A DNA stretch of 64,000 bases from Alphaproteobacteria bacterium (GTDB lineage Bacteria > Pseudomonadota > Alphaproteobacteria > Rhizobiales > Beijerinckiaceae). The translations under genes were made by a program, and so were the position numbers. The DNA is taken from NCBI GenBank assembly GCA_016869435.1, contig VGEB01000004.1, positions 1-64,000 of the forward strand, written 5' to 3'. Of the stretch, positions 1 through 64,000 are shown piece after piece. Numbering within the stretch: the stretch's first letter is position 1; each line of letters opens with the position of its first letter. The notes below the pieces were generated by a model. That model was not told the origin of the DNA. It saw only the letters and a list, made by a program, of their open reading frames with translations, and made no database searches.

Positions 1-131
1 GCCGCGGGACGATCCGAGACATTTGGCGAAATCGCCGCATCCGAGCGCTCGGCTCTCAGTTCGGAACCGTCGGCGGCATGAGGCGCGGCCGGGCTGAAGT
101 CGAGGGCGGCTATTCCCATTTGCTCGGTCAT
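1..131 (-). CDS. Possible 5' part of a CDS running off the left edge
   Basis: Reverse frame open from ATG at 131 to the window edge (MTEQMGIAALDFSPAAPHAADGSELRAERSD...); too short to identify. Confidence 0.3.
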   Translation of the reverse strand, partial: MTEQMGIAALDFSPAAPHAADGSELRAERSDAAISPNVSDRPA

Positions 132-265
132 GGCGAAGGATCGGTTGTAAGCAAGATTCTCAACCGTCACGCCGATTGCTTGAAATTGGATTAACGCTGG
201 CGGTCGCCGGCGCCGCATTGACGCCAGTCAATTTTTCCCATTACCGGCGAGGGGCGCCGAAGGCG

Positions 266-2653
266 TCAAATTGTTACTCGATCCGCATTCTTCGCAGGCG
301 ACGGCTCATATTTCTTGAAACTGACGTTCAAGAGTCGTTCGGCCTTTTTGAACGACTGGGTCTCCTTGTCATTCAGATCAGGTTCGACCATGGCGCCGTC
401 TTGCCCGGTGAACAGCCGGTTGGAAATATGAAATCCCAATGCGCGATAGACCTCGAACTGTTCCTCAGTGAAAAACTGGTTCAGCGTCGTTTCGTGCGGG
501 AAGTCAGGATTGCGTTTTTTGTAATCGGTCACATAGTCGTTTTCGTCGCCCGTCAACGACGCTTTCAGATAGATCAACACGCCAAATTCCGATTGCGCAG
601 GCGCTTCGCCGGGATATTCGATGATCCCGATCGCCGCATGCGGGCCGGGACTCTTTGTTCGCCCCTGTTCCGCGGCGATTTCGGCGCTGGTTTCTTTGGT
701 GTGACGCTTGATCTCGGCCCAGGGCAGGCGGATGCGAACGCCAAGGTCGATGCGGGCGAGACGCTGAAGCTGTACCAGCGAAGGAAAGTCCATGCCCCCG
801 TCGGCTTCGCCGTCGACGACGACGATGACCGCGGCGCGCCGGCGAAGCAATTCATAGACGCCGAGATTGTCGATATGGCCGCCGTCGCTCAGGAAGACAT
901 ATTTGAAGGTTTCCCGGGTGGTAAAGAAGGCCTCCGCGAGGAAATAGCGCGGCCGGGGCCAATTTCGACCTTTACCGAAATTGCTTAGCTCTTGCGGGTT
1001 CGGAAACCATCGCCCGAGGCGCACGTTCAGAAGCGCCAGCGTAAAGGCGAGCGGACGCAGCGACGCGATCCCCATATTGGGCGCCGCCGCCGCCCCCGAA
1101 ATCGCCATGGCGGTGCCGATGTCTCCGGACCACAAGTGCTTCACAGCGGTCGTTTCGACATAGCCGGTGACCTCGCTGCCGACGAAATTGCGGCTCAGCA
1201 GGAAGAAATCGCCATTGCGGCCGCGGCGATTGGCCCTTGGCGATCCCGGCACGTTGAGAGTCGTGTTGATGAGGTGATAAGGCGTATAGACAGGAGAAAT
1301 ATCGCTCAGCGGGAAATCATTGGCGGCGATATTCTTGTTCTCGTTTATGTCGTCCCATTTTTTCGTAGGATCAACGAGAAAGGCGTCGACCAGCCGATCC
1401 CGGTAGTATTGATGCAACGAGTTCGTGTTGACGTCGATAAAACGCCAAACCAACAAAAAAATTGGGAGCGCCGTTCCAAGATAGACAATCACTGAGGGCG
1501 TGATATGCGCGCCCCACGAGCCCGCGACGATCTTGTCCCCAGTGGCCCATTGAGCAACGCCGAAAAGCGACCGGAAAAATTTGGGAGCGTGCGCGTAATT
1601 CCAGTGTTCGGCTGACGACGAAATTCCCCAATATGAAAGAAAAATATAAACCACCCACAGACCGAGAGGAATGAAAAGCGCCACAACATAAATCACGAGC
1701 TTGCTCGCGAATTTGACCGCCTTTTGGACCAAATTGTCCTTTTTCTTGTCGACCGCCGACTTTGCAATAAGACTCATAAAGGGGACGACGATCGGGCTCG
1801 CGATCGCCGCAATGGTGGAATAGTATTTCGAAATATTAAGAATACCGTCGGCGACAGCGCCGCTCGCGCCGCCCTCGAATTGCGCAAGGATAAACATCGG
1901 CTGCATTTCGACGACAAGCGCCACCAGGATAAGAGTGACGATGGCGCCGAATACTGGGGCGATCTGCCTGCGGATCTCTCTCGGCGGCCCATGCGCCGCC
2001 AAGGCGTAAATGATCAGCAAGCCCGCGATGAACAAGGTCCAGGCGGTCGTGATCGGAAACGGGTTGTCGCCCAGGAGCCTGGCCAAACCGCCGCCAAGAA
2101 AGCCTCTCGAATCAAGATCGCTATAGGTCGGGATAAAGAAGATGGTGAGCGCCGCCAGCGAAAGCAGGATCGGAAGGGCGATGAGCGCGCCGGAGAGCAG
2201 CCCTCGAAAATAAATCGCCGCGAAAACAGGAACCGACTTCAGCCCTTTTGGCACGAGATAGCGCGAATTATCCCGAATATGCCTGGTGTGACGCGTTTCG
2301 CCGTCGTAGCTGTTCGCCGGATCGAAGGGAAACTTGCCGCCGTCTTTCGACATGGCGAGCGTCATCGCCGAGCCGATATAACCGCCGCCCGATACGGTCG
2401 AAAGATAATCAAAACGATTGATTAATCGGGCGCTGGCGAGCCCCTGCAGCGCGCCCATGCAGAAGGCGGCGCATCTGACGCCGCCGCCGGAAAGCGCCAG
2501 ACCGACGATTTCGTGGTCGGTCGTCGGCCTAAAATCCTCGGTCGGAATTTCAGGTCGTTCCAATTTCCGCCGACGATGGTTGATATCTTCAATCTCTCTT
2601 GCAAAAACGTCCGAAAAATCTTTTGTGCCATTCGCGGTCATGCTCGTCCCCAA
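266..2653 (-). CDS. Patatin-like phospholipase with central transmembrane segments
   Basis: GGGVRCAAFCMGALQGL oxyanion-hole motif, STVSGGGYIGSAM nucleophile region, SDGGHIDNLGVYELLRRR catalytic Asp region; several hydrophobic helices. Confidence 0.8.
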   Translation of the reverse strand: MGTSMTANGTKDFSDVFAREIEDINHRRRKLERPEIPTEDFRPTTDHEIVGLALSGGGVRCAAFCMGALQGLASARLINRFDYLSTVSGGGYIGSAMTLAMSKDGGKFPFDPANSYDGETRHTRHIRDNSRYLVPKGLKSVPVFAAIYFRGLLSGALIALPILLSLAALTIFFIPTYSDLDSRGFLGGGLARLLGDNPFPITTAWTLFIAGLLIIYALAAHGPPREIRRQIAPVFGAIVTLILVALVVEMQPMFILAQFEGGASGAVADGILNISKYYSTIAAIASPIVVPFMSLIAKSAVDKKKDNLVQKAVKFASKLVIYVVALFIPLGLWVVYIFLSYWGISSSAEHWNYAHAPKFFRSLFGVAQWATGDKIVAGSWGAHITPSVIVYLGTALPIFLLVWRFIDVNTNSLHQYYRDRLVDAFLVDPTKKWDDINENKNIAANDFPLSDISPVYTPYHLINTTLNVPGSPRANRRGRNGDFFLLSRNFVGSEVTGYVETTAVKHLWSGDIGTAMAISGAAAAPNMGIASLRPLAFTLALLNVRLGRWFPNPQELSNFGKGRNWPRPRYFLAEAFFTTRETFKYVFLSDGGHIDNLGVYELLRRRAAVIVVVDGEADGGMDFPSLVQLQRLARIDLGVRIRLPWAEIKRHTKETSAEIAAEQGRTKSPGPHAAIGIIEYPGEAPAQSEFGVLIYLKASLTGDENDYVTDYKKRNPDFPHETTLNQFFTEEQFEVYRALGFHISNRLFTGQDGAMVEPDLNDKETQSFKKAERLLNVSFKKYEPSPAKNADRVTI

Positions 2654-2930
2654 AAATCAGCCCTAACACTGCATTTCTTCGCAATTGTCGGCGGCTGTCC
2701 GCTTCGCAGCCGCGACCGCCGTCGCTAAATTTTAGTTCAGATCGCCGCGACTGGACAAGGCGGCGGCAAAAGAGTTCGGAAGATTTGAGGCGGCATTTCG
2801 AGCACTGAGAGGCTTCTTCCATCGTCGCCGCTTGCGCGCGCCCCGCCAGTGATCGTTTACAATTTGATAACGGGAAGCTGCTCCCCTCGTTTGCCGTTCG
2901 ATTTTCGTCGCGCGAGCGAGGAGCAACGCA

Positions 2931-3896
2931 ATGGACGAGGCAGGCGCGCCAAACGAAACGTCCGCCGAACCTGAAATCCGAGCGCAGGAGCAGAAGACTG
3001 CGCCAGCCAGCCTGGAGGCGGCGGTGGCCGTCTCCGCGTGCGAGCCTGCGACATTGGTCTCCGCCTGCGAGACCTCGGACGCTCCGGGAAAGCTCGAGAT
3101 CAGGATCAATCTCGGATTTGACGACCAGTCGCTGCAAGGCTTCTTGTCGTCGCTCAAGAGCGGTCAGCGTCTACAGCCTCAAATCTCGGAATACATCAGC
3201 CTGACGGCGCCCGCTAAGGATGGAGTTTTCGTTGCCGCGCCGCGGCAAGCCGAGGACGATCGCAGCATTCGAATTTCTCCAATCGCTCTAATTTTGATCT
3301 TCGCGCTCGGATTCGGTTTGAAGCTGCATTTCCACGACATTCATTTTCCAGTCTTTCCCGACAAGGCCACATCTTCGCTCAAGGCGTTGGTCGACAGGAT
3401 CACAATGTCCGAGTCACAGGGAAATCCCGACGCTCGAAACAAATTCTCTTCTGCCACTGGACTGGGACAGTTCATCAACGCCACATGGATGGAGCTGATC
3501 AGGAAACACCGTCCCGATCTCGCCGGCGCCAGAAGCGACAAGGAGATACTCGACCTGCGCAAGGATCCGGATCTCTCTCGAGAAATGACGGCGCGTTATG
3601 TCGAGCAAAACTCGTCAATCCTGATGAAAAAGGGTCTGCCGGTCACGCCCGGATCGCTCTATCTGGCGCATTTCGCCGGACCCGGCGGCGCGGCGGCGAT
3701 CCTGTCCGCGCCGGAAGAAGTGGACGCCGCGACGGTGATCGCCAGCGTCGACGGGCAGCCGACAAGAGCCCGCGAAAAAATCGTCAACGGAAATCCCTTC
3801 TTGAAGGGCTTCTCCGTGAAAGACCTCAAGAACTGGGCGAATCTCAAGATGCAGGGGATCAGCCTGGAGCTTGCCGCGCCGGCGCAGGAGAATTAG
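2931..3896 (+). CDS. Membrane-anchored lytic transglycosylase-like (SLT domain) protein
   Basis: C-terminal half has SESQGNPDARNKFSSATGLGQFINATW and YLAHFAGPGGAAAIL, typical of SLT transglycosylases; internal hydrophobic segment. Confidence 0.7.
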   Translation: MDEAGAPNETSAEPEIRAQEQKTAPASLEAAVAVSACEPATLVSACETSDAPGKLEIRINLGFDDQSLQGFLSSLKSGQRLQPQISEYISLTAPAKDGVFVAAPRQAEDDRSIRISPIALILIFALGFGLKLHFHDIHFPVFPDKATSSLKALVDRITMSESQGNPDARNKFSSATGLGQFINATWMELIRKHRPDLAGARSDKEILDLRKDPDLSREMTARYVEQNSSILMKKGLPVTPGSLYLAHFAGPGGAAAILSAPEEVDAATVIASVDGQPTRAREKIVNGNPFLKGFSVKDLKNWANLKMQGISLELAAPAQEN

Positions 3897-4015
3897 GGGA
3901 CGATCGATGGGTCCCGCGCGGATCGCGTTAGCCTCACCGCGACGCGCCGCCGCTCTTGATTTCGGCGCCGCTCTGCTTAATTCGCCATTGCGGACGCTTT
4001 TACGAGGACTTAGCT

Positions 4016-4183
4016 ATGGCTGACGAAGAACACCCCACAGTGCAAAAGAACAAATATCTGTTCGCCGGCGTCGGCGCCGTTCTTGGCGGCCTGACGGGCG
4101 TCGCGATCGGCGGTCCGCTCATCGCCGTCGTCGGCGCCGGACTCGGCGGCCTCCTCGGCTACAACATGCTGAAGCGGCTGTGA
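4016..4183 (+). CDS. Small glycine-zipper membrane protein
   Basis: ATG at 4016; MADEEHPTVQKNKYLFAGVGAVLGGLTGVAIGGPLIAVVGAGLGGLLGYNMLKRL. Confidence 0.65.
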   Translation: MADEEHPTVQKNKYLFAGVGAVLGGLTGVAIGGPLIAVVGAGLGGLLGYNMLKRL

Positions 4184-4187
4184 CGCG

Positions 4188-4670
4188 TCAGGCGTCAGGC
4201 TGAGCCAGAAAAAGCATCACCAGCGCCGCGCAGCCGATGAAGCGGAACGCGGCCTGCTGCAGATCTGGCCCGACCCGCCACATCTGGAACCATTCTCCGC
4301 CGACGGCCATGAAGCCGAACAGATAAAGGCCGACGGCGAGAGCGATGCCCGCGATAGCGACATTTTTCGCCGCGTTGAAGCGCGTCCCTTCAGCCCTGCG
4401 CGCCAACGCCAGTCGCCACGCCCCCGCCAGAATGACCGCGGCGGCGGCGAACTCGACCGCGATAATGACGGCGTAAAGCATGCGATGCAGCGTGGCGCTG
4501 GTGACGGCGCGCCACTCCAGCGGGCTGCCGGTCGGCACCTGATCCATCGACATCACATGGCTGACGACCTGATAATTGGTGTCATAGTCCGTCACATTAT
4601 TGATCGCGACGAGCAGAATCAGAGCGCCGAGCGCTGCGGTCAGCAAAATTTTCGAAAATCTGATCAGCAC
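4188..4670 (-). CDS. DUF2165-like small integral membrane protein
   Basis: Probable GTG start at 4670; multi-TM protein with NNVTDYDTNYQVVSHVMSMDQ and WR..TS..LH motifs. Confidence 0.65.
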   Translation of the reverse strand: MLIRFSKILLTAALGALILLVAINNVTDYDTNYQVVSHVMSMDQVPTGSPLEWRAVTSATLHRMLYAVIIAVEFAAAAVILAGAWRLALARRAEGTRFNAAKNVAIAGIALAVGLYLFGFMAVGGEWFQMWRVGPDLQQAAFRFIGCAALVMLFLAQPDA

Positions 4671-4763
4671 GTCGAGCCGCTCCCTGGCGCAGCCTAGCGC
4701 GACCTGACCGATTGATCTTGGAGCGCGAGGGCTTACAACACAGTTTGGTCTCCCTTCGGACGC

Positions 4764-5474
4764 GTGTCCATGATCGATCTTCACTACTGGCCGACGCCCA
4801 ACGGCCACAAGATTACGATTTTTCTCGAAGAAACCGGGATCGCCTATCGGATCGCGCCGGTCGACATCGGCAAGGGGGACCAGTTCAAACCTGAGTTTCT
4901 CGCGATTTCCCCCAACAACCGCATGCCCGCCATCGTCGATCGCGCGCCGGCGGATGGGGGCGCTCCCGTTGCGCTGTTCGAATCAGGCGCGATACTGGTC
5001 TACCTCGCTGAGAAAACCGGAAGGCTTCTCCCCTCGGACCTGCACGGCCGCGCGCGAACGCTGCAGTGGCTGTTTTGGCAGGTGGGCGGACTCGGCCCTA
5101 TGGCCGGCCAGAACCACCATTTCGCCAAATACGCGCGAGCGAAAATTCCTTACGCGATCGAGCGCTACCGGAACGAGACCGGTCGGCTCTACGGCGTCAT
5201 GGACGGCCAGCTCGCCAAGACCCCTTTTCTCGCCGGCGACTATTCCATCGCCGACATCGCCTGCTATCCATGGATCGTCCCGCACGAAGATCAGGGCCAG
5301 GATTTGCATGACTTCCCGCATCTCAAGCGCTGGTTCGAGGCGATTGGGTCACGGCCCGCTGTGATCCGCGCCTATGCGGCGGGCGCGCCATATCAACGGC
5401 GGCGCCTCGACTTTACGGCGCTGGAGCGCGAAATTCTTTTTGGCGAAACGGCCGAGCGCAACGGCGCAAAATAG
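4764..5474 (+). CDS. Glutathione S-transferase family protein
   Basis: Thioredoxin-fold N-terminus (IDLHYWPTPNGHKITIFLEE), NNRMPAIVD, FESGAILVYLAEKTG, C-terminal FLAGDYSIADIACYPW. Confidence 0.85.
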   Translation: MSMIDLHYWPTPNGHKITIFLEETGIAYRIAPVDIGKGDQFKPEFLAISPNNRMPAIVDRAPADGGAPVALFESGAILVYLAEKTGRLLPSDLHGRARTLQWLFWQVGGLGPMAGQNHHFAKYARAKIPYAIERYRNETGRLYGVMDGQLAKTPFLAGDYSIADIACYPWIVPHEDQGQDLHDFPHLKRWFEAIGSRPAVIRAYAAGAPYQRRRLDFTALEREILFGETAERNGAK

Positions 5475-5520
5475 GCTATGGCTGCGCGGCGTTTTTCAAA
5501 CAAGGATAAGCCGCATTCCA

Positions 5521-6203
5521 TGTCGAACGACCGCCAGATCGCCGCGCAAGAGACCGCCAAGGCGCTGATAGAAGTGCAAGCGGTGCTCGTGAATGTCGAT
5601 AAGCCTTTCATCACGACCGCCGGCTGGGCGTCGCCGGTTTATATCGACATGCGCAAGATCATCGCCTTCCCGCGGCTGCGGCGCCGCCTCGTCCATTTCG
5701 CGACTCGGACGATCGAGCGCGACATCGGTTATGAATCGCTCGACGTCGTCGCGGGCGGCGAAACGGCGGGGATTCCTTTCGCCGCGTGGATCGCCGACAG
5801 CCTTATGCTGCCGATGCAATATGTGCGCAAGAAGCCGAAGGGCTTCGGCCGCAACGCCCGTATCGAAGGCGATGTGATGGAGGGCGGCCGCGCCCTGCTC
5901 GTTGAGGACCTTGCGACGGACGGCGGCTCGAAGAAGGATTTCGTCCAGGCGCTGCGCGACGCGGGACAGCGCTGCGACCACGTCTTCGTGTTCTTCTTCT
6001 ACGATATTTTCGCCGGCGCCCGCGAGGAGCTGGCGGCGCTCGGCATAAGCCTGCACGCGCTCGCGACCTGGCGCGACGTTCTCGATGTCGCTCGCGCCCA
6101 CAAATATTTTCCTGACGAAGCGTTGAACGAGGTCGAAGCCTTCATTGCCGATCCCGTCGCCTGGTCGGCGGCGCATGGCGGCCTCGCCAAGGCGAAAGGA
6201 TAA
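5521..6203 (+). CDS. pyrE: Orotate phosphoribosyltransferase
   Basis: [63 protein letters not shown] (PRPP-binding loop). Confidence 0.85.
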
Positions 6204-6220
6204 GCGCGACGGGGCGCATT

Positions 6221-6514
6221 TTAGCTGCAGCTGATGAATTCACGATAAAGCCAGCCCAGCCGCTTGCCGCCAGGGCTTGCCACATAGGCCCAGGGCTTTC
6301 CGTGTTCATCTTCGCCGTAACGTTGCACCACAATTGACTTGCCATCCTCGATCGCGCCGATCACCGTCCTGTTCTGATCGCGGATGGCGATTGAATCGCC
6401 CATGACATCCGTCGCGACGCATCGATCGCCGGCGAGTTCCGTCGCGCCCCAGGCGGTGGCGGCCACGAGCGCGGCAAGGGTCAAACCGGCGAAAGGCGCG
6501 AGTTTCTCTGACAT
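6221..6514 (-). CDS. Exported SH3-like domain protein
   Basis: Signal-like N-terminus; ends KPWAYVASPGGKRLGWLYREFISCS. Confidence 0.55.
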   Translation of the reverse strand: MSEKLAPFAGLTLAALVAATAWGATELAGDRCVATDVMGDSIAIRDQNRTVIGAIEDGKSIVVQRYGEDEHGKPWAYVASPGGKRLGWLYREFISCS

Positions 6515-6595
6515 CTGAGGACTCCCGATTGAGCTGGAAAGACCTATAGTCGAGGTTTGGCGACGCCGAATTGCGCGAGCGCACATGGAGTCGAC

Positions 6596-7240
6596 ATGCG
6601 CAGACTGATGTTTTTGATTATCGGGGCGTTGTTCGCGCCACAAGCGCGCGCCGACGATCCGCCGCCGGGCTTTACGCGCCTTGCCGACGTGGTGCCCGAC
6701 GTCCTCCAGGATATGCGCTATGCCGGCCCGAACAATTTCACCGGCTCCCCCGTGCCCGGCTATAACGCCCCGCAATGCTGGCTGCGCACCGAGGCCGCGA
6801 AAGCGCTGGCGGCGGCGCAGAAGGACGCGCGCGCGCAAGGCGTATCTCTTGTCGTCTATGATTGCTATCGCCCGCTGCGCGCCGTCTCGGCCTTCGTCGA
6901 CTGGTCGCGCAATGCGGACCAGCGGACAAAATCGGAGCATTATCCGCATCTCGACAAAGGCGCGCTCTTTCCCGAGGGTTATATCGCCGAACATTCCACC
7001 CATTCGACCGGACTTGCCGTCGATCTCGGCGTCAAAGGATGGAACTTCGGCACGCCTTTCGATTTTTTCGACCCTCGCTCATGGACGAAGACCAAGACCT
7101 CGACGAGGGCGCGCGAACATCGCGACACGCTGGTCGCGCTGATGCGCCGCCACGGCTTTGAAAATTATCCGCGCGAATGGTGGCATTTCACCTACAAGGG
7201 CGCCGACGGCGCGCCGAGTTATGATGCCGAGATCAAGTGA
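6596..7240 (+). CDS. D-alanyl-D-alanine dipeptidase (VanX/M15D family), exported
   Basis: Signal peptide; YDCYRPLRAV, EHSTHSTGLAVDLG, NYPREWWHFTY (zinc ligands). Confidence 0.85.
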   Translation: MRRLMFLIIGALFAPQARADDPPPGFTRLADVVPDVLQDMRYAGPNNFTGSPVPGYNAPQCWLRTEAAKALAAAQKDARAQGVSLVVYDCYRPLRAVSAFVDWSRNADQRTKSEHYPHLDKGALFPEGYIAEHSTHSTGLAVDLGVKGWNFGTPFDFFDPRSWTKTKTSTRAREHRDTLVALMRRHGFENYPREWWHFTYKGADGAPSYDAEIK

Positions 7241-7274
7241 GTCGGTCCGCGCCGCTCGATTGAACTGAACCCAC

Positions 7275-9377
7275 ATGCGTCCGTCATTGCTCGACCCGCT
7301 TTTCGGTCGCGTCGCCGCGCTGCCCGGCGTCGGTCCGAAAACCGCAAAACTGTTCGATCGGCTGCTCGCCCGACCGGGCGCCGAAGCGCGCCTCGTCGAT
7401 CTGCTTTTTTATCTTCCGTCCAATGTCATTGACCGCAGCGCGCGGCCTACGATCGCCGCCGCGCCGCTGGACACGATGGTCGTCTTGAAGGCGCGCGTCA
7501 CTGAGCATCGCCGGCCTCAAGGCCGCTACTCGAAATCGCCCTATCGCGTGCTCGTCGAGGACGACACCGGCGACGTCGAACTCGTTTTCTTTCTCGCCAA
7601 TCCCGACTGGATCGAGCGAAGCCTGCCGCTCGGCGCGACGCGCTGGATATCGGGACGCATCGAGCTTTATGACGGCCGACGTCAGATCGTGCATCCTGAC
7701 CGGGTTCTCGACGAAGCCGGAATTGCGAAACTTCCCGCCTTCGAGGCGGTCTATGGGCTGACCGAAGGCCTGCAGGCGCGCTATGTCCTGCGCGCGAGCG
7801 AAGAGGCGCTGGCGCGGCTGCCGAACCTTCCCGAATGGCAGGATGGGAGCGTTCTTTCCACCAACAAGCTTCCCGTCTTTGCCGAGGCGCTACGCGCCGC
7901 GCACCGGCCCAGCGGCGCCGATGCGCTCTCGCCGCAGCATCCGGCCCGTCAGCGCCTTGCGCTCGATGAGTTGCTCGCCAGCCAGCTCGCCTTGCGGCTC
8001 ATACGCGCCAGGATGCGACGACCTTCGGGCCGCGCGCATAAAGGCGACGGCCGCTACGCCAGCGCGATCGAATCTGCTCTGCCCTTTCGCCTGACCCGCG
8101 CCCAGCAGCGCACGCTCGACGAAATTCGCGTCGACCTCGCGTCGGAGAAGCGCATGCTGCGGCTTGTGCAAGGCGACGTAGGCTCCGGCAAGACGATCGT
8201 CGCGGCGCTGGCCATGGCCAGCGTTGCGGAGACCGGCCGTCAATGCGCGCTGATGGCTCCGACCGAAATCCTGGCGCGGCAGCATTATGAGCGGCTTGCG
8301 CCATTGCTCGAACCCGCTGGATTGCGCGTGGCGCTCCTTACCGGTCGCGCCAAGGCGAGCGAACGCGCGGCGCTGCACGGCGACATCGGCGCGGGCGAAG
8401 TCGACGTCGTGATCGGCACGCACGCTTTGGTGCAAAGCGATCTTGCTTTTTGCGACCTCGGCCTCGCCGTGGTCGACGAGCAGCATCGCTTCGGCGTCGA
8501 GCAGCGACTGGCGCTGGGCGCCAAGGGCGACGCCGTCGACGTTCTGGTAATGACGGCGACGCCGATACCGCGCACGCTGGCGCTGACCGCCTTCGGCGAC
8601 ATGGACTGTTCCGCCCTAGACGAAAAGCCGCCCGGCCGAACGCCCGTCTCAACGCGCGCGCTTCCAGCCGAAAGAATCGACGAGGTGATCGCGGGGCTGC
8701 GGCGCGCCTTGGCGCAGGGCGCGCGCGCCTATTGGGTATGTCCGCTCGTCGAAGAGAATGAAGACCTCGACCTCGCCGCGGCGCAGGAACGTCACGCCGA
8801 TCTTTCCAAGCTTTTTGGATCGGCGGTCGGCCTTGTTCACGGCCGCATGAAATCCGCCGAAAAAGACGCCGTGATGGAAGGGTTCCAGCGCGGCGACATC
8901 AAAATTCTGGTGGCGACGACGGTGATCGAGGTCGGCGTCGACGTTGCGGAAGCGACCATCATGGTTATCGAACATGCAGAGCGCTTCGGCCTCGCGCAAC
9001 TCCACCAATTGCGCGGACGCGTCGGTCGCGGCGCGGCGCAATCTTCATGTCTGCTGCTTTACAAAGGTCCGCTCAGCGAAGCCGCGAAGGCGCGCCTGAC
9101 GATCATACGGCAGACCGAAGACGGATTTCGGATCGCCGAGGAAGATCTGCGGCTGCGCGGCGAGGGCGAGATACTCGGCGTGCGGCAGGCGGGTTTGCCG
9201 AGCTTTCGTCTCGCTGATCTTGCCGCTCATGCGCGCCTCCTCGCCATCGCGCGCGACGACGCGGAATTAATCCTGCGCCGCGATCCGGAGCTCGCAAGCG
9301 AGCGAGGGCGCGCCCTGCGCGCCTTGCTCTATCTGTTTGAACGCGACGAGGCCGTCCGCCTGCTGCGTGCGGGCTGA
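7275..9377 (+). CDS. recG: ATP-dependent DNA helicase RecG
   Basis: VQGDVGSGKTIVAALA (Walker A), VVDEQHRFGV, MTATPIPRTLALT, TTVIEVGVDV, QLRGRVGRG; N-terminal wedge domain. Confidence 0.95.
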   Translation: MRPSLLDPLFGRVAALPGVGPKTAKLFDRLLARPGAEARLVDLLFYLPSNVIDRSARPTIAAAPLDTMVVLKARVTEHRRPQGRYSKSPYRVLVEDDTGDVELVFFLANPDWIERSLPLGATRWISGRIELYDGRRQIVHPDRVLDEAGIAKLPAFEAVYGLTEGLQARYVLRASEEALARLPNLPEWQDGSVLSTNKLPVFAEALRAAHRPSGADALSPQHPARQRLALDELLASQLALRLIRARMRRPSGRAHKGDGRYASAIESALPFRLTRAQQRTLDEIRVDLASEKRMLRLVQGDVGSGKTIVAALAMASVAETGRQCALMAPTEILARQHYERLAPLLEPAGLRVALLTGRAKASERAALHGDIGAGEVDVVIGTHALVQSDLAFCDLGLAVVDEQHRFGVEQRLALGAKGDAVDVLVMTATPIPRTLALTAFGDMDCSALDEKPPGRTPVSTRALPAERIDEVIAGLRRALAQGARAYWVCPLVEENEDLDLAAAQERHADLSKLFGSAVGLVHGRMKSAEKDAVMEGFQRGDIKILVATTVIEVGVDVAEATIMVIEHAERFGLAQLHQLRGRVGRGAAQSSCLLLYKGPLSEAAKARLTIIRQTEDGFRIAEEDLRLRGEGEILGVRQAGLPSFRLADLAAHARLLAIARDDAELILRRDPELASERGRALRALLYLFERDEAVRLLRAG

Positions 9378-9491
9378 CGCCATGGCGCGGGGAGCGAAGC
9401 AATCCAGCCTCGATTACAGCGACAATAGGAAAGTTTCGCTCGCGCCCACGGTCTGCTTCATCCGCTGCGGTTCCTGGCAGTAACGCGCGCC

Positions 9492-10688
9492 CTAAAGGCG
9501 CCGCGCGACAACCACGCGATTGCTGTTCACGCCTTTGACATTGTTGGCGACGCCCCAGCAGTTGCTCGTCTTGGTGAAGCTTTGTTCATTGACGAGCACC
9601 CCGAGACGCTCGAAGGGAAGATCATCGAGCGCGCGCCAGACCAGCTGCTCCAGAAGCAGGGCGCCGCCCCTGACTTCGCCCACCTCATAAGCAACATGGC
9701 CGCCGGGCTTTACCACTCGTGCCAGCTCCTCGAAAACCGCCCGAGTCATCAGGCGCCAGTCTTGCGGCGAGCGAAGCTGCGTGAGGCAGAAGCTTTCGGC
9801 CTCGATTCCTGCAAACCAGTTGCGCAGCCAATTGTCGCCGCGATAATCGACAACATCGAGAAACGGCGGCGAGGTGACGACGAGATCGACGGCTGCGTCA
9901 CCAATATGCGCCAAAGATGCGGCGTCGGCTTCAGCGAGCCGTGCGTCGCAGACGAGCGGCGCGCCGTTCGCAAGGAGCGCACGCGACTTCTTAAAAATCA
10001 GCGCGGCGATGTCGCGAGGCGGCGGCGTCTGCGCCCGCCGCGCATTGATTTTCAATTGCGCCTTGATGGACACGGCCTGGTTCGGCGGCATCGTATAGAC
10101 GGAGAAAAATCCCGGCGAGTGGCCGGTCAATCGATTGAGCGCCACCATGCGAATCCAATCGTCGACGGCATCGAGGCCGCCGTCCTTTTCACGCGCGAAC
10201 AAATAGCGGCGCAGCGCGCAAATCTGCCGCAGCGTCTCGGCATGATAAAAGGCGAGAAGGTCGTCGCGTTCGATGTCGCCGCGGCCCCAGGGCGCGGCCG
10301 AGAGCCGCGCCTCGATCTCGCAAAGCGCTGGAGGCCGCAGCCGAGGGCGCGTCAGCAGCAGCGATAGCGGATTGGCGTCGGAGCCGATCGGCTTGCGTCC
10401 CATCAATGCCGCTTGCAGAACGCTTGTGCCGCGGCCCATGAATGGATCGCAGACGACATCTCCCGGCAGCGTCAGCCGATCGATGAAGAACGCCGGCAAT
10501 TGCGGCTTGAAGCAAGCGCGATAGCTGATCTCATGCAGCGGATGCGCGCGCCTTTGCCCGGCGGTCCAGAAGGCGTTGACGTAATAGGGAATGGCGTCGG
10601 CGATGACGACGCGGGTCGGCGCGCCGAAATCCGCGCGCCGCAACTGATGAAAAAATCCAGAATTATCGAATTCGAGTGCGGCGCTCAT
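9492..10688 (-). CDS. DNA methyltransferase (N6_N4_Mtase type)
   Basis: DPFMGRGTSVLQAALMGRKPIGSDANPLS (AdoMet motif I) and VVTSPPFLDVVDYRGDNWLRNWF (motif IV). Confidence 0.75.
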   Translation of the reverse strand: MSAALEFDNSGFFHQLRRADFGAPTRVVIADAIPYYVNAFWTAGQRRAHPLHEISYRACFKPQLPAFFIDRLTLPGDVVCDPFMGRGTSVLQAALMGRKPIGSDANPLSLLLTRPRLRPPALCEIEARLSAAPWGRGDIERDDLLAFYHAETLRQICALRRYLFAREKDGGLDAVDDWIRMVALNRLTGHSPGFFSVYTMPPNQAVSIKAQLKINARRAQTPPPRDIAALIFKKSRALLANGAPLVCDARLAEADAASLAHIGDAAVDLVVTSPPFLDVVDYRGDNWLRNWFAGIEAESFCLTQLRSPQDWRLMTRAVFEELARVVKPGGHVAYEVGEVRGGALLLEQLVWRALDDLPFERLGVLVNEQSFTKTSNCWGVANNVKGVNSNRVVVARRL

Positions 10689-10691
10689 GCC

Positions 10692-10988
10692 TCAGTCGCG
10701 TCGACGATCGGCGAGACTCGGCAAGGATTTGATCCTGGCGCCGGCCGCGCGGCGCGCAAGTGAAAGCTCATATTGGGTCTGCAATTCGAGCCAATCTTCG
10801 GGCTGGACCCCGAACCAATGTCCGAGTCTGAGCGCCGTATCGGCGGTAACGCCGCGCTGCCCGTTGATGATGGCGGTGACCCGATTGACCGGCACGTCGA
10901 TATCGCGCGCCAGATCTGACGCCGTCAGTCCGAGCTCCTCCAAATGACGCGCAAGAATTTCGCCGGGATGCGACATTCCGTTCTCCAT
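10692..10988 (-). CDS. HigA-type addiction-module antitoxin / HTH-XRE regulator
   Basis: MSHPGEILARHLEELGLTASDLARDIDVPVNRVTAIINGQRGVTADTALRLGHWFG; ATG candidates at 10988 and 10976; frame stays open upstream to 11216. Confidence 0.8.
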   Translation of the reverse strand: MENGMSHPGEILARHLEELGLTASDLARDIDVPVNRVTAIINGQRGVTADTALRLGHWFGVQPEDWLELQTQYELSLARRAAGARIKSLPSLADRRRD

Positions 10989-11191
10989 CGACGCCAGTTT
11001 TGGCTTTGTTGGACGCTTGCGAAGGCTCGCGCTTCGCGGCCGCGCTGGACGGCGCGCGTTCGCGGTCGTTTCGCCGCGAACGCCGCTTAAAAACCTTCTG
11101 GTGAGCTCGTCATGGTAGCGGCCCATGCTCAGCCCCCGCCGAATATCGTTTTCGTAAACCATATTATCCGGCCCGTAAATTGACTCCTGAG

Positions 11192-12316
11192 CTAGGCGCT
11201 TTCGCCGTCGATCCATCCTGCGCGTGTTTCAGCAACGAAGTCGGCAAGACGCCCGGCGGCGATCGCCGCCCGCAGGCCCGCCATCAGCTCCTGATAGTAG
11301 GCGACATTGGCCTGGGTCAGCAGCATCATCCCGAGGATTTCCCCCGCTTTGACGAGGTGATGCAGATAGGCGCGCGAATAGTCGCGCGCGGCGGAACAGG
11401 ACGATTCCTCATCCAGCGGCCTCGCGTCTTCGGCGTGGCGCGCGTTGCGCAGCGTCACTCTTCCGCGGCGGGTATAGGCAAGGCCGTGTCTGCCGGCGCG
11501 GGTCGGCATTACACAATCAAACATATCGATTCCTCGCGCGACGGCCTCAACGATGTCGTCCGGCGCGCCCACGCCCATAAGATAACGAGGCTTTGATTCG
11601 GGCAAATGCGGGGCGGTCGTCTCAAGCATGTCGAGCATGACATGCTGGGGTTCGCCGACGGCGAGACCGCCGACAGCAATCCCGTGGAAATCCATGCCGG
11701 CGAGCGCCTTGGCGCTTTCGACTCGGAGCCGCTTCGACTCGCCGCCCTGCACGATGCCGAACGCCGCCCTGCCCGGCCGCTCGCGAAAAGCCTTGCGCGA
11801 ACGCTCGGCCCAGCGCAGCGACAGGCGCATGGCGCGTTCAGCCTCGCTTTCCGAACATGGCAGACGCACGCATTCATCGAGCTGCATCTGAATGTCCGCG
11901 CCGAGTAAATCTTGAATCTCCATCGAGCGTTCGGGCGAGAGATGGTGTCGCGATCCGTCGATATGCGACTGAAAGGTGACGCCGCTTTCGTCGAGCTTGC
12001 GCAGCTTTGCGAGCGACATCACCTGAAAGCCGCCCGAGTCTGTCAGGATCGGATAGGGCCAGCGCATGAATTCATGCAGGCCGCCGAGCCGCGCGATCCG
12101 CTCCGCCCCGGGCCGCAGCATGAGATGATAGACATTGCCGAGGAGAATGTCGGCGCCGGCGGCGCGCACGTCGTCGGCGAACATCGCCTTCACGGTCGCC
12201 GCCGTGCCGACCGGCATGAACGCCGGCGTGCGAATGGTTCCGCGCGGCGTTAGAATTTCTCCTTGGCGCGCCAAACCGTCGGTCGTGAGAACGGAGAAAG
12301 AAAAATCCTGCGTCAC
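11192..12316 (-). CDS. tgt: tRNA-guanine transglycosylase
   Basis: [69 protein letters not shown]. Confidence 0.95.
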
Positions 12317-12645
12317 TTATCGTCCTTTGCGCCGAGCGCGGCGATTTTTACGATACGATAGACGCCGCTGTCGCGCTCATTGAACCATACCGCGAATTCT
12401 GACCCGACTCTTATCGTCGCCTCGCGCAGTTCGGTTCGCCAGCTCTCACCGCGCCCGAAGTCGATCCGCCCGTCGCGGCGCAGGACGAATGGCCGGGCGC
12501 CGTCTCCGTCGAGCCCGAATGCGCCAAAAAGCTCCCATGTCGAAACAATGCGCGTCTCTTCGATCCGCGCGTCGATCGTCATCGGCGCTTCTCTTGGATC
12601 GTCGCGCCAGAGCGCCAGAATGCGCATGTCACGCGCGCCGCTCAT
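12313..12645 (-). CDS. Conserved small ORF between queA and tgt, function unknown
   Basis: ORF with 4-nt overlaps with queA and tgt on the same strand. Confidence 0.6.
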
Positions 12646-13703
12646 AATTCGCAGCGCTCCAGCAGACAGGCGTCGCCATAGGAATAGAACCGATAGCCGT
12701 TCGCGATCGCGCGCGCATAGGCGTCCTTCATGCGCGCAAGGCCGGCGAATGCGGCCGCCAGCATGAACAGCGTCGAACGCGGAAGATGGAAATTGGTGAG
12801 CAGCATGTCGACGGCGCGGAAGCGATATCCCGGCGTGATGAAAATGCCGGTGCGGCGCGCATAAGGCAAAATCCGGCCGGCGTCGTCCGCCGCGCTTTCC
12901 AATACCCGCAACGCCGTCGTGCCGACGGCGACGATACGGCCGCCCTTCTGCCGCACATCATTGAGCGCCTGCGCTGTTTGCGCGTCGACCCGCGCGAACT
13001 CCTCATGCATCCTGTGCAAGTCAGTGTCTTCCGCCTTTAAGGGAAGAAAGGTTCCTGCGCCGACATGCAGCGTCACCCGATGCAGGCTGACGCTGCGCGC
13101 TTCAATCGCCGCTAGAAGTTCCGGCGTGAAGTGCAGGCCGGCGGTGGGCGCCGCGACAGCGCCGGCTTCGCGCGCGAAGATCGTCTGATAGTCCGTCTCG
13201 TCGCGAACGTCGGCCGCGCGCCTGCCGGCGATATAGGGCGGCAAAGGCATAACTCCCGCCTGCTCTATGGCGATGTCCAGCGCCGGTCCGTGAAGGTCGA
13301 AGGCAAGCGAGATCTCGCCCTCGTCGCCCTTCGCTTCGACCCTGGCCTCGAGCTCGGCGCCGTGGCCAAGAAACCGAATGCGATCTCCGATCGTCAGCTT
13401 TTTCGCCGGCCGCATCAGCGCCCGCCAGCGCGAAGCGTCGAGCCGTTCGATCAGCGTCGCCTCGACATTGGCGCTCAATTCGCCTCGCAGGCGCCGACCG
13501 GAAAGACGCGCGTGAATAACGCGAGAATCATTGACGACGAGCGCGTCTCCCGGACGCAGATAGTTCGGCAGATCGCGGACGATCCTGTCCTCGAACGCCC
13601 CGCTGCAGGGGATGACGAGCATGCGCGCGCTGTCGCGGGGATCGGCCGGCCGAAGAGCAATACGCTCTGCCGGAAGCTCGAAATCGAAGAGATCGACGCG
13701 CAT
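12642..13703 (-). CDS. queA: S-adenosylmethionine:tRNA ribosyltransferase-isomerase
   Basis: [72 protein letters not shown]. Confidence 0.95.
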
Positions 13704-13768
13704 GTCAGCTCATATGAAGATGGCCGGGACAGGCCCGGCCATGTCATGCGTCCGCTGCAGCGAAGACG

Positions 13769-14224
13769 CTAACCAATCGTCGCCTTGACGATCTTGTCAG
13801 GATCCTTCACCGGCTCGCCGCGCTTGATCTTGTCGACATTCTCCATGCCGGAGACCACCTCGCCCCAGACCGTATATTTATTGTCGAGGAAGCGCGCGTC
13901 GTCGAAGCAGATGAAGAATTGCGAATTGGCGCTGTCGGGGCTTTGCGCACGCGCCATCGAGCAGGTCCCGCGCACATGCGGCGCGCTGTTGAACTCGGCC
14001 TTGAGGTCCGGATATTTCGAGCCGCCTGTTCCGGTGCCGCGCGGGCATCCCGTCTGGGCCATGAAGCCGTCGATCACGCGGTGAAAGACGATGCCGTCAT
14101 AGAATCCTTCCGACACGAGCTTCTTGATATGCGAAACATGATTGGGCGCGAGATCCGGACGGAATTTGATGACGACCGGCCCTTTCGTCGTCTCAAGCGT
14201 CAGGGTGTCGGCGGCTTCGGTCAT
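13769..14224 (-). CDS. Peptidyl-prolyl cis-trans isomerase (cyclophilin), cytoplasmic
   Basis: FYDGIVFHRVIDGFMAQTGCPRGTGTGGSKYPDLKAEF, GTCSMARAQSPDSANSQFFICF. Confidence 0.9.
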   Translation of the reverse strand: MTEAADTLTLETTKGPVVIKFRPDLAPNHVSHIKKLVSEGFYDGIVFHRVIDGFMAQTGCPRGTGTGGSKYPDLKAEFNSAPHVRGTCSMARAQSPDSANSQFFICFDDARFLDNKYTVWGEVVSGMENVDKIKRGEPVKDPDKIVKATIG

Positions 14225-14268
14225 TGGCGCTTCCTTTGAATTTCTTTGGGGCGTTATAGCTCTTGAAT

Positions 14269-14820
14269 TCAGCTCTCGTCGCCGGCGACGCGCATCTTGA
14301 CGATCTTGTCGGGGCTGTCGACCATGCCGTTATTGGAGCTCGAGCCCTTCTTGATCTTGTCGACGACATCCATGCCCGACACCACTTCGCCGAATACCGT
14401 ATATTTTCCGTTGAGCTGCGGCGCGTCCGCATAGCAGATGAAAAACTGCGAATTGCCGGAATTGACGTCGCCGCCTTCGCGCGCCATTCCAACCGTGCCG
14501 CGCTTAAACGGCGTATCCGTAAACTCCGCCTTCAGATCCATGTAGCGCGAACCTTGCATTCCCGTGCCGGTGGGATCGCCGGCCTGAGCCATGAAACCGT
14601 CGATGACGCGGTGAAAAACGATGCCGTCGTAGAAATGCTCCTTGGCGAGCTTCTCGATCCGCTCGACATGCTTGGGCGCGAGATCGGGCCGCAGTTTGAT
14701 GGTGACGCGACCGTCCTTGGTGTCGAGATAGATGATGTGATCATCGGCGGCCCTGACCGGCGCGGCGGTGAGCGCGGCGGCCGCCGCGGCGGCTAGAAGC
14801 AAACGGCGCGTGAGTTTCAT
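14269..14820 (-). CDS. Peptidyl-prolyl cis-trans isomerase (cyclophilin), exported
   Basis: Signal peptide then FYDGIVFHRVIDGFMAQAGDPTGTGMQGSRY, GNSQFFICYADAPQLNGKYTVFGEVV. Confidence 0.9.
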   Translation of the reverse strand: MKLTRRLLLAAAAAAALTAAPVRAADDHIIYLDTKDGRVTIKLRPDLAPKHVERIEKLAKEHFYDGIVFHRVIDGFMAQAGDPTGTGMQGSRYMDLKAEFTDTPFKRGTVGMAREGGDVNSGNSQFFICYADAPQLNGKYTVFGEVVSGMDVVDKIKKGSSSNNGMVDSPDKIVKMRVAGDES

Positions 14821-14829
14821 GAAGCCTCC

Positions 14830-15354
14830 CTATGTCTTTGCGCGCCTTTTGACGGCGCGTTCAAGCGCTGCGACGGAGGCGGCCGGCGCAAAGGCCGACA
14901 CGTCGCCGCCAAGCGCCGCGATCTGGCGCACGAAGGTTCCGCTGACGTGGCGTAGCCCTGGCGAAGCCGGCAGGAAAATTGTGCGAATGTCGGGGGCGAG
15001 CGCCCCGTTCATCCCCGCCATCTGCATCTCATAGTCGAAATCGACGCTGTCGCGCAAACCGCGCAGGATGGCGCATGCGCCATGCCGGCGCGCCGCCTCG
15101 ACCACAAGCCCGTCAAATCCCGCGACCTCGAAGGCGCAGGACGAACCAAAGGCGACGCAGGCGTCGCGAATGACCGACGCGCGCTCATCGAAGGAAAGCC
15201 ACGGCTCCTTGTCATGGTGCACGCCGATCGCGACGACAATTTTGTCGAACAACGCCCCGCCTTGCGCCATCACGTCGAGATGGCCAAAGGTCAGCGGGTC
15301 GAACGTGCCGGCGTAAAGCGCGGTCCGCGCGGTCGCGGCAGAGGCGGCGGTCAT
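14830..15354 (-). CDS. coaD: Pantetheine-phosphate adenylyltransferase
   Basis: TALYAGTFDPLTFGHLDVMAQG, ILRGLRDSVDFDYEMQMAGMN, HVSGTFVRQIAALGGDVSAF; start chosen at 15354 although the ORF runs further upstream. Confidence 0.9.
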   Translation of the reverse strand: MTAASAATARTALYAGTFDPLTFGHLDVMAQGGALFDKIVVAIGVHHDKEPWLSFDERASVIRDACVAFGSSCAFEVAGFDGLVVEAARRHGACAILRGLRDSVDFDYEMQMAGMNGALAPDIRTIFLPASPGLRHVSGTFVRQIAALGGDVSAFAPAASVAALERAVKRRAKT

Positions 15355-15564
15355 CGCAGCGGTATAGGGGATTTTATCGGATTTCGCGAGGCGACGGCGC
15401 GCCGGCCGGCGGTTCACAACCTCTCGGCCGGCCTCCGCGCCGGCGCCTTTTGCCTGGAGCGCTGCATTTCTTCGGCGCCCGCACTCCCTGGCTGGAAACG
15501 GAGCGCTACAATAGTTAGGCGCATCCGGCGCAGAGCGCCGGACGTCGAAGAAGGAGACGCCAGG

Positions 15565-15924
15565 ATGGGACTTTTGGATTTTCTGACCGGCAAGGGTAAA
15601 CAGGCGCCTGCTCCGGGCGCGCCCAAACAATCTGCTGAGGCGGCCCCTAAGGCCGAAGAGAAGCCCGCGACTCAAGGCCCAGCGGCGGCTGAGACCTTCT
15701 ATGTCGTGAAGGAAGGCGACACGCTTTGGAAAATCGCCGAAGCGCATTACGGCGCCGGCAAGGGCGCCAAATATATGGAAATTTTCGAGGCCAACCGGCC
15801 GCTGCTGACAGATCCTGATAAGATCCGACCGGGCCAGCGCCTCCGCATCCCTGGGGCCTCGGGCGCCGCATCAGCGGCGGGAGAGTGGAAGCCCCCGAGC
15901 GAAATCGCCGGCAAGCAGGCCTAG
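15565..15924 (+). CDS. LysM domain protein
   Basis: ATG at 15565; FYVVKEGDTLWKIAEAHYGAGKGAKYMEIFEANRPLLTDPDKIRPGQRLRIP. Confidence 0.8.
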   Translation: MGLLDFLTGKGKQAPAPGAPKQSAEAAPKAEEKPATQGPAAAETFYVVKEGDTLWKIAEAHYGAGKGAKYMEIFEANRPLLTDPDKIRPGQRLRIPGASGAASAAGEWKPPSEIAGKQA

Positions 15925-15987
15925 TCGACGGCTTCGCCTTCAGGGCGAGCGAAATCGGGCCGAGCGTGATCACGCGAGGTCCTTCGA

Positions 15988-16584
15988 TCAAGCCTTCGTG
16001 GCTTCGAAGGCGGGGACGGCGCGCGCAAATTTTTCCAACCACGCGCCGAGGCGCGGATGTTTCTCCCGCCACGCGCCGGCGAAACGCAAATCAAGATAGC
16101 CAAGCGCGCAGGCGACAGCGATATGGCCGATGTCGACTTGGCCCGCTGGCGGCGCCGCGTCGAGCGAGTCGAGCGCGCGGTCGATCTTTCCCTGCTGATG
16201 CGCGATCGCTTCATCGTACCGTAAGCGTTCGGGCCGGCTGAAATTCTCATAACGGATGAGCAACGCGGCGTCGTTCACGCCGTCGCCGAGAGCCTGCAGC
16301 CGCAGCGCCGTAAAGCGGGCTGACGGATCAACGGAAATAAGCCGCCCGCCGCCGGCGAGATGGTCCAGATATTCGGCGATGACCCGGCTGTCATAGAGCG
16401 CAGAGCCGTCTTCCAGAATCAGAGTCGGGATTTTGCCGAGAGGATTTTGACGACGCAGACTGTCGGTCGGATCGGCCGCATCGGCGGCGACGATGTCGAG
16501 CCGGCTCGACAGACCGAGCAGGCCGGCTGCAATTCTAATCTTGCGGGCGTAAGGCGACGCGGGAGAATAGCGCAGGGTGAGCAT
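15988..16584 (-). CDS. Glutathione S-transferase family protein
   Basis: MLTLRYSPASPYARKIRIAAGLLG, NPLGKIPTLILEDGSALYDSRVIAEYLD. Confidence 0.85.
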   Translation of the reverse strand: MLTLRYSPASPYARKIRIAAGLLGLSSRLDIVAADAADPTDSLRRQNPLGKIPTLILEDGSALYDSRVIAEYLDHLAGGGRLISVDPSARFTALRLQALGDGVNDAALLIRYENFSRPERLRYDEAIAHQQGKIDRALDSLDAAPPAGQVDIGHIAVACALGYLDLRFAGAWREKHPRLGAWLEKFARAVPAFEATKA

Positions 16585-16655
16585 CGGTCGTTCCTACCAT
16601 TCGCCTGATGAACCAACAACGCCCGCCCCAGGTTCGGCTCCAACCGGCATAAGCT

Positions 16656-17501
16656 CTACTCGCCGACGAGCCACGCAATCTCAGAGCCGGCGCCCGCGCC
16701 CTGCGCCATTCGTCCAGCGAGAAACGTAAGGAGCGTTCGAGCTTCTTCTTCGAACGTAAATGGGGGATTGACGACGACCATCCCGCACCGTCGCAGCCCT
16801 TCCGCCGTTCCTCCGACGTTCAAAGACAGCCGCAAGATGCGCCGTATGCCGGCGCCCTTCAGCCGATCGTAGAATCGGCGAACCTCATGATCGCTTTTTG
16901 TGGGATGCCACAGCGCGTAAATGCCGGAATTCCATTTGGCGTGGGCCTTCGCGAAGGCGTCAAAGACGGCTTCGAACTCGTCTTCGCGCTCGAACGGCGG
17001 ATCGATCAGAACGAGCCCGCGCCGCTCCTTGGGCGGCGCATAGGCGCCGAGCCCCATATAGCCGTCGATATGAATCGACTTGATCCGCGCGTCACGCGCG
17101 AACCGCCGGCGAAGAGCGGCGAAAGCGTCAGGTCGCAACTCGCAGAAAATCGCGCGATCCTGCGGACGCATCAATTTTTGCGCGATCGCCGGCGAACCCG
17201 GATAGAACGCCGGCCTTCCGTCCTGATCGAGCGGCCCGAGACAATCGAGATAAGGCGCGAGCAGTTCGCGAACCTCCGCGTCCGCGTCGGAGAGATCCGC
17301 GAGACGGCCGACGCCGCCGCGCCATTCGCCGGTGCGCTGCGCTTCATCCGCGGAAAGGTCATAGGCGCCCTCTCCCGCATGCGTGTCGATCACGCGAAAC
17401 GGCGTTTCTTTGCGCGTCAGATAAATCAGAAGGCGCACGACCAGCGAATGTTTGAAGACGTCGGCGAAATTGCCGGCGTGAAACCCGTGGCGATAGTTCA
17501 T
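16656..17501 (-). CDS. rlmJ: 23S rRNA (adenine(2030)-N6)-methyltransferase
   Basis: MNYRHGFHAGNFADVFKHSLVVRLL, IDTHAGEGAYDL, GLVLIDPPFE, GMVVVNPPF. Confidence 0.9.
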   Translation of the reverse strand: MNYRHGFHAGNFADVFKHSLVVRLLIYLTRKETPFRVIDTHAGEGAYDLSADEAQRTGEWRGGVGRLADLSDADAEVRELLAPYLDCLGPLDQDGRPAFYPGSPAIAQKLMRPQDRAIFCELRPDAFAALRRRFARDARIKSIHIDGYMGLGAYAPPKERRGLVLIDPPFEREDEFEAVFDAFAKAHAKWNSGIYALWHPTKSDHEVRRFYDRLKGAGIRRILRLSLNVGGTAEGLRRCGMVVVNPPFTFEEEARTLLTFLAGRMAQGAGAGSEIAWLVGE

Positions 17502-17506
17502 GTGCG

Positions 17507-18223
17507 TTATAGCGGCGCTGGCGCGCTGATTTCACGAATGTGGCAACCGCGCTGCGCGACGTCGGGACAGGCGCGAAACTCGCGCAGATCCTTGGAGAGG
17601 CAGATGCGCACCCCATCCATCACGCCTCGACGGCATGACACGGCCATCATGCCCGGCCGCAGCCTCGGATTGGCGTCGTAGAACGCGCGCTCTACGTCGA
17701 TCGGCGTCACGGTCTGGTCGCTGGCGGGTTTGACGAAAAGCGATGGTATCGTCACAGCGGCGTGCGCGCGCGCTACGTCGGCGAAATAGTCGCTTGGGCT
17801 TTTGCCTGTGCAGGCGCCGTGTTTTCGCCACTCATGGCGCGCGAGGCCTTCGTCGGGAAACAGTCCTGCCGCCTTTTCCAGCGCCACGCGCGACGGAGAG
17901 CGCGCGCCCGGACATTCGCTGGGCGCGACGCCCCGCTCAAAATGCGGCCAGAGTCCATGGACGACGAAACCGAGCCCCTTCCCCGGTTCGCACTGGTCGC
18001 GCGCGCCCGCGACGCCTTCGCAGAAGCACGGCGACCAGCTCAACGCCAGAACGTAAAAGTCGAAGTCGCGCGCGGCCCCGGCGCTCGTCCGCGACGCGCC
18101 TTCTTTCCCGCAATCCTCCGACGCGCAGCCAGCTTCCTTGGCGACGGCGCCGGAAAGCCCGGCGAAGAGAGCCGCTCCCACAACAAACGCCCATATCCAG
18201 CAGCCAACAAAAACTCTTCTCAT
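17507..18223 (-). CDS. Ribonuclease T2 family protein, exported
   Basis: FYVLALSWSPCFCEG, FVVHGLWPHFE (CAS I), HEWRKHGACTG (CAS II). Confidence 0.85.
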   Translation of the reverse strand: MRRVFVGCWIWAFVVGAALFAGLSGAVAKEAGCASEDCGKEGASRTSAGAARDFDFYVLALSWSPCFCEGVAGARDQCEPGKGLGFVVHGLWPHFERGVAPSECPGARSPSRVALEKAAGLFPDEGLARHEWRKHGACTGKSPSDYFADVARAHAAVTIPSLFVKPASDQTVTPIDVERAFYDANPRLRPGMMAVSCRRGVMDGVRICLSKDLREFRACPDVAQRGCHIREISAPAPL

Positions 18224-18250
18224 ATCAAGCGGCTCAGCAAATAAGGACGC

Positions 18251-18727
18251 CTACGGCCCCGCGGCTCGGCAATTGGGGCTGAAGGCGTGATTGCGATCCA
18301 AACCGACGACGCACCAGGTGACGCCAGGTCCGGCGCCGATAAAGCCCAGGCCTTCTCCAATATTATAGACGACCTCTCTCCCGACGCCGTCGTTGAACAA
18401 CGCGCGTCCCCGACAATAGCGACGCGGGATATAACTCAGTCCGTTGTTGCGGACGCCCCTTTCAGCGACGCCTTCAAATTCGACGATGGCCAGCGGCGAA
18501 TTCCAATACCACGCCTCCCTGGCGGCGAAATCCGAGACAATTCGGGCGAGAATGATCGGATCGGCGCAGTAGGGCGTGAGCCCCGAATAGGGCAGAATTC
18601 TATATTCCGCCGGCGGATTTTCTTCGCGTGCAGGTTGGGCGGCCGCCGACGCAGCGCCGAGCGCGAGAAGCGCGGCCGCCGCGGCGCACGCCCAGACTTC
18701 GCCAATTCCGGAACTGGTGCGTCGCAT
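18251..18727 (-). CDS. Exported hypothetical protein
   Basis: Signal peptide, Cys/Tyr-containing mature region; no domain recognised. Confidence 0.6.
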   Translation of the reverse strand: MRRTSSGIGEVWACAAAAALLALGAASAAAQPAREENPPAEYRILPYSGLTPYCADPIILARIVSDFAAREAWYWNSPLAIVEFEGVAERGVRNNGLSYIPRRYCRGRALFNDGVGREVVYNIGEGLGFIGAGPGVTWCVVGLDRNHAFSPNCRAAGP

Positions 18728-18882
18728 CTCGCTCTCCTCATCCCGCCAATGATCGACGATTGACGCCGAAATCCCGGCGCGTCAAGGCGGCGAGCCGCAC
18801 TGTCAAGACGATAAACCGAGCAATTAACCGAAGTATCCCGACAAGGATGTCAAGGCGCTCAATACGCGCTATAATGGCTCCC

Positions 18883-20190
18883 ATGTCTATGAGTGTGCAG
18901 ACCTTGCGCCGCGTTATCGCGCTCTTGCTTGGCGCATTGTTGGCGAGCGCAGCGCCCGACCCGTCCTTTGCGCAGGATCCCTTTACCGAGTTCTTCGGCG
19001 GGCTTTTCGGCGGCCCGCAGCACGGATATGGGCATCGCGGCGAGCCGCGGGTGCGGCGGATCATGCCGCACCGGGAAAATCGCGGACCGACCTATTGGCA
19101 CGGCCAGACTGACAACCCGCGCCGCGCCGCCAAACGCACGGACGGCGGGGCGACGGACCAGGCTCAGAGCACGGTGGCCACGCAGCCGACCTTTTTCGTC
19201 GCGACCGTCGGCGACACGCTGGGCGTGCTCCTCGCCGACGGCCTGAAAGAAGGATTCTCGGATCGTCCCGACGTGGCGATCCTGCGCAAGGGCAGAGAGA
19301 GCAGCGGCCTTGTGCGTGACGACTTCTACGATTGGCCGAAGGCGGCGAAGGAGATCGCCGCCGACGCGCAAAAGATCAATGTCGCCGTGATCATGCTCGG
19401 CAGCAACGATCGTCAGGCGATTCAGCAGGGTCAGGAGTCCTACGAGCCGCTGTCGCCGCGCTGGCGTGAAATCTATGCGGCGCGCGTCGACGCGGTGATC
19501 GCGGCCTTCAAGGAAAAGAACATCCCGGTCATTTGGGTCGGCCTTCCGGTCATGAAGAACGAACGGCTATCGGCCGACATGGCGCAGCTCAACGACATTT
19601 TCAAAGCCCGCGCGGCCCATGCCGACATACCTTACGTCGATCTCTGGGATGCGATGACCGACGAACATGGCCAGTACAGCGCGTTCGGGCCAGACATCAA
19701 CGGTCAGATCGTCAAGTTGCGTTCGGCCGACGGCGTGCATTTCACTGAGGCCGGCGCGCGAAGCGTCGCGCATTTCGTCGAAGGCGAAATCAAGAAGTAT
19801 TACGACGCCTATCGGCAACAGGCCCCGGTCGCCGGCGCTCCGGCCGCGCCCGCATCCGAGGCGTCGAAGGACGCGGCGGCGCCCCAGCAGCCGATTGCGG
19901 CGACGCCGGCGAACGGTCAGCCGATCACATTCCGCTCCCCCGTGGGCGGCCCCTCGGCGGCTCCGACCTTGCCCGATCGCCCCGCGGTCGGCCCGACTCA
20001 ACAGTTGACCGGCGCTGGGACGGCGAACGAGCTCGCCAGAAAAACTCCCGCCGGCAAGGCCGCTGACGCGCCAGCGCAGGCGCTCGTTCGACATGTCTTC
20101 ATCGAGGGCGGCGACCAAAGTCCGCGCGACAATCGCGCCGACGACTTTAGCTGGCGTCCGGCGCCGAACGCCGCGTCTCAGCCGCAATAG
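18883..20190 (+). CDS. SGNH/GDSL-hydrolase-like exported protein (DUF459-like)
   Basis: Signal peptide; VAVIMLGSNDRQAI, VIWVGLPVMKNERLSADMAQLNDIF, DGVHFTEAGARSVAHFVEGEI; Pro/Ala-rich tail. Confidence 0.75.
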   Translation: MSMSVQTLRRVIALLLGALLASAAPDPSFAQDPFTEFFGGLFGGPQHGYGHRGEPRVRRIMPHRENRGPTYWHGQTDNPRRAAKRTDGGATDQAQSTVATQPTFFVATVGDTLGVLLADGLKEGFSDRPDVAILRKGRESSGLVRDDFYDWPKAAKEIAADAQKINVAVIMLGSNDRQAIQQGQESYEPLSPRWREIYAARVDAVIAAFKEKNIPVIWVGLPVMKNERLSADMAQLNDIFKARAAHADIPYVDLWDAMTDEHGQYSAFGPDINGQIVKLRSADGVHFTEAGARSVAHFVEGEIKKYYDAYRQQAPVAGAPAAPASEASKDAAAPQQPIAATPANGQPITFRSPVGGPSAAPTLPDRPAVGPTQQLTGAGTANELARKTPAGKAADAPAQALVRHVFIEGGDQSPRDNRADDFSWRPAPNAASQPQ

Positions 20191-20272
20191 CGAATTGTGC
20201 GCTGGCGCACGGAACGCTTTTCGGTGGTTTTGCATTGTCTCTGCACGACAGGGAAATTGTGGAGCCCCCGTT

Positions 20273-21052
20273 ATGTCCCAACACGAGTTCGCTGCCCGCC
20301 GCTTTTTGAAGGTCGCCGCCGTCGCCGCCCTTGCGGGACTTTCATCGACCGTCGCCAACGCTCAGGAACGCTCCTTCATGGGACTGTTCGATCTGGCGCC
20401 TAGCGTGCAGGAGACGCCTGCCGCCTATGACGCGCGCGAGCGGCAGGCTTATGATGGCGGCCAAGAGCAGCAAAACTATTATGGCGCTCAAGACCCGCGC
20501 TCCTATTACGCGTCTCAGGACCCGCAGGCCTATTACGGCTCCCAGGACCAGCAAGCTTATTACGGCGAGCAGGAAGACGCGCGTCTCGCGCGCGAATATC
20601 CCACCACAACGCGCGAAATCGTGCAGGACCCGACCAACGAGCGTCCTGGCACGATCACCGTCGACACCAAGAATCGCTATCTCTATATGTCGCTGGCGAA
20701 CGGACAGGCCGTGCGCTACGGCGTCGGCGTCGGCCGCGAGGGCTTCACCTGGAAAGGCAGGACGCATATCGGCCGCAAGGAAGCCTGGCCGAACTGGACG
20801 CCTCCAGCGGCGATGTTGAAGCGCCGGCCCGATCTGCCGCGCCACATGGCCGGCGGCGAGGACAATCCGCTCGGCGCGCGCGCCATGTATCTTTACTCGG
20901 GCGATCGCGACACCATGTTCCGTATCCACGGCTCGAACGAGCCCTGGACGATCGGCCAAGCGGTTTCCTCGGGTTGCATCCGCATGCTGAATGCTGACGT
21001 GACCGACCTGTTCAGCCGCGTGAAAGTGGGCACGACGGTGGTCGTGCTGTAG
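20273..21052 (+). CDS. L,D-transpeptidase (YkuD) with Tyr/Gln-rich tandem repeat
   Basis: GTITVDTKNRYLYMSLANGQAVRYGVGVG ... FRIHGSNEPWTIGQAVSSGCIRMLNADVTDLFSRV. Confidence 0.9.
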   Translation: MSQHEFAARRFLKVAAVAALAGLSSTVANAQERSFMGLFDLAPSVQETPAAYDARERQAYDGGQEQQNYYGAQDPRSYYASQDPQAYYGSQDQQAYYGEQEDARLAREYPTTTREIVQDPTNERPGTITVDTKNRYLYMSLANGQAVRYGVGVGREGFTWKGRTHIGRKEAWPNWTPPAAMLKRRPDLPRHMAGGEDNPLGARAMYLYSGDRDTMFRIHGSNEPWTIGQAVSSGCIRMLNADVTDLFSRVKVGTTVVVL

Positions 21053-21073
21053 GCGAGCCAAACCTCAAAATTA

Positions 21074-21103
21074 AAGGCCCCGGTTTCCGGGGTCTTTCTT
21101 TTG
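21074..21103 (+). terminator. Rho-independent terminator after the L,D-transpeptidase gene
   Basis: ggccccggtttccggggtctttctttt: GC stem followed by T-rich tract. Confidence 0.75.
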
Positions 21104-21119
21104 CGCCCTCTTTTGCGCC

Positions 21120-21338
21120 CTATTCCAGCGAGCACGTAAATACGAAGTTGGTGAGCGCCGAGAAGGTCACCTGGACGAAGATCCATGCGCCGATCAGCGA
21201 CCAAGCGAGCTGGTATTTCTCACGGCCGTAAAGAAAGGCGCCAAAGAGCGGCAGGATCAGGAAAAAGAACTGCCAGGGCGTGCTGACGAATGTATCGCAG
21301 TACCAGAGATTTAGCTTTTCGCTGACCATTACTCTCAC
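21120..21338 (-). CDS. Small membrane protein
   Basis: 72 aa with two hydrophobic helices; stop-to-start overlap with gltD. Confidence 0.55.
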
Positions 21339-22753
21339 CTTGGCAGATTGGTTTCGCCCATAAGGAATTCATCCACCGAGTGGGCGCATTGGCGGCCTTC
21401 GCGAATAGCCCAAACGACGAGCGATTGTCCGCGCCGCATGTCTCCACATGCGAAGATTTTCTCGCGAGACGCCTGATAGCCGCGGGTGTCCGCCGCGACA
21501 TTGCCGCGGGAATCGAGAACGACGCCGAGCCCTTCGAGCAGGCCTTCGCGCATCGGCGACACGAAACCCATTGCGAGCAGCACGAGATCAGTCCGCAGCT
21601 TGAACTCGCTCCCCGGCTCTTCCTGCATTTTGCCGTCAACGCGCACGCAGCGCAGCGCCTTTACCGCGCCGTCTTTGCCTTCGAATTCGCGCGTCAGCAC
21701 CGAAAACTCGCGCGACGAACCCTCCTCATGAGAGGAGGACGTGCGCAGCTTCAGCGGCCAGTCGGGCCAAGTGAGCAGCTTGTGCTCTTTTTCCGGCGGG
21801 CGCGGCATGATTTCGAGCTGAGTCACCGAAAGCGCGCCCTGGCGCACCGACGTCCCGATGCAGTCGGAGCCGGTGTCGCCGCCGCCGATGACGATGACGT
21901 GCTTGCCGGTGGCGAGGATCGGCTCATTGGTGGTGAGCGGCTCCCCAGAGACCCGGCGGTTCTGTTGCGGCAAAAAGTCCATCGCGAAGTGAACGCCGAG
22001 CAACTCGCGGCCGGGGATCGGCAAATCGCGCGGCTGCTCGGCGCCGCCGGCAAGGACCACTGCGTCATGCCCCGCAACCAAATCCTCGGCGGACAAATCG
22101 ACGCCGACATGAACCCCGCAGTGAAACGCGACGCCCTCCGCCGCCATCTGCTGAACGCGGCGGTCGATGAGATCCTTCTCCATTTTGAAGTCGGGGATGC
22201 CATAGCGCAACAAGCCGCCCGGCTTCGCGTGCTTTTCATACACTTGCACGTCATGGCCGGCGCGCGCGAGCTGCTGCGCCGCGGCCAGGCCCGCCGGTCC
22301 GGAGCCGACGACCGCGATCTTCTTGCCTGTCTTGCGCTTGGGCGGTTCTGGAACGACCCAGCCTTGCTCAAATCCGCGGTCGACGATTGCGCATTCAATG
22401 GTTTTGATTGTGACCGGTTGATCCTGGAGATTCAGTGTGCAGGACGCCTCACAGGGCGCCGGGCAAACGCGGCCGGTGAACTCCGGGAAGTTGTTCGTCG
22501 AATGCAGATTGACGAGGGCGCGCCGCCACTCGCCGTGGTAGACGAGGTCATTCCAGTCGGGAATCTGGTTATTGACCGGGCATCCGTTGTGACAAAACGG
22601 AATGCCGCAATCCATGCAGCGCGACGCCTGGTTGCGCGTCGTTTCGTCCGACAACGGAATGACGAATTCGCGATAGTGGCGAATGCGGTCGGCCGCCGGC
22701 TTATATTTGCGGTCCTGCCGGTCGATCTCGAGAAACCCGGTCACCTTACCCAT
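21335..22753 (-). CDS. gltD: Glutamate synthase small subunit
   Basis: [74 protein letters not shown]; start set at 22753. Confidence 0.95.
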
Positions 22754-22952
22754 CTTATCGCGCACCTTTCGCGCCTCGACCGCGGAGGCAACGGCATTTT
22801 TGTCATAGGCGCGGCAGCCTTGTGCCGAAAGCGAAATCGCTTTCTGGCCTAAGCGCCCTGAGCTGCCGCAATCTTGGATGTTTTCTAAACGCTTTCGAGG
22901 CGTCGGCGTCAAGCCGCGACGCTGCTGCGCCGCCGGAGCCGACCGCGCAGGC

Positions 22953-24173
22953 CTATCTGGCTCTGGGGTTCAGGCCGCCGGCCGCAGGGGCGACGCGGAA
23001 CTGATCCTCCTTGACGCGGCTGTGCAGCAATTTTACGCGCCGGCGAGACTTCACCTCGTAAAGCGCTTCGTCAGCCACCGCGAGAAGAGCCTCGGCGTCC
23101 GCGCCATGTTCGGGCACGAGCGCCACGCCGACGCTGACGCCGATCGTGGCGCAAACGCCGTCGCCCAAATCGTAAGGCGCGGAAATGGCGTTCGTCAGCC
23201 GCTGGCTCAGCTCCGTCGCCTGTTCGCTGGTCAACCCTCTGGCCAGCACCACGAACTCATCGCCGCCGATCCGCGCGGCCACGTCGGTTGCGCGCAAGGA
23301 TTGGCGCAGGCGGTCCGCCACCAATTTCAGCAGCCTGTCTCCAGCGGCGTGTCCATAGGTGTCATTGACCGACTTGAAGTTATCGAGATCGAGAAAGAGA
23401 ACCGCGAGATCACCGCCATGCGGGGAGCCCGAATTCAGGCTGGCGTCCACGGCGGCGGCCAGTCCGGCGCGATTTGATAGCCCAGTGAGCGCGTCATGTT
23501 TGGCGCGATGCGCGTTCTCCAACTCTCCGCGCATCGTCGCCACCAGCATCTTGCTAAGAGTAAATGCGGCGGCGCTCATTGCGGCGAGATAAAGCGGCAC
23601 TTGCAGTAAAACCACATAGAGCGCAGGCTGGCCTGCGATAATGACCGCCGGCGCGAACGGGCCGAGGCTCAGCAGCATCATTAAGGTCGCCAAACGCGGC
23701 GCGCCGAAGGTTCGAAAACAGACGCCGCCAACCATCGCCGTCGCCGACGAACACGCGAGCGTGGCGACGACCCAGTCGCCGCTGATCAGACTGACAAAGC
23801 CGCCATAGCCGATGCTGGCGCTCCACAGCAGGCCAAGCAGTAGATAAAGGTCCGTCGGAGTTTCACGCCGTTCCGACGCGGCGCGGCGCGCGATCAACAA
23901 TGCCGTCAGCCGAAATCCGCAAATTGCGACCTCTAGGACGAGCCAAAAGATGAATGGCGGCGACGGCTGGCGGGTGACGATCACGGCCGCGACTGCGATC
24001 GTGTTGACGACGCCCGCTGCGAACACGGGAAGAGTGCCGAACAGGCCGCTAATCAGCTTCAGCTGGATATCGCGGGACGCGCCAAGACCCGGGTACGCGA
24101 GCCAGCGCACCGCAGCCCAGCGCGGCATGCTGTAAACCCTCGGGACGTCTCGCATCAGCTTCCTCGCCGCCAT
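22953..24173 (-). CDS. Membrane-bound GGDEF diguanylate cyclase
   Basis: N-terminal TM helices; [49 protein letters not shown] (I-site RxxD plus GGDEF). Confidence 0.9.
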
Positions 24174-24289
24174 TAAGGAAAACCGCTGAGATTAAGCGAT
24201 GTTAGTTATAATCGCCCCCGTTTTACAATCCCTGGCGACAAACGCAAGGCGACGCTCGTGCGCCGCCTCGTCAACTCACTGCGCTGAAA

Positions 24290-27200
24290 TCACTCGCCGG
24301 CGGCCCTGAGGTGCTGAGGCTGCTTCTTGCGCGCGTTCAGTTCATTGAGCGCGCGCCGATATTCGACCGGCATCACCTTCCGGAACTTAGCCATGCAATT
24401 CGGCCAATCGTCGAGAATGTCACGCGCGCGCGTCGAGCCAGTGTAGCGCAGATGATTTGCGATCAGCTGACGCAGACGTTCGGCGTCGAAGCGCGTCATG
24501 TCGCTCATCACGTCGACGCGGCCGTGGCCTTCGAGATCGCCGGACTGGTGATAGGCGTCGGTCATGGCGGTTTCCTCGTCGCGCACCGGCTCGAGGTCGA
24601 CCATCGCAAGGTTGCAGCGCGTCGAGAAGGCGTCGTCCTCGTCCAAGACATAGGCGATGCCGCCCGACATGCCGGCGGCGAAGTTGCGGCCGGTCGGGCC
24701 GAGCACCACCACGACGCCGCCCGTCATATATTCGCAGCCATGATCGCCGACGCCCTCGACGACGGCGATCGCTCCCGAGTTGCGCACGGCGAAGCGCTCG
24801 CCGGCGACGCCGCGGAAATAGCATTCGCCAGCGATGGAGCCGTAGAGCGCGGTGTTGCCGACAATGATCGACTTCGCTGGGTCGATCCGCTTGGCGGCGC
24901 GCGACGGATGAACAATGAGCTTTCCTCCCGAGAGACCCTTGCCGACATAGTCATTGGCTTCGCCTTCGAGGCGCAACGTCACGCCGCGCGCGAGAAACGC
25001 GCCAAAGCTCTGGCCCGCCGTCCCGGTCGCGCGAATGTCGATGGTATCCTCGGGGAGTCCCGCATGGCCGTAGATCCGCGCCACCTCGCCGGAGAGCATC
25101 GCGCCCGTTGCGCGATCGACGTTACGGATCGGCGTTTCGATCGACACCTTGGCGCCGCGATCGAGCGCCGCGCGCGCCTGGGCGACAAGCGTGTTGTCGA
25201 GGACCTTATCCAGTCCGTGATCCTGCGCGGCGCTGTGCCGAATGGCGGCGCCCTCTCCTCTCGGCTTGAAGAACAGCCTGGAAAAGTCAAGCCCGCGCGC
25301 CTTCCAATGCGCGATCGCCTTCTCCTTATCGAGCATCTGCATCTGCCCGATCATCTCGTCGAAGCTGCGATAGCCCATGGCGGCCATGAGTTCGCGCACT
25401 TCTTCGGCGACGAAGAAGAAGTAGTTGATGACATGTTCGGGCAGGCCGACGAAACGCTTGCGCAAAACAGGGTCCTGAGTCGCGACGCCGACGGGGCATG
25501 TGTTGAGATGACACTTGCGCATCATGATGCAGCCCGCCGCGATCAGCGGCGCCGTCGCGAAACCGAATTCGTCCGCGCCAAGCAGCGCGCCAATCACCAC
25601 GTCGCGGCCCGTGCGCAAACCGCCATCGACCTGCACGGCGATGCGCGAACGCAGATTGTTCAGCACCAGCGTCTGATGCGTTTCGGCGAGGCCGATCTCC
25701 CATGGCGAACCCGCGTGTTTGATCGACGTCAGCGGCGAAGCGCCAGTGCCGCCCTCGAAACCGGAGATCGTCACATGATCGGCGCGGCCCTTGGAGACGC
25801 CCGCAGCGACGGTGCCGACGCCCACCTCCGAGACGAGCTTCACTGACACGGCGGCGCGCGGATTGGCGTTCTTGAGATCGAAGATCAGCTGAGCCAAATC
25901 CTCGATCGAATAAATGTCATGGTGCGGCGGCGGCGAGATCAGGCCGACGCCAGGCGTCGAGTGACGCACCTTGGCGATGACCGCGTCGACCTTGTCGCCC
26001 GGCAGCTGACCGCCTTCGCCGGGCTTCGCGCCCTGCGCCATCTTGATCTGAATCATGTCGGCGTTGACGAGATATTCCGTCGTCACGCCGAAGCGGCCAG
26101 ACGCCACCTGCTTGATGGCGCTGCGCATCGAGTCGCCATTCGGCAGCGGCTTGAATCTATCTGGCTCTTCGCCGCCCTCGCCCGTGTTCGATTTGCCGCC
26201 GATACGATTCATCGCGATGGCGAGCGTCGTGTGCGCCTCGCGCGAGATCGAGCCGAACGACATGGCGCCTGTCGAAAAGCGCTTGACGATCACGCTTGCC
26301 GGTTCGACCTCATCGAGCGGAACCGGCTTACGGCCGTCCTCCTCGGCCTCCTTGATGCGGAAGAGACCGCGCAAATTGAGAAGCCGCTCATTCTGCTCAT
26401 TCAAGAGCTTGGCGAAGGCGCGATATTTGTCCTGCGCGTTGCTGCGCACGGCGTGCTGCAGCAGCGATACGGTCTGCGGCGTCCAGCTGTGCGCTTCGCC
26501 CCTGATGCGAAAGGCGTAGTCGCCGCCGACGTCAAGCGCTTCCTTGTAGACGGGCGCGTCGCTGAAGGCGAGACGATGACGGCGCACGGTCTCGCGCGCA
26601 ATTTCCTCGAGCCCGACGCCTTCGATGCGGGTCGTCGTGCCGGTGAAGAATTCATCGACGAAGCTTTGCGCAAGACCCACGGCGTCGAAAATCTGCGCGC
26701 CGCAATAGGATTGATAGGTGGAGATGCCCATCTTGGACATCACCTTGAGAAGCCCTTTGTCGACGGCCTTGATGAAGCGCTTGACGGCCGTCGGACCATC
26801 GACGTCGGAGGGAAATTCGCCCGCCGACGCAATGAGCGTTTCAAACGCGAGATAGGGATTGATCGCTTCGGCGCCGTAGCCCGCAAGGCAGCAGAAATGA
26901 TGCACCTCGCGCGCCTCGCCAGTCTCGACGACGAGACCGACGGACGTCCGCAGCCCTCTGCGGATCAGATGATGATGCACCGCCGCCGTTGCAAGCAGCG
27001 CGGGTATCGGAATGCGGTCCGGCCCCACCATCCGGTCTGACAGAATGATGATGTTATAGCGGCTGTTGACCGCCTCTTCGGCGCGTTCGCACAGCCGCTT
27101 GATCGCCGCGCGCATGCCCTCCGCGCCTTTCGCGGCGTCATAGGTGACATCGATCGTCTTAGTGTCGAAACTGTCCTCGATCGTGCCGATCCAGCGAATC

Positions 27201-28984
27201 TTTTCCAAATCTTCGCTGGTCAGGATCGGCTGGCGCACTTCGAGGCGCTTCTTGTTCGCCGAACCCTCATGGTCGAGGATGTTGGGCCGCGGGCCGATGA
27301 AGGAAACGAGGCTCATCACCAGCTCTTCGCGGATCGGATCGATCGGCGGATTGGTCACCTGAGCGAAGTTCTGCTTGAAATAGGTGTAGAGCAGCTTTTC
27401 TTTGTCCGAGAGCGGCGACACGGGCGTGTCCGTGCCCATCGAGCCGACCGCCTCCTGGCCGGTCACGGCCATCGGGAAGAGCAAGAGATCGAGATCTTCC
27501 TGCGTGTAGCCAAAGGCCTGCTGACGATCGAGCATCGACACGTCCCAGCGCGCGGGGCGCGTATCGACCGGCTTCAAGTCCTCCAGCTGAATCTGGGTGC
27601 GCGCCAGCCACTCCTTGTAGGGGTGCGAGTTCGACAGCTGCTTCTTGATCTCGTCGTCCGAGATGATCCGTCCCTGTTCCAGATCGACAAGCAGCATCTT
27701 GCCGGGTTGAAGACGCCACTTCGTAACGACTTTCTCTTCAGGAATGGGCAGCACGCCCATTTCTGAAGCCATGACGACGAGACCGTCGTCGGTGACGAGA
27801 TAACGGGCGGGACGCAGTCCATTGCGGTCCAGCGTCGCGCCGATCTGCAGCCCGTCAGTGAAGGCCATGGCGGCGGGACCATCCCACGGCTCCATCAGCG
27901 CCGCGTGATGCTCATAGAAAGCCTTGCGGTCAGCGTCCATCAGCGGATTGCCGGCCCAGGCCTCAGGGATCAGCATCATCACCGCATGGGCGAGCGAATA
28001 GCCGCCGCGCACGAGGAATTCGAGCGCATTGTCGAAACAGGCGGTGTCGGACTGGCCCTCATAGGAGATCGGCCACAGCTTGCTGATCTCTTTGCCAAAG
28101 AGCGGCGAAGAGACCGACGCCTGACGCGCCGCCATCCAATTCAAATTGCCGCGCAGCGTATTGATCTCGCCATTATGCGCGACGAAGCGATAAGGATGCG
28201 CCAACCGCCACGACGGAAAGGTGTTGGTCGCGAAGCGCTGATGCACGAGCGCCAGCGCCGAGATGAAACGCTCGTCCTTGAGATCGAGGAAATATTCGCC
28301 AAGCTGCGAAACGAGCACCATCCCCTTGTAGACGATGGTGCGCGACGATACCGAGACGGCGTAGAATTCGCGTCCGCCGTTGCCAAGCTTGTAAATCTCG
28401 TTCGACGCCGCCTTGCGGGCAAGATAGATGCGCCGCTCGAAAACGTCGGCGTCCGCGACGTCGGCGCCCCGACCGATGAAGATTTGCGCATGATGCGGTT
28501 CGACGGCCTTCACCGCGTCGCCAAGATCGCTCGAATTGACGGGAAGATCGCGCCAGCCGAGGACGACGAGCCCCTCTTCTTCAACCGATTTTTCGATGAT
28601 GCCGCGCGCGCTCGCGCGCGTCTCTGGATCGCGCGGGAGGAAGAACTGGCCAATCGCGTAATCGCCGGCGGCGGGAAGCGTAATGCCGAGCCTCGCGCAT
28701 TCCGTCCGGAAGAAGTCATGCGGGATTTGAACGAGAATGCCGCAACCGTCGCCGAGCTTGGGATCGGCGCCGACAGCCCCGCGATGGTCGAGATTGAGCA
28801 ATATCTGCAGGCCCATCTCGACGATCGCATGCGACTTCTCGTTGCGCATGTTGGCGACGAAGCCGACTCCGCAGGAGTCATGCTCGTTGGCGGGATCGTA
28901 AAGACCTTGCGCCGGCGGAAGAGCGGGATCGCGACCGAGCGGCTGCGCTCCGGCTTCAGCGAAATGCTGGGCGGCTTTCGTCAT
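24290..28984 (-). CDS. gltB: Glutamate synthase large subunit
   Basis: [17 protein letters not shown] (N-terminal Cys), [58 protein letters not shown]. Confidence 0.97.
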
Positions 28985-29446
28985 CTCGGCGTCTCCTCGA
29001 CAGGATTGCGCGCCTCTTCGTGCGCGCCTCCCGCCCGCTCATCGAACCATAAAACTGTCGTAGGCGTGATCGAAATCGTCACAGCCCCGACGCTTCATTC
29101 CGCCCTGACGCAGGTTCCGCAATGGCGGGCTGCGAATCCTCGCATCCTCAGCTCGCCGTTCCTAGCAAGGCAAGGGACGCGCCACCCTTGCGCGCCCTTT
29201 CATTCCTCTTAGGCGACGGCGTCCGGTCGAGCGCCGAGCACTTAGATGAAACAATGGCTTCCAAGAGCGAGCCCCGTTTTTAAGGTCAGCATGGCTGACT
29301 TATCTGCGGGGCTAACTTACTGCCAGATTTGCGCTGAAGTGACAAGCAGCCGCATGCGCTTTGGGCGCCTTCGCAGTCCAACGCTCGCCGTAATGTTGTC
29401 AGAGCATTCTTACCGTGGTCGAGAGGGCCTGAACAAGGAAAGATCA

Positions 29447-30400
29447 ATGCGGTCATTCGATTGGAAGGCGGGCCTGCCGTTTGCGTTGGCGCTGGCGGCG
29501 AACTCCGTGATTCCGCAGTACGCCTTCGCCCAATTTTACTTCCGGCCCTTCGCCTACAGTTACGGCTACCAATTTCCCGACGAGGGTCCGCCGGCCTATG
29601 CATCGCGTCCCGCCGTCGCTTCCATCCTCGGACGCGCCGGCTATCAACTGGTCGGGCCGCTAGGTCATCGGGGAGATCAGATCGTCGCGACCGGCGTCAG
29701 CCGTCGCGACGGCGAGATGCGCTTCATCGTCGATCCTTATGAGGGGCGGATATTGCGGGCAGTCCGGCTTGGGCCGCCACCGATGCATGGCGACGGACCG
29801 GAGCGCGGCGGTTACGGGCCGGGCGACGGGGCCCCTTATGGGCCGCACGGAGCCGGTCCGGGCTCGTCAGGTTCAGGACCAGCCGCGCGCGGCTTCGACG
29901 CTGAGCATTACCCGGAAACGGATGCGGCGCCCGGAGGCGCGACGTTAGACAACGCGCCCAATGGGACTATCCACCAGCGCGCATCGGCCGCGAAGCGTGG
30001 AACGTCTTCGAACGCTCCCCGCGAGATCGCGCCGCAAAAGCCTATGCCGCCAACGGCAGTTGCGCCAGCGTCGCCCCCCGCGTCGGCGTCGGCCGTGGCG
30101 TCCCCCGCGATGAATTCCAAGCCTGCGCCAGTGACGAACGCCTCGGCGCAGGGGTCTAGGCCAAGCGTCGAGGTCGTCGGGACGTCCCCTGAAAAACCCG
30201 CGACCTCAGCGGAACGAAGCGCGCCTGCACGGCGAGCCGCGGGCGCTCGCGCAGCCTCGTCGCGCCGGGCGATCGTGCCCCCGCATACGCCAAGCGAAAC
30301 CACGATCGTGAAGCCAGAGGCCTCGGCGCCGTCGGTTCCAGGCGCAAACGGCTCCGCGTCGGCGCCCGACGAGGTGGGAAAGCCGGAAGCCGGCGGTTAA
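29447..30400 (+). CDS. Exported hypothetical protein with low-complexity Ala/Pro/Ser tail
   Basis: Signal peptide, MRFIVDPYEGRILRAVRLGPP (PepSY-like sequence), long low-complexity C-terminus. Confidence 0.6.
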   Translation: MRSFDWKAGLPFALALAANSVIPQYAFAQFYFRPFAYSYGYQFPDEGPPAYASRPAVASILGRAGYQLVGPLGHRGDQIVATGVSRRDGEMRFIVDPYEGRILRAVRLGPPPMHGDGPERGGYGPGDGAPYGPHGAGPGSSGSGPAARGFDAEHYPETDAAPGGATLDNAPNGTIHQRASAAKRGTSSNAPREIAPQKPMPPTAVAPASPPASASAVASPAMNSKPAPVTNASAQGSRPSVEVVGTSPEKPATSAERSAPARRAAGARAASSRRAIVPPHTPSETTIVKPEASAPSVPGANGSASAPDEVGKPEAGG

Positions 30401-30401
30401 T

Positions 30402-30427
30402 AAAAAAGGTGCCCGAGATGGGCGCCT
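30402..30427 (-). terminator. Intrinsic terminator for hsp20 on the minus strand
   Basis: aaaaaaggtgcccgagatgggcgcct: stem AGGTGCCC/GGGCGCCT; A-run gives a U-tract on the minus strand. Confidence 0.65.
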
Positions 30428-30454
30428 CTCATATTCACTCGAGATTTGTCGCCG

Positions 30455-30919
30455 TTACGCGGCCTTCGACTCGACGATGGTCGCCGACGGCGCGCCGACG
30501 CCGATGTCGATGCGGCGGGGCTTCTGCGCCTCCGGGATCTCGCGCACGAGGTCGACGTGCAGCAAGCCGTTGACGATGCTCGCGCCCGTCACCACGACAT
30601 GATCAGCGATCTGGAACCGGCGTTCAAAAGCCCGCGCGGCGATGCCCTGATGCAGGACCTCGCGGCCGTCTGCGGGCTGCGCCGGCTCTTTCGAGCCCTT
30701 GATCGACAGAGTGTTTTCTTTGGTCTCGACGGACAATTCGTCGCGCGAGAATCCCGCGACCGCGAGCGTCACCCGATAGGCGTTTTCGCCGGTGCGCTCG
30801 ATATTATAGGGCGGGTAGCCCTGTGTGGCCTCGAACCCGCCGGCCTGATCGAGCAGGTTGAACAAGCGGTCGAAACCGACGGTCTGACGGTAAAGCGGAG
30901 AGAGATCGAACTGACGCAT
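30455..30919 (-). CDS. Small heat shock protein Hsp20/IbpA family
   Basis: MRQFDLSPLYRQTVGFDRLFNLLDQ, YPPYNIERTGENAYRVTLAVAGFSRDELSVETKENTLSIKG. Confidence 0.92.
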   Translation of the reverse strand: MRQFDLSPLYRQTVGFDRLFNLLDQAGGFEATQGYPPYNIERTGENAYRVTLAVAGFSRDELSVETKENTLSIKGSKEPAQPADGREVLHQGIAARAFERRFQIADHVVVTGASIVNGLLHVDLVREIPEAQKPRRIDIGVGAPSATIVESKAA

Positions 30920-31066
30920 GACATATCCTCCAGTTGAGCGACATGCGGCGCGCTTGCGTAACCGCGCCGCGCCTCTTCGCGCGTCCATTACGGCCCGCGC
31001 TGGCATCGATCTAGGAAGCGGGAAAGCGTCGTTCAAGAGGCGTCGGCGAAGCCGTTGCGGAAAGTC

Positions 31067-32203
31067 TCAGACCGGCAGCGAATGTCGCTCAGCCGCACGA
31101 AACGGCGATTCCAGCGCAAGCACGAGCTTGACCAGATCCGCCTGGCGGGTCGCCCCTGTCTTCAGGAAAATGCTTTTGAGATAGCCCTTGACCGTTCCCT
31201 CGCTGAGACCGAGCGCCCGCGCCGTAGCCGGGACGCCGCCGACCTCAGCGATCGCCAGCAGGACCGAGCCTTCACGGGCGGTCAGGCCGAACAGTTTCGC
31301 GGCGACCGCTCCGCCGTCGTCCGCGTTGAGCTGCAGCCGGCGCAGGAACAGCGCCGAGAGCCCGTTCGCCAGCGGCAGCACGTGCATCACGCAGCAGCGC
31401 GACTCTCCGCGCTTCACCATAATGGCGAAGGCTTCGGCGTCGGCGCCGCCGATGCCGGCGAGCGCGCGCTCCAGGGCCTCTTTGGCGCGCGGATCGCGCA
31501 TGGTCAGCGTATCGCCCGCGACCGCGAAGGCGTCGCCTTCATCGAGAATGTCATCGGCGCTGCGATTCTTTTGAACGATACGCATTTTGGCGTCGACCAC
31601 GAGCACGGGCGTCGTCAGTTCGTCGAACAATTCCACCAGCACGGATGGATCTGAAGCCGGCGTGTGACGTGCGATCGCGCTGGCGAGGTGCGGCAATAGC
31701 GCATCGAGGCGCGCCTTCGCCTGTGCGTCCGCCAAGCCAGCGCGCTCATCGCGAAACGCCACGAACAAACAGACGCCTGTCTCGGATCGGTGAATGACGC
31801 CGACGATCACGTCCAAAAGTCCGAATGGCGCCATCCAGCGTTGATAGGCGCCGCTTTGATGAAACGCCTCAAGCGAAACGAAGTCTTCGGAGGAAAACGC
31901 CCGGCCGACGCCGATCTCGGCCAGCACCCGCGCCTTGACCGGATCGAGTTTGCGATGGTTGCGAAGATATTCGGCGATCCACGCCTTCTCAGCGTGCGTC
32001 GAATATTTGAGCTCGAGCAGCGCCGAAACGCGGTCTCCGAACAGGAGCGCCGCGAAGCGCGCATTCAAGACGCGCGCGATTTCGTCTAACGCGTCCGGCC
32101 AGCAGCGTGCGTCGGCGCCAGCAGCTTCGATAGCCGTGACGACGCGAGCGTTCCCATCTTCCCAAACCGTCATCTCTTCACCCGCTGCGACCTCTCGCCA
32201 CAC
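31067..32203 (-). CDS. LuxR-family HTH transcriptional regulator
   Basis: C-terminal LTAREGSVLLAIAEVGGVPATARALGLSEGTVKGYLKSIFLKTGATRQADLVKLVL; large N-terminal region with no recognised domain. Confidence 0.85.
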   Translation of the reverse strand: MWREVAAGEEMTVWEDGNARVVTAIEAAGADARCWPDALDEIARVLNARFAALLFGDRVSALLELKYSTHAEKAWIAEYLRNHRKLDPVKARVLAEIGVGRAFSSEDFVSLEAFHQSGAYQRWMAPFGLLDVIVGVIHRSETGVCLFVAFRDERAGLADAQAKARLDALLPHLASAIARHTPASDPSVLVELFDELTTPVLVVDAKMRIVQKNRSADDILDEGDAFAVAGDTLTMRDPRAKEALERALAGIGGADAEAFAIMVKRGESRCCVMHVLPLANGLSALFLRRLQLNADDGGAVAAKLFGLTAREGSVLLAIAEVGGVPATARALGLSEGTVKGYLKSIFLKTGATRQADLVKLVLALESPFRAAERHSLPV

Positions 32204-32322
32204 CTTCGCAAAGCGGTTTTTGCGATGGCGCGCGCCGCGCGGCGAGAGGTCGACCTGCTCCGAGCCCTCAGAAAAGCCTGCGAAAACTCAAAGGCGTCAC
32301 TTGTTTTCAACTTAACTTCTGT

Positions 32323-32338
32323 GTTGCCCAACTGCAAC
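32323..32338. promoter_or_regulatory. Palindrome GTTGCCCAACTGCAAC upstream of copper-uptake module 1
   Basis: GTTGC-N6-GCAAC, about 102 nt upstream of the 32441 ATG; matched by a copy at 35479. Confidence 0.6.
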
Positions 32339-32440
32339 AATTGAGACGAATTTAGTCAATGGCCATGCTCAACCTCCCGATCGGGGGGAAAGGATGAGAC
32401 TCGCGACAAGTAAATTACAAAAAAGAATCTAGCGACCGCC

Positions 32441-32839
32441 ATGATGACCGAGAACTCAGCAAAGACGCCGACCGCGAACGCGACATGGAAGTGCCTGCGC
32501 GCCCTTGTTGCTGCGACGCTTTTTGTTGTCTCGGCGCTGTTGCAGGCGACGCTCGCGCCGCACGCGGCTTTGTCCGCGACGCTGGCGTTCTGCGTAGACG
32601 ACCACGCGCCGGCGGATCGGGCGGACGAGAAGACGCCCGCAGGCGCGCCAGCGCTCGGTCACTCGCATTGCCGCGCCTGCCCGATCGCGACGCCGCCGTC
32701 CATTCCCGAAAAGCCGCCCATCGCGTGCGTCGCAGCGCCGCCAATCGCGCTCGTCTACTCCGACGGATGGGGTTTCGAACCGCAAGTGCGACGCCGTCCG
32801 GGCGAGACGCGGTCCCGTGCGCCTCCGTTCTTCTCCTGA
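32441..32839 (+). CDS. DUF2946-like small exported protein (module 1)
   Basis: Single N-terminal TM/signal, HSHCRACP (HCxxC), C-terminal RSRAPPFFS, directly upstream of a TonB receptor. Confidence 0.65.
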   Translation: MMTENSAKTPTANATWKCLRALVAATLFVVSALLQATLAPHAALSATLAFCVDDHAPADRADEKTPAGAPALGHSHCRACPIATPPSIPEKPPIACVAAPPIALVYSDGWGFEPQVRRRPGETRSRAPPFFS

Positions 32840-32899
32840 CGAAACAAAAACTCGCATTGTTTCAACCGCCCCTCGCTGGCGGATCAGGAGATCAGTTCC

Positions 32900-35335
32900 A
32901 TGCCCCCTACCGCTCTTCTGCGCGGCGTGAGCGCCTGCGCCCTCATTCTCGCGTCGCTCGCCGTCGCCAAGGCCCAAGTCTCTCTTCCGCAGATCGTGGT
33001 CGGCGCGCAACGCCCTGCCGCGGCGCCAACCACGCCGCCCTTGGAAAAGGCCGGCGACGAGGCTGTCGTCACACAAAGGGAAATCGTGGAGGAGAAACCT
33101 CCTGAAACGGATACAGCGAAGCTTCTCGAACATCAGCCTGGCGTGAGCGTTCAGACCGGCGGCGGCGTTTCCGGCCTGCCTGCAATTCGAGGCCTCGCCG
33201 ATGATCGCCTGAAGATACTCGTGGGCGGCGTGCAGACGACGGCCACCTGCGCCAATCACATGAATTCGCCGCTGAGCTATACCGATCCGAACACGATCGG
33301 CCGGGTTGAGGTGGTGACCGCGGTGTCGTCAGTGAGCAAAGGCGGCGATTCGATCGGCGGCTCAATCCTCGTCACCCCGAAATCGCCGGTCTTTGCGACT
33401 CCTGTGGTCGCTCCAGCAGTCATCGGTCCCGGCGGCGCGCCAGTTTCCCCAATCGTGGCCGCGAGTCCCTACCCCCCCGTTCCCTATCTTCCGCTTCCGG
33501 TTCCAGGCACGGTTCGTTTTGGCCCGAACAATGAGGTGCTGACGACGGGAACCGTCTCGGCGTTCTTCCGCGGCAATAATAATGGCGTCGGCGTAACAGC
33601 CAACATCAATATGGCTAACGACCATTGGAGCCTGCTCTACAACGGGTCCTGGCAACGTGCGACGAACTATCACGCCGGCGGCAATGGCGACAAAGTTCTC
33701 TCAACGAACTTCATGTCTGAGAACCACGCTGTCACGCTCGGCTATCAGAACGAAGGCCATCTCTTCACCTTCCGCGGCGCTTATCAGAACATTCCCTATC
33801 AGGGCTTTCCGAACCAGCGCATGGATATGACGCGGAATCGCTCCTATTCGCTCGACGCGTATTACAAGGGCGCCTACGAGTGGGGCACGCTGGAGGCGCG
33901 CGCCTATTGGCATCAGGTCTTCCACAAGATGGGATTCCTGGAAGACAGGTTCTGGCTCAATCACCCGATGATCGCGCTCGGCCGCGACTTCGGCTATTCC
34001 ATCAAGACGGAAATTCCATACAGCGAGCAGGATCTTTTCCGGATCGGCAATGAGTTCCACGGCTATCGTCTGCAGGACTACTGGCCGTCCGATCTCACCG
34101 GCTTTACCCAGGGGTTCGCGACGCCTCCCGGCAACTTGAGCCGGCCTTTCGCAAATGTGAACATCAATGGCGGCCAGCGCAATCGCTTCGGCACCTACGC
34201 CGAATGGGAGCGCCGCTGGACGACTCAGTGGTCGAGCCTGATCGGCGTGCGCAACGACGTCGTCTGGATGGACACAGGTCCCGGTCAGAGCTACACGCCG
34301 TTTATTTTTCCCACCACGCCGCTGATCGCGCGTGCGAACAACTTGGCCGTCAATATATTCAACGCGCAAAACCGGGCGCGCACCGACGTCAACTTCGACA
34401 TGACCGCTCTGGGGCGCTACGAACCGGAGCCCGGAACCCTTTACGAGTTCGGCTATTCGCGCAAGACGCGCTCGCCCAATCTCTATGAACGCTATACTTG
34501 GCCGATGGCGGGCCCGTTCACCGCGATGTTCAACTGGTTCGGCGACGGCAACGGCTACACTGGCAATCTCAATCTCAAGCCGGAAGTCGCGCACAATGTC
34601 GCATTCACCGGCGCGTGGCGCGACATGTCGGGCGCCAATAATTGGGAAGCGCGGATATCGCCCTTCTATACTTACGTTGAGAATTACATCGACGGCGCCA
34701 GAACCGGCGGGACCTTCAACACGTTCCCCGTGGCGAACTCCTATATTTTCCAGATCATGCAGTTCCGCAATTTCAAGGCGGAGCTGTATGGCGTCGACGG
34801 CTCGGGCAGAGTGAAGCTGCATGAGTCGCCGGAGTATGGCAGGCTGCAGGCGGTCGGCGTCGTCAGTTTCGTCTACGGACGAAATCTCGACATCGGCAAT
34901 CCGCAATATTGTCTGCCCGGCAATGGATTTTGCTCGGTCGCGTCCTTCCTGATCAAGAAAGGCGATGGTCTGTGGAACCTGATGCCGGCCAATGCGCGCA
35001 TCGCGCTTGAGCATCAGCTCGGCGGATTGAGCCTGGCCGCCGAAACGCAGCTTGTCGCGCCCAAGGACCATGTTTCCGCCAACAAGGGCGAATTCACCAC
35101 GCCTGCTTACGCGCTCCTCAATCTGCGCGCCGCCTATGAGTGGAGCAATATGCGGATCGACCTTGGCGTCGACAATCTCACCAATGCGCTCTACTCGCTG
35201 CCGCTTGGCGGATTCGATCTGACGAACTATTCCCGCAACGCGTTCGTCTTCGGACGAAATGTCGGCCTTGCGAGCGTGCGTCAGGTGCCTGGAATGGGCC
35301 GCAACTTTTACGCGGGCCTCACGGTGAAGTTCTGA
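32900..35335 (+). CDS. TonB-dependent receptor, OprC/NosA-like, putative copper receptor (module 1)
   Basis: Signal peptide, plug motifs (KLLEHQPGVSVQTGGGVSGLPAIRGLADDRLKILVGG), C-terminal beta-barrel ending GRNFYAGLTVKF; CANHM (CxxxM) and HKM (HxM). Confidence 0.9.
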   Translation: MPPTALLRGVSACALILASLAVAKAQVSLPQIVVGAQRPAAAPTTPPLEKAGDEAVVTQREIVEEKPPETDTAKLLEHQPGVSVQTGGGVSGLPAIRGLADDRLKILVGGVQTTATCANHMNSPLSYTDPNTIGRVEVVTAVSSVSKGGDSIGGSILVTPKSPVFATPVVAPAVIGPGGAPVSPIVAASPYPPVPYLPLPVPGTVRFGPNNEVLTTGTVSAFFRGNNNGVGVTANINMANDHWSLLYNGSWQRATNYHAGGNGDKVLSTNFMSENHAVTLGYQNEGHLFTFRGAYQNIPYQGFPNQRMDMTRNRSYSLDAYYKGAYEWGTLEARAYWHQVFHKMGFLEDRFWLNHPMIALGRDFGYSIKTEIPYSEQDLFRIGNEFHGYRLQDYWPSDLTGFTQGFATPPGNLSRPFANVNINGGQRNRFGTYAEWERRWTTQWSSLIGVRNDVVWMDTGPGQSYTPFIFPTTPLIARANNLAVNIFNAQNRARTDVNFDMTALGRYEPEPGTLYEFGYSRKTRSPNLYERYTWPMAGPFTAMFNWFGDGNGYTGNLNLKPEVAHNVAFTGAWRDMSGANNWEARISPFYTYVENYIDGARTGGTFNTFPVANSYIFQIMQFRNFKAELYGVDGSGRVKLHESPEYGRLQAVGVVSFVYGRNLDIGNPQYCLPGNGFCSVASFLIKKGDGLWNLMPANARIALEHQLGGLSLAAETQLVAPKDHVSANKGEFTTPAYALLNLRAAYEWSNMRIDLGVDNLTNALYSLPLGGFDLTNYSRNAFVFGRNVGLASVRQVPGMGRNFYAGLTVKF

Positions 35336-35478
35336 TCGCGGCGCGCTAATGTGGAAGGCGGCGCGCCAATGCGCCGCCTCTCATTCTGATGTTCCGATTC
35401 TGCTGCGTCTCGCGCCTGTCGGTTTGCGCCGCGCGCTCGCCGCTTCTCTTCGATGCACGCGCGCGGTGGCGCCATTAT

Positions 35479-35494
35479 GTTGCTCAATTGCAAC
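35479..35494. promoter_or_regulatory. Palindrome GTTGCTCAATTGCAAC upstream of copper-uptake module 2
   Basis: Same GTTGC-N6-GCAAC architecture, about 97 nt upstream of the 35592 ATG. Confidence 0.6.
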
Positions 35495-35591
35495 AAATCC
35501 AATAATTTGCTCAAGAACTGGGCGAGCTCACTTCCGATATCAAAAAAAGATAGTAACAAGTTCGTTACACGGAATTGGATTCTCCAGCGCC

Positions 35592-35972
35592 ATGTCAGCG
35601 AAAGCAGAACGGAAAGACTGCAAGCGAAGCGGCGCCCGCGCTGTCCTCGCATTGGCGCTTTTCTGCCTTTCCGCCGCGTTGCAGGCGACGATCGCGCCGC
35701 GCATGGCGTTCGCGGCGTCAGATGAATTCTGCGTCGATAACGTCGGCGCCGCCGATCCGCAGCCCCCGAGTCAATCGCCGACGCACGCCTCGGACGCGCA
35801 TTGCAGTGTTTGCACGACCGCGGCCGCGCCCATCATCCTCGGTAGACTACCGGTCGCGCGCCTTGAGCGATGGTCGACTGCGCTGGTCTACCTCGACACA
35901 TGGCCTAGCGAAGCGCGAGAACGACGCCGTTCCGGCGAAGCGCGCTCACGCGCGCCCCCCTTTCTCTCCTGA
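35592..35972 (+). CDS. DUF2946-like small exported protein (module 2)
   Basis: N-terminal hydrophobic segment, DAHCSVCTTA (HCxxC), C-terminal RSRAPPFLS; paralog of 32441..32839. Confidence 0.65.
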   Translation: MSAKAERKDCKRSGARAVLALALFCLSAALQATIAPRMAFAASDEFCVDNVGAADPQPPSQSPTHASDAHCSVCTTAAAPIILGRLPVARLERWSTALVYLDTWPSEARERRRSGEARSRAPPFLS

Positions 35973-37437
35973 CGAAACAAGAACTCGCGCTGTTTCAACC
36001 GCCGCTCGCCGCGGTTCAGGAGATCTCATACAATGCAACATACCGCTCTACTGCGCGGCGCAAGCGCCTGCGCGCTGGTTCTCGCGTCGCTCGCAAGCGC
36101 CGAGGCCCAGGTCGCTCTCCCCCAGATCGTCATAGGCGCGCCGCATCGCCCTGCGGCGCCGACCGCGCCGCCACCGACTCCGCCCACGCCGGAAAAGGCC
36201 GGCGACGCGGCCGTGGTCACGCAAAAGGAAATCGACAAGGAAAGGCCCGCTGTCGCCGACACGACGAAGCTCCTCGAAAACACCCCCGGCGTCAGTATGT
36301 ACGAGGCCGGCGGCGTTTCGCGCCTGCCGGCGATTCACGGCATGGCCGACGATCGGCTAAAAATCATCGTGGGCGGCGTGCAGCCGACCGCAGCGTGCGC
36401 CAACCACATGAATCCCCCGCTCTCCTATATTGATCCCAATAACGTGCAGAGAATCGAAGTCTTTTCGGGCGTGATGCCCGTCAGCAGAGGCGGCGATTCG
36501 ATCGGCGGTTCGATCATCGTGACGCCGCGACAGCCCGCCTTCGCGCCGCCCCCAGGCGCGCCGCTGCCGCCGCCCGCCGTGGCGCCGGTTGAACCATTCC
36601 TGCTCGGCTCGCCATACCCGCCGTTCCTGCCCTTTACCGGTCAGGGCTTGCGCTTCGGCAATCAGAACGAGTTGCTTGCGACCGGCGTCGTCTCGGCCTT
36701 CTTCCGTACAAACAATAACGGCATCAGCGTTTCCGGCACGACGAATGTCGCGACCGACCATTGGAGCGTGCTCTACAACGGCGCCTGGTCTCGCGCGACC
36801 GACTATCATCAGGGCGACAACGGACCGAAAGTGCTGTCAACAAATTTTATTTCGGAACAGCACTCGCTCACCGGCGCGTATCAGAATAACGGGCATCTCT
36901 TCACGATCAGGGGCGCTGTAGAGCATATCCCCTATCAGGGATTTCCCAATCAACGCATGGATATGACGGGCAATCGCGGCTACACCGCGGAAGCCAAGTA
37001 TCTGGGAGCCTACGACTGGGGCCTCGTGGACGCGCGCGCCTTTTGGCATCACGTCACCCATACGATGGGCTTCCTCTACGACAAGCAGCCAGCGAACATG
37101 CCGATGAACACCATCGCGCATGATTTCGGCTACTCAATCAAGACTGAGATTCCCTTCACCCAGCTCTCCGGTCACGACTTGTTGCGGCTTGGCAGCGAGT
37201 ACCACGGTTTTCGCCTCAAGGACTGGTGGGAGCCGGTGTACAGCTCGACCATGATGATGATGGGCCCGTTCACCTACTGGAACATCAATAACGGCGACCG
37301 TAATCACGTGGGCCACTATGCGGAGTGGGAGGCCGCTTGGACGCCGCAATGGTCGACGCTTCTCGGCGTGCGCAATGACGTCGTGTGGATGACGACAGGC
37401 AACGCCTATCCTTACGATCCGCGCAGCTCCATTCCAA

Positions 37438-37510
37438 TGGGCATGATGGGCGGCATGGGCGGCGGCATGGGCGGCGGCATGGGCGGCATGGGGATGATGA
37501 TGTACATGGC
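37438..37510 (+). repeat. ATGGGCGGC-type tandem repeat encoding a Met/Gly-rich segment
   Basis: ggcatgatgggcggcatgggcggcggcatgggcggcggcatgggcggcatggggatgatgatg, encoding MGMMGGMGGGMGGGMGGMGMMMYM. Confidence 0.9.
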
Positions 37511-37851
37511 GAACCCCGATGCGACTGCCGCGCAAATCTTCAATGCTCGCAATCACGCCCGCACGGACGTAAATTTTGACATGGTTGCAAGGGCCCGTTA
37601 CCAACCTGACGCCGTCAGCACGTACGAGGTCGGCTATTCGCGCAAGACCCGCTCGCCCAATCTTTATGAGCGGTACGCGTGGGGCGTCGGATCGATGGCG
37701 ACCGCCATGGTCAATTGGTTCGGCGACCTCAACGGCTACACAGGCAATCTCGACCTGAAGCCGGAAGTTGCGCACACGGTTGGCATTGTCGGCTCTTGGA
37801 TCGATCCTGCGGGAAATTGGGAAGCCAGAGTCAATCCGTATTACAGCTATA

Positions 37852-38989
37852 CCCCGACTCATTGGAAAGGCGAAGAAATCGGTTGCCGGCGGGCGGATAA
37901 TGGATTCGTCTAAAGGGCATGATTCGTTCTGGCTATCTTTCGCCCGAGGATCGCGCCGACCTGATCGCCCTTGTGCGTGACGGCTCTGCGGCGCATCGCT
38001 TGGCGCGCCGCGCCAATGCTCTCGTGCTGCTGGATGACGGTTGGAGCTGCGAGCAGGTCGCCGCGGCGCTGTTTGTCGACGATGACACAGTCCGGCGCTG
38101 GCATGCATTGTTTTTGGAGGATGGGCTCGAAGGCTTAACGCGCTTTGATAGCGGCGGCGGCGCCTCGCGCTTGTCGAAGATGCAGGAAGCGGCGCTGACG
38201 TCCTGGATATCTGAAAGCTTACCTCCTTCGACGCGTCAGATTGGCGCGTATATCGAGAAGGAATGCGGTGTCGTTTACGAGAGCCGCTCCGGCCTCATCG
38301 CTCTCCTGCATCGGCTTGGGCTCGAATACAGGAAGCCGGAAGCGATCGGACGCAAGCCTGATGCGGAAAAGCAGAAAGCCTTCATCGAAGCCTACGAGAA
38401 TCTTCTGAACGCGCTTGGCCCTGACGAGGCCGTGATGTTCATGGACGCCGTGCATCCGACGCATGCGACGCGTCCCGCCGGTTGCTGGGCGCCGGCCAAG
38501 GAAAATCTGGCCATTGAGCAAACCAGCGGGCGGCAACGTCTTAATGTTCATGGCGCGATCGACCTCGAGACTGGCAAGACCAGAATGGTCGACGTCGAAA
38601 CCGTCGACGCGGTGTCAACGATCAGGCTTCTGCAAGCGATCGAGTCGATGTATCCGCTGATGGCAATGATCCATGTCTTCCTGGACAATGCACGCTATCA
38701 CCATGCCGTTCTGGTGCAAGAGTGGTTGGCGGAGCCGGGCAGACGCATCAAGTTGCACTTCATTCCCGCTTATTGCCCGCATTTGAACCCGATTGAGCGG
38801 CTATGGGGTGTCATGCACAAGCATCTGACGCACAACAAATGCTACGCCACATACAGGGAGTTCGCCGAAGCGACATTGGGATTTCTACGTGAAACCGTTC
38901 CAATCCGCTGGTTCGAGTTTCGCGATTCCGTCACCGACAACTTCCGCGTCATCGATCCGAAGGATTTTCGGGTTCTGACGTGAACTGGG
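37852..38989 (+). mobile_element. IS630-family insertion element (approximate ends)
   Basis: Surrounds the 37919..38983 transposase; ends CCCCGACTC.../...ACTGGG flanked by TA on both sides; terminal inverted repeats are weak, so ends are provisional. Confidence 0.65.
37919..38983 (+). CDS. IS630-family transposase (DDE)
   Basis: N-terminal HTH (GWSCEQVAAALFVDDDTVRRWHALF), FMDAVHPTH, VFLDNARYHHA, HFIPAYCPHLNPIERLWGVMHK. Confidence 0.93.
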   Translation: MIRSGYLSPEDRADLIALVRDGSAAHRLARRANALVLLDDGWSCEQVAAALFVDDDTVRRWHALFLEDGLEGLTRFDSGGGASRLSKMQEAALTSWISESLPPSTRQIGAYIEKECGVVYESRSGLIALLHRLGLEYRKPEAIGRKPDAEKQKAFIEAYENLLNALGPDEAVMFMDAVHPTHATRPAGCWAPAKENLAIEQTSGRQRLNVHGAIDLETGKTRMVDVETVDAVSTIRLLQAIESMYPLMAMIHVFLDNARYHHAVLVQEWLAEPGRRIKLHFIPAYCPHLNPIERLWGVMHKHLTHNKCYATYREFAEATLGFLRETVPIRWFEFRDSVTDNFRVIDPKDFRVLT

Positions 38990-39680
38990 TATACATCGAA
39001 AATTTCATAGACGCTGATCGCGTGAGCAATCTCTCGGGACCGGCTGGACTCATCTTTCCCATACTACAGTTCCGCAACCATAAAGCGGAAATCTACGGCT
39101 TCGACGTTTCCGGCCGCCTGAAGCTTTGGGAAACGCCAGAATACGGTCTGTTTTCCACCACTGGCTTTATCAGCTACGTCTATGGCAAGGACCTCGACAT
39201 GCCCAATTACACGGCCTGCGGTCTGTCCGGCGCCACATGCTATCTGCTGGCGCAGAACTTCGCCAAGGGAGACGGGCTGTATCATATCATGCCATTGACC
39301 GCGCGCGGCGCCATCGAACACCGTTTGGGCGGATGGACGAGCGCCGTCGAGTTGCAGCTGGTCGACAGCAAGACGCATGTTTCCGTCGCCCGCAACGAAT
39401 TGAAGACGGGCGGGTATGCGCTGGTCAATTTGAGAACCGCCTACGACTGGGGAACGATGCGCTTCGATCTCGCGATCGAAAACCTGTTCGACCAGCTCTA
39501 CTATCCACCCCTCGGTGGCCATTATTTCACTTTGGCGAAGGTCACCAACAATCCACTCACCTACGGGCCGGTGCCGGGGATCGGCCGCAACTTTATCGCC
39601 GGCCTTACGGTTCGGTTTTGACCGCACGCCGCTTCCAGGAGAGACGCGTATGCGCGTCTCTCCTCATTGGAGAGTGTTTT

Positions 39681-40253
39681 GTGAAACGTCTCTTCGTTCC
39701 CTTGGCGCTATCGGCGCTTTGCGCCGTACTCGCCTCGGCGCAAGCCGAAATCATCGGCGCGCAAACGCCTCGCACGGCGACGGAGGACCAAATGAAGGCC
39801 TCCCTGCGCGAGATCGACCTCGTTGGCGCGAATGGCGCGGCTCTCGACTTGCGTGCGCTGATGGCGAGCGGACGACCGACGCTCATCAGCCTTTGGGCCT
39901 ATTGGTGCCCGAATTGTCTCGCCGAAATGAAAGGCTTCAAGGCGATCGCCGCGGCCTGCCCGGATCGCTGGAACATCGTCTTCGTCTCGGCGCGCGCCAG
40001 CGACTACGCCAAGGACGCCGCGAAGTTCAAGACTTACGGTCTACCCTGGAAGATCTTCCGCGTCGGCGACTCAACGAAAACCGACGTGGCGAAAGCAAAA
40101 AGCGCGCGCGCCTTCTACGGCGCGACGGCCGGCGGCGACGTGGTCACGCCACTTCACTATCTGGTCGGCGCTTCCGGACGGGTCGACGCAATCGTCAACG
40201 GCAAGCTGAACTTCGAGGAGCCCCAACGCCTAGCCGCCTTCTGCGCCGACTGA
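39681..40253 (+). CDS. TlpA-like thioredoxin-fold exported protein
   Basis: GTG start at 39681; signal peptide; TLISLWAYWCPNCLAEMKGF (WCxxC). Confidence 0.8.
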   Translation: MKRLFVPLALSALCAVLASAQAEIIGAQTPRTATEDQMKASLREIDLVGANGAALDLRALMASGRPTLISLWAYWCPNCLAEMKGFKAIAAACPDRWNIVFVSARASDYAKDAAKFKTYGLPWKIFRVGDSTKTDVAKAKSARAFYGATAGGDVVTPLHYLVGASGRVDAIVNGKLNFEEPQRLAAFCAD

Positions 40254-40332
40254 AAAACCGCTCCGTTCGGCCTCCTCGCCAAAATGCACTATCTTCGAGG
40301 GGAGAATCGGCCTCGAGCGCCGAGGAGAGCCT

Positions 40333-41280
40333 ATGCAAGAACTTGTTGCGTCGCCCCACAATCCCGTCCCCGAAGGCGCCGTAGTTTACGCGCTGAAGAC
40401 GCGGGACGGACGCAGATTGCGCGCGGCCGCCTTTCCCTGCAGCGAGAAGTCGCGCGGCACGGTGGCGCTGTTTCAGGGCCACAATGAATTCATCGAGAAA
40501 TATTTCGAGACGATCGAGGATTTGCGCAGGCGCGGCCTGGACGTTGTCGCGCTCGACTGGCGCGGCCAGGGCGGCTCGGAGCGCGAACTCGCCGATTCGC
40601 GCAAGGGACATATCGACGACTTCTCTCAATATCAGCGCGACCTCGATGTCTTCATCGCTCAAGTACTCAGCGATCGGCCGCAGCCCTGGTTCGCGCTTGC
40701 CCATTCGATGGGCGCGGCGATCATGCTCGAGGCGGCGCATTCCGAAAGGACGCCGATTCAGCGTTTCGTGCTGACCGCCCCCATGATCGATCTCGCCAAT
40801 CTGCGCTTTCCGCGCGCGACGCGGTGGCTCGCCGACACGCTCGACATGTGCGGATTCGGCGGCATGTACATTCCGGGCGGGTCGGGCGCCTCCTTTATCG
40901 AGAAGCCCTTCAAAGGGAATTTGCTGACAACCGATCCGGTTCGCTTCGAACGAAACGCGGCGATCCTTCGGGCGGCGCCGCAGCTCGCCATCGGCGATCC
41001 GACGATCGGCTGGAGCAACGCCGCCTTCCGCCTCATGAGGGGATTTGAATCGCCGGACTATGCGAGACGAATCCGCGCGGCAATACTGATGTTTGGCTGC
41101 GGCCGGGAGATGATCGTCTCTAACGCCGCCATCGAGCGTTTCGCGCAAAATCTCAACAACGGCGCGCTGGCGATGATCGCGGGCGCCAAGCACGAGCTGC
41201 TGATGGAGCGCGACGAGTTCCGCAGCCAGTTTTGGAGCGCCTTCGACGCCTTCATTCCTGGAGAAGCTTTCGTCGCGTGA
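40333..41280 (+). CDS. Alpha/beta hydrolase (lysophospholipase-like)
   Basis: ALFQGHNEFIEKYFETIEDLRRRGLDVVALDWRGQGGSER, ALAHSMGAAIMLEA, GAKHELLMERDEFR. Confidence 0.85.
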   Translation: MQELVASPHNPVPEGAVVYALKTRDGRRLRAAAFPCSEKSRGTVALFQGHNEFIEKYFETIEDLRRRGLDVVALDWRGQGGSERELADSRKGHIDDFSQYQRDLDVFIAQVLSDRPQPWFALAHSMGAAIMLEAAHSERTPIQRFVLTAPMIDLANLRFPRATRWLADTLDMCGFGGMYIPGGSGASFIEKPFKGNLLTTDPVRFERNAAILRAAPQLAIGDPTIGWSNAAFRLMRGFESPDYARRIRAAILMFGCGREMIVSNAAIERFAQNLNNGALAMIAGAKHELLMERDEFRSQFWSAFDAFIPGEAFVA

Positions 41281-41281
41281 T

Positions 41282-42094
41282 TTACGCGCCGAGCAGCTTC
41301 AACGCCTCTTCGTGCAGCGCGGGATCGCCCGCCGCGACGATCGCGCCGCCTTGGGCCGCCGCGCCGCCGCTCCAGTCGGTGACGACGCCGCCCGCCCCCT
41401 CGATGATCGGGATCAGCGCGACGATGTCGTAAGGCTGCAAATTCGTTTCGACGACGAGATCGACATGGCCGGAGGCAAGCGCGCAATAGGCGTAGCAGTC
41501 GCCCCCATAGCGCGAAAGCCGCGCCGCGCGCTCGACGCGATGGAAATTTTCGCGTCGCGCCGGGTCGATCAGCAGCGGCGAGGTCGTCATCAGCGTCGCC
41601 TGCGCGAGCGTCGAGCAGCAGCGCGTCGCCAGCCTGCGAGTCTCGAGGGCGCCGCGCGCACCCTCCGCTCCCCGCGCCGGCCCGCGCCAATGGGCGGCCT
41701 CGCCGTCGCCGAAGAAGCGCTCGCGGGTGAAGGGCTGGCTCATCAGCCCGTAGCAGGGACGCCCATGATGGGCGAGGCCGATCAGCGTGCCCCACAACGG
41801 CAGGCCGCAGATGAAGCTCTTTGTGCCGTCGATCGGGTCGAGCACCCAGACATATTCGGCGTCTTCGCGTAAGGGTCCGAACTCCTCGCCATAGACGCCA
41901 TGACCGGGAAAGGTCGATTCGATCAGGCGCCGCATGGCGAGTTCGGCGGCGCGGTCGGCCTCGGTGACGGGATCAAAGGCCCCGCCATGCGCCTTGTCGT
42001 CGGCGGCGAGCGCGGTCCTGAAGAACGGCATGATCGCTTCCGCCGAAACATCGGCGAGACGGTCAACGAATTTTTCGAAATCAACGGCGGTCAT
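41282..42094 (-). CDS. hisN: Histidinol-phosphatase, inositol monophosphatase family
   Basis: FDPVTEADRAAELAMRRLI, YGEEFG, WVLDPIDGTKSFICGLPLWGTLIGL. Confidence 0.85.
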   Translation of the reverse strand: MTAVDFEKFVDRLADVSAEAIMPFFRTALAADDKAHGGAFDPVTEADRAAELAMRRLIESTFPGHGVYGEEFGPLREDAEYVWVLDPIDGTKSFICGLPLWGTLIGLAHHGRPCYGLMSQPFTRERFFGDGEAAHWRGPARGAEGARGALETRRLATRCCSTLAQATLMTTSPLLIDPARRENFHRVERAARLSRYGGDCYAYCALASGHVDLVVETNLQPYDIVALIPIIEGAGGVVTDWSGGAAAQGGAIVAAGDPALHEEALKLLGA

Positions 42095-42127
42095 ACGAGC
42101 TCCAGGGCCGTGCGGTCGGTCGTCCAG

Positions 42128-43120
42128 CTACTCGGCCGCCGCCTGTCGCTCGCCGCCCAGAATCTCGGCCAAATCTTCGTGCCGCGCCACCGCCGCCAGA
42201 ACGTCTCCGAGATCGCGGGCGACGGCGTCGAAGCGCTCGTTTTTCTGGAGCGTCGATTCGTCCATGTAAAGACTGCGCGACACTTCGATCTGCAGAGCAT
42301 GCCAGCCGGCCGCGGGTTTCCCGTAATGCTCGGTGATGAAGCCGCCCGCGTAAGGGCGGTTGCGCATGACGTGATAGCCGCAGCCGCGCAAACGGTCCTC
42401 GACGACGTCGACGAGGCCCGTCGAAGCGCTCGCCCCGTAGCGATCGCCGATGACGAAATCGATACGCCGCTTGTCGCCCCGCGCCGCGAGCAAGGGGTCG
42501 CGCGCGCCGGTCGAGGGCATCGAATGGCAGTCGATCAGCACGGCGACGCCGAAACGGGCGGCGGCGCGCTCCATCAAATCGCGCAGCGCCGCATGGTAGG
42601 GCTTATAGAGGCTGTCGATGCGACGCAGGCCTTCATCGAGCGAAAGCCGGCGTTCATAAATTTCGCGCGCGTCGGCGACCACTCGGGGAATTGTCCCCAA
42701 TCCCGCCGCAACGCGCAGCGAACGCGCATTGGCAAAGGCCGGCAAGGCGCCGTCAAAGAGCCTGGGATCGAGTTCATATGGCTCGCGATTGAGGTCGAGA
42801 TAGGCGCGAGGAAAGCGCGCCCGCAGCAAAGGCGCGCCGATGGATGAGGCCGCCGCGAACAGATCGTCGACATAGGCGTCTTCCGAACGGCGCAGAGTCG
42901 CCGTGTCGAGCGGCGTCGCCGCCAGAAAACGCGCGGGATAGATGCGGCCCGAATGCGGCGAGGAAAAAACCAGCGGCGACGCAAGCTCGTCCGGCTCGAC
43001 GACGTCGAAGGCGCGCTCGAATTCCGGTTCGCAGCTGGGCGCCGCCGCATCTGTTTCGCGCCGCTCGCGCATGCCGTCAGTCATTCGCTCGTCTCGCTTC
43101 CACGTCGCAGAGGCGTCCAA
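42128..43120 (-). CDS. N-formylglutamate amidohydrolase
   Basis: LVFSSPHSGRIYPARFL, LRRSEDAYVDDLF, YHAALRDLMERAAARFGVAVLIDCHSMPS. Confidence 0.9.
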   Translation of the reverse strand: MDASATWKRDERMTDGMRERRETDAAAPSCEPEFERAFDVVEPDELASPLVFSSPHSGRIYPARFLAATPLDTATLRRSEDAYVDDLFAAASSIGAPLLRARFPRAYLDLNREPYELDPRLFDGALPAFANARSLRVAAGLGTIPRVVADAREIYERRLSLDEGLRRIDSLYKPYHAALRDLMERAAARFGVAVLIDCHSMPSTGARDPLLAARGDKRRIDFVIGDRYGASASTGLVDVVEDRLRGCGYHVMRNRPYAGGFITEHYGKPAAGWHALQIEVSRSLYMDESTLQKNERFDAVARDLGDVLAAVARHEDLAEILGGERQAAAE

Positions 43121-43263
43121 AGTCGCGCCGGCGCTGAGGATAGGCGCTCGAAAGGGACGGCGCCACTCGCTATATTAGGGCGTTACGTTAACGCGCCGCC
43201 ACCTCGGTTTCACCTGAAATTTACGAAGCTCTGGCGATATGGCGAAAACACGCGAGGATGGCG

Positions 43264-43638
43264 ATGAACGATAGGCTGGCCGCAAGAATTTTGCTTGCCG
43301 AAGACGACAACGACATGCGGCGCTTCCTGGTCAAAGCGTTGCAGCAGGCTGGTTTTTCGGTCACGTCTTTCGACAATGGGCTCTCGGCCTACGATCAGCT
43401 TCGGGTCGAGCCTTTCGAACTGCTGCTGACCGACATCGTCATGCCCGAGATGGATGGAATCGAATTGGCGCGCCGCGCGACCGAGCTTGATCCCGATATC
43501 AAGGTCATGTTCATCACCGGCTTCGCCGCCGTCGCGCTCAATCCAGACAATCACGCGCCGCGGCAGGCGAAAATCCTCTCCAAGCCGTTCCACTTGAGGG
43601 AACTGGTCACTGAGGTGCAGAGGATGCTGGCGGCCTGA
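43264..43638 (+). CDS. cpdR: Single-domain response regulator, CpdR-like
   Basis: ILLAEDDNDMRRFLVKALQQAG, LLTDIVMPEMDGIELARRA, ILSKPFHLRELV; no output domain. Confidence 0.88.
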   Translation: MNDRLAARILLAEDDNDMRRFLVKALQQAGFSVTSFDNGLSAYDQLRVEPFELLLTDIVMPEMDGIELARRATELDPDIKVMFITGFAAVALNPDNHAPRQAKILSKPFHLRELVTEVQRMLAA

Positions 43639-43654
43639 CTCCGCCAGACCAGAT

Positions 43655-44590
43655 CTAGACGCAGGCTTCGCAGATCGCCGCCACGTGGCGATCGTCCGTT
43701 CCGCAACAGCCGCCCAAGATGCGTAGGCCCGGATAGGTCTCGCGCAACTTCCGGTATCTGCGGCCGAGATCGAGCGGATCGCCTGAGTCGAGCGTTACCG
43801 ATTCGTCGAGTTCGGCGTGGCTTTTCGTCGAGGCGTTGGCCTTGGCGCCGAAAAGCCTCCCCATCCACGGCTCGTCGACCGACAGCGCCTGTTCGAAATG
43901 GGTCGGATGTGCGCAGTTGACCATGTAATAGGCAGGCGCTGAGCCAGTCTCGCGATCCACCGTCTCGACCGCGTCGCGCAAGCTGCGCCCGCCGACGAGC
44001 TTGCCATCGGTCTCCAATGTGAAGGAAATCGAGCAGGGCATATCGAGCGCGTGCGCGGCGCGGGCGATCCCGATCGCCTCTTCAACGTAATTCAAGGTGT
44101 AGGCCGCGACCATGTCAGCGGCCGTGGCGGCAAACGCCTCAATTTGCGGGGCGTGGTAATCTTCCGCTTCCTCCGCGCTCATGCGCCCCGCGGCGTAGCC
44201 GTCTCCGCGAGGGCCGAGGACGCCGGCGACGACGAGCGGCGTCTTTTCCGTCTCCGCAGCCTCACGAATTTCTTCCAGCAGCGCGATCGCGACCTGGTTG
44301 ATGCGCTTCAAATCTGCCGCGTCATAACCGAGCTTTGCCCCCCAGTCCCGGTTCGCCCGCCAGGTCGGACTGTCCAGAATAAGACCGCGGCCATGTCGGC
44401 GCGCAATCACGAGGTAGCGCTCGTAATAGTTGCGCAGCCGCGCCTGCCCCTCCTCGCTGTCGAGCAGAACGAATGACGCGAAGTGCGGCAGGTCGACGCC
44501 CTCGTGAAAAATGAGCGTCGTCTCCAGGCCGCCGTCGCTGACGAAGAGGCCCGGCTTCAACTGCGGCAGATCGGCTCGGTATTTGGCCAT
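43655..44590 (-). CDS. Homocysteine S-methyltransferase family protein
   Basis: [52 protein letters not shown] (Cys zinc ligands). Confidence 0.9.
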
Positions 44591-44761
44591 TTGCTCCATT
44601 CCATGATTTCCACGCCTCGACGCGCCGTCCCCAAGAGCAACTTGCCCATTTGCCCGCATTGCGTTATCAGCGCCAGCAAATTCGCTTGTTTCGATCGGCC
44701 GACCCCGCGCCGCCGCGGCGCGGGGCTTCAGCCGTTTCCATCCCAGGAAGGATGCGTCGCC

Positions 44762-44992
44762 ATGAAAAAGGACATCCACCCGAACTATCATACGATCAAA
44801 GTCGTGATGACCGACGGCGCCGAATTTACGACCCGTTCCACTTGGGGGAAGGAAGGGGATACGATGCATCTCGATATCGACCCCAAGACGCATCCGGCCT
44901 GGACGGGCGGCTCGACCCAGCTGCTCGACCGCGGCGGCCGCTTGTCGCGCTTCAACTCGCGCTTCGGCAACCTCTCCTTCGGCAAGAAATAA
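44762..44992 (+). CDS. rpmE: 50S ribosomal protein L31
   Basis: [71 protein letters not shown]. Confidence 0.96.
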
Positions 44993-44995
44993 AAA

Positions 44996-45020
44996 GAGGC
45001 GGCGGTCGAGCCGCCGCCTC
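44996..45020. terminator. Hairpin terminator between convergent rpmE and DUF1465 genes
   Basis: GAGGCGGCGG-TCGAG-CCGCCGCCTC perfect 10-bp stem preceded by AAAAA. Confidence 0.8.
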
Positions 45021-45041
45021 AGTTAGTTCGCCTGAAGGATA

Positions 45042-45590
45042 TCACTGGGCGAAAGCGGCGCGCAGTCTGGCGATCTGCGCTTCGACCGGACTCGGGGCCG
45101 GAACTGGCTCGGGGAGAGCTGGTTCTGGCGCATAGATCAGCCGGTCGAGATGAATGATCCGGGCCTGCAGGCGCAACGAATGCAGCGCAAGATCGCGCAG
45201 GCGCTCGGGCAGTCGTTGGAAAATGTCGGCGGCCGACGCGAGTTCCTGCTCCCGAAGCTTCACGCGATGGCGATTGCTCGCCGCCTGATGACGCGTCAAT
45301 TCGCCCTGATTTACCGCGCGCTGCAGCAGCAGCCAGGACGCAATCTGCATGAGCCGCGTGGTCAGCCGCATGCTCTCCGCCGCATAGGCGAGGGCTTCGG
45401 CTTTCGCCAGCTCCTTGGCCTCTAGCCGCCCCGCCCCGTCGAGGTATGAGGCCGCCTCCTCCACGAGGCTCATGCCCTCGCGAAACAGCGCGCAAAATCC
45501 TTCGGACCCCGCGAGCCTTTCGATGAAAGAGACCGGCTGCGGCTTTTCTCCGGCGCCGCCTGTGACTCGAGCCATACGACCTTCACGCAT
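45042..45590 (-). CDS. DUF1465 family protein
   Basis: FIERLAGSEGFCALFREGMSLVEEAASYLDG...AYAAESMRLTTRLMQIASWLLLQRAV. Confidence 0.8.
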   Translation of the reverse strand: MREGRMARVTGGAGEKPQPVSFIERLAGSEGFCALFREGMSLVEEAASYLDGAGRLEAKELAKAEALAYAAESMRLTTRLMQIASWLLLQRAVNQGELTRHQAASNRHRVKLREQELASAADIFQRLPERLRDLALHSLRLQARIIHLDRLIYAPEPALPEPVPAPSPVEAQIARLRAAFAQ

Positions 45591-45696
45591 ATTCGGCGCG
45601 ACAGCGCCTCTGATGCGTGGACAGTAACGCAGGCGGCGGGGCGGCGCGCGCTTAGCCTTTCCTTAACCTTAATGGGAAGCGCCCCGACTGACGCAT

Positions 45697-45800
45697 AAAA
45701 AGAGAGCCGCAAAGCGGCTCTCAAGGCTTCTTGACAGGGAGGCATCAAGGACGAGTGGAGAAGAAGCCACTCGGAATCCCACTGAAGGGACGCATTCAAG
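45697..45800 (-). ncRNA. Candidate small RNA with intrinsic terminator, possibly the suhB/mmgR family
   Basis: Minus strand: GAGTGG-CTTCTTCT-CCACTC hairpin, linker with GCCTCCCTGTC, then GAGAGCCGC-TTT-GCGGCTCTC followed by TTTTT; lies upstream of the suhB-like gene; 5' end estimated. Confidence 0.6.
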
Positions 45801-46075
45801 CTAAAACGATAAACATTAATATAAGGTTAACGCACAGATCGAACCGTCGCTTTCCACGAATTATTCGGGGCGAACGCGCCAAAAAAGTGAACTCTGCCGG
45901 GCGCGTTATTGCGAAGCCTGCGACGCCGGGCGCCGGACTGAGCCAAGACGCGGTCCGCGAACCAAAAAAGAGACTGGCCCCGGGGCGCAATCTGGCGCAT
46001 TGAACTCCCGCCTCCGAACGTCCCGCCGCGCTTAATGCGTTGAACCTTCCGCAGTTCTCCCCCTAGGCTCCCTGA

Positions 46076-46867
46076 ATGATTCGCTCCGCCCTGATGAATG
46101 TGATGACCGCCGCCGCTTTGAAGGCCGGTCGCGGCCTTAAGCGCGACTTCGGCGAGGTGGAGAACCTTCAGGTTTCAGTCAAAGGTCCGGGCGATTTTGT
46201 CACCGCGGCCGACAAGCGCGCAGAGAAAACCCTGTTTGAAGAGCTGTCGAAGGCGCGCCCCGGCTACGGCTTCGTTATGGAGGAAGGCGGCCTCGTCGAA
46301 GGCTCCGACAAGAGCCACCGCTGGCTGATCGATCCGCTCGACGGCACGTCGAATTTTCTCCACGGCGTTCCGGTCTTCGCCATCTCCATCGGCCTGGAGC
46401 GCGAGGACCGTCTGGTCGCCGGCCTCGTTTACAATCCCGCCTCCGACGACATGTTCGTCGCCGAACTCGGCCAGGGAGCCTACTTCAACAATCGCCGCAT
46501 GCGGGTCGCGGCGCGGCGCTCGCTTTCCGAGTCCATGGTGGCCTGCGGAATTCCGCCGCTGGCGCGTTCGCGCGACCATGAGAGCTTCAAGCGCGAGCTC
46601 GCGGCCGGCATGGGAAAGATCGCCAATATTCGGCGCATGGGCGCCGCCGCGCTCGATCTCGCGCTGGTCGCCTGCGGGCGATTTGACGGCTATTGGGAGC
46701 GCGGCATCAATTCGTGGGACGTCGCGGCGGGAATCGTTCTGGTGCGCGAAGCCGGCGGATTCGTGAGCGACCTTTCGGGAGGCGCCGACATGCTGGCGAA
46801 GGGCGAGATATGCGCAGGCAACGAAATAATTCATCGCCAACTGCTCGACGTGATGAGGAAGGCGTGA
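46076..46867 (+). CDS. suhB: Inositol-1-monophosphatase family protein
   Basis: DFVTAADKRAEKTLFEELSKARPGYGFVMEEGG, WLIDPLDGTSNFLHGVPVFAISIGLE, WDVAAGIVLVREAGG. Confidence 0.88.
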   Translation: MIRSALMNVMTAAALKAGRGLKRDFGEVENLQVSVKGPGDFVTAADKRAEKTLFEELSKARPGYGFVMEEGGLVEGSDKSHRWLIDPLDGTSNFLHGVPVFAISIGLEREDRLVAGLVYNPASDDMFVAELGQGAYFNNRRMRVAARRSLSESMVACGIPPLARSRDHESFKRELAAGMGKIANIRRMGAAALDLALVACGRFDGYWERGINSWDVAAGIVLVREAGGFVSDLSGGADMLAKGEICAGNEIIHRQLLDVMRKA

Positions 46868-47340
46868 ACGCCCCTGCCCCGCCTGTCTCGACGAGATTGC
46901 GCCTTCGCATCGACGAGGACTGGCCGTCGATGCTCGATGTCTGGGTCGCCTCATGGCGAGCGACCTATCCGGAAATTGACTTCGAAGAGCGCCGCGAGTG
47001 GCTCGTTCGCCACGTTCGCGACCTCGAATCTGTCGGCGCAATGACGCTCTGCCTGTTAGACGCGGAATCCAGGCTTGCCGGCTTCGTCGTAATCAATCCG
47101 GCTGACGGCTGGCTCGATCAGATTTGCGTCGCGCCGGACCTGTTCGGCGCGGGTCTCGGCGCATCGTTGCTGTCCGCCGCGCGAGATGTCTCCCCGAGCG
47201 TGATCCGGCTCGACGTCAATGCGGACAATCTTCGCGCCGTCCGCTTTTACGAGCGTGACGGATTCTCGCGCGTTGGGCGTGGCGCGAATACTTTGTCCGG
47301 CCGCGAAACCATCATGATGGAATGGCGACCGCGTCGCTGA
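46864..47340 (+). CDS. GNAT family N-acetyltransferase
   Basis: GTG start overlapping suhB stop; LDQICVAPDLFGAGLGASLLSAAR, LDVNADNLRAVRFYERDGF. Confidence 0.85.
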   Translation: MNAPAPPVSTRLRLRIDEDWPSMLDVWVASWRATYPEIDFEERREWLVRHVRDLESVGAMTLCLLDAESRLAGFVVINPADGWLDQICVAPDLFGAGLGASLLSAARDVSPSVIRLDVNADNLRAVRFYERDGFSRVGRGANTLSGRETIMMEWRPRR

Positions 47341-47394
47341 AACAGTCGTAGAGCGTCATGGCGGGGTCGTCCGCTGAGCTCTGCGCCTGCGCGA

Positions 47395-48837
47395 TCAGCT
47401 CTTCGGCGGGCAGCCTTGCTCGCCCAAATGCGCGATGCGGATCATGTTGGTCGCGCCCGGCGTGCCGAACGGCATGCCGGCGACGATGATGACACGATCG
47501 CCGGCGACGCCGAACCCCTCGCTCTCAGAATATTCGCAGGCGCGCCCGACCATGTCTTCAATGTCGACGGCGTCACGCGTTTCAAGCGCATGCACGCCCC
47601 AGACCAGCGCCAGACGGCGCGCAGTGTCGCGCTTCGGCGTCAGCGCCAGAATCGGCGACTTTGGCCGTTCGCGCGCGATGCGCAGCGCCGTCGAGCCGGA
47701 AGACGTCCAGGCGATGATCGCTTTGGAATGGAGCGTCTGCGCAACGTCGCGCGCCGCAACGGCGATGGCGTCGGCCGAGGTTGGATTGGGCAATTCGCCG
47801 CGCTGGGCGTTGATGATCGAGTGGTAGACTGCATCCGTCTCGACCTCCTCCGCGATCCTGCTCATCGTCGCGACGGCTTCGTGCGGATATTGCCCCGCCG
47901 CGCTTTCGGCGGAAAGCATCACGGCGTCAGCGCCCTCGAACACCGCCGTCGCGACGTCGGACACTTCGGCGCGCGTCGGCAGGGGCGAAAGGATCATCGA
48001 CTCGAGCATTTGCGTCGCGATGACGACGGGCTTGCCCAGTCGTCGCGCCGAACGATTGATGCGTTTCTGAAGGCCGGGAACGCGCTCGAGCGGCACTTCG
48101 ACGCCGAGGTCGCCGCGCGCCACCATCAGCGCGTCCGAAACTTCAATCACCTCCTCAAGCCTCGAGATCGCCTGAGGCTTCTCGATCTTCGCCATGACCA
48201 GCGACCGGCCCTGGGTGATCTGCTTGACCTCGATGACGTCTTCCGGCCGCTGGACGAAGGAGATCGCGACCCAGTCGACGCCCTCTTTCAGCGCGGCGTC
48301 GAGATCGGCGCGATCCTTGTTCGTCATCGACGTGATGGGAATTTCCGTATCCGGCAGGCTTACGCCCTTACGATTCGAGAGACGCCCGGCGACGTCGACG
48401 ACGGCGTGCGCCCGCTCGGGAGCAGTTTCGACGACATGGAGGCGCACACGCCCGTCGTCGATGAGGATCGAATCGTTGACCTTGAGCGCCGCAAGGATCT
48501 CAGGATGCGGCAAGCGCACGCGCGTCGCATCGCCCGGTTTCGGATCGCTGTCAAAGACGAAGACGTCGCCCTTGCGCAAATGCACCGAACCTTCCTCGAA
48601 GGCGCCGATGCGCAGCTTCGGGCCCTGAAGGTCGACGAGCACGGCGATCGCTCGCGACATATCGCTCTCGATCTCGCGGATCATCCGCACATAGCTCGCA
48701 AGGCCCGCGTGATCCGTGTGGCTCATATTGATGCGGAAAACGTCGGCGCCCGCCCGCACCAGGCCCGCGATGACCGCCTTGTCGACCGTCGCCGGTCCAA
48801 GCGTTGCGATGATCTTGACGCGCCGCGACCTTCTCAT
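47395..48837 (-). CDS. pyk: Pyruvate kinase
   Basis: RRVKIIATLGPATVDK, DVFRINMSHTDH, MVARGDLGVEVPLERVPGLQKRI, VVIATQMLESMI. Confidence 0.97.
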   Translation of the reverse strand: MRRSRRVKIIATLGPATVDKAVIAGLVRAGADVFRINMSHTDHAGLASYVRMIREIESDMSRAIAVLVDLQGPKLRIGAFEEGSVHLRKGDVFVFDSDPKPGDATRVRLPHPEILAALKVNDSILIDDGRVRLHVVETAPERAHAVVDVAGRLSNRKGVSLPDTEIPITSMTNKDRADLDAALKEGVDWVAISFVQRPEDVIEVKQITQGRSLVMAKIEKPQAISRLEEVIEVSDALMVARGDLGVEVPLERVPGLQKRINRSARRLGKPVVIATQMLESMILSPLPTRAEVSDVATAVFEGADAVMLSAESAAGQYPHEAVATMSRIAEEVETDAVYHSIINAQRGELPNPTSADAIAVAARDVAQTLHSKAIIAWTSSGSTALRIARERPKSPILALTPKRDTARRLALVWGVHALETRDAVDIEDMVGRACEYSESEGFGVAGDRVIIVAGMPFGTPGATNMIRIAHLGEQGCPPKS

Positions 48838-48860
48838 GGGGAAGAGTTCCTGAGCTTAAG

Positions 48861-49280
48861 TTATTGCGTCGGCGCGGCGTTGGGATCGGTAAGCTGAACC
48901 GTCCAACTCTTCGCATCCCGTCCGGTGTCGATCTCGAAGAATCCGGTGCGATCAAATCCGCGCGCGAAACAATCCTCTCGTCCATCGATACGAAATTCGC
49001 GGTCGCGCGTGCACATGAACGCCTTGCCCTTCCACTCGCCGCCGCGCTCGTCCATGGCGTAGACATAGTAGTATTGAGCCGCGAGCGGTCCCCGCAGGAG
49101 CGTTTCGCAAATGCTCGGCCGAAGGTTCCACCAGCCTTCAGACAACCAGTTGCGCCCATCGGTATAGGCGATGGCGACGCTGACGCGGGCGCTGGTATTG
49201 TTGCACAGACGAAAGTCCGCGCGGACCGGCGCGGCGGCGCAGAAAGATACGGCGGCAACAAGAAGGACGCGTCTCATCAT
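48861..49280 (-). CDS. DUF1036-like exported protein
   Basis: Signal peptide; FRLCNNTSARVSVAIAYTDGRNWLSEGWWNLRPSICETLLRG. Confidence 0.78.
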   Translation of the reverse strand: MMRRVLLVAAVSFCAAAPVRADFRLCNNTSARVSVAIAYTDGRNWLSEGWWNLRPSICETLLRGPLAAQYYYVYAMDERGGEWKGKAFMCTRDREFRIDGREDCFARGFDRTGFFEIDTGRDAKSWTVQLTDPNAAPTQ

Positions 49281-49545
49281 AGGTTTGGCGAGGCCTGGAG
49301 GGGCTGAAGACGGGGCGCCGGCGCCGGCGCGGGGGTCGGCGCCGCAGGCAGTTCTGCAAACCATGCTTGGGGGGCTTTGTCCACCCTGCCGCAGTCGAGG
49401 CCCTGCCTCGCCAGGCGCGCGCCGCGGCGCAACCCTTCGGAACAAAGCAATCCGCCTTTTGTTTAGCACGCGTACGCGCTCGCGTCCGGAGCCTGCGCGA
49501 CGCGGCTTGACGAAGCGTGGCTGAAAGAGAGAGGCGTTTCGCGCG

Positions 49546-50571
49546 TCACTCTCTTTTCCGCAACGCCTGCGCGGCGCGAACCGCGAAATATGTCAGCACG
49601 CCGGCCGCACCGGCGCGCTTGAACCCGAGCAGACTTTCCAGCATCGCCCGCTCGCCGTCGATCCAGCCGTTTTGCGCGGCCGCGGTCAGCATCGCATATT
49701 CGCCCGACACCTGATAGGCGAATGTCGGCGCCCGATAGGCGTCGACAACGCGTCGCACCACGTCGAGATAAGGCATGCCGGGCTTCACCATCACCATATC
49801 GGCGCCCTGCTCGAGATCCAGCCCCACCTCGCGCAACGCCTCGTCGGAGTTAGCCGGATCCATCTGATAAGTTCGTTTATCGCCGCGAAGCGTCTTGCTC
49901 GTTCCAATGGCGTCACGGAACGGCCCGTAGAATGCGGACGCATATTTAGCCGCATAGCTCATGATCTGGACATTCTCGAAACCATCGGCGTCGAGCGCCT
50001 TGCGAATCGCCTCGACCCGTCCGTCCATCATGTCCGAGGGCGCGATGATGTCCGCGCCGGCGCGCGCCTGTATCACTGCCTGTCGCGCGAGCACGGCGAC
50101 GGTCGCGTCATTGACAATCTCCTCGCCAACGAGGAGGCCGTCATGCCCGTGACTCGTATATGGATCGAGCGCAACATCGGTGATCAGGCCAATATCGGGA
50201 ACGGCGCGCTTGATCGCCTGGCATGCGCGACAGATGAGATTTTCCGGATCGAGCGCCGCGCTCGCGCGCTCGTCGCGCAAGTCTGGATCGGTATAGGGAA
50301 AGAGGGCGACGGCGGGAATGCCGAGCGCGGCGGCCTGCCCTACGGCTTCAACCGCTGCGTCGACCGAGTAGCGGAAGACTCCCGGCATCGAGGCCACCGG
50401 CTCGCGTCGATCCGTGCCGTCGATCAGAAAGATCGGCCAGATCAAATCCGAGACTTCGAGCGCGTTTTCTCTGACAAGGCGACGCGTCCATTCACTCTTG
50501 CGGTTTCGGCGCGGGCGCCGGAGCAAGCTCAGCCGCGCCGCCGCACTGATTTGCCGTTCTGCCTCATTCAT
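49546..50571 (-). CDS. hemB: Delta-aminolevulinic acid dehydratase
   Basis: LIWPIFLIDGTDRREPVASMPGVFRYS, DIGLITDVALDPYTSHGHDGLL, GADIIAPSDMMDGRVEAIR, YQVSGEYAML. Confidence 0.96.
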   Translation of the reverse strand: MNEAERQISAAARLSLLRRPRRNRKSEWTRRLVRENALEVSDLIWPIFLIDGTDRREPVASMPGVFRYSVDAAVEAVGQAAALGIPAVALFPYTDPDLRDERASAALDPENLICRACQAIKRAVPDIGLITDVALDPYTSHGHDGLLVGEEIVNDATVAVLARQAVIQARAGADIIAPSDMMDGRVEAIRKALDADGFENVQIMSYAAKYASAFYGPFRDAIGTSKTLRGDKRTYQMDPANSDEALREVGLDLEQGADMVMVKPGMPYLDVVRRVVDAYRAPTFAYQVSGEYAMLTAAAQNGWIDGERAMLESLLGFKRAGAAGVLTYFAVRAAQALRKRE

Positions 50572-50687
50572 GGGGCCTCCGCTTCCAGCGCTCTTTCCCC
50601 GGTCGTCTCCTCCATCCGCTTTCGAGGCGAATGGACTTCAGGCTATAGAGGGTCGACGGCCATTGCGCTTGCGCGAGGAAAAACCAT

Positions 50688-51142
50688 TGAAAATCGGCTC
50701 GCGCAACTCTTCATTACGCCGATCGGCGCGCGGTGCGGCGATCGGCGCCGTCGCGCTTGTCACAGCGAGCGCGGCCGTCGCACAGGTGAAACCCGCAACG
50801 CCGACGCCACCCACGCGCTCCGCGCCTCCGCCGCAAAAGCCAAGCGCGCCCGCGCCTGAACGGAATGTCCGGCAACCCGCGCGGCCGCCGGCTCAAGACG
50901 CCACTCCTGCGACGCCAAACGCAAAGCCTGCTCCGCAAGCTCCTCAGCCGCCTGCGATCGGCGCGCTTCCGCCGCCGCCAGCGCCGCCTCTTGTTGATAC
51001 GAGTCAGCCGCCGCCGTCGCTTCCCCGCGCGCCGCGCGAGAAGATGCGTGCCTGCGCCGAGGAATGGGACAGGATGAAGCGGGCGTCGAATCGAGGGTTG
51101 CCGATGTGGCGCGACTTCGCGACGAAATGCCTGACGCGATAG
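50688..51142 (+). CDS. Exported Pro/Ala-rich hypothetical protein
   Basis: Signal-like N-terminus after a TTG/alternative start, proline-rich centre, C-terminal REKMRACAEEWDRMKRASNRGLPMWRDFATKCLTR. Confidence 0.5.
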
Positions 51143-51203
51143 GCGTCTTAAACGAGCTGGCGCGGCATGGGCGCCCAACAATTATTGGTCAGTGGAGATT
51201 GCT

Positions 51204-51246
51204 ATCGCCCGGGACGCGTCTCGATAGACGCGCGCCCCCGGGCGAT
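51204..51246. terminator. Nested hairpin between convergent genes
   Basis: ATCGCCCGGG ... CCCGGGCGAT perfect outer stem with inner GCGTCT-CGAT-AGACGC; no clear T-run. Confidence 0.55.
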
Positions 51247-51308
51247 GAGTGCATGAAGCGCAAACGCAAGGCGCGAAAGAGTGATCGCGCTTGCGAAGGC
51301 GCCTCGCC

Positions 51309-51607
51309 TTACATGGCCTCCGGCGGAGCGGATGGCGCCGGCGCCTTTACCTTGCGAGGCGCACGCTTCTTCGCGGACGCCTTGCGAGCGCCTTTCTTAG
51401 CGCCGGCCTTCTTCACGCCGCGCTTCTTGGTCGCCGCCTTGCGGACGCCCTTGCGAGCCGTCTTCTTCGCAGCGGACTTTCGCGTAGCCTTGCGGGCGCC
51501 TTTCTTTGCCGCCGACTTCTTCGTCGCGGCCTTCCTCGTGGTTTTACGCGCACCCTTCTTCGCCGCAGCCTTCTTGGCCGGCTTACGCTTAATTGTAGCT
51601 CTCGCCA
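51309..51607 (-). CDS. Histone H1-like Lys/Ala-rich DNA-binding protein
   Basis: MARATIKRKPAKKAAAKKGARKTTRKAATKKSAAKKGARKATRKSAAKKTARKG... Confidence 0.8.
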
Positions 51608-52265
51608 TAATAAGTCCCCTTGATCCGAATTGCCGGAACTTTGCTCGACCGACAATACGCCCAAATAGCGTAACGCGGTTAATCAGTCGTTCAAGAGGTA
51701 AGCGCGCAGAAGTGATCAACGGAAGGCATGTCGAGGCATGTTGAGCGCCATCGCGCGACAAGCAAACCGATCTTGAAGCTGCTTTGCGAACACGTCGACG
51801 ACACTATCGAAATAGGTTTGCATCTCTCGTTTTGTTACGACGATTCAATTTCGGAATCTGTTAGCGACATCTGCTCGAAGGCGCCTCAAGAACTGCGCAT
51901 GGGCGCCGCGCGCCGCGCCGCGCCGGGTCTTCAATTACTTGATTTACCTTTATATCCGCGAACGTCAGCGAGTCGTCCGCGCTGACGGCGATCGCACATC
52001 GCGAATTATGTCGAGACACGATCAATACCGGCTGGGCGCGCGCTCGCCGCGTGCGCCAATCAACGTCTGTGGAGAGGCGGAGCTCGTCAAACGGCGCGAG
52101 AGCCGAACGCGCCGAAGAGACGTGTATCGAAGACGCGTGGGGAGAAAAAAAATTGTGGCTAGCGCCGCTGGATCGAAAAAAAATCGCCGCGTAATGCCTC
52201 CTCTTGGAGAAGAATCGCGCAGCGCACGTCTCGAACTGATTCGTTTTGGCGGCGAAAGGCGAGCG

Positions 52266-53735
52266 TCAAACGCCCAATTTGCGCTTCAAGAGATCGTTCA
52301 CCGCCTGCGGATTCGCCTTTCCGCCGGTCTGCTTCATCACCTGTCCGACGAACCATCCGAGCATCGTCGGCTTCGCCTTCGCCTGCTCGACCTTGTCGGG
52401 ATTGGCGGCGATGACGGCGTCGACCGCCGCTTCAATGGCGCCCGCGTCGGTCACCTGCTTCATGCCGCGCGTCTCGACGAGCTCCTTCGGATCGCCGCCT
52501 TCGGTCCAGACGATCTCGAAAAGATCCTTGGCGATCTTGCCAGAAATGACGTTCTGCGAGATCAGATCGATGATCGCGCCCAAAGCCTGAGACGACACTG
52601 GCGAGCGCGTGACGTCGACTCCTTCCTTATTCAGGCGGCCGAACAATTCATTGATCACCCAGTTGGCCGCGAGCTTGGCGTCGCGGCCCTTTGCCGTCTC
52701 CTCGAAATAGTCCGCTGCGGCCCGCTCCATCACCAGCACCCCCGCGTCGTAAGGCGGCAGGCCATATTGCGCAATGAAGCGCGCGCGCTTGGCGTCGGGC
52801 AACTCCGGCAACTCTCCCTTCAGCGCGTCGACATAGGCCTGGTCGAACTCAAGCGGCAACAGATCGGGATCGGGGAAGTAGCGATAATCATGCGCTTCCT
52901 CCTTGGAGCGCATCGAGCGCGTCTCTCCCTTGCCGGGATCGAACAGCCGCGTCTCCTGATCGATCTTGCCGCCGTCTTCGAGGATGCCGATCTGACGGCG
53001 CGCCTCGACCTCGATCGCCTGGCCGATGAAGCGGATGGAATTGACGTTCTTGATTTCGCAGCGCGTGCCGAGCGCCGCGCCGGGTCGGCGCACCGAAACA
53101 TTGACGTCGGCGCGCAGCGAGCCCTGCTCCATATTGCCGTCGCAGGAGCCGATGTAGCGCAAGATCGTTCGCAGCTTCGATACATACGCGCGCGCCTCCT
53201 CGGCCGAACGCATGTCCGGTTTGGAGACGATCTCCATCAGCGCCACCCCGCTGCGGTTGAGATCGACGTGGCTTTCCGTCGCCGAAAGATCATGGAGCGA
53301 CTTGCCGGCGTCCTGCTCGAGATGCAGACGCTCGATGCCGACGGTTATGCGCTCGCTGGGCGATACGTCGACAATGACAGAGCCCTCGCCGACGATCGGG
53401 TGCTTGTACTGGGAAATCTGATAGCCCTGCGGCAGATCGGGATAGAAGTAATTTTTCCGGTCGAAGACCGAGCGCAGGTTGATCTTGGCTTCGAGGCCGA
53501 GGCCGGTGCGGATCGCCTGTTTGACGCATTCCTCATTGATCACCGGCAACATGCCCGGCATAGCCGCATCAACGAGTGAGACGTGATCGTTGGGCGCCCC
53601 GCCATATTCGGCGGATGCGCCCGAGAAAAGCTTGGCGCTGCTCGTCACCTGGGCGTGGATTTCCATGCCGATGACAACTTCCCAGTCGCCGGTCGCGCCC
53701 TTGATGAGCTTGGTTGGAGCCGCCTCTGTCGCCAT
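52266..53735 (-). CDS. gatB: Asp-tRNA(Asn)/Glu-tRNA(Gln) amidotransferase subunit B
   Basis: [72 protein letters not shown]. Confidence 0.96.
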
Positions 53736-53822
53736 ATCCGCCTCGCTAAACTTGTTTCTTCCATATAAACCACGCGTAGCAGGAGCGGAACGGCCGGCGT
53801 CACGCAAAGGAAAGGCGACGAA

Positions 53823-54155
53823 ATGGCCACGGGCGGAAATTCGGACGACAAGCGTGGGAAAGGGCTGGTTACGCGCATGCGTAACGCGCCCCGCCATGTG
53901 AGCATTCCCGTCGGCGTGGGTTTGATCCTCGGCGGCACCATTCTCGCGCCGCTTCCCGTTTTCGGCGTCTGGATGTTTCCGATCGGCCTCGCGATACTCG
54001 CTCCGCACTCTCCCGGGGCGCACAGACTGTCGCGACGCTTTCACTGGTGGTCGATCAAGTTCCTGCGTTGGTCCATCCGCAACGGCTTCGTTCGCGTCAA
54101 GAGAAAGACGCGCGACGACGATCAGGAGGTCGGACCGCCACCCGAAGAGGCCTGA
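53823..54155 (+). CDS. Small membrane protein, hypothetical
   Basis: 110 aa with hydrophobic core [29 protein letters not shown]; good start context after gatB. Confidence 0.6.
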
Positions 54156-54502
54156 GAATCGCGCTTGGGCGCGCGGTCGCCCATCAGTCGCTCTTCATAT
54201 TGGATGGACCAGTCGATCAGCGACCGCCATAAATTCATCGCGACTTCGACAGATAGTCCCTCCCGGCGCGCGACCCCAAGCACATGCGCCAACACTTCAT
54301 CGACGCGCTCGGGCACATTGGCGGGAATCCCAAGAGCTGGCTTGACCCTCGCCGCCCGCTCGATCAGTCTTTGGCGCTTCGCGAGCAGCGTAACCAGCTC
54401 CTCGTCCAATTCGTCGATCAAACGGCGGACGTCGGACATTTCGTCCTGCAGCTCCTGCTCGGAGCGTTCCGCAACATCTTTTTGAGCGCGCGGCGTGGTC
54501 AT
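54122..54502 (-). CDS. Chorismate mutase (AroQ-type)
   Basis: [53 protein letters not shown]. Confidence 0.8.
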
Positions 54503-54504
54503 CG

Positions 54505-55995
54505 TCAGTCCTCGCGCCACCACGGCTGAGGACGTTCGATCTTCGGCGCCGCCTGCTCGATCGCCGCGGCAAGAGAGAACAACGTCTCTTCGTCAAAGGG
54601 TCTGCCGATGAGCTGCAAGCCCAGGGGCAAACCATTCGCCGCGAGGCCGCCCGGAACCGCGACGCCTGGAAGACCGGCCATGTTCACCGTCACAGTGAAC
54701 ACGTCGTTGAGATACATTTCGACCGGGTCGGCCGCGCCCTTCTCTCCTTGCGCGAAGGCGGTCGACGGCGTCGCCGGCGTCAGGACGGCGTCGACGCCCG
54801 CAGCGAAGGCTTCGTCGAAGTCGCGTTTTATTAGGCTGCGGACTTTCTGCGCGCGCACGTAATAAGCGTCGTAGTAGCCGGCGGACAGCACATAGGTGCC
54901 GATCATAATGCGCCGCCGCACTTCGGGACCAAAGCCGCTCGCGCGCGTCTTCTCGTACATTTCTATAATGTCGCGTCCCCGCTCGCGACGGCCATAGCGC
55001 ACGCCGTCATAGCGCGCGAGATTGGACGACGCTTCGGCCGGCGCGATAATATAATAAGTGGGCAAGGCATAGCGGGTATGCGGCAAGGAAATTTCGACCA
55101 CTTCCGCGCCGGCGTCCTTCAGCCATGCGGCGCCTTGATCCCACAAAGCGGCGATCTCCGCCGACATGCCGTCGAGACGATATTCCTTCGGCACGCCGAT
55201 GCGGCGACCCTTCACGGAAGCGCCGATGGCTGCTTCATAATCCGGCACAGGCGCGTCGACGCTGGTCGTGTCTTTCGGATCGTGTCCCGCCATCGAGCGG
55301 AGCATGATGGCGGCGTCGCGCACGGTGCGCGCGATCGGACCCGCCTGATCGAGCGAAGAGGCGAAAGCGACGATGCCCCAACGCGAGCAGCGGCCATAGG
55401 TCGGCTTGATCCCCACAGTCCCAGTGAAGGCGGCAGGCTGCCTGATCGAACCGCCGGTGTCGGTTGCGGTGGCGCCGAGGCAAAGATGCGCCGCGACCGC
55501 CGAGGAGGAGCCGCCGGACGAACCTCCCGGCACAATCTTGGCGTCGGGATCGCCAGCGCGCCGCCACGGCGAAACCACGGGGCCGAAGGCGCTCGTCTCA
55601 TTTGACGAGCCCATCGCAAATTCATCGAGATTGAGTTTGCCCAAGGCCGCCGCGCCGTCGCGCAGCAGATTGGCCGAGACCGTCGATTCATATGTAGGCG
55701 TGAAGTCGTCGAGAATGCGACTCGCCGCCGTCGTGCGCACGCCTTTCGAACAATAAAGATCCTTTATGCCAAGCGGCAGGCCTTCGAGCGGACGCGCTTC
55801 GCCCTGCGCGAGGCGCGCATCGCTTTCGCGCGCCTGCGCAAGCGCAAGTTCCGGCGTCTCGGTAATGAAGCAGTTGAGCGCCCGCGATTTCTCTATCGCA
55901 TCGATATGCGCCTGCGTCAGCTCAACGGCGGAAAGCTGTTTGGATTTGAGAGCGTCGCGCGCCTCGGCCAAAGAAAGATGCGTGGGATCAGACAT
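54505..55995 (-). CDS. gatA: Asp-tRNA(Asn)/Glu-tRNA(Gln) amidotransferase subunit A
   Basis: [62 protein letters not shown] (amidase signature). Confidence 0.97.
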
Positions 55996-56048
55996 TTGTC
56001 CCTTTGTTTGTGAAGCCGCTACATGCGCAACGGCCGCGCCGCAAACGG

Positions 56049-56336
56049 CTATTCGACGACCTTGGGCACGACGAAATAATGATCTTCGCGCAAAGGCGCA
56101 TTGGCGAGAATATCGTCGGCGATGCCACCGTCCGTCACGACGTCGACGCGCTTCTTCATTTGCATCGGCAAGGCTGAGGTCAAAGGCTCGACTCCGTCGA
56201 CGTCAACCTCGCTCAACGTCTCGACGAAAGCGAGAATGGCGTTGAGTTCGCCGCGCAGGCGCTCGACCTCGCCATCTTCGATGGCGATGCGCGAGAGATG
56301 GGCGATCCGGCGGACGGTCGCGGAATCAACGGACAT
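56049..56336 (-). CDS. gatC: Asp-tRNA(Asn)/Glu-tRNA(Gln) amidotransferase subunit C
   Basis: [54 protein letters not shown]. Confidence 0.92.
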
Positions 56337-56488
56337 TGGGGCTCCGCAAGAAAGGTCTCGACGGGGCGCTATAGCGCCTGGTCTATCCCGGCGCAATGAT
56401 GGCGGCCTGTCGCGGGCGAAAAAGGGCAGACGCTCAATCCGTCCGGTTTGAGGAACGCCTGCGGCGTGATAGCGACAGCGCGGTGACC

Positions 56489-56956
56489 ATGCGCGCGACG
56501 ACTTTGGAAGAATTGGCAGCGCTTCTTCCGCCGAAAGGCCGGCTGATGGGCCTGGATCTCGGGACCAAAACCGTCGGTTTGGCGCTTTCGGACGTTGAGC
56601 GCCGGCTCGCCTCGCCGCTCGATACGATCGCGCGCACGAAATTCTCTCAGGACGCCGCCAGCTTGCTCAAGCGCGCCGCCGATTTCGAGGTCTGCGCGCT
56701 GATCGTCGGACTGCCGCTCAATATGGACGGCGCGGAGGGGCCGCGCGCGCAGGCGACGCGCGCCTTCATGCGCAATCTTTCGAAGCTCGCGTCGTCGCTG
56801 CCCTTTGCCTTCTGGGACGAGCGCCTGTCGACCGCCGCCGTGACCCGCGCGCTCATTGCGCAGGACGCGTCGCGGGCGAAGCGCGCGGAAGTCGTGGACC
56901 GCATGGCCGCCGCTTATATTCTGCAGGGCGCGCTTGACCGACTCAAACGGCTGTAG
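56489..56956 (+). CDS. ruvX: Putative Holliday junction resolvase YqgF/RuvX
   Basis: [69 protein letters not shown]. Confidence 0.92.
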
Positions 56957-57079
56957 GCCGCCGCCGTCGGAACAACCACAACTTTCGATAGAATTTTGTC
57001 CTTGACACGAGATAGCCGTGATGGAAGAAAAATATAAGAAAGTCCGGCGCTTAACTGATTCATAACCGCCTCATGGTCC

Positions 57080-57340
57080 GTGGAGACTGATGCGATGTCC
57101 CGGCCTGACGCCTCCAAGAGCCACTCCAAGGAGCTCCGCGGAACGACTGCGGAGAGCGCCAAAGCCAATGAGGAAGCGGCCTCAATCGCATCATACATCG
57201 CTGATATGGCGGATGAAATGGCAAAACTCGCCACCCGCTGCGACATGCCGATGCTCTGCTATTTCCTGAACTTGGCGCGCGCCGAGGCGGATATGCGGGC
57301 GCGGGAGCTTGGCGGCTATCCGATCGATCGATCCGCCTAA
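57080..57340 (+). CDS. Small hypothetical protein
   Basis: 86 aa ORF with coding-like composition, between ruvX and dprA. Confidence 0.5.
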   Translation: METDAMSRPDASKSHSKELRGTTAESAKANEEAASIASYIADMADEMAKLATRCDMPMLCYFLNLARAEADMRARELGGYPIDRSA

Positions 57341-57341
57341 A

Positions 57342-58613
57342 TTACACCTTCTGGTTGTAAACAAGCGAAACCCGATTGGCGCCGTGGCGCTGCAAGCGTC
57401 CCTCAACGTCGAGTTCGACGAGAACGCCCTGCACTTCCCGCGCCGTCAGTCCGGCGACTCGGATGAGATCATCGACCGAAACGGGCGCAGGCCCGAGCAG
57501 AGAAACGACAATCTCATGCGCATCGGCACGCAACGGCGCCTCGCCTTGCATGCGCGCGTCGATATCGGGGCGGCAATCCGCGGGCGGCTTCGACGCGGAG
57601 AAGCGCGTTGCAACGGCTCGCTCCTCGAACGCCGAATCGTCGAGGTCGGAGAACAGATCCAATTCATCGATCAGGGTTTCCTCTCCTCCGAGCGCGTCGT
57701 CGTCGAAGAGGTCCTTACGCGTCGGCGCGCCGGCGTTTTCGGCAAGGACCGAAATCACGTCTTCGGGCCTAGCGCAAAGCGTCGCGCCTTGGCGGATGAG
57801 ATCGTTGACGCCTTCCGCGCGCGGATCGAGCGGAGAGCCCGGAACGGCGAATACCTCTCGCCCCTGCTCATTGGCGAATCGCGCCGTAATCAGAGACCCG
57901 GAGCGGCGCGCCGCCTCGACGACGATCGTCGCCCGGCTCAGTCCCGAAATGATCCGATTTCGGCGCGGAAAATCGCGCCCGCGCGGTTCCCATTCCAACG
58001 GCATTTCAGAGACGATCAGACCCCTTTCGGCGATCTCTTCGACAAGCCGCGCATGTTCGGAAGGATAGGGGCGCGCATGGCCGCCGGCCAGCACGGCGAT
58101 CGTTCCGGTTTCGAGCGCGGCGCGGTGGGCGACCGCGTCGATGCCGCGCGCAAGTCCGGACACGATGACGTAATTTTCGAGCGCGAGACTGCGCGCAAGC
58201 CGTTCGGCGAAGGTGAGACCGGCGGCCGAAGCGTTGCGCGAACCGACGATGGCGACGCTGTCGCGCTGTCCTGCCCACGACACGCCGCGCGTCGCGATCA
58301 GCGGCGGCGCATCGGCAATTTCCTTGAGCAGCGGTGGATAATCAGGATCGCCGGTGCTGACGAAACGCACGCCGAGCGCGCGCGACGCCTCGACCTCGCG
58401 CAGCGCGTCGTCACGCGTGGCGATGCGGATTGTCCGTCCGCGCAGAGAACGCGCGGCGAGCGACGGCAAGGCTTCCAGCGCTGCGCCCGCGCCGCCAAAA
58501 CGGTTGATCAATTGCCTGAAGGTGCGCGGCCCGATGTTCTCGCTGCGAATAAGCCTCAGCCAGTCGACGAGCTGTTCCTCGCTCAACCGTCCTGCTGGCG
58601 AAGTTTCGCTCAC
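57342..58613 (-). CDS. dprA: DNA-processing protein DprA
   Basis: [105 protein letters not shown]. Confidence 0.93.
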
Positions 58614-59203
58614 GCCTTTTGTCCGATCCTCGTCTCGGAGCCGGCGCGCAATCGGGCGATATTGTCTCGATGTCTGTAGAAGACAATCGCCGTCATGATC
58701 GCGACGACAAAGGCTTCGCTGCTGTGGCCAAACATCAACAGCGCAAGCGGAGCCGCCACGCTCGCCGTCAGCGCGCCGAGCGAAGAGTAACGCGACAATG
58801 CCGCCGCCGAGAGCCAGACGGCGCAGAAAATCAGCCCTGTCGGCCAGTTGAGGCCAAAGAGCACGCCAAGAAAGGTCGCAACGCCTTTGCCGCCCTTGAA
58901 TTGCAGCCAAACCGGCGCGACATGGCCGATAAAGGCGGCGAGACCGGCGATCATGCCGCCTTCAGGCGATACCGATGCGCCGATAAGCGCCGCCGCCGTT
59001 CCTTTGAGCCCGTCGAGCAGCAGCGTCGCCGCCGCCAAGTCCTTTCGACCAGTGCGCAATACGTTGGTCGCGCCGATGTTGCCCGAGCCGATCGAACGAA
59101 GATCGATCGTGCCCGCCAGGCGCGTCAGCAACAGACCGAAAGGAATCGAGCCCAGCAAATAGCCGATCGCGAGGGCGAGGAGGTCATAAATGATGGAGTT
59201 CAT
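58610..59203 (-). CDS. plsY: Glycerol-3-phosphate acyltransferase PlsY
   Basis: [60 protein letters not shown]. Confidence 0.95.
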
Positions 59204-59426
59204 GCGTGAAAACGCGATACTTTCCGACAGCGAAGGGCGCGGGAATGCTAAAGGAGGCGCTATCGCGCCGCAACAGCGTTCTCGGCTCCCGCTTCGCCTG
59301 CATTGAGGCCGTCAGGACGTGGCGGCGAGCTTCTACAGAAAAATCGCTTCCTCGAAGCCTTGTCAAAAAGATGCGCTTCGCCTTTTCGCAGGCGAGGGGG
59401 TAAGGAAGGCCAGGATCAGGAGCCGC

Positions 59427-60503
59427 ATGACCCAGCAACGAAGGCAGCGCCCACGGGCTTTCCGCCTTGAAGGCGACCAGACGGTCACCGCCAAGTCGGC
59501 GACGCAAGCCGAGACAGGGCGGGCGTCCGTCGAGGTTGTCGAAGCCGAATTTGACGCTTTCGCTCGCGAGGCCGCCGAACTCGCCGACGGGATGACCGGC
59601 GACGAAGCCGCCGTCGAAGCGGCGCAGGCGAACGGCATGCTGCGCCGTTACATCTTTTCCTGGGGCGGCGTCTTTCTGTCGGCGGTCAGCGGACTTTTGT
59701 CTTTGGCGCTGACGATGTGGATATGGGCAGTCGTCGAAGACCTGTTTCGGCACTCGGCCATTCTCGGGACATTGGGACTGAGTCTTGCAGGCGTCGCCGC
59801 CGTCGCGGCAACCATCTCCCTCACGCGCGAATTTCGCGCCATCGGCCGTCAGAATCGAATCGCCAAACTGCACGTTGCGCTAGCTGAGGCGCACGCGAGC
59901 GACGACGGGAAAGCCGCGCGCGAGCGCGTCGGCGACCTGTGCAAGCTCTATGAGGATCGTCCCGACACCGGCCGGGCGCGCGCGCTGCTGAAGGATTATT
60001 TGAAGCAGATTATCGACGGACGCGATTTGATCGCGCTCGCCGAACGCAATCTCGTCGCGCCGCTCGACGAAGCGGCGCGGCGAGAGATCGCCGGCGCCGC
60101 CAAACGGGTCTCCGTCGTGACGGCGATCAGCCCGCGCGCGCTCCTCGACGTTTTTTTCGTCGTAGGCCAGGCGATCGTGCTGATGCGGCGAATCGCTGAG
60201 ATTTATGGCGGCCGACCCGGTCTTTTCGGCTTCTTCAAGCTCGCCCGCTCGGTCGGCGCGCATCTTGCGATCACGGGCGGCGTGGCGGTCGGCGATTCTT
60301 TGCTCCAGCAGGCGCTCGGCCACGGGATCGCCGCGCGAGTTTCTGCAAAGCTTGGCGAAGGCGTGTTAAACGGGCTTCTCACCGCGCGAGTCGGTCTTTC
60401 CGCCATGGCCGTCTGCCGACCGACGCCGTTCATCGCCGAGAAACAGCCGGGCGTCAGCGACGTCGCGCCTTTCCTTTTCCGTGGCGACAAGACCAAGAGC
60501 TGA
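59427..60503 (+). CDS. YcjF/TIGR01620-type membrane protein
   Basis: Two TM helices, FSWGGVFLSAVSGLLSLALTMWIWAVVEDLF; ISPRALLDVFFVVGQAIVLMRRIAEIYGGRPG. Confidence 0.75.
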   Translation: MTQQRRQRPRAFRLEGDQTVTAKSATQAETGRASVEVVEAEFDAFAREAAELADGMTGDEAAVEAAQANGMLRRYIFSWGGVFLSAVSGLLSLALTMWIWAVVEDLFRHSAILGTLGLSLAGVAAVAATISLTREFRAIGRQNRIAKLHVALAEAHASDDGKAARERVGDLCKLYEDRPDTGRARALLKDYLKQIIDGRDLIALAERNLVAPLDEAARREIAGAAKRVSVVTAISPRALLDVFFVVGQAIVLMRRIAEIYGGRPGLFGFFKLARSVGAHLAITGGVAVGDSLLQQALGHGIAARVSAKLGEGVLNGLLTARVGLSAMAVCRPTPFIAEKQPGVSDVAPFLFRGDKTKS

Positions 60504-60509
60504 TCATCT

Positions 60510-61325
60510 TTGAAACCTGCAAGCCTGAAGATCACCACCTGGAACATCAATTCAGTGCGGCTGCGCCTGCCGCTCGTCGCCGAGTTCCTCAAGAGCCGGG
60601 CGCCGGACGTGCTCTGCCTGCAGGAGACGAAATGTCGGGACGCCGAATTCCCGATGAAGGATCTGCACGCGCTCGGCTATGAGCATATCGCGATTAACGG
60701 TCAGAAGGGCTACCACGGCGTCGCCGTCATCTCGAAACGGCCCCTGCGTTTCGTCGAGAAGCGCGCGTTTTGTGAAAAGGGCGATGCGCGCCATATCTGC
60801 GTCGAGTTCGACGCCGAAGGCGGCCCGATAGCGCTTCATAATTTCTATGTTCCGGCGGGCGGCGACGAACCTGACGTCGACGTCAATCCGAAATTTCAGC
60901 ACAAGCTCGATTTCCTCGATGAAATGCGCCACTGGATCGCCACTGACGGCGTGTCGCGTGGACGTGTGGCGCTGGTCGGCGATCTGAATGTTGCGCCGCT
61001 CGAGCATGACGTCTGGAGCCACAAGGCGCTGCTGAAGGTCGTGAGCCACACGGCCGTCGAGGTGGAAAAGCTCACCGAAGTATTCCGGGCCGGCGCGTGG
61101 GTCGACGCGATGCGGCATTTCGTGCCGGCCGAAGAAAAGCTTTATACTTGGTGGAGCTATCGCGCCGCCGATTGGGAGGCCTCGAACCGGGGGCGCAGGC
61201 TCGATCATATTCTGGTGAGCGAGGCGCTTGCCGGCGGGCTGAAGCGTCTGGACGTGCTGCGCGACGCGCGCAGCTGGACCCGGCCGTCCGATCATGTGCC
61301 GGTGACGATCGAACTGTCGGGCTGA
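60510..61325 (+). CDS. xth: Exodeoxyribonuclease III
   Basis: LKITTWNINSVRLRLPLVAEFL, VLCLQETKCRDAEFP, ALVGDLNVAPLEHDVWSHKAL, RRLDHILVSEAL, RPSDHVPVTIEL. Confidence 0.93.
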   Translation: MKPASLKITTWNINSVRLRLPLVAEFLKSRAPDVLCLQETKCRDAEFPMKDLHALGYEHIAINGQKGYHGVAVISKRPLRFVEKRAFCEKGDARHICVEFDAEGGPIALHNFYVPAGGDEPDVDVNPKFQHKLDFLDEMRHWIATDGVSRGRVALVGDLNVAPLEHDVWSHKALLKVVSHTAVEVEKLTEVFRAGAWVDAMRHFVPAEEKLYTWWSYRAADWEASNRGRRLDHILVSEALAGGLKRLDVLRDARSWTRPSDHVPVTIELSG

Positions 61326-61359
61326 GCGCACAAAAAGGATCGGGAGGCGAGACGGCGGC

Positions 61360-62301
61360 ATGATCGCGCGCGATCTGATGAACAGCGACTTTCCTTATGT
61401 CACGGCGGACGCAGACCTCGATTACGTCGCGAAGCTTCTCGCTGACTGCGGCCTTGGCGCCGTGCCGGTCGTCGACGACGACCTGACGCCCATCGGCATC
61501 GTGACCCGCAGCAATCTCGAACGGGCCCGAGCCAGGCCCCTGCCCGACCTCGGCGCAATTCCGACATTTCTTCTGCGCGACAGGCCGAAACCCGCGTTCC
61601 GCGCCAATGGACGCGCGCTGCGCGAAGTGATGACGTCTCCGGCGATCTCAATTTCCGACGTCGCCAAAATTCCCGACATTGCGCGAATTATGGAGAGTCA
61701 CAGCCTCAAACGCATGCCTGTCGTCGAAGGCCATAGGATCATCGGCCTCCTGCTCCGCAAGGAAGTCTTAGAGGCGATGAAGGGCGGCTTTCCCGCCATG
61801 GCGCTGGAGGCGCATCTCCGCCGGCCGATCATCTCCATTCCGCAACAGGCCGGCGACCACTGCGCCATAGCGACGGCGCAGGAATTTCGCGAATTGGTGG
61901 CCGAGCACGAACGTCAGCTCGATCGCGAGCGTGTGGAGCGTCGGCGCGCGGCGACCGATCTGCGCGAGCAGCGCATCCGCGAGCTCGCGAGCCAGCGGCT
62001 GACGGAGGCTCAATGGCGGGACATGCTGGAACAAGCGCGGCGAAGCGCGGCGGCCGGGCTCTCCGAACATTTGCTGATGCGCTTCCCGTCCCAGCTGTGC
62101 ACGGACGGCGGACGCGCGATCAATGCGCCCGACCCCAAATGGCCGGCGACACTGCGCGGGGAGCCGGCCGACGTCTTCCAACGCTGGCGCAACGAACTGC
62201 ACCCTCGCGGCTTTCGCATCGCGGCGCAAATCATCGATTTTCCTGAAGGCCTGCCGGGCGACGCGGCGCTGTTCCTGCTATGGAGCGCAGCCCGCAGTTG
62301 A
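61360..62301 (+). CDS. CBS-domain protein
   Basis: MIARDLMNSDFPYVTADADLDYVAKLLADCGLGAVPVVDDDLTPIGIVTRSNL and second CBS repeat IPDIARIMESHSLKRMPVVEGHRIIGLLLRKEVLEAM. Confidence 0.8.
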   Translation: MIARDLMNSDFPYVTADADLDYVAKLLADCGLGAVPVVDDDLTPIGIVTRSNLERARARPLPDLGAIPTFLLRDRPKPAFRANGRALREVMTSPAISISDVAKIPDIARIMESHSLKRMPVVEGHRIIGLLLRKEVLEAMKGGFPAMALEAHLRRPIISIPQQAGDHCAIATAQEFRELVAEHERQLDRERVERRRAATDLREQRIRELASQRLTEAQWRDMLEQARRSAAAGLSEHLLMRFPSQLCTDGGRAINAPDPKWPATLRGEPADVFQRWRNELHPRGFRIAAQIIDFPEGLPGDAALFLLWSAARS

Positions 62302-62307
62302 GCCTGT

Positions 62308-62769
62308 TCAGCCGCCGAAGCCGGTGTCTGCGCGCAGAGCCGCGAGCGACGGATATCGCTGCGCGCGGCCGTCCGTTTGCACTTCGACCGAGCCGTCGGA
62401 AAACATCACATAGACCGAGCCGCCGGCGGCGTAACGGTCGACTTCGACGGGAGGTTTTGCCGGCGCATAGGCGACGGCAGGCCTCTGGTCTGGAGACCGC
62501 GCGCGTTCGCCGACCTCAGCCGCTGGCGACTTTTCTGGAGCGGGCGCCGACATCGTCGCCGGGGCGCTATCGGCAATGCGCCCAAGGACGCCGATTGCTC
62601 GCCCAAGCGCCATCGTTACTACCCCGCCCGAAACCGCCGTCGCGCCGCCCATGAACAGGCTCCAACCACGCTCGAGCTGAATGTAATCCCAGCCCGTCCA
62701 CATGCCGTAGACGCCGGAGAGCGCAAGCGCGAGCCCGAGAAAAAACACGCCCAAACCGTGACGCTTCAT
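62308..62769 (-). CDS. Membrane hypothetical protein
   Basis: MKRHGLGVFFLGLALALSGVYGMWTGWDYIQLERGWSLFMGGATAVSGGVVTMALGRAIG. Confidence 0.6.
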   Translation of the reverse strand: MKRHGLGVFFLGLALALSGVYGMWTGWDYIQLERGWSLFMGGATAVSGGVVTMALGRAIGVLGRIADSAPATMSAPAPEKSPAAEVGERARSPDQRPAVAYAPAKPPVEVDRYAAGGSVYVMFSDGSVEVQTDGRAQRYPSLAALRADTGFGG

Positions 62770-63036
62770 CGTTGTCCTTTGGAATGCCGGTCGGCGCGGA
62801 ACCTATCACAAGCCGCGCTCATCGCCACGATCGATGGCGGGTTTCGAACTCGCCAAGAAATCATCTCAAACGAATACATGTAGCTAAGCCAAATTCCTGC
62901 GGTGGTCAGTAAGGGAAAAACCAACATATATGCGTTCAATCGCATTACACATCAAGATATAGCGTTTGCTTTTTTTCACGCTTGAGCCTGTGAAATATTT
63001 TATCATTTGTATTCAATATGTTAAAGTATTGCAAAA

Positions 63037-63057
63037 GATGCGTCAAGATGACGCATC
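63037..63057. promoter_or_regulatory. Inverted repeat GATGCGTC-AAGAT-GACGCATC in AT-rich leader
   Basis: Perfect 8-bp inverted repeat, 5-nt spacer, upstream of 63171. Confidence 0.5.
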
Positions 63058-63170
63058 GTTATTCCATGATTCAATACAAACGTCATCTTCACAAGCGCCG
63101 ACGCGCATGCGGCGGGAGAAGCGTCCGGCATGGGCCGGAAAGACGTCGGCGATCGTGGGGAGAATCTAAT

Positions 63171-63782
63171 ATGGCAAGTGTGAGTGGGATGCGCGGCCTG
63201 TTTGCCGGCGCAGTGATTGCGGCGGCGGCGCTATTTGCCGGGCCGACAACCGCCGTGGCCCACGGCGGCGTAGCGCTCGAGCAAGATGAATGCGTGCTGC
63301 GGATCGGTCCGAACACAATGCATTTCATCGGCTATCAGCGTTCGGGAGAAGAAGCTGAGTTTTGCGAGGACATCGCCAACACGGGGCCGACCGTCATCGC
63401 GCTCACTGCCGTGTCGCCTGATCTGCGCGACATGGCGATCGGCATTCGCATTGTTAAGGACGTCGGGGAAGAAAAGGAGAAAGTCGATCTCGACGCGGTC
63501 ACCGTCGCCTACATCGCGCCGAAGGTCTATCACAACGGCGCCATGACCTTCGAACACGACTTCAAAAAGGCCGGCCATTACGTAGGCATCGTCACGGTGC
63601 GCGACGATCTCGGCAACGAATGGGTTTCGCGCTTTCCGTTCTCTGTGGGGCTTTATACGTTCTGGGGAATGATCGAATATATCCTCTATGCCGTCGGTTT
63701 TGTCTCCCTTATCGGACTGATGTGGTGGACGCTGCGCGCGACCGCACGGAAAAAGCCGGCGGCTGGCGACGCGATCGCCTAA
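63171..63782 (+). CDS. Exported, C-terminally membrane-anchored protein of unknown function
   Basis: ATG at 63171; signal peptide ending AHG; DECVLRIGPNTMHFIGYQ...EFCEDIANTG; C-terminal TM helix. Confidence 0.75.
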   Translation: MASVSGMRGLFAGAVIAAAALFAGPTTAVAHGGVALEQDECVLRIGPNTMHFIGYQRSGEEAEFCEDIANTGPTVIALTAVSPDLRDMAIGIRIVKDVGEEKEKVDLDAVTVAYIAPKVYHNGAMTFEHDFKKAGHYVGIVTVRDDLGNEWVSRFPFSVGLYTFWGMIEYILYAVGFVSLIGLMWWTLRATARKKPAAGDAIA

Positions 63783-63803
63783 AGAAACGGCCCGAAGATT
63801 GCA

Positions 63804-63838
63804 GCATGGCTCGGTCCACGCCGAGCCATGCTTTTTTG
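63804..63838 (+). terminator. Intrinsic terminator
   Basis: AGCATGGCTCGG-TCCACG-CCGAGCCATGCT followed by TTTTT: perfect 12-bp stem. Confidence 0.9.
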
Positions 63839-63970
63839 TCGGTAAAAAAGCGAACATAGCGGGCCCGTTCGCGATTGCGCAATATTGCCGCATGTCGCGC
63901 AGGGGTCTACTTAACGCATGCCGCTGAGGCTGACTGGCGACGCTCGGCTAACTTATTCGGGAGAGAATTA

Positions 63971-64000
63971 ATGTCCTTCACTCTGGAAGATCTGCCCTAT
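63971..64000 (+). CDS. sodB: Superoxide dismutase (Fe/Mn), first codons only, truncated by window edge
   Basis: MSFTLEDLPY matches the typical SodB N-terminus; preceded by a gggagag RBS-like sequence. Confidence 0.65.
   Translation, partial: MSFTLEDLPY

Follow-up and report, generated by a model that had tools for sequence, protein, structure and literature searches.

A CruR-headed, probable copper-import locus with OprC-like receptors in a Methylocystis-like genome, and a stop-codon anti-Shine-Dalgarno sequence as its candidate switch

Which system do two adjacent modules, each a small cysteine-containing ORF followed by a TonB receptor, represent in a methanotroph genome, how would their expression follow copper, and how did they come to lie side by side? 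What is known of copper uptake in methanotrophs has methanobactin at its centre; the locus described here offers a specific candidate for copper import by a route other than methanobactin, together with a sharply defined candidate switch. The window, which is the whole stretch of 64,000 nucleotides that was analysed, belongs to a Methylocystis-like (methanotroph) genome of 3.16 Mb in 209 contigs; closely related loci come from Methylocystis rosea, from Methylocystis sp. and from related metagenome bins. From position 31067 the order is a divergent LuxR/GerE regulator, cruR1, receptor 1, cruR2, receptor 2 and a TlpA/redoxin-like gene. Direct repeats with 70-79% nucleotide identity span both modules.

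31067-32203, minus strand: LuxR/GerE-family regulator, divergent (Pfam GerE 25.8 bits, cut-off 23.5)
32441-32839, plus strand: cruR1, putative CruR/DUF2946 copper arrest-peptide uORF, 132 aa (CxxC-45 aa-RAPP-FFS-stop)
32900-35335, plus strand: receptor 1, OprC-like TBDT, type 1 (Met-poor loops), intact (ligands; OprC sequence and fold match)
35357-35379, plus strand: type-1 post-receptor hairpin spacer, like the spacer of single-module type-1 loci
35592-35972, plus strand: cruR2, second CruR uORF, 126 aa (CxxC-45 aa-RAPP-FLS-stop)
36033-37854, plus strand: receptor 2, type 2 (Met-rich loops), 5' part (clade with loci L023/L024, 100/100)
37919-38983, plus strand: IS630-family transposase inside receptor 2 (NF033545, 205 bits)
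38985-39621, plus strand: receptor 2, 3' part (TonB barrel)
39681-40253, plus strand: TlpA/redoxin-like periplasmic protein, WCPNC (Redoxin 24.5 bits, under the curated cut-off of 26.6)

The sequence-only reading had listed a LuxR regulator, two small HCxxC ORFs, two TonB receptors and a WCPNC thioredoxin-like protein. All are present, the regulator with a GerE/LuxR HTH and the second receptor (36033-39621 in all) split by the IS630-family transposase, of which a single copy was found in the genome. Of the wider interpretation, copper uptake stands, and so do the LuxR regulator and the elements common to both modules, but neither the unnamed system nor the tandem duplication survives. The gene set was expected to recur elsewhere and it does, the HSP20-LuxR-cruR-TBDT-TlpA site being conserved in Methylocystis. 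The genes flanking the receptor locus are HSP20, LuxR, TlpA and hydrolase; with such neighbours a methanobactin operon is out, and no methanobactin (mbn) genes were found near the receptors, with neither an mbnA precursor nor mbnBC beside the TBDT. A plasmid origin was rejected as the plasmid-borne relatives all fall below 60% identity. No known Rfam element was found in the region, a lone sRNA match being at chance level (E=0.79). Judged from its sequence this is a functional-looking copper-import locus; its operon is of the CruR-OprC-like kind, its switch is a variant, and it unusually holds two alleles, one of them broken.

Can the leaders be assigned to a known family? Pfam DUF2946 (PF11162) scores are weak, 19.2 bits for cruR1 and 23.7 bits for cruR2 against a gathering cut-off of 23.7, and the CruR assignment is therefore carried by motif and context. 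The following motif codons are involved.

32669-32680, plus strand: cruR1 CRAC copper motif, at the spacing of 45 seen in Bordetella pertussis CruR
32816-32827, plus strand: cruR1 RAPP arrest motif
35802-35813, plus strand: cruR2 CSVC copper motif
35949-35960, plus strand: cruR2 RAPP arrest motif

CxxC and RAPP are exactly 45 residues apart in both window leaders, after which three residues precede the stop, and the spacing is 45-47 in all Methylocystis receptor loci. An OprC-like TBDT directly follows cruR in both modules and in the relatives. By these features both ORFs are CruR-type copper arrest peptides, so that the likeness to DUF2946 first noticed is upheld by the defining motifs and not by the Pfam score. 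An arrangement that had been called no nameable system is a CruR-headed operon, of a kind published in 2022 (PMC9426467). Operons that begin with a CruR homologue include ones with OprC-type TBDTs and with AhpC/TSA genes (PMC9426467). Mutants of the B. pertussis peptide show that CxxC is required for copper repression and RAPP for copper-free expression (PMC9426467), and in vitro toeprints place the arrested ribosome with RAPP codon 3 in its P site and codon 4 in its A site (PMC12992588). Regulation of CruR-bfrG in B. pertussis is Rho-dependent and OFF with copper (PMC9426467).

The B. pertussis CruR-bfrG(crtA)-bp2921 operon (PMC9426467) and the window locus have in common a DUF2946 uORF in first place, CxxC-45-RAPP and a TonB receptor in second place. 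They differ in the receptor (CrtA there, OprC-like here), in the third gene (PepSY_TM there, TlpA-like here) and in the spacer, 162 nt there and 60 nt here. Features of the Methylocystis locus that distinguish it are a stop-codon anti-Shine-Dalgarno (anti-SD) sequence, a three-way junction, the divergent LuxR with its dyad, and the presence of two modules. New here are the stop-codon anti-SD with the three-way junction and the 18-bp dyad with divergent LuxR; the CruR-OprC-type operon was already known.

What would the receptors transport? Copper uptake, as proposed earlier, is well supported at the level of sequence and predicted fold. In a search of the PDB with a profile from 23 relatives OprC ranks first (E=5e-33), and OprC chains fill the top 28 fold matches of the predicted receptor structure (mean pLDDT 71). 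Residues C117, M121, H342 and M344 align with C143, M147, H323 and M325, the ligands of the OprC copper site (PMC8610252), and all four, a CxxxM in the plug and an HxM in the barrel, are invariant in 52/52 homologues. While the aligned ligands make OprC/NosA of Pseudomonas (PMC8610252) the closest known relative, the identity in the fold alignment is 17%, the TIGR01778 score of 70.9 bits lies far under the equivalog cut-off of 472.45, which rejects equivalog status and leaves the receptor OprC-like, and type 1 is without the Met-rich loops. Two such loops occur in type-2 receptors and in outgroups, with 0-2 Met there in the type-1 clade, receptor 1 included; on this comparison type-1 receptors have lost loops that type-2 and outgroup receptors keep. 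By analogy with the methionine-track idea of the OprC paper the difference may reflect different copper forms. Since receptor 2 is broken by IS630, only module 1 should import copper now.

The modules were described as tandemly duplicated, which is misleading. Receptors 1 and 2 are about 58% identical and sit in two separate clades of the tree (100/100 support), and are therefore old alleles or paralogues side by side; recent duplication was rejected on these grounds. Other Methylocystis carry one module at the same site (HSP20-LuxR-cruR-TBDT-TlpA-hydrolase), mostly of type 1 and of type 2 in L023 and L024. The tandem arrangement was seen in no other Methylocystis genome searched. In L023 and L024 the type-2 receptor stands behind a type-1-like cruR, and in the window the spacer 3' of receptor 1 is type-1-like, with the spacer 3' of receptor 2 and the start of tlpA type-2-like. 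These mixtures imply that receptor alleles have been exchanged at the site. Read from its sequence types, the tandem came about when a type-1 module was joined to a type-2 locus, and the window appears to have caught two exchanged alleles next to each other.

Upstream of the leaders lie elements that may serve transcriptional control.

32322-32339, unstranded: 18-bp dyad TGTTGC-CCAACT-GCAACA, candidate LuxR operator (exact genome matches only before the cruRs)
32373-32389, unstranded: second conserved element CCTCCCGATCGGGGGGA, module 1 only, near-invariant in LuxR-type loci
35478-35495, unstranded: 18-bp dyad TGTTGC-TCAATT-GCAACA, upstream of module 2

The claim of shared upstream and spacer elements holds, both the dyad and the hairpin region after cruR occurring in the two modules. 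TGTTGC-N6-GCAACA has just two exact matches in the 3.16-Mb genome, each about 100 nt upstream of a cruR. A LuxR gene adjoins the receptor operon in the window and in most Methylocystis loci with related TBDTs; where LuxR is adjacent the dyad persists in slightly altered form, and LuxR-less loci do not have it. Elsewhere in the genus there is a background of about one chance copy per genome, which weakens the notion of a wholly unique dyad. From this distribution we infer that LuxR binds the dyad. Like the regulator, the shared elements are conserved within the genus, and no description of either was found in the literature.

How might the leader act on the receptor gene? The elements concerned lie at the end of each cruR and in the spacer that follows.

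32832-32839, plus strand: anti-SD UCUCCUGA, formed by the final Ser codon of cruR1 and its stop codon, pairing with the receptor SD at P=0.98
32841-32863, plus strand: hairpin 1, GAAACAA...UUGUUUC, in the MFE structure
32866-32882, plus strand: hairpin 2, CCGCC...GGCGG, in the MFE structure (CCCGC...GCGGG instead in L018/L019)
32884-32891, plus strand: UCAGGAGA, receptor 1 Shine-Dalgarno sequence (SD), complementary to the anti-SD at every base
35965-35972, plus strand: anti-SD UCUCCUGA, the last bases of cruR2, pairing with the receptor SD at P=0.98
36016-36023, plus strand: UCAGGAGA, SD of receptor 2

In both modules cruR ends in ...UC UCC UGA, the reverse complement of the receptor SD. The MFE structure of either 60-nt spacer is a three-way junction, with the anti-SD and SD as outer stem enclosing a GAAAC...GUUUC hairpin and a G+C hairpin. 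Pairing between the SD and the cruR end reaches a probability of 0.82 or more in every one of the Methylocystis loci (27/27), which comprise six cruR sequence clusters with spacers of 57-85 nt. In-gene control windows give a mean pairing of 0.15, and among ordinary same-strand gene pairs drawn from the fetched loci pairing exceeds 0.5 in 4/95 and 0.9 in 0/95. The P1 pairs of the spacer hardly vary among close relatives, leaving little compensatory change to count; covariation was thus unusable and pairing probabilities were compared with controls instead. In the wider family of 78 clusters, where start sites were set by a simple prediction rule that adds noise, mean pairing is 0.33 against 0.16 in controls (Wilcoxon p=0.0046). 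There 35% of clusters exceed 0.5, as opposed to 13% of controls, and only a subset of that family therefore has SD pairing. All Methylocystis receptor loci seen have TCC (Ser) as the last sense codon of cruR, with the two preceding residues variable, and TCC makes up 18.9% of Ser codons in the window genes. As in silico Ser codon swaps often leave pairing at 0.75 or above, the codon choice is only moderate evidence. No description of a stop-codon anti-SD in the CruR/DUF2946 family was found in the literature covered, which took in few subscription journals.

Taken together, the locus is probably a copper-scavenging operon pair that combines CruR arrest, an SD-occlusion switch, transcriptional control by LuxR and a tandem formed by joining. 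We infer the following course for arrest, copper response and direction of regulation. Translation of cruR would serve as the copper sensor. At low copper the ribosome would stall at RAPP and sit on the final UCUCC(UGA), covering about the first 10 of the last 12 nt of cruR; with the anti-SD so hidden, SD pairing would be prevented and the OprC-like receptor made. Copper bound to the nascent CxxC would relieve the arrest and, once the ribosome has left, the freed stop-codon anti-SD would close the three-way junction over the SD and stop receptor translation. As the end of cruR can cover the receptor start signal, the importer is predicted only under copper scarcity. Masking in silico the 10 nt that an arrested ribosome would hide lowers SD pairing from 0.98 to 0.63 in module 1 and 0.38 in module 2, so that simulated arrest frees the SD of module 1 only partly. 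Transcription of the two modules is probably under the control of the divergent LuxR, acting through the dyad. A comparable logic is known from SecM-secA of Escherichia coli, as described in PMC9973294, where an arrest at a RAPP-like motif close to the C-terminus frees the SD of the following gene; the signal there is export status, whereas here it would be copper.

Does Rho alone, without SD pairing, account for the regulation? The same CruR operon could be governed by Rho-dependent attenuation alone, as demonstrated for CruR-bfrG (PMC9426467), with SD pairing incidental, and C-rich, G-poor stretches do occur in both cruRs (32623-32753 and 35722-35800). We consider this unlikely given spacers of 60 nt in place of 162 nt and an exact complement of stop codon and SD in 27/27 Methylocystis loci with unlike spacers, set against the 4/95 ordinary pairs above 0.5. 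The C>G stretches leave Rho possible as a second layer, untranslated receptor RNA being a natural Rho target, and the pattern suggests that a SecM/CutF-like occlusion switch replaces or overlies attenuation of the B. pertussis type. A switch working in the opposite sense, in which copper would reinforce the arrest and switch ON the gene that follows, finds its precedent in CutF-cutO of Rhodobacter capsulatus (PMC9973294), where CutF is a DUF2946-like nascent sensor and an RNA stem-loop shields the cutO SD. CutF has a CxxxC motif, is ON with copper and controls a detoxifying multicopper oxidase, whereas the window leaders have CxxC, a TBDT in place of cutO and an anti-SD formed by the uORF end itself, so that membership of the CutF group was rejected. 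Leaders of the spacing-45 CxxC/RAPP type with a TBDT are CruR, OFF with copper, as also predicted here, and an importer switched ON by copper makes little sense; this alternative strikes us as very improbable.

Doubts of another kind concern the cargo and the integrity of the tandem. The receptor may import chelated copper or some other ligand, such as a chalkophore or foreign methanobactin, types 1 and 2 then being ligand-specific alleles. The loss of the Met-rich loops in type 1 and their retention in type 2 and outgroups would agree with this, as would the swapping of receptors under a resident cruR between species and the import of chelated Cu by CrtA (PMC12914433); the ligands of an OprC-type naked-ion site are nevertheless all invariant in both types, and we regard the idea as somewhat doubtful. 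The tandem could also be a chimera, assembled from two strains within one metagenome bin; this is brought to mind by the 209 contigs, by close kin that are largely metagenome assemblies and by its absence from every other Methylocystis genome searched. The joining DNA (35336-35478) is, however, unlike the LuxR promoter region before type-2 modules elsewhere, so there is no common stretch to explain a misjoin, and a chimera seems quite improbable.

The preferred occlusion switch would bring together the published DUF2946 mechanisms of CruR and CutF, which have been treated as different. We propose, at somewhat short of an even chance, that many CruR-family leaders beyond CutF are RNA switches that use their own last codons and stop as anti-SD, and that methanotrophs employ them both in importing copper and, by way of a related leader, for singleton pmoC. 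If so, nascent-peptide copper sensing would be part of methanotroph copper control. The exchange of receptor alleles and the loss of Met loops in one of them would provide a natural experiment on loop function.

A related RAPP leader precedes singleton pmoC across Methylocystis. The main pMMO operon was rejected as the target of this second leader, pmoC being a singleton in the five neighbourhoods read.

The Ser-TCC-TGA end also occurs in a separate cluster of CruR-leader loci (L102, L118, L119, L174, L178 and L181) belonging to a different family of the same order, where it is complementary to the Shine-Dalgarno sequence that follows it (TCAGGA). In this cluster the predicted probability of pairing between the end of cruR and the Shine-Dalgarno sequence of the next gene is 0.69-0.93.

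Type 2 and outgroup receptors carry methionine-rich loops (SMMMGP; MGMMGGMGG...) and the type 1 clade has lost them, an observation that covers receptor 2 in the window (36033-37854) together with loci L023-L032 and L050-L057. In another species (L020/L046) an in-frame TGA interrupts the type 1 receptor gene; receptor loss therefore recurs.

Two additional CruR-like loci are present in the same genome. One (L001, contig C161) has two cruRs in tandem, the other (L002, contig C147) a single cruR, with a protein that by eye appears to be a TonB C-terminal protein among the products of the downstream genes.

A DUF2946-like leader with the RAPP motif (...PQSPRAPP...) lies approximately 130-205 nt upstream of pmoC in more than 20 Methylocystis genomes, that of the window included. 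The entries are:

Contig C132 of that genome, G000 (locus L200), 1759-2172 and 849-1610, minus strand: pmoC-leader locus
G000, contig C1, 28537-28929: further entry
Loci L203-L226: further entries

Five of these neighbourhoods were read, and in each the pmoC behind the leader is a singleton and not part of a pmoCAB operon. The leader may be a copper leader that serves a subunit of methane monooxygenase; a literature search found no paper describing a RAPP leader ahead of pmoC. The L200 contig also encodes a cysteine-rich protein of 113 amino acids (5322-5663, minus strand), which by eye looks like a copper-storage (Csp) protein.

Elsewhere, at 16992-17066, the window carries a tRNA-Leu with anticodon AAG, which is unusual in bacteria.

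Follow-up and report, generated by a model that had tools for sequence, protein, structure and literature searches.

The dyad upstream of two copper-receptor operons is most likely the operator of a putative envelope regulator in Methylocystis

CruR is a copper-responsive leader of the DUF2946 family, encoded in an operon with the CrtA/BfrG receptor of Bordetella pertussis, as described in two reports (PMC9426467 and PMC12914433). The two modules analyzed here, A and B, are paralogs in which a small protein is followed by a TonB receptor, and their leaders match the published motif spacing of CruR: CxxC and RAPP lie 45 residues apart, RAPP lies 3 residues from the end, the leader is first in the operon, and a TonB receptor comes next. 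Compared with those reports, the locus differs in two respects, as leader and receptor are separated by about 60 bp rather than 162 bp, and receptor A is directly followed by module B where the B. pertussis operon has a PepSY gene. A further difference from CruR is that the copies in the window (the whole stretch of DNA analyzed, 64,000 nucleotides) carry an upstream 18-bp dyad that is common to non-copper envelope genes.

For this dyad, a second point of reference is the novel Motif 2 of Methylosinus sporium 5, which a 2025 paper (PMC12403871) places upstream of transcription starts and finds enriched at envelope (COG M) genes. The dyad shares with Motif 2 both the upstream position and the enrichment at envelope genes, whereas Motif 2 is described as lying within 40 nt of the start and the dyad centers fall at about -80 to -100 by the phasing presented below. 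Motif 2 could be the same motif, the two being likened here by description and not by letters; if it is, the motif has already been reported in that paper, with no protein named for it. A literature text search with written-out spellings of the dyad returned no paper, a result that applies to those spellings.

Copper-receptor modules and their upstream dyads

The features of the locus are as follows.

31067..32203, minus strand: divergent regulator with a C-terminal LuxR-type domain (Pfam GerE, 8.1e-06); 20 of the 39 Methylocystis genomes have an ortholog
32322..32339, no strand: dyad A, TGTTGCCCAACTGCAACA; all LuxR orthologs with sufficient sequence in front of the gene have the dyad at this same place (20 of 20, counting the one in the window)
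32373..32388, plus strand: hairpin CCTCCCGATCGGGGGG between dyad A and leader gene A (ortholog alignment; fold z -1.8)
32441..32839, plus strand: CruR-type/DUF2946 leader protein A (DUF2946 0.0022, 19.2 bits, under the cut-off of 23.7)
32900..35335, plus strand: TonB-dependent receptor A with OprC-like plug and CxxxM (Plug domain; OprC 6fok_A, E 3.7e-13, C and M aligned)
35478..35495, no strand: dyad B, TGTTGCTCAATTGCAACA, aligned with dyad A
35592..35972, plus strand: CruR-type leader protein B (DUF2946 5.8e-05, 24.3 bits, over the cut-off of 23.7)
36033..37913, plus strand: TonB-dependent receptor B, N-terminal part with CxxxM, cut by an insertion
37919..38983, plus strand: IS630-family transposase gene inside receptor B (NCBIfam transpos_IS630, 1.6e-60)
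38980..39621, plus strand: receptor B, C-terminal part (Pfam TonB_dep_Rec_b-barrel, 4.4e-09)

The plug aligns with that of OprC from Pseudomonas aeruginosa (6fok) over about 108 residues, with CANHM over CPNRM (CxxxM), and a scan of 22 receptor loci found CxxxM in 16, among them the two window copies. Against TIGR01778, by contrast, the score is 70.9 bits and the curated cut-off 472.45 bits, and the receptors are for this reason named OprC-like and not OprC members. As receptor B (36033-39621) is split by the IS630 insertion, dyad B precedes a broken receptor gene. Between dyad A and its leader gene, the hairpin CCTCCCGATCGGGGGG is retained by most aligned orthologs, where the loop varies and U-G is replaced by U-A; it is absent from module B.

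A preliminary description of this DNA had reported two 16-bp palindromes, at similar distances before the leader genes and in otherwise diverged sequence, and these particulars are borne out. The palindromes lie at 32323-32338 (GTTGCCCAACTGCAAC) and 35479-35494 (GTTGCTCAATTGCAAC), the gaps to the start codons are 102 nt (ATG 32441, module A) and 97 nt (ATG 35592, module B), and the flanks are strongly diverged upstream, with only weak alignment downstream. Each palindrome gains one base per side to give an 18-bp dyad, TGTTGC-N6-GCAACA (TGTTGCyCAAyTGCAACA). Exact GTTGC-N6-GCAAC occurs in the 64-kb window at dyads A and B only, and when up to two mismatches are allowed the window holds no excess (37 found against 37.5 expected). 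The degenerate form TGTKGC-N6-GCMACA, introduced below, is found twice in the window at a spacer of 6 and never at any other spacer from 0 to 14; mononucleotide composition predicts 0.018 per 64 kb.

Recurrence of the dyad and the genes beside it

A first scan of the genus with TGTNNCNCAANTGCAACA, one mismatch allowed, found the motif to be recurrent in Methylocystis. In two orthologous L,D-transpeptidase promoters the dyad sits at the same place in opposite orientation; it thus behaves as a symmetric site, and the symmetric form TGTKGC-N6-GCMACA was consequently adopted. Exact matches to this form number 450 in Methylocystis, spread over 39 of 39 genomes, against 9 for a reversed-pattern control. 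Among 189 genomes of alphaproteobacteria outside the family the corresponding figures are 264 and 121, so that some background exists. Within the family, enrichment is clear in a few other genera, for example g42, with 11, 14, and 14 sites in three genomes; counts in most of the others are close to background. A sequence specific to the modules is present in eight named records, seven of them labeled Methylocystis and one an assembly with no finer label than alphaproteobacterium.

The full-genome scan proposed in the preliminary description, which had named a random scatter of the motif as evidence against an operator, gave 13 exact degenerate sites against 1 for the control, so that the window does not stand alone. 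Twelve of the 13 adjoin outer-membrane, receptor-module, or other exported genes, judged from translations read by eye, and the thirteenth (C49:19408) is near aminotransferase-like and cold-shock-like genes. The narrower 16-mer GTTGC-N6-GCAAC has eight matches in the whole genome against two in the control. Two of these eight, on contig C55, adjoin ParA/RepA- and ParB/RepB-like genes and look like plasmid partition sites of a system distinct from the dyad. Palindromes such as TGTTGCGAGCTCGCAACA at L006, L007, L146, L250, and L267 likewise fit the dyad pattern; several stand beside ParA/RepA- and ParB/RepB-like genes, and they too look like plasmid partition sites.

At the fetched places among the 450 sites, which are those that the annotation covers, the genes downstream of the dyad are mostly TonB receptors, Omp25/OprB-type porins, L,D-transpeptidases, and other exported proteins. 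The fetched places of G149, G150, G151, G114, G089, and G152 likewise have envelope genes, with exceptions that include plasmid partition palindromes and transposase genes; at 15 fetched loci from three genomes of related genera the gene classes are more mixed. Unless a family search is given, these names come from our reading of the translations, and the gene calls behind them are crude, being based on open reading frame length and GC content by codon position.

A simple and likewise crude rule finds a signal-peptide-like product downstream of 66 of the 85 thinned sites that have a called gene, compared with 15 of 57 baseline genes, the baseline coming from loci fetched for other reasons. Random intergenic positions gave a fraction of 0.43, which comes closer to the 0.78 of the sites than the gene baseline does. 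At 21 thinned sites no gene was called with its start 20-420 bp away. Thinning for relatedness was applied to these counts and to those of half-site independence, flanks, and phasing given below. The flank, phasing, and signal-peptide counts exclude nine loci: L006, L007, L146, L250, and L267 as partition-like palindromes or their repeats, L251 and L258 as lying inside transposase genes, and L168 and L245 as judged non-promoter.

Divergent OmpR-type response regulators with the sequence LLDRRLPDGDG, or one close to it, recur beside dyad-bearing receptor modules (L087, L119, L161, L162, L166, and L171, and further L189, L197, L202, L254, L257, and L259).

Symmetry, promoter geometry, and the proposed regulon

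The two halves of the dyad vary independently. With both orientations of 76 thinned sites counted, position 4 and its partner are TA in 42 cases, GC in 38, GA in 36, and TC in 36, which argues for a protein site on DNA and not for an RNA stem. In 11 orthologous omp promoters and 15 aligned module orthologs, the dyad is a conserved block amid diverging promoter sequence; as both sets were chosen via the motif, they show what is conserved nearby and not how often the site is retained. Preference extends outward to RACTGTKGC-N6-GCMACAGTY and is stronger on the gene side of the flank. The earlier suggestion that the palindrome is a plausible operator is thus strengthened and also widened, given its presence in all 39 genomes, the envelope genes at most fetched sites, the conserved block, and the independent halves.

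A second regularity concerns TTGAC downstream of the dyad, computed without reference to gene positions. Across 178 unrelated clusters, 15 of 19 matches at offsets 45-80 from the dyad start fall in 53-56, 64-67, or 74-77, and none falls at 57-63 (jitter p 0.0002, an optimistic value, as these windows were picked on the same data). Variants of the pentamer that stand outside this choice support the phasing in the case of TCGAC (p 0.05) and TTG[CGT]C (p 0.02) and support it in part in the case of TT[TC]AC (p 0.04, with a valley that is not empty); TTGA[AGT] (p 0.35) and [AG]TGAC (p 0.87) do not cluster, and the reverse-strand control is flat (p 0.35). Downstream of the two dyads in the window itself, no TTGAC stands at the phased distances.

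The clusters, one helical turn apart, would fit a site used by a class-I activator. Taking TTGAC as the -35 hexamer would put the center of the dyad at approximately -81, -92, or -102, positions that are typical of class-I activators. CRP, whose class-I sites have TGTGA halves and helical-turn spacing, offers the comparison: the dyad resembles such sites in lying upstream of the promoter, in its one-helical-turn steps, and, if the half is taken as GTKGC, in having 5-bp halves with a 6-bp gap. It differs from them in its half-site letters, which are unlike TGTGA, and in a conserved dyad of 18 bp. The dyad has no -10-like element next to it, which led us to discard a MerR-type placement, in which it would lie between the -35 and -10 elements.

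An A/T-rich tract is found at many loci on the gene side, 24-31 nt from the dyad start; among 68 thinned sites there are 22 GAAA at offsets 20-33, compared with 10 on the far side. It is possibly a contact for the polymerase alpha subunit.

From the distribution and geometry of the sites, we consider it rather likely that the dyads are operators of one dimeric regulator of the envelope or outer membrane across Methylocystis, and probably in some related genera. The binding protein would most likely be an envelope regulator, is probably an activator, and is probably not the neighboring LuxR protein alone. It can be envisaged that one putative trans-acting dimeric protein binds TGTKGC-N6-GCMACA and, most likely, activates transcription from a position upstream of the core promoter, always on one face of the helix relative to RNA polymerase. 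Such a protein would set the transcription of two copper-receptor operons, each with a CruR-type leader and an OprC/CrtA-like receptor, and perhaps also that of the divergent LuxR gene, and the CruR leader peptides would probably sense copper at a later step. Copper control is then probably post-transcriptional, via these leaders, with the dyad as a separate transcriptional input. For the fuller proposal, an undescribed global outer-membrane activator of Methylocystis and its near relatives whose operator links porins, receptors, and cell-wall enzymes with the two copper-receptor operons in the window, where CruR leaders add control by copper, we regard the case as evenly balanced.

Methanotrophs depend on copper, and the regulation of their copper uptake is only partly known. 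If true, the proposal would provide a defined operator, a candidate target list, and a two-layer model of a global activator and a copper-sensing leader, testable in culturable strains of Methylocystis and Methylosinus.

Candidate binding proteins and other explanations

The preliminary description had pointed to the adjacent divergent LuxR-family protein as the obvious candidate to bind the dyad; on such a reading the protein would control both modules and itself. About 119 bp separate its start codon from dyad A. Twenty-one LuxR loci were fetched by protein similarity and not by the motif, one of which is cut by a contig end, and the remaining 20 all have a dyad upstream at a matching place, which is exact in 17 cases and has a single mismatch in 3, the variation falling mostly inside the degenerate positions. 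It follows from this protein-chosen sample that the dyad is kept wherever the LuxR gene is kept, and self-regulation is thus possible. Among genomes at least 90% complete, those with the LuxR gene also have more sites (mean 15.3, 18 genomes) than those without it (mean 9.1, 14 genomes). The sites, however, occur in all 39 genomes of the genus and the LuxR ortholog in 20 of them, so that the motif is not confined to genomes that encode the protein; G149 has no LuxR ortholog and 31 exact sites, and elsewhere the same dyad has a TetR gene, an OmpR-type response regulator, or no regulator as its neighbor. As a general answer the LuxR protein is therefore not supported, and we judge it an unlikely binder across the genus.

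It is also improbable that the dyad is the site of one of the known envelope regulators LdtR, NtrX, ChvI, or CenR. The target gene classes do fit the envelope-control roles given for these proteins in the respective reports (PMC3999280, PMC7240162, PMC9731502, PMC9275681), but the published motifs, compared by eye, differ from the dyad: ATATTCCTTGTATTTTAA for LdtR, TTGC-N3-GCAA for ChvI, TGA-N8-TGA for CenR, and CAA-N2-5-TTG or GCA-N9-TGC for NtrX. As all four motifs come from other genera, a shifted specificity is conceivable. LdtR had been the initial candidate on account of the L,D-transpeptidase sites and was rejected for the mismatch with its published motif.

More doubtful is an explanation in which each module's own divergent regulator, whether of LuxR, TetR, or OmpR type, binds the local copy, the shared sequence having been inherited through duplication of the receptor module. 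A divergent regulator does accompany many receptor modules, and modules A and B are paralogous; this account would nonetheless need three unrelated DNA-binding folds to share a common motif, and the porin and L,D-transpeptidase sites have no such neighboring regulator and have unrelated flanks. An RNA hairpin in leader transcripts is very improbable: TGTTGC-N6-GCAACA could form a 6-bp stem with a 6-nt loop, but 72 of the 152 combinations at position 4 and its partner would mispair and the dyad lies upstream of the phased -35 hexamers.

As regards the identity of the putative envelope regulator, a CRP/FNR-type protein would fit the phasing, and this is only a guess. Four CRP/FNR genes of the genome score above the family cut-off, with no exact or one-mismatch site in the upstream DNA examined; at one CRP/FNR locus a one-mismatch site lies downstream of the gene. 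Sites of TyrR and PpsR resemble TGT-N12-ACA, a pattern that the dyad recalls, and HTH_8 proteins were considered for this reason. They were set aside, the six matches in the genome having no exact or one-mismatch site in the upstream DNA examined.

Further small proteins that combine CxxC with a proline motif at the C terminus are encoded before receptor or sigma-factor genes at L126 (3173-3589), L160 (911-1255, minus strand), and L179 (2134-2634). They are possible extended relatives of CruR, some of them under the DUF2946 cut-off.

Follow-up and report, generated by a model that had tools for sequence, protein, structure and literature searches.

A predicted OprC-like copper receptor of a Methylocystis-like methanotroph is preceded by a CruR-type uORF whose end is complementary to the SD region of the receptor gene

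Receptor 1, a TonB-dependent receptor encoded in the 64,000-nucleotide stretch of DNA analysed here (the window), is probably a copper importer whose production is set by a CruR-type uORF acting as a switch that is repressed by copper; by analogy with characterized systems, we put the probability of this reading at about 0.72. It is built on direct observations, namely the copper-site motif and its conservation, the relation of the receptor to OprC, a uORF with CxxC, the expected spacing and RAPP, and a gene-pair-specific complementarity between the end of the uORF and the SD of the receptor. The host genome is Methylocystis-like, and receptor 1, which reaches a Pfam Plug score of 60 bits, is 96% identical to the receptor of a lake MAG and 93-94% identical to those of Methylocystis rosea and others. 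The relevant features of its gene are as follows.

32900-35335, plus strand: receptor 1, intact TonB-dependent receptor of 811 aa with a predicted OprC-like copper site
33248-33262, plus strand: CANHM of the plug with C117 (codon 33248-33250) and M121 (codon 33260-33262), aligned to OprC Cys143 and Met147
33821-33823, plus strand: M308, aligned to OprC Met286 (methionine track)
33923-33931, plus strand: HKM of the barrel with H342 (codon 33923-33925) and M344 (codon 33929-33931), aligned to OprC His323 and Met325
33968-33970, plus strand: M357, aligned to OprC Met343 (methionine track)

The original prediction had read a CxxxM motif in the plug and an HxM motif in the barrel of this receptor as the copper-site signature of OprC, and all four residues lie at the coordinates it had given. 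In the OprC crystal, Cys143, Met147, His323 and Met325 are described as the copper ligands in the accessible text of the study (PMC8610252), and it is onto these four that the residues of receptor 1 are placed by a profile alignment. When the profile of 12 relatives was compared with all PDB chains, OprC was retrieved first with 85.7 bits, the heme receptor PhuR reaching 37.5 bits; the HxM segment is weak in this alignment (8.1 bits), but the register is the same in a separate alignment over the full length. Each of the four residues is present in 81 of 81 rows of an alignment of relatives, titled as Proteobacteria or Chlorobi, and lies in one of its 45 invariant columns. The relatives were fetched by the patterns CANHMN[PS]P or FGD..N.Y.G, which biases the plug motif, HxM being part of neither pattern; in 21 of the 81 rows the first pattern is absent, and C and M are kept all the same. 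Since the four residues are invariant in this alignment, including the rows outside the fetch pattern, the motif is confirmed, at the level of sequence, to be real and more than chance, and its reading as the copper-site signature of OprC is supported by the aligned ligands. A separate alignment, from which four badly extracted rows (L152, L157, L164 and L168) had been dropped beforehand, has C/M/H/M in the four columns of 23/23 members of the receptor family and 16/16 OprC sequences, compared with 0/10 heme receptors and 0/6 B12 receptors. Furthermore, M308 and M357 are invariant (81/81 each) and align with OprC Met286 and Met343, which act as silver ligands in a methionine track according to the same accessible text (PMC8610252). 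Residue 355, aligned with OprC Met341, is M in 72 of the 81 relatives and H in 9, and it is H in receptor 1. The motif was also said to recur in a second receptor of the window, and CANHM (36396-36410) and HTM (37059-37067) are indeed found there; receptor 2, which is 61% identical to receptor 1 where the two align, is itself split after the motif.

A superposition of a structural model on OprC had been proposed as a check, and in the predicted structure OprC is the closest fold of receptor 1. The AlphaFold2 model, computed from 81 sequences, has a mean pLDDT of 82.0 and a pTM of 0.83 and supersedes a poor earlier model from 12 sequences (mean pLDDT 61.7). The best 28 rows of a Foldseek search with this model are all OprC chains; with VIA-align, OprC reaches a Z of 37.2 (2.2 A over 600 residues), followed by ZnuD with 34.2 and heme receptors near 32. 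Identity between receptor 1 and OprC across the structural alignment is 19-20%. On receptor 1, the curated OprC/NosA model TIGR01778 scores 70.9 bits against a cut-off of 472.45, and the heme-receptor models TIGR01786 (105.4 bits) and TIGR01785 (97.2 bits), score higher over the whole protein but stay far below their own cut-offs; a search with TIGR01778 of the host genome and of one further genome of the genus (G009) gave no match in either. In a tree of 59 rows, the receptor family and OprC each form one clade (100/100), and the two are sisters (joint node 90/78); the tree includes L152, L157, L164 and L168, whose very long branches or odd composition probably reflect extraction in the wrong frame, while L120, which was wrongly extracted too, is absent from it. 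By sequence, receptor 1 thus belongs to a sister clade of OprC, outside OprC/NosA as the curated model defines it: it would be OprC-like in its working without being an OprC/NosA member. With OprC/NosA (TIGR01778; PMC8610252) it shares the four aligned copper ligands, the two track methionines and the fold, and some oprC genes are also preceded by a cruR-type uORF; the plug motif, however, is mostly CxNHMN[PS]P in the family of receptor 1 and mostly CxxRMD[AP]P in OprC. CrtA/BfrG (PMC12914433) is likewise a TonB receptor encoded behind a cruR gene. However, CrtA has no conserved Cys/Met and its gene is usually followed by PepSY_TM, whereas C117, M121 and M344 are invariant in the family of receptor 1 and a redoxin and a hydrolase are encoded downstream, so that receptor 1 has neither mark of a CrtA.

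Both receptor genes are preceded by a uORF of the DUF2946/CruR type, and the following elements were located in the two leaders.

32441-32839, plus strand: cruR1, DUF2946/CruR-type uORF of 132 aa, with its start at 32441 or 32444
32669-32680, plus strand: CxxC (CRAC) of cruR1, the expected copper-sensing motif by analogy with Bp2923
32816-32827, plus strand: RAPP arrest motif of cruR1, three residues ahead of the stop
32832-32839, plus strand: anti-SD arm TCTCCTGA, formed by the last codons and the stop of cruR1
32841-32863, plus strand: hairpin GAAACAA/TTGTTTC between the arms, present in part of Methylocystis
32866-32882, plus strand: hairpin CCGCC/GGCGG between the arms
32884-32891, plus strand: SD arm TCAGGAGA of receptor 1, perfect complement of 32832-32839
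35592-35972, plus strand: cruR2, DUF2946/CruR-type uORF of 126 aa
35802-35813 and 35949-35960, plus strand: CxxC and RAPP of cruR2
35965-35972, plus strand: anti-SD arm TCTCCTGA at the end of cruR2
36016-36023, plus strand: SD arm TCAGGAGA of receptor 2

The Pfam DUF2946 model scores 24.3 bits on cruR2, above its cut-off of 23.7, and 19.2 bits on cruR1, below it. Both uORFs consist of a signal-like start, CxxC, exactly 45 residues, RAPP and exactly three further residues, and each of them stands directly before a receptor, with a gap of 60 nt in both cases; this is the place of a CruR, the first gene before copper genes. By sequence, the CruR-type uORFs before both receptor genes point to copper independently of the motif. 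The genus was searched for this layout (61 genomes, 28 with a receptor match): of the 30 receptor loci obtained, 26 have an upstream uORF in which 45-47 residues separate CxxC from RAPP. A wider search found a uORF with the two motifs 44-48 residues apart at 37 of 80 loci, including one with a broken receptor ORF (L045), and the loci titled as Beta- or Gammaproteobacteria or Chlorobi mostly lack a CruR-type uORF.

The last 8 nt of both uORFs (TCTCCTGA) are the exact complement of the SD region of the receptor gene that follows (TCAGGAGA), and the minimum-energy folds of both window leaders contain this SD helix, closed around the hairpins. The fold energies are mildly better than those of shuffled sequences for the two window leaders (z -1.4 and -1.5), the value for L020 being +0.2. 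In Rhodoblastus and others, the letters of the arms differ yet still match, for instance CGCAAGCTGA with TCAGCTTGTG in L055. The complementarity was compared between own and swapped partners. For 28 loci of the family, which are representatives picked from 45 leaders and of which some come from one genus (Rhodoblastus), own pairs score 6.63 and swapped pairs 5.20 +/- 0.23, a difference reached in 0 of 20000 permutations; for the 18 of these loci outside Methylocystis and Methylosinus, the values are 5.78 and 4.66 +/- 0.27 (3 of 20000 permutations). A search with DUF2946 alone yielded 57 loci, 20 without a CxxC..R[AG]PP uORF, 2 without a usable start and 35 that were used; the 33 distinct ones score 6.00 compared with 4.56 +/- 0.17 (0 of 20000 permutations). 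At nine OprC loci, some of which recur in the DUF2946 set, own pairs score 5.97 and off-diagonal pairs 4.39, without a permutation test.

For a positional scan, 24 of the 28 family loci and the 35 DUF2946 loci were combined and only distinct sequences kept (that of L196 equals that of L104), which gave 56 uORFs; L051, L056, L074 and L078 were left out for being of the same genus as another locus or for a doubtful start codon. The signal is strongest where the 5' window ends 2 nt past the stop (z 10.6) and where the 3' window ends 4-8 nt ahead of the start codon (z 9.3-9.7), and it disappears when the 5' window lies 46-60 nt upstream or the 3' window past the start codon. No such signal is seen in ordinary neighbouring gene pairs (525 in all): 250 of them drawn together give z 1.4, and 30 samples of 56 give z 0.42 +/- 1.05. 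Start codons were picked by their SD score, which favours SD-like sequence, equally so in swapped partners and control pairs. Among the sequences compared, the complementarity between uORF and SD is thus gene-pair specific, with a z of about 10 against swapped partners. Covariation within Methylocystis is weak because the SD helix is mostly unvaried in the genus, and the case for the pairing therefore rests on the swap tests: 2 of 10 SD-helix pairs have changed on both sides, a value that does not stand out (86 of 500 shuffles reach it), and the percentage paired and the covariation score exceed those of all 500 shuffles.

Exactly three residues follow R[AG]PP in 33 of the 56 uORFs, and a helix scoring at least 6 is found in 37 of the 56 (none in the other 19). 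If the leading edge of the ribosome is assumed to lie 16 nt from the P site, half or more of the uORF arm would be covered, at 32 of these 37 loci, by a ribosome stalled with the first proline in its P site. When the 16 nt counted from the expected P site are masked, the predicted openness of the SD increases for 35 of the 56 uORFs and decreases for 4; for the two window leaders, it rises from 0.27 to 0.51 and from 0.41 to 0.70. The gain is larger with own than with swapped tails (0.13 vs 0.04, p 0.0016).

From these elements, a mechanism can be proposed. That copper is bound and transported, that the ribosome arrests and which way the switch works are drawn from the literature on OprC, CruR and CutF. 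In a Methylocystis-like methanotroph, receptor 1 would mediate the TonB-dependent import of copper ions or of copper that is weakly held. Copper, probably guided to the site by the methionines equivalent to the OprC track, would be held between the plug (C117, M121) and the barrel wall (H342, M344) and released into the periplasm by the work of TonB. At low copper, a ribosome that reaches RAPP near the C-terminus of CruR would stall there and cover the last codons, so that TCTCCTGA would be barred from pairing with the SD TCAGGAGA and the receptor would be made. Copper bound to the nascent CxxC would relieve the stall, the ribosome would leave, the end of the uORF would pair with the SD and the receptor would be shut off; Rho may act in addition. 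On a broader scale, we consider it somewhat probable that CruR/DUF2946 arrest peptides in general are self-contained translational copper switches, in which an anti-SD in the last codons and the stop matches the next gene and is hidden by the stalled ribosome, so that arrest site and RNA switch overlap; in methanotrophs, such a switch would run a sister clade of OprC as a would-be methanobactin-independent copper route.

Two characterized arrest peptides resemble the window uORFs. CruR of Bordetella pertussis (PMC9426467) has the same 45 residues between CxxC and RAPP, three residues after RAPP and the same place before a TonB receptor. Arrest at its RAPP was demonstrated in vitro, the two prolines occupying the P and A sites, according to the accessible text of a second study (PMC12992588). 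The gap to the receptor gene is 162 nt in B. pertussis, which the authors call incompatible with translational coupling in the accessible text (PMC9426467), compared with 60 nt in the window; moreover, the end of the uORF would pair with the SD of the receptor in the window, whereas the mechanism given in the part of the CruR report at hand is Rho-dependent termination, SD pairing not being described there. CutF, encoded before CutO in Rhodobacter capsulatus (PMC9973294), is likewise a DUF2946-like arrest peptide, and a downstream stem-loop shields the next SD. According to the available text, however, CutF carries CxxxC and copper promotes stalling and turns the oxidase on, whereas the window uORFs carry CxxC and copper is expected to turn the importer off; and the anti-SD of CutF lies within the intergenic stem-loop, whereas in the window it would be formed by the last codons and the stop of the uORF itself. 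Regarding generality, what the authors of the CutF study compare, in the text available, is gap lengths and signal sequences (PMC9973294).

Other explanations share part of this evidence. The receptor could be a copper receptor while CruR acts by Rho-dependent termination alone, the pairing between uORF and SD being a by-product or an element of mRNA stability. Rho-dependent termination and a rut site have been reported for B. pertussis cruR-bfrG in the text accessible (PMC9426467); however, the window gap is 60 nt rather than 162, and the complementarity is pair-specific, peaks at the uORF end and the SD and is absent from ordinary gene pairs, which makes termination as the sole mode unlikely. 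A slightly smaller chance is given to the import of a copper chelate, be it a chalkophore such as methanobactin or a small-molecule copper complex, with the four residues stripping the metal from its ligand. B. pertussis CrtA imports chelated copper, as far as the accessible text goes (PMC12914433), and MbnC matches are present in 22 of 39 genomes of the genus, including the host. By alignment, however, the site corresponds to the buried ion site of OprC and is invariant in many non-methanotroph lineages as well; in addition, 7 of the 28 receptor-positive genomes (G009, G010, G020, G024, G025, G028 and G031) have no MbnC match, and that of G026 lies under the cut-off. The MbnC gene of the host is found on another contig (C66, 12870-13415), so that receptor 1 lies outside the methanobactin operon, the setting that would mark it as an MbnT; no MbnT was found among the long ORFs listed for the mbn loci of the host genome and of G005 (L170, L171).

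A very improbable reading is that heme, or some other iron or zinc ligand, is the cargo of the receptor, with a structural role for the C/M/H/M set. The full-length scores of the heme-receptor models above TIGR01778 and the second place of ZnuD among the folds would fit such a ligand, but the four residues are missing from all ten heme and all six B12 rows, a putative copper-sensing uORF lies upstream, and OprC ranks best in both sequence and fold. An importer of copper ions or weakly held copper under a copper-repressed uORF switch is therefore the reading preferred here.

The choice of methane-oxidising enzyme in methanotrophs is governed by copper, and the copper uptake route that has been studied in these bacteria is that via methanobactin receptors, according to the accessible text of PMC9601215. 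The receptor clade with the complete OprC site, members of which occur in records titled Methylocystis, Methylosinus, Methylobacter and Methylophaga, among many other names, is a direct candidate for a further copper uptake route. PF02461, the model for subunit A of pMMO, has no match in the host genome, which is rated 99.9% complete, and is present in 31 of 39 genomes of the genus; its absence is likely a gap in the 209-contig assembly rather than biology. A pair-specific anti-SD at the end of CruR-type uORFs would offer a simple, testable mechanism for widespread copper-sensing leader peptides, a class within which the published modes differ in the available texts, with Rho termination for CruR and an SD stem-loop for CutF. 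In the main texts of the open-access literature that was searched, we found neither SD pairing by CruR uORFs, nor an anti-SD within the end of the uORF as a general trait of the class, nor a description of the receptor clade. The copper site, the sister-clade status and the switch are all open to single-residue and silent-codon tests.

Downstream of receptor 1, a second module and the gene that follows it occupy these positions.

36033-37849, plus strand: receptor 2, 5' part, with CANHM and HTM
37437-37508, plus strand: methionine/glycine-rich loop of receptor 2
37850-38991, plus strand: insertion element of 1142 bp that splits receptor 2, with a transposase (37919-38983) carrying DDE_3; presumably of the IS630 type
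38992-39621, plus strand: receptor 2, 3' part (end of the barrel)
39681-40253, plus strand: TlpA-like redoxin containing WCPNC, the gene that comes next in the order of Methylocystis (Redoxin 24.5 bits, cut-off 26.6)

The element, which we assign to the IS630 family on account of its DDE_3 transposase and TA duplication, is flanked by TA at 37848-37849 and 38992-38993, and the ORF of receptor 2 (36033-37913, 626 aa) extends into it. Judged by its sequence, receptor 2 is no working copy as it stands, and the insertion looks like the loss of one among two tandem modules. Methionine makes up 4.6% of its ORF (29 residues) compared with 2.1% of receptor 1, and the Met/Gly-rich loop, which is possibly an extended methionine track, is found only in receptor 2. 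The window thus has two cruR-receptor modules (32441-39621), whereas relatives have one at the same site; this is of the second type in L172 and of the first type in L034, which means that two old types share one site. By tblastn, a redoxin is encoded after the receptor at 11 of the 15 loci L034-L048 (no match at L037, L042, L044 and L045), and the Methylocystis gene order of luxR, cruR, receptor, redoxin and hydrolase is largely kept.

Several observations were made alongside. A viral scan retrieved no relative. A Pro/Ala-rich ORF of 384 aa (29246-30400) lies upstream of an HSP20 gene and has no Pfam match at E 0.05. The genus also contains another receptor group (L029-L031) that has CANHM, with RHIMDF in L029 and L031, and an N-terminal extension resembling an STN signalling domain; the upstream stretch examined contains no uORF at these loci. 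In a Methylocystis MAG (G016; L019, L045), the orthologue of receptor 1 is interrupted close to the plug by a TGA and a broken reading frame, and the uORF is intact. Two more DUF2946 matches are present in the host genome, on contigs C147 and C132.
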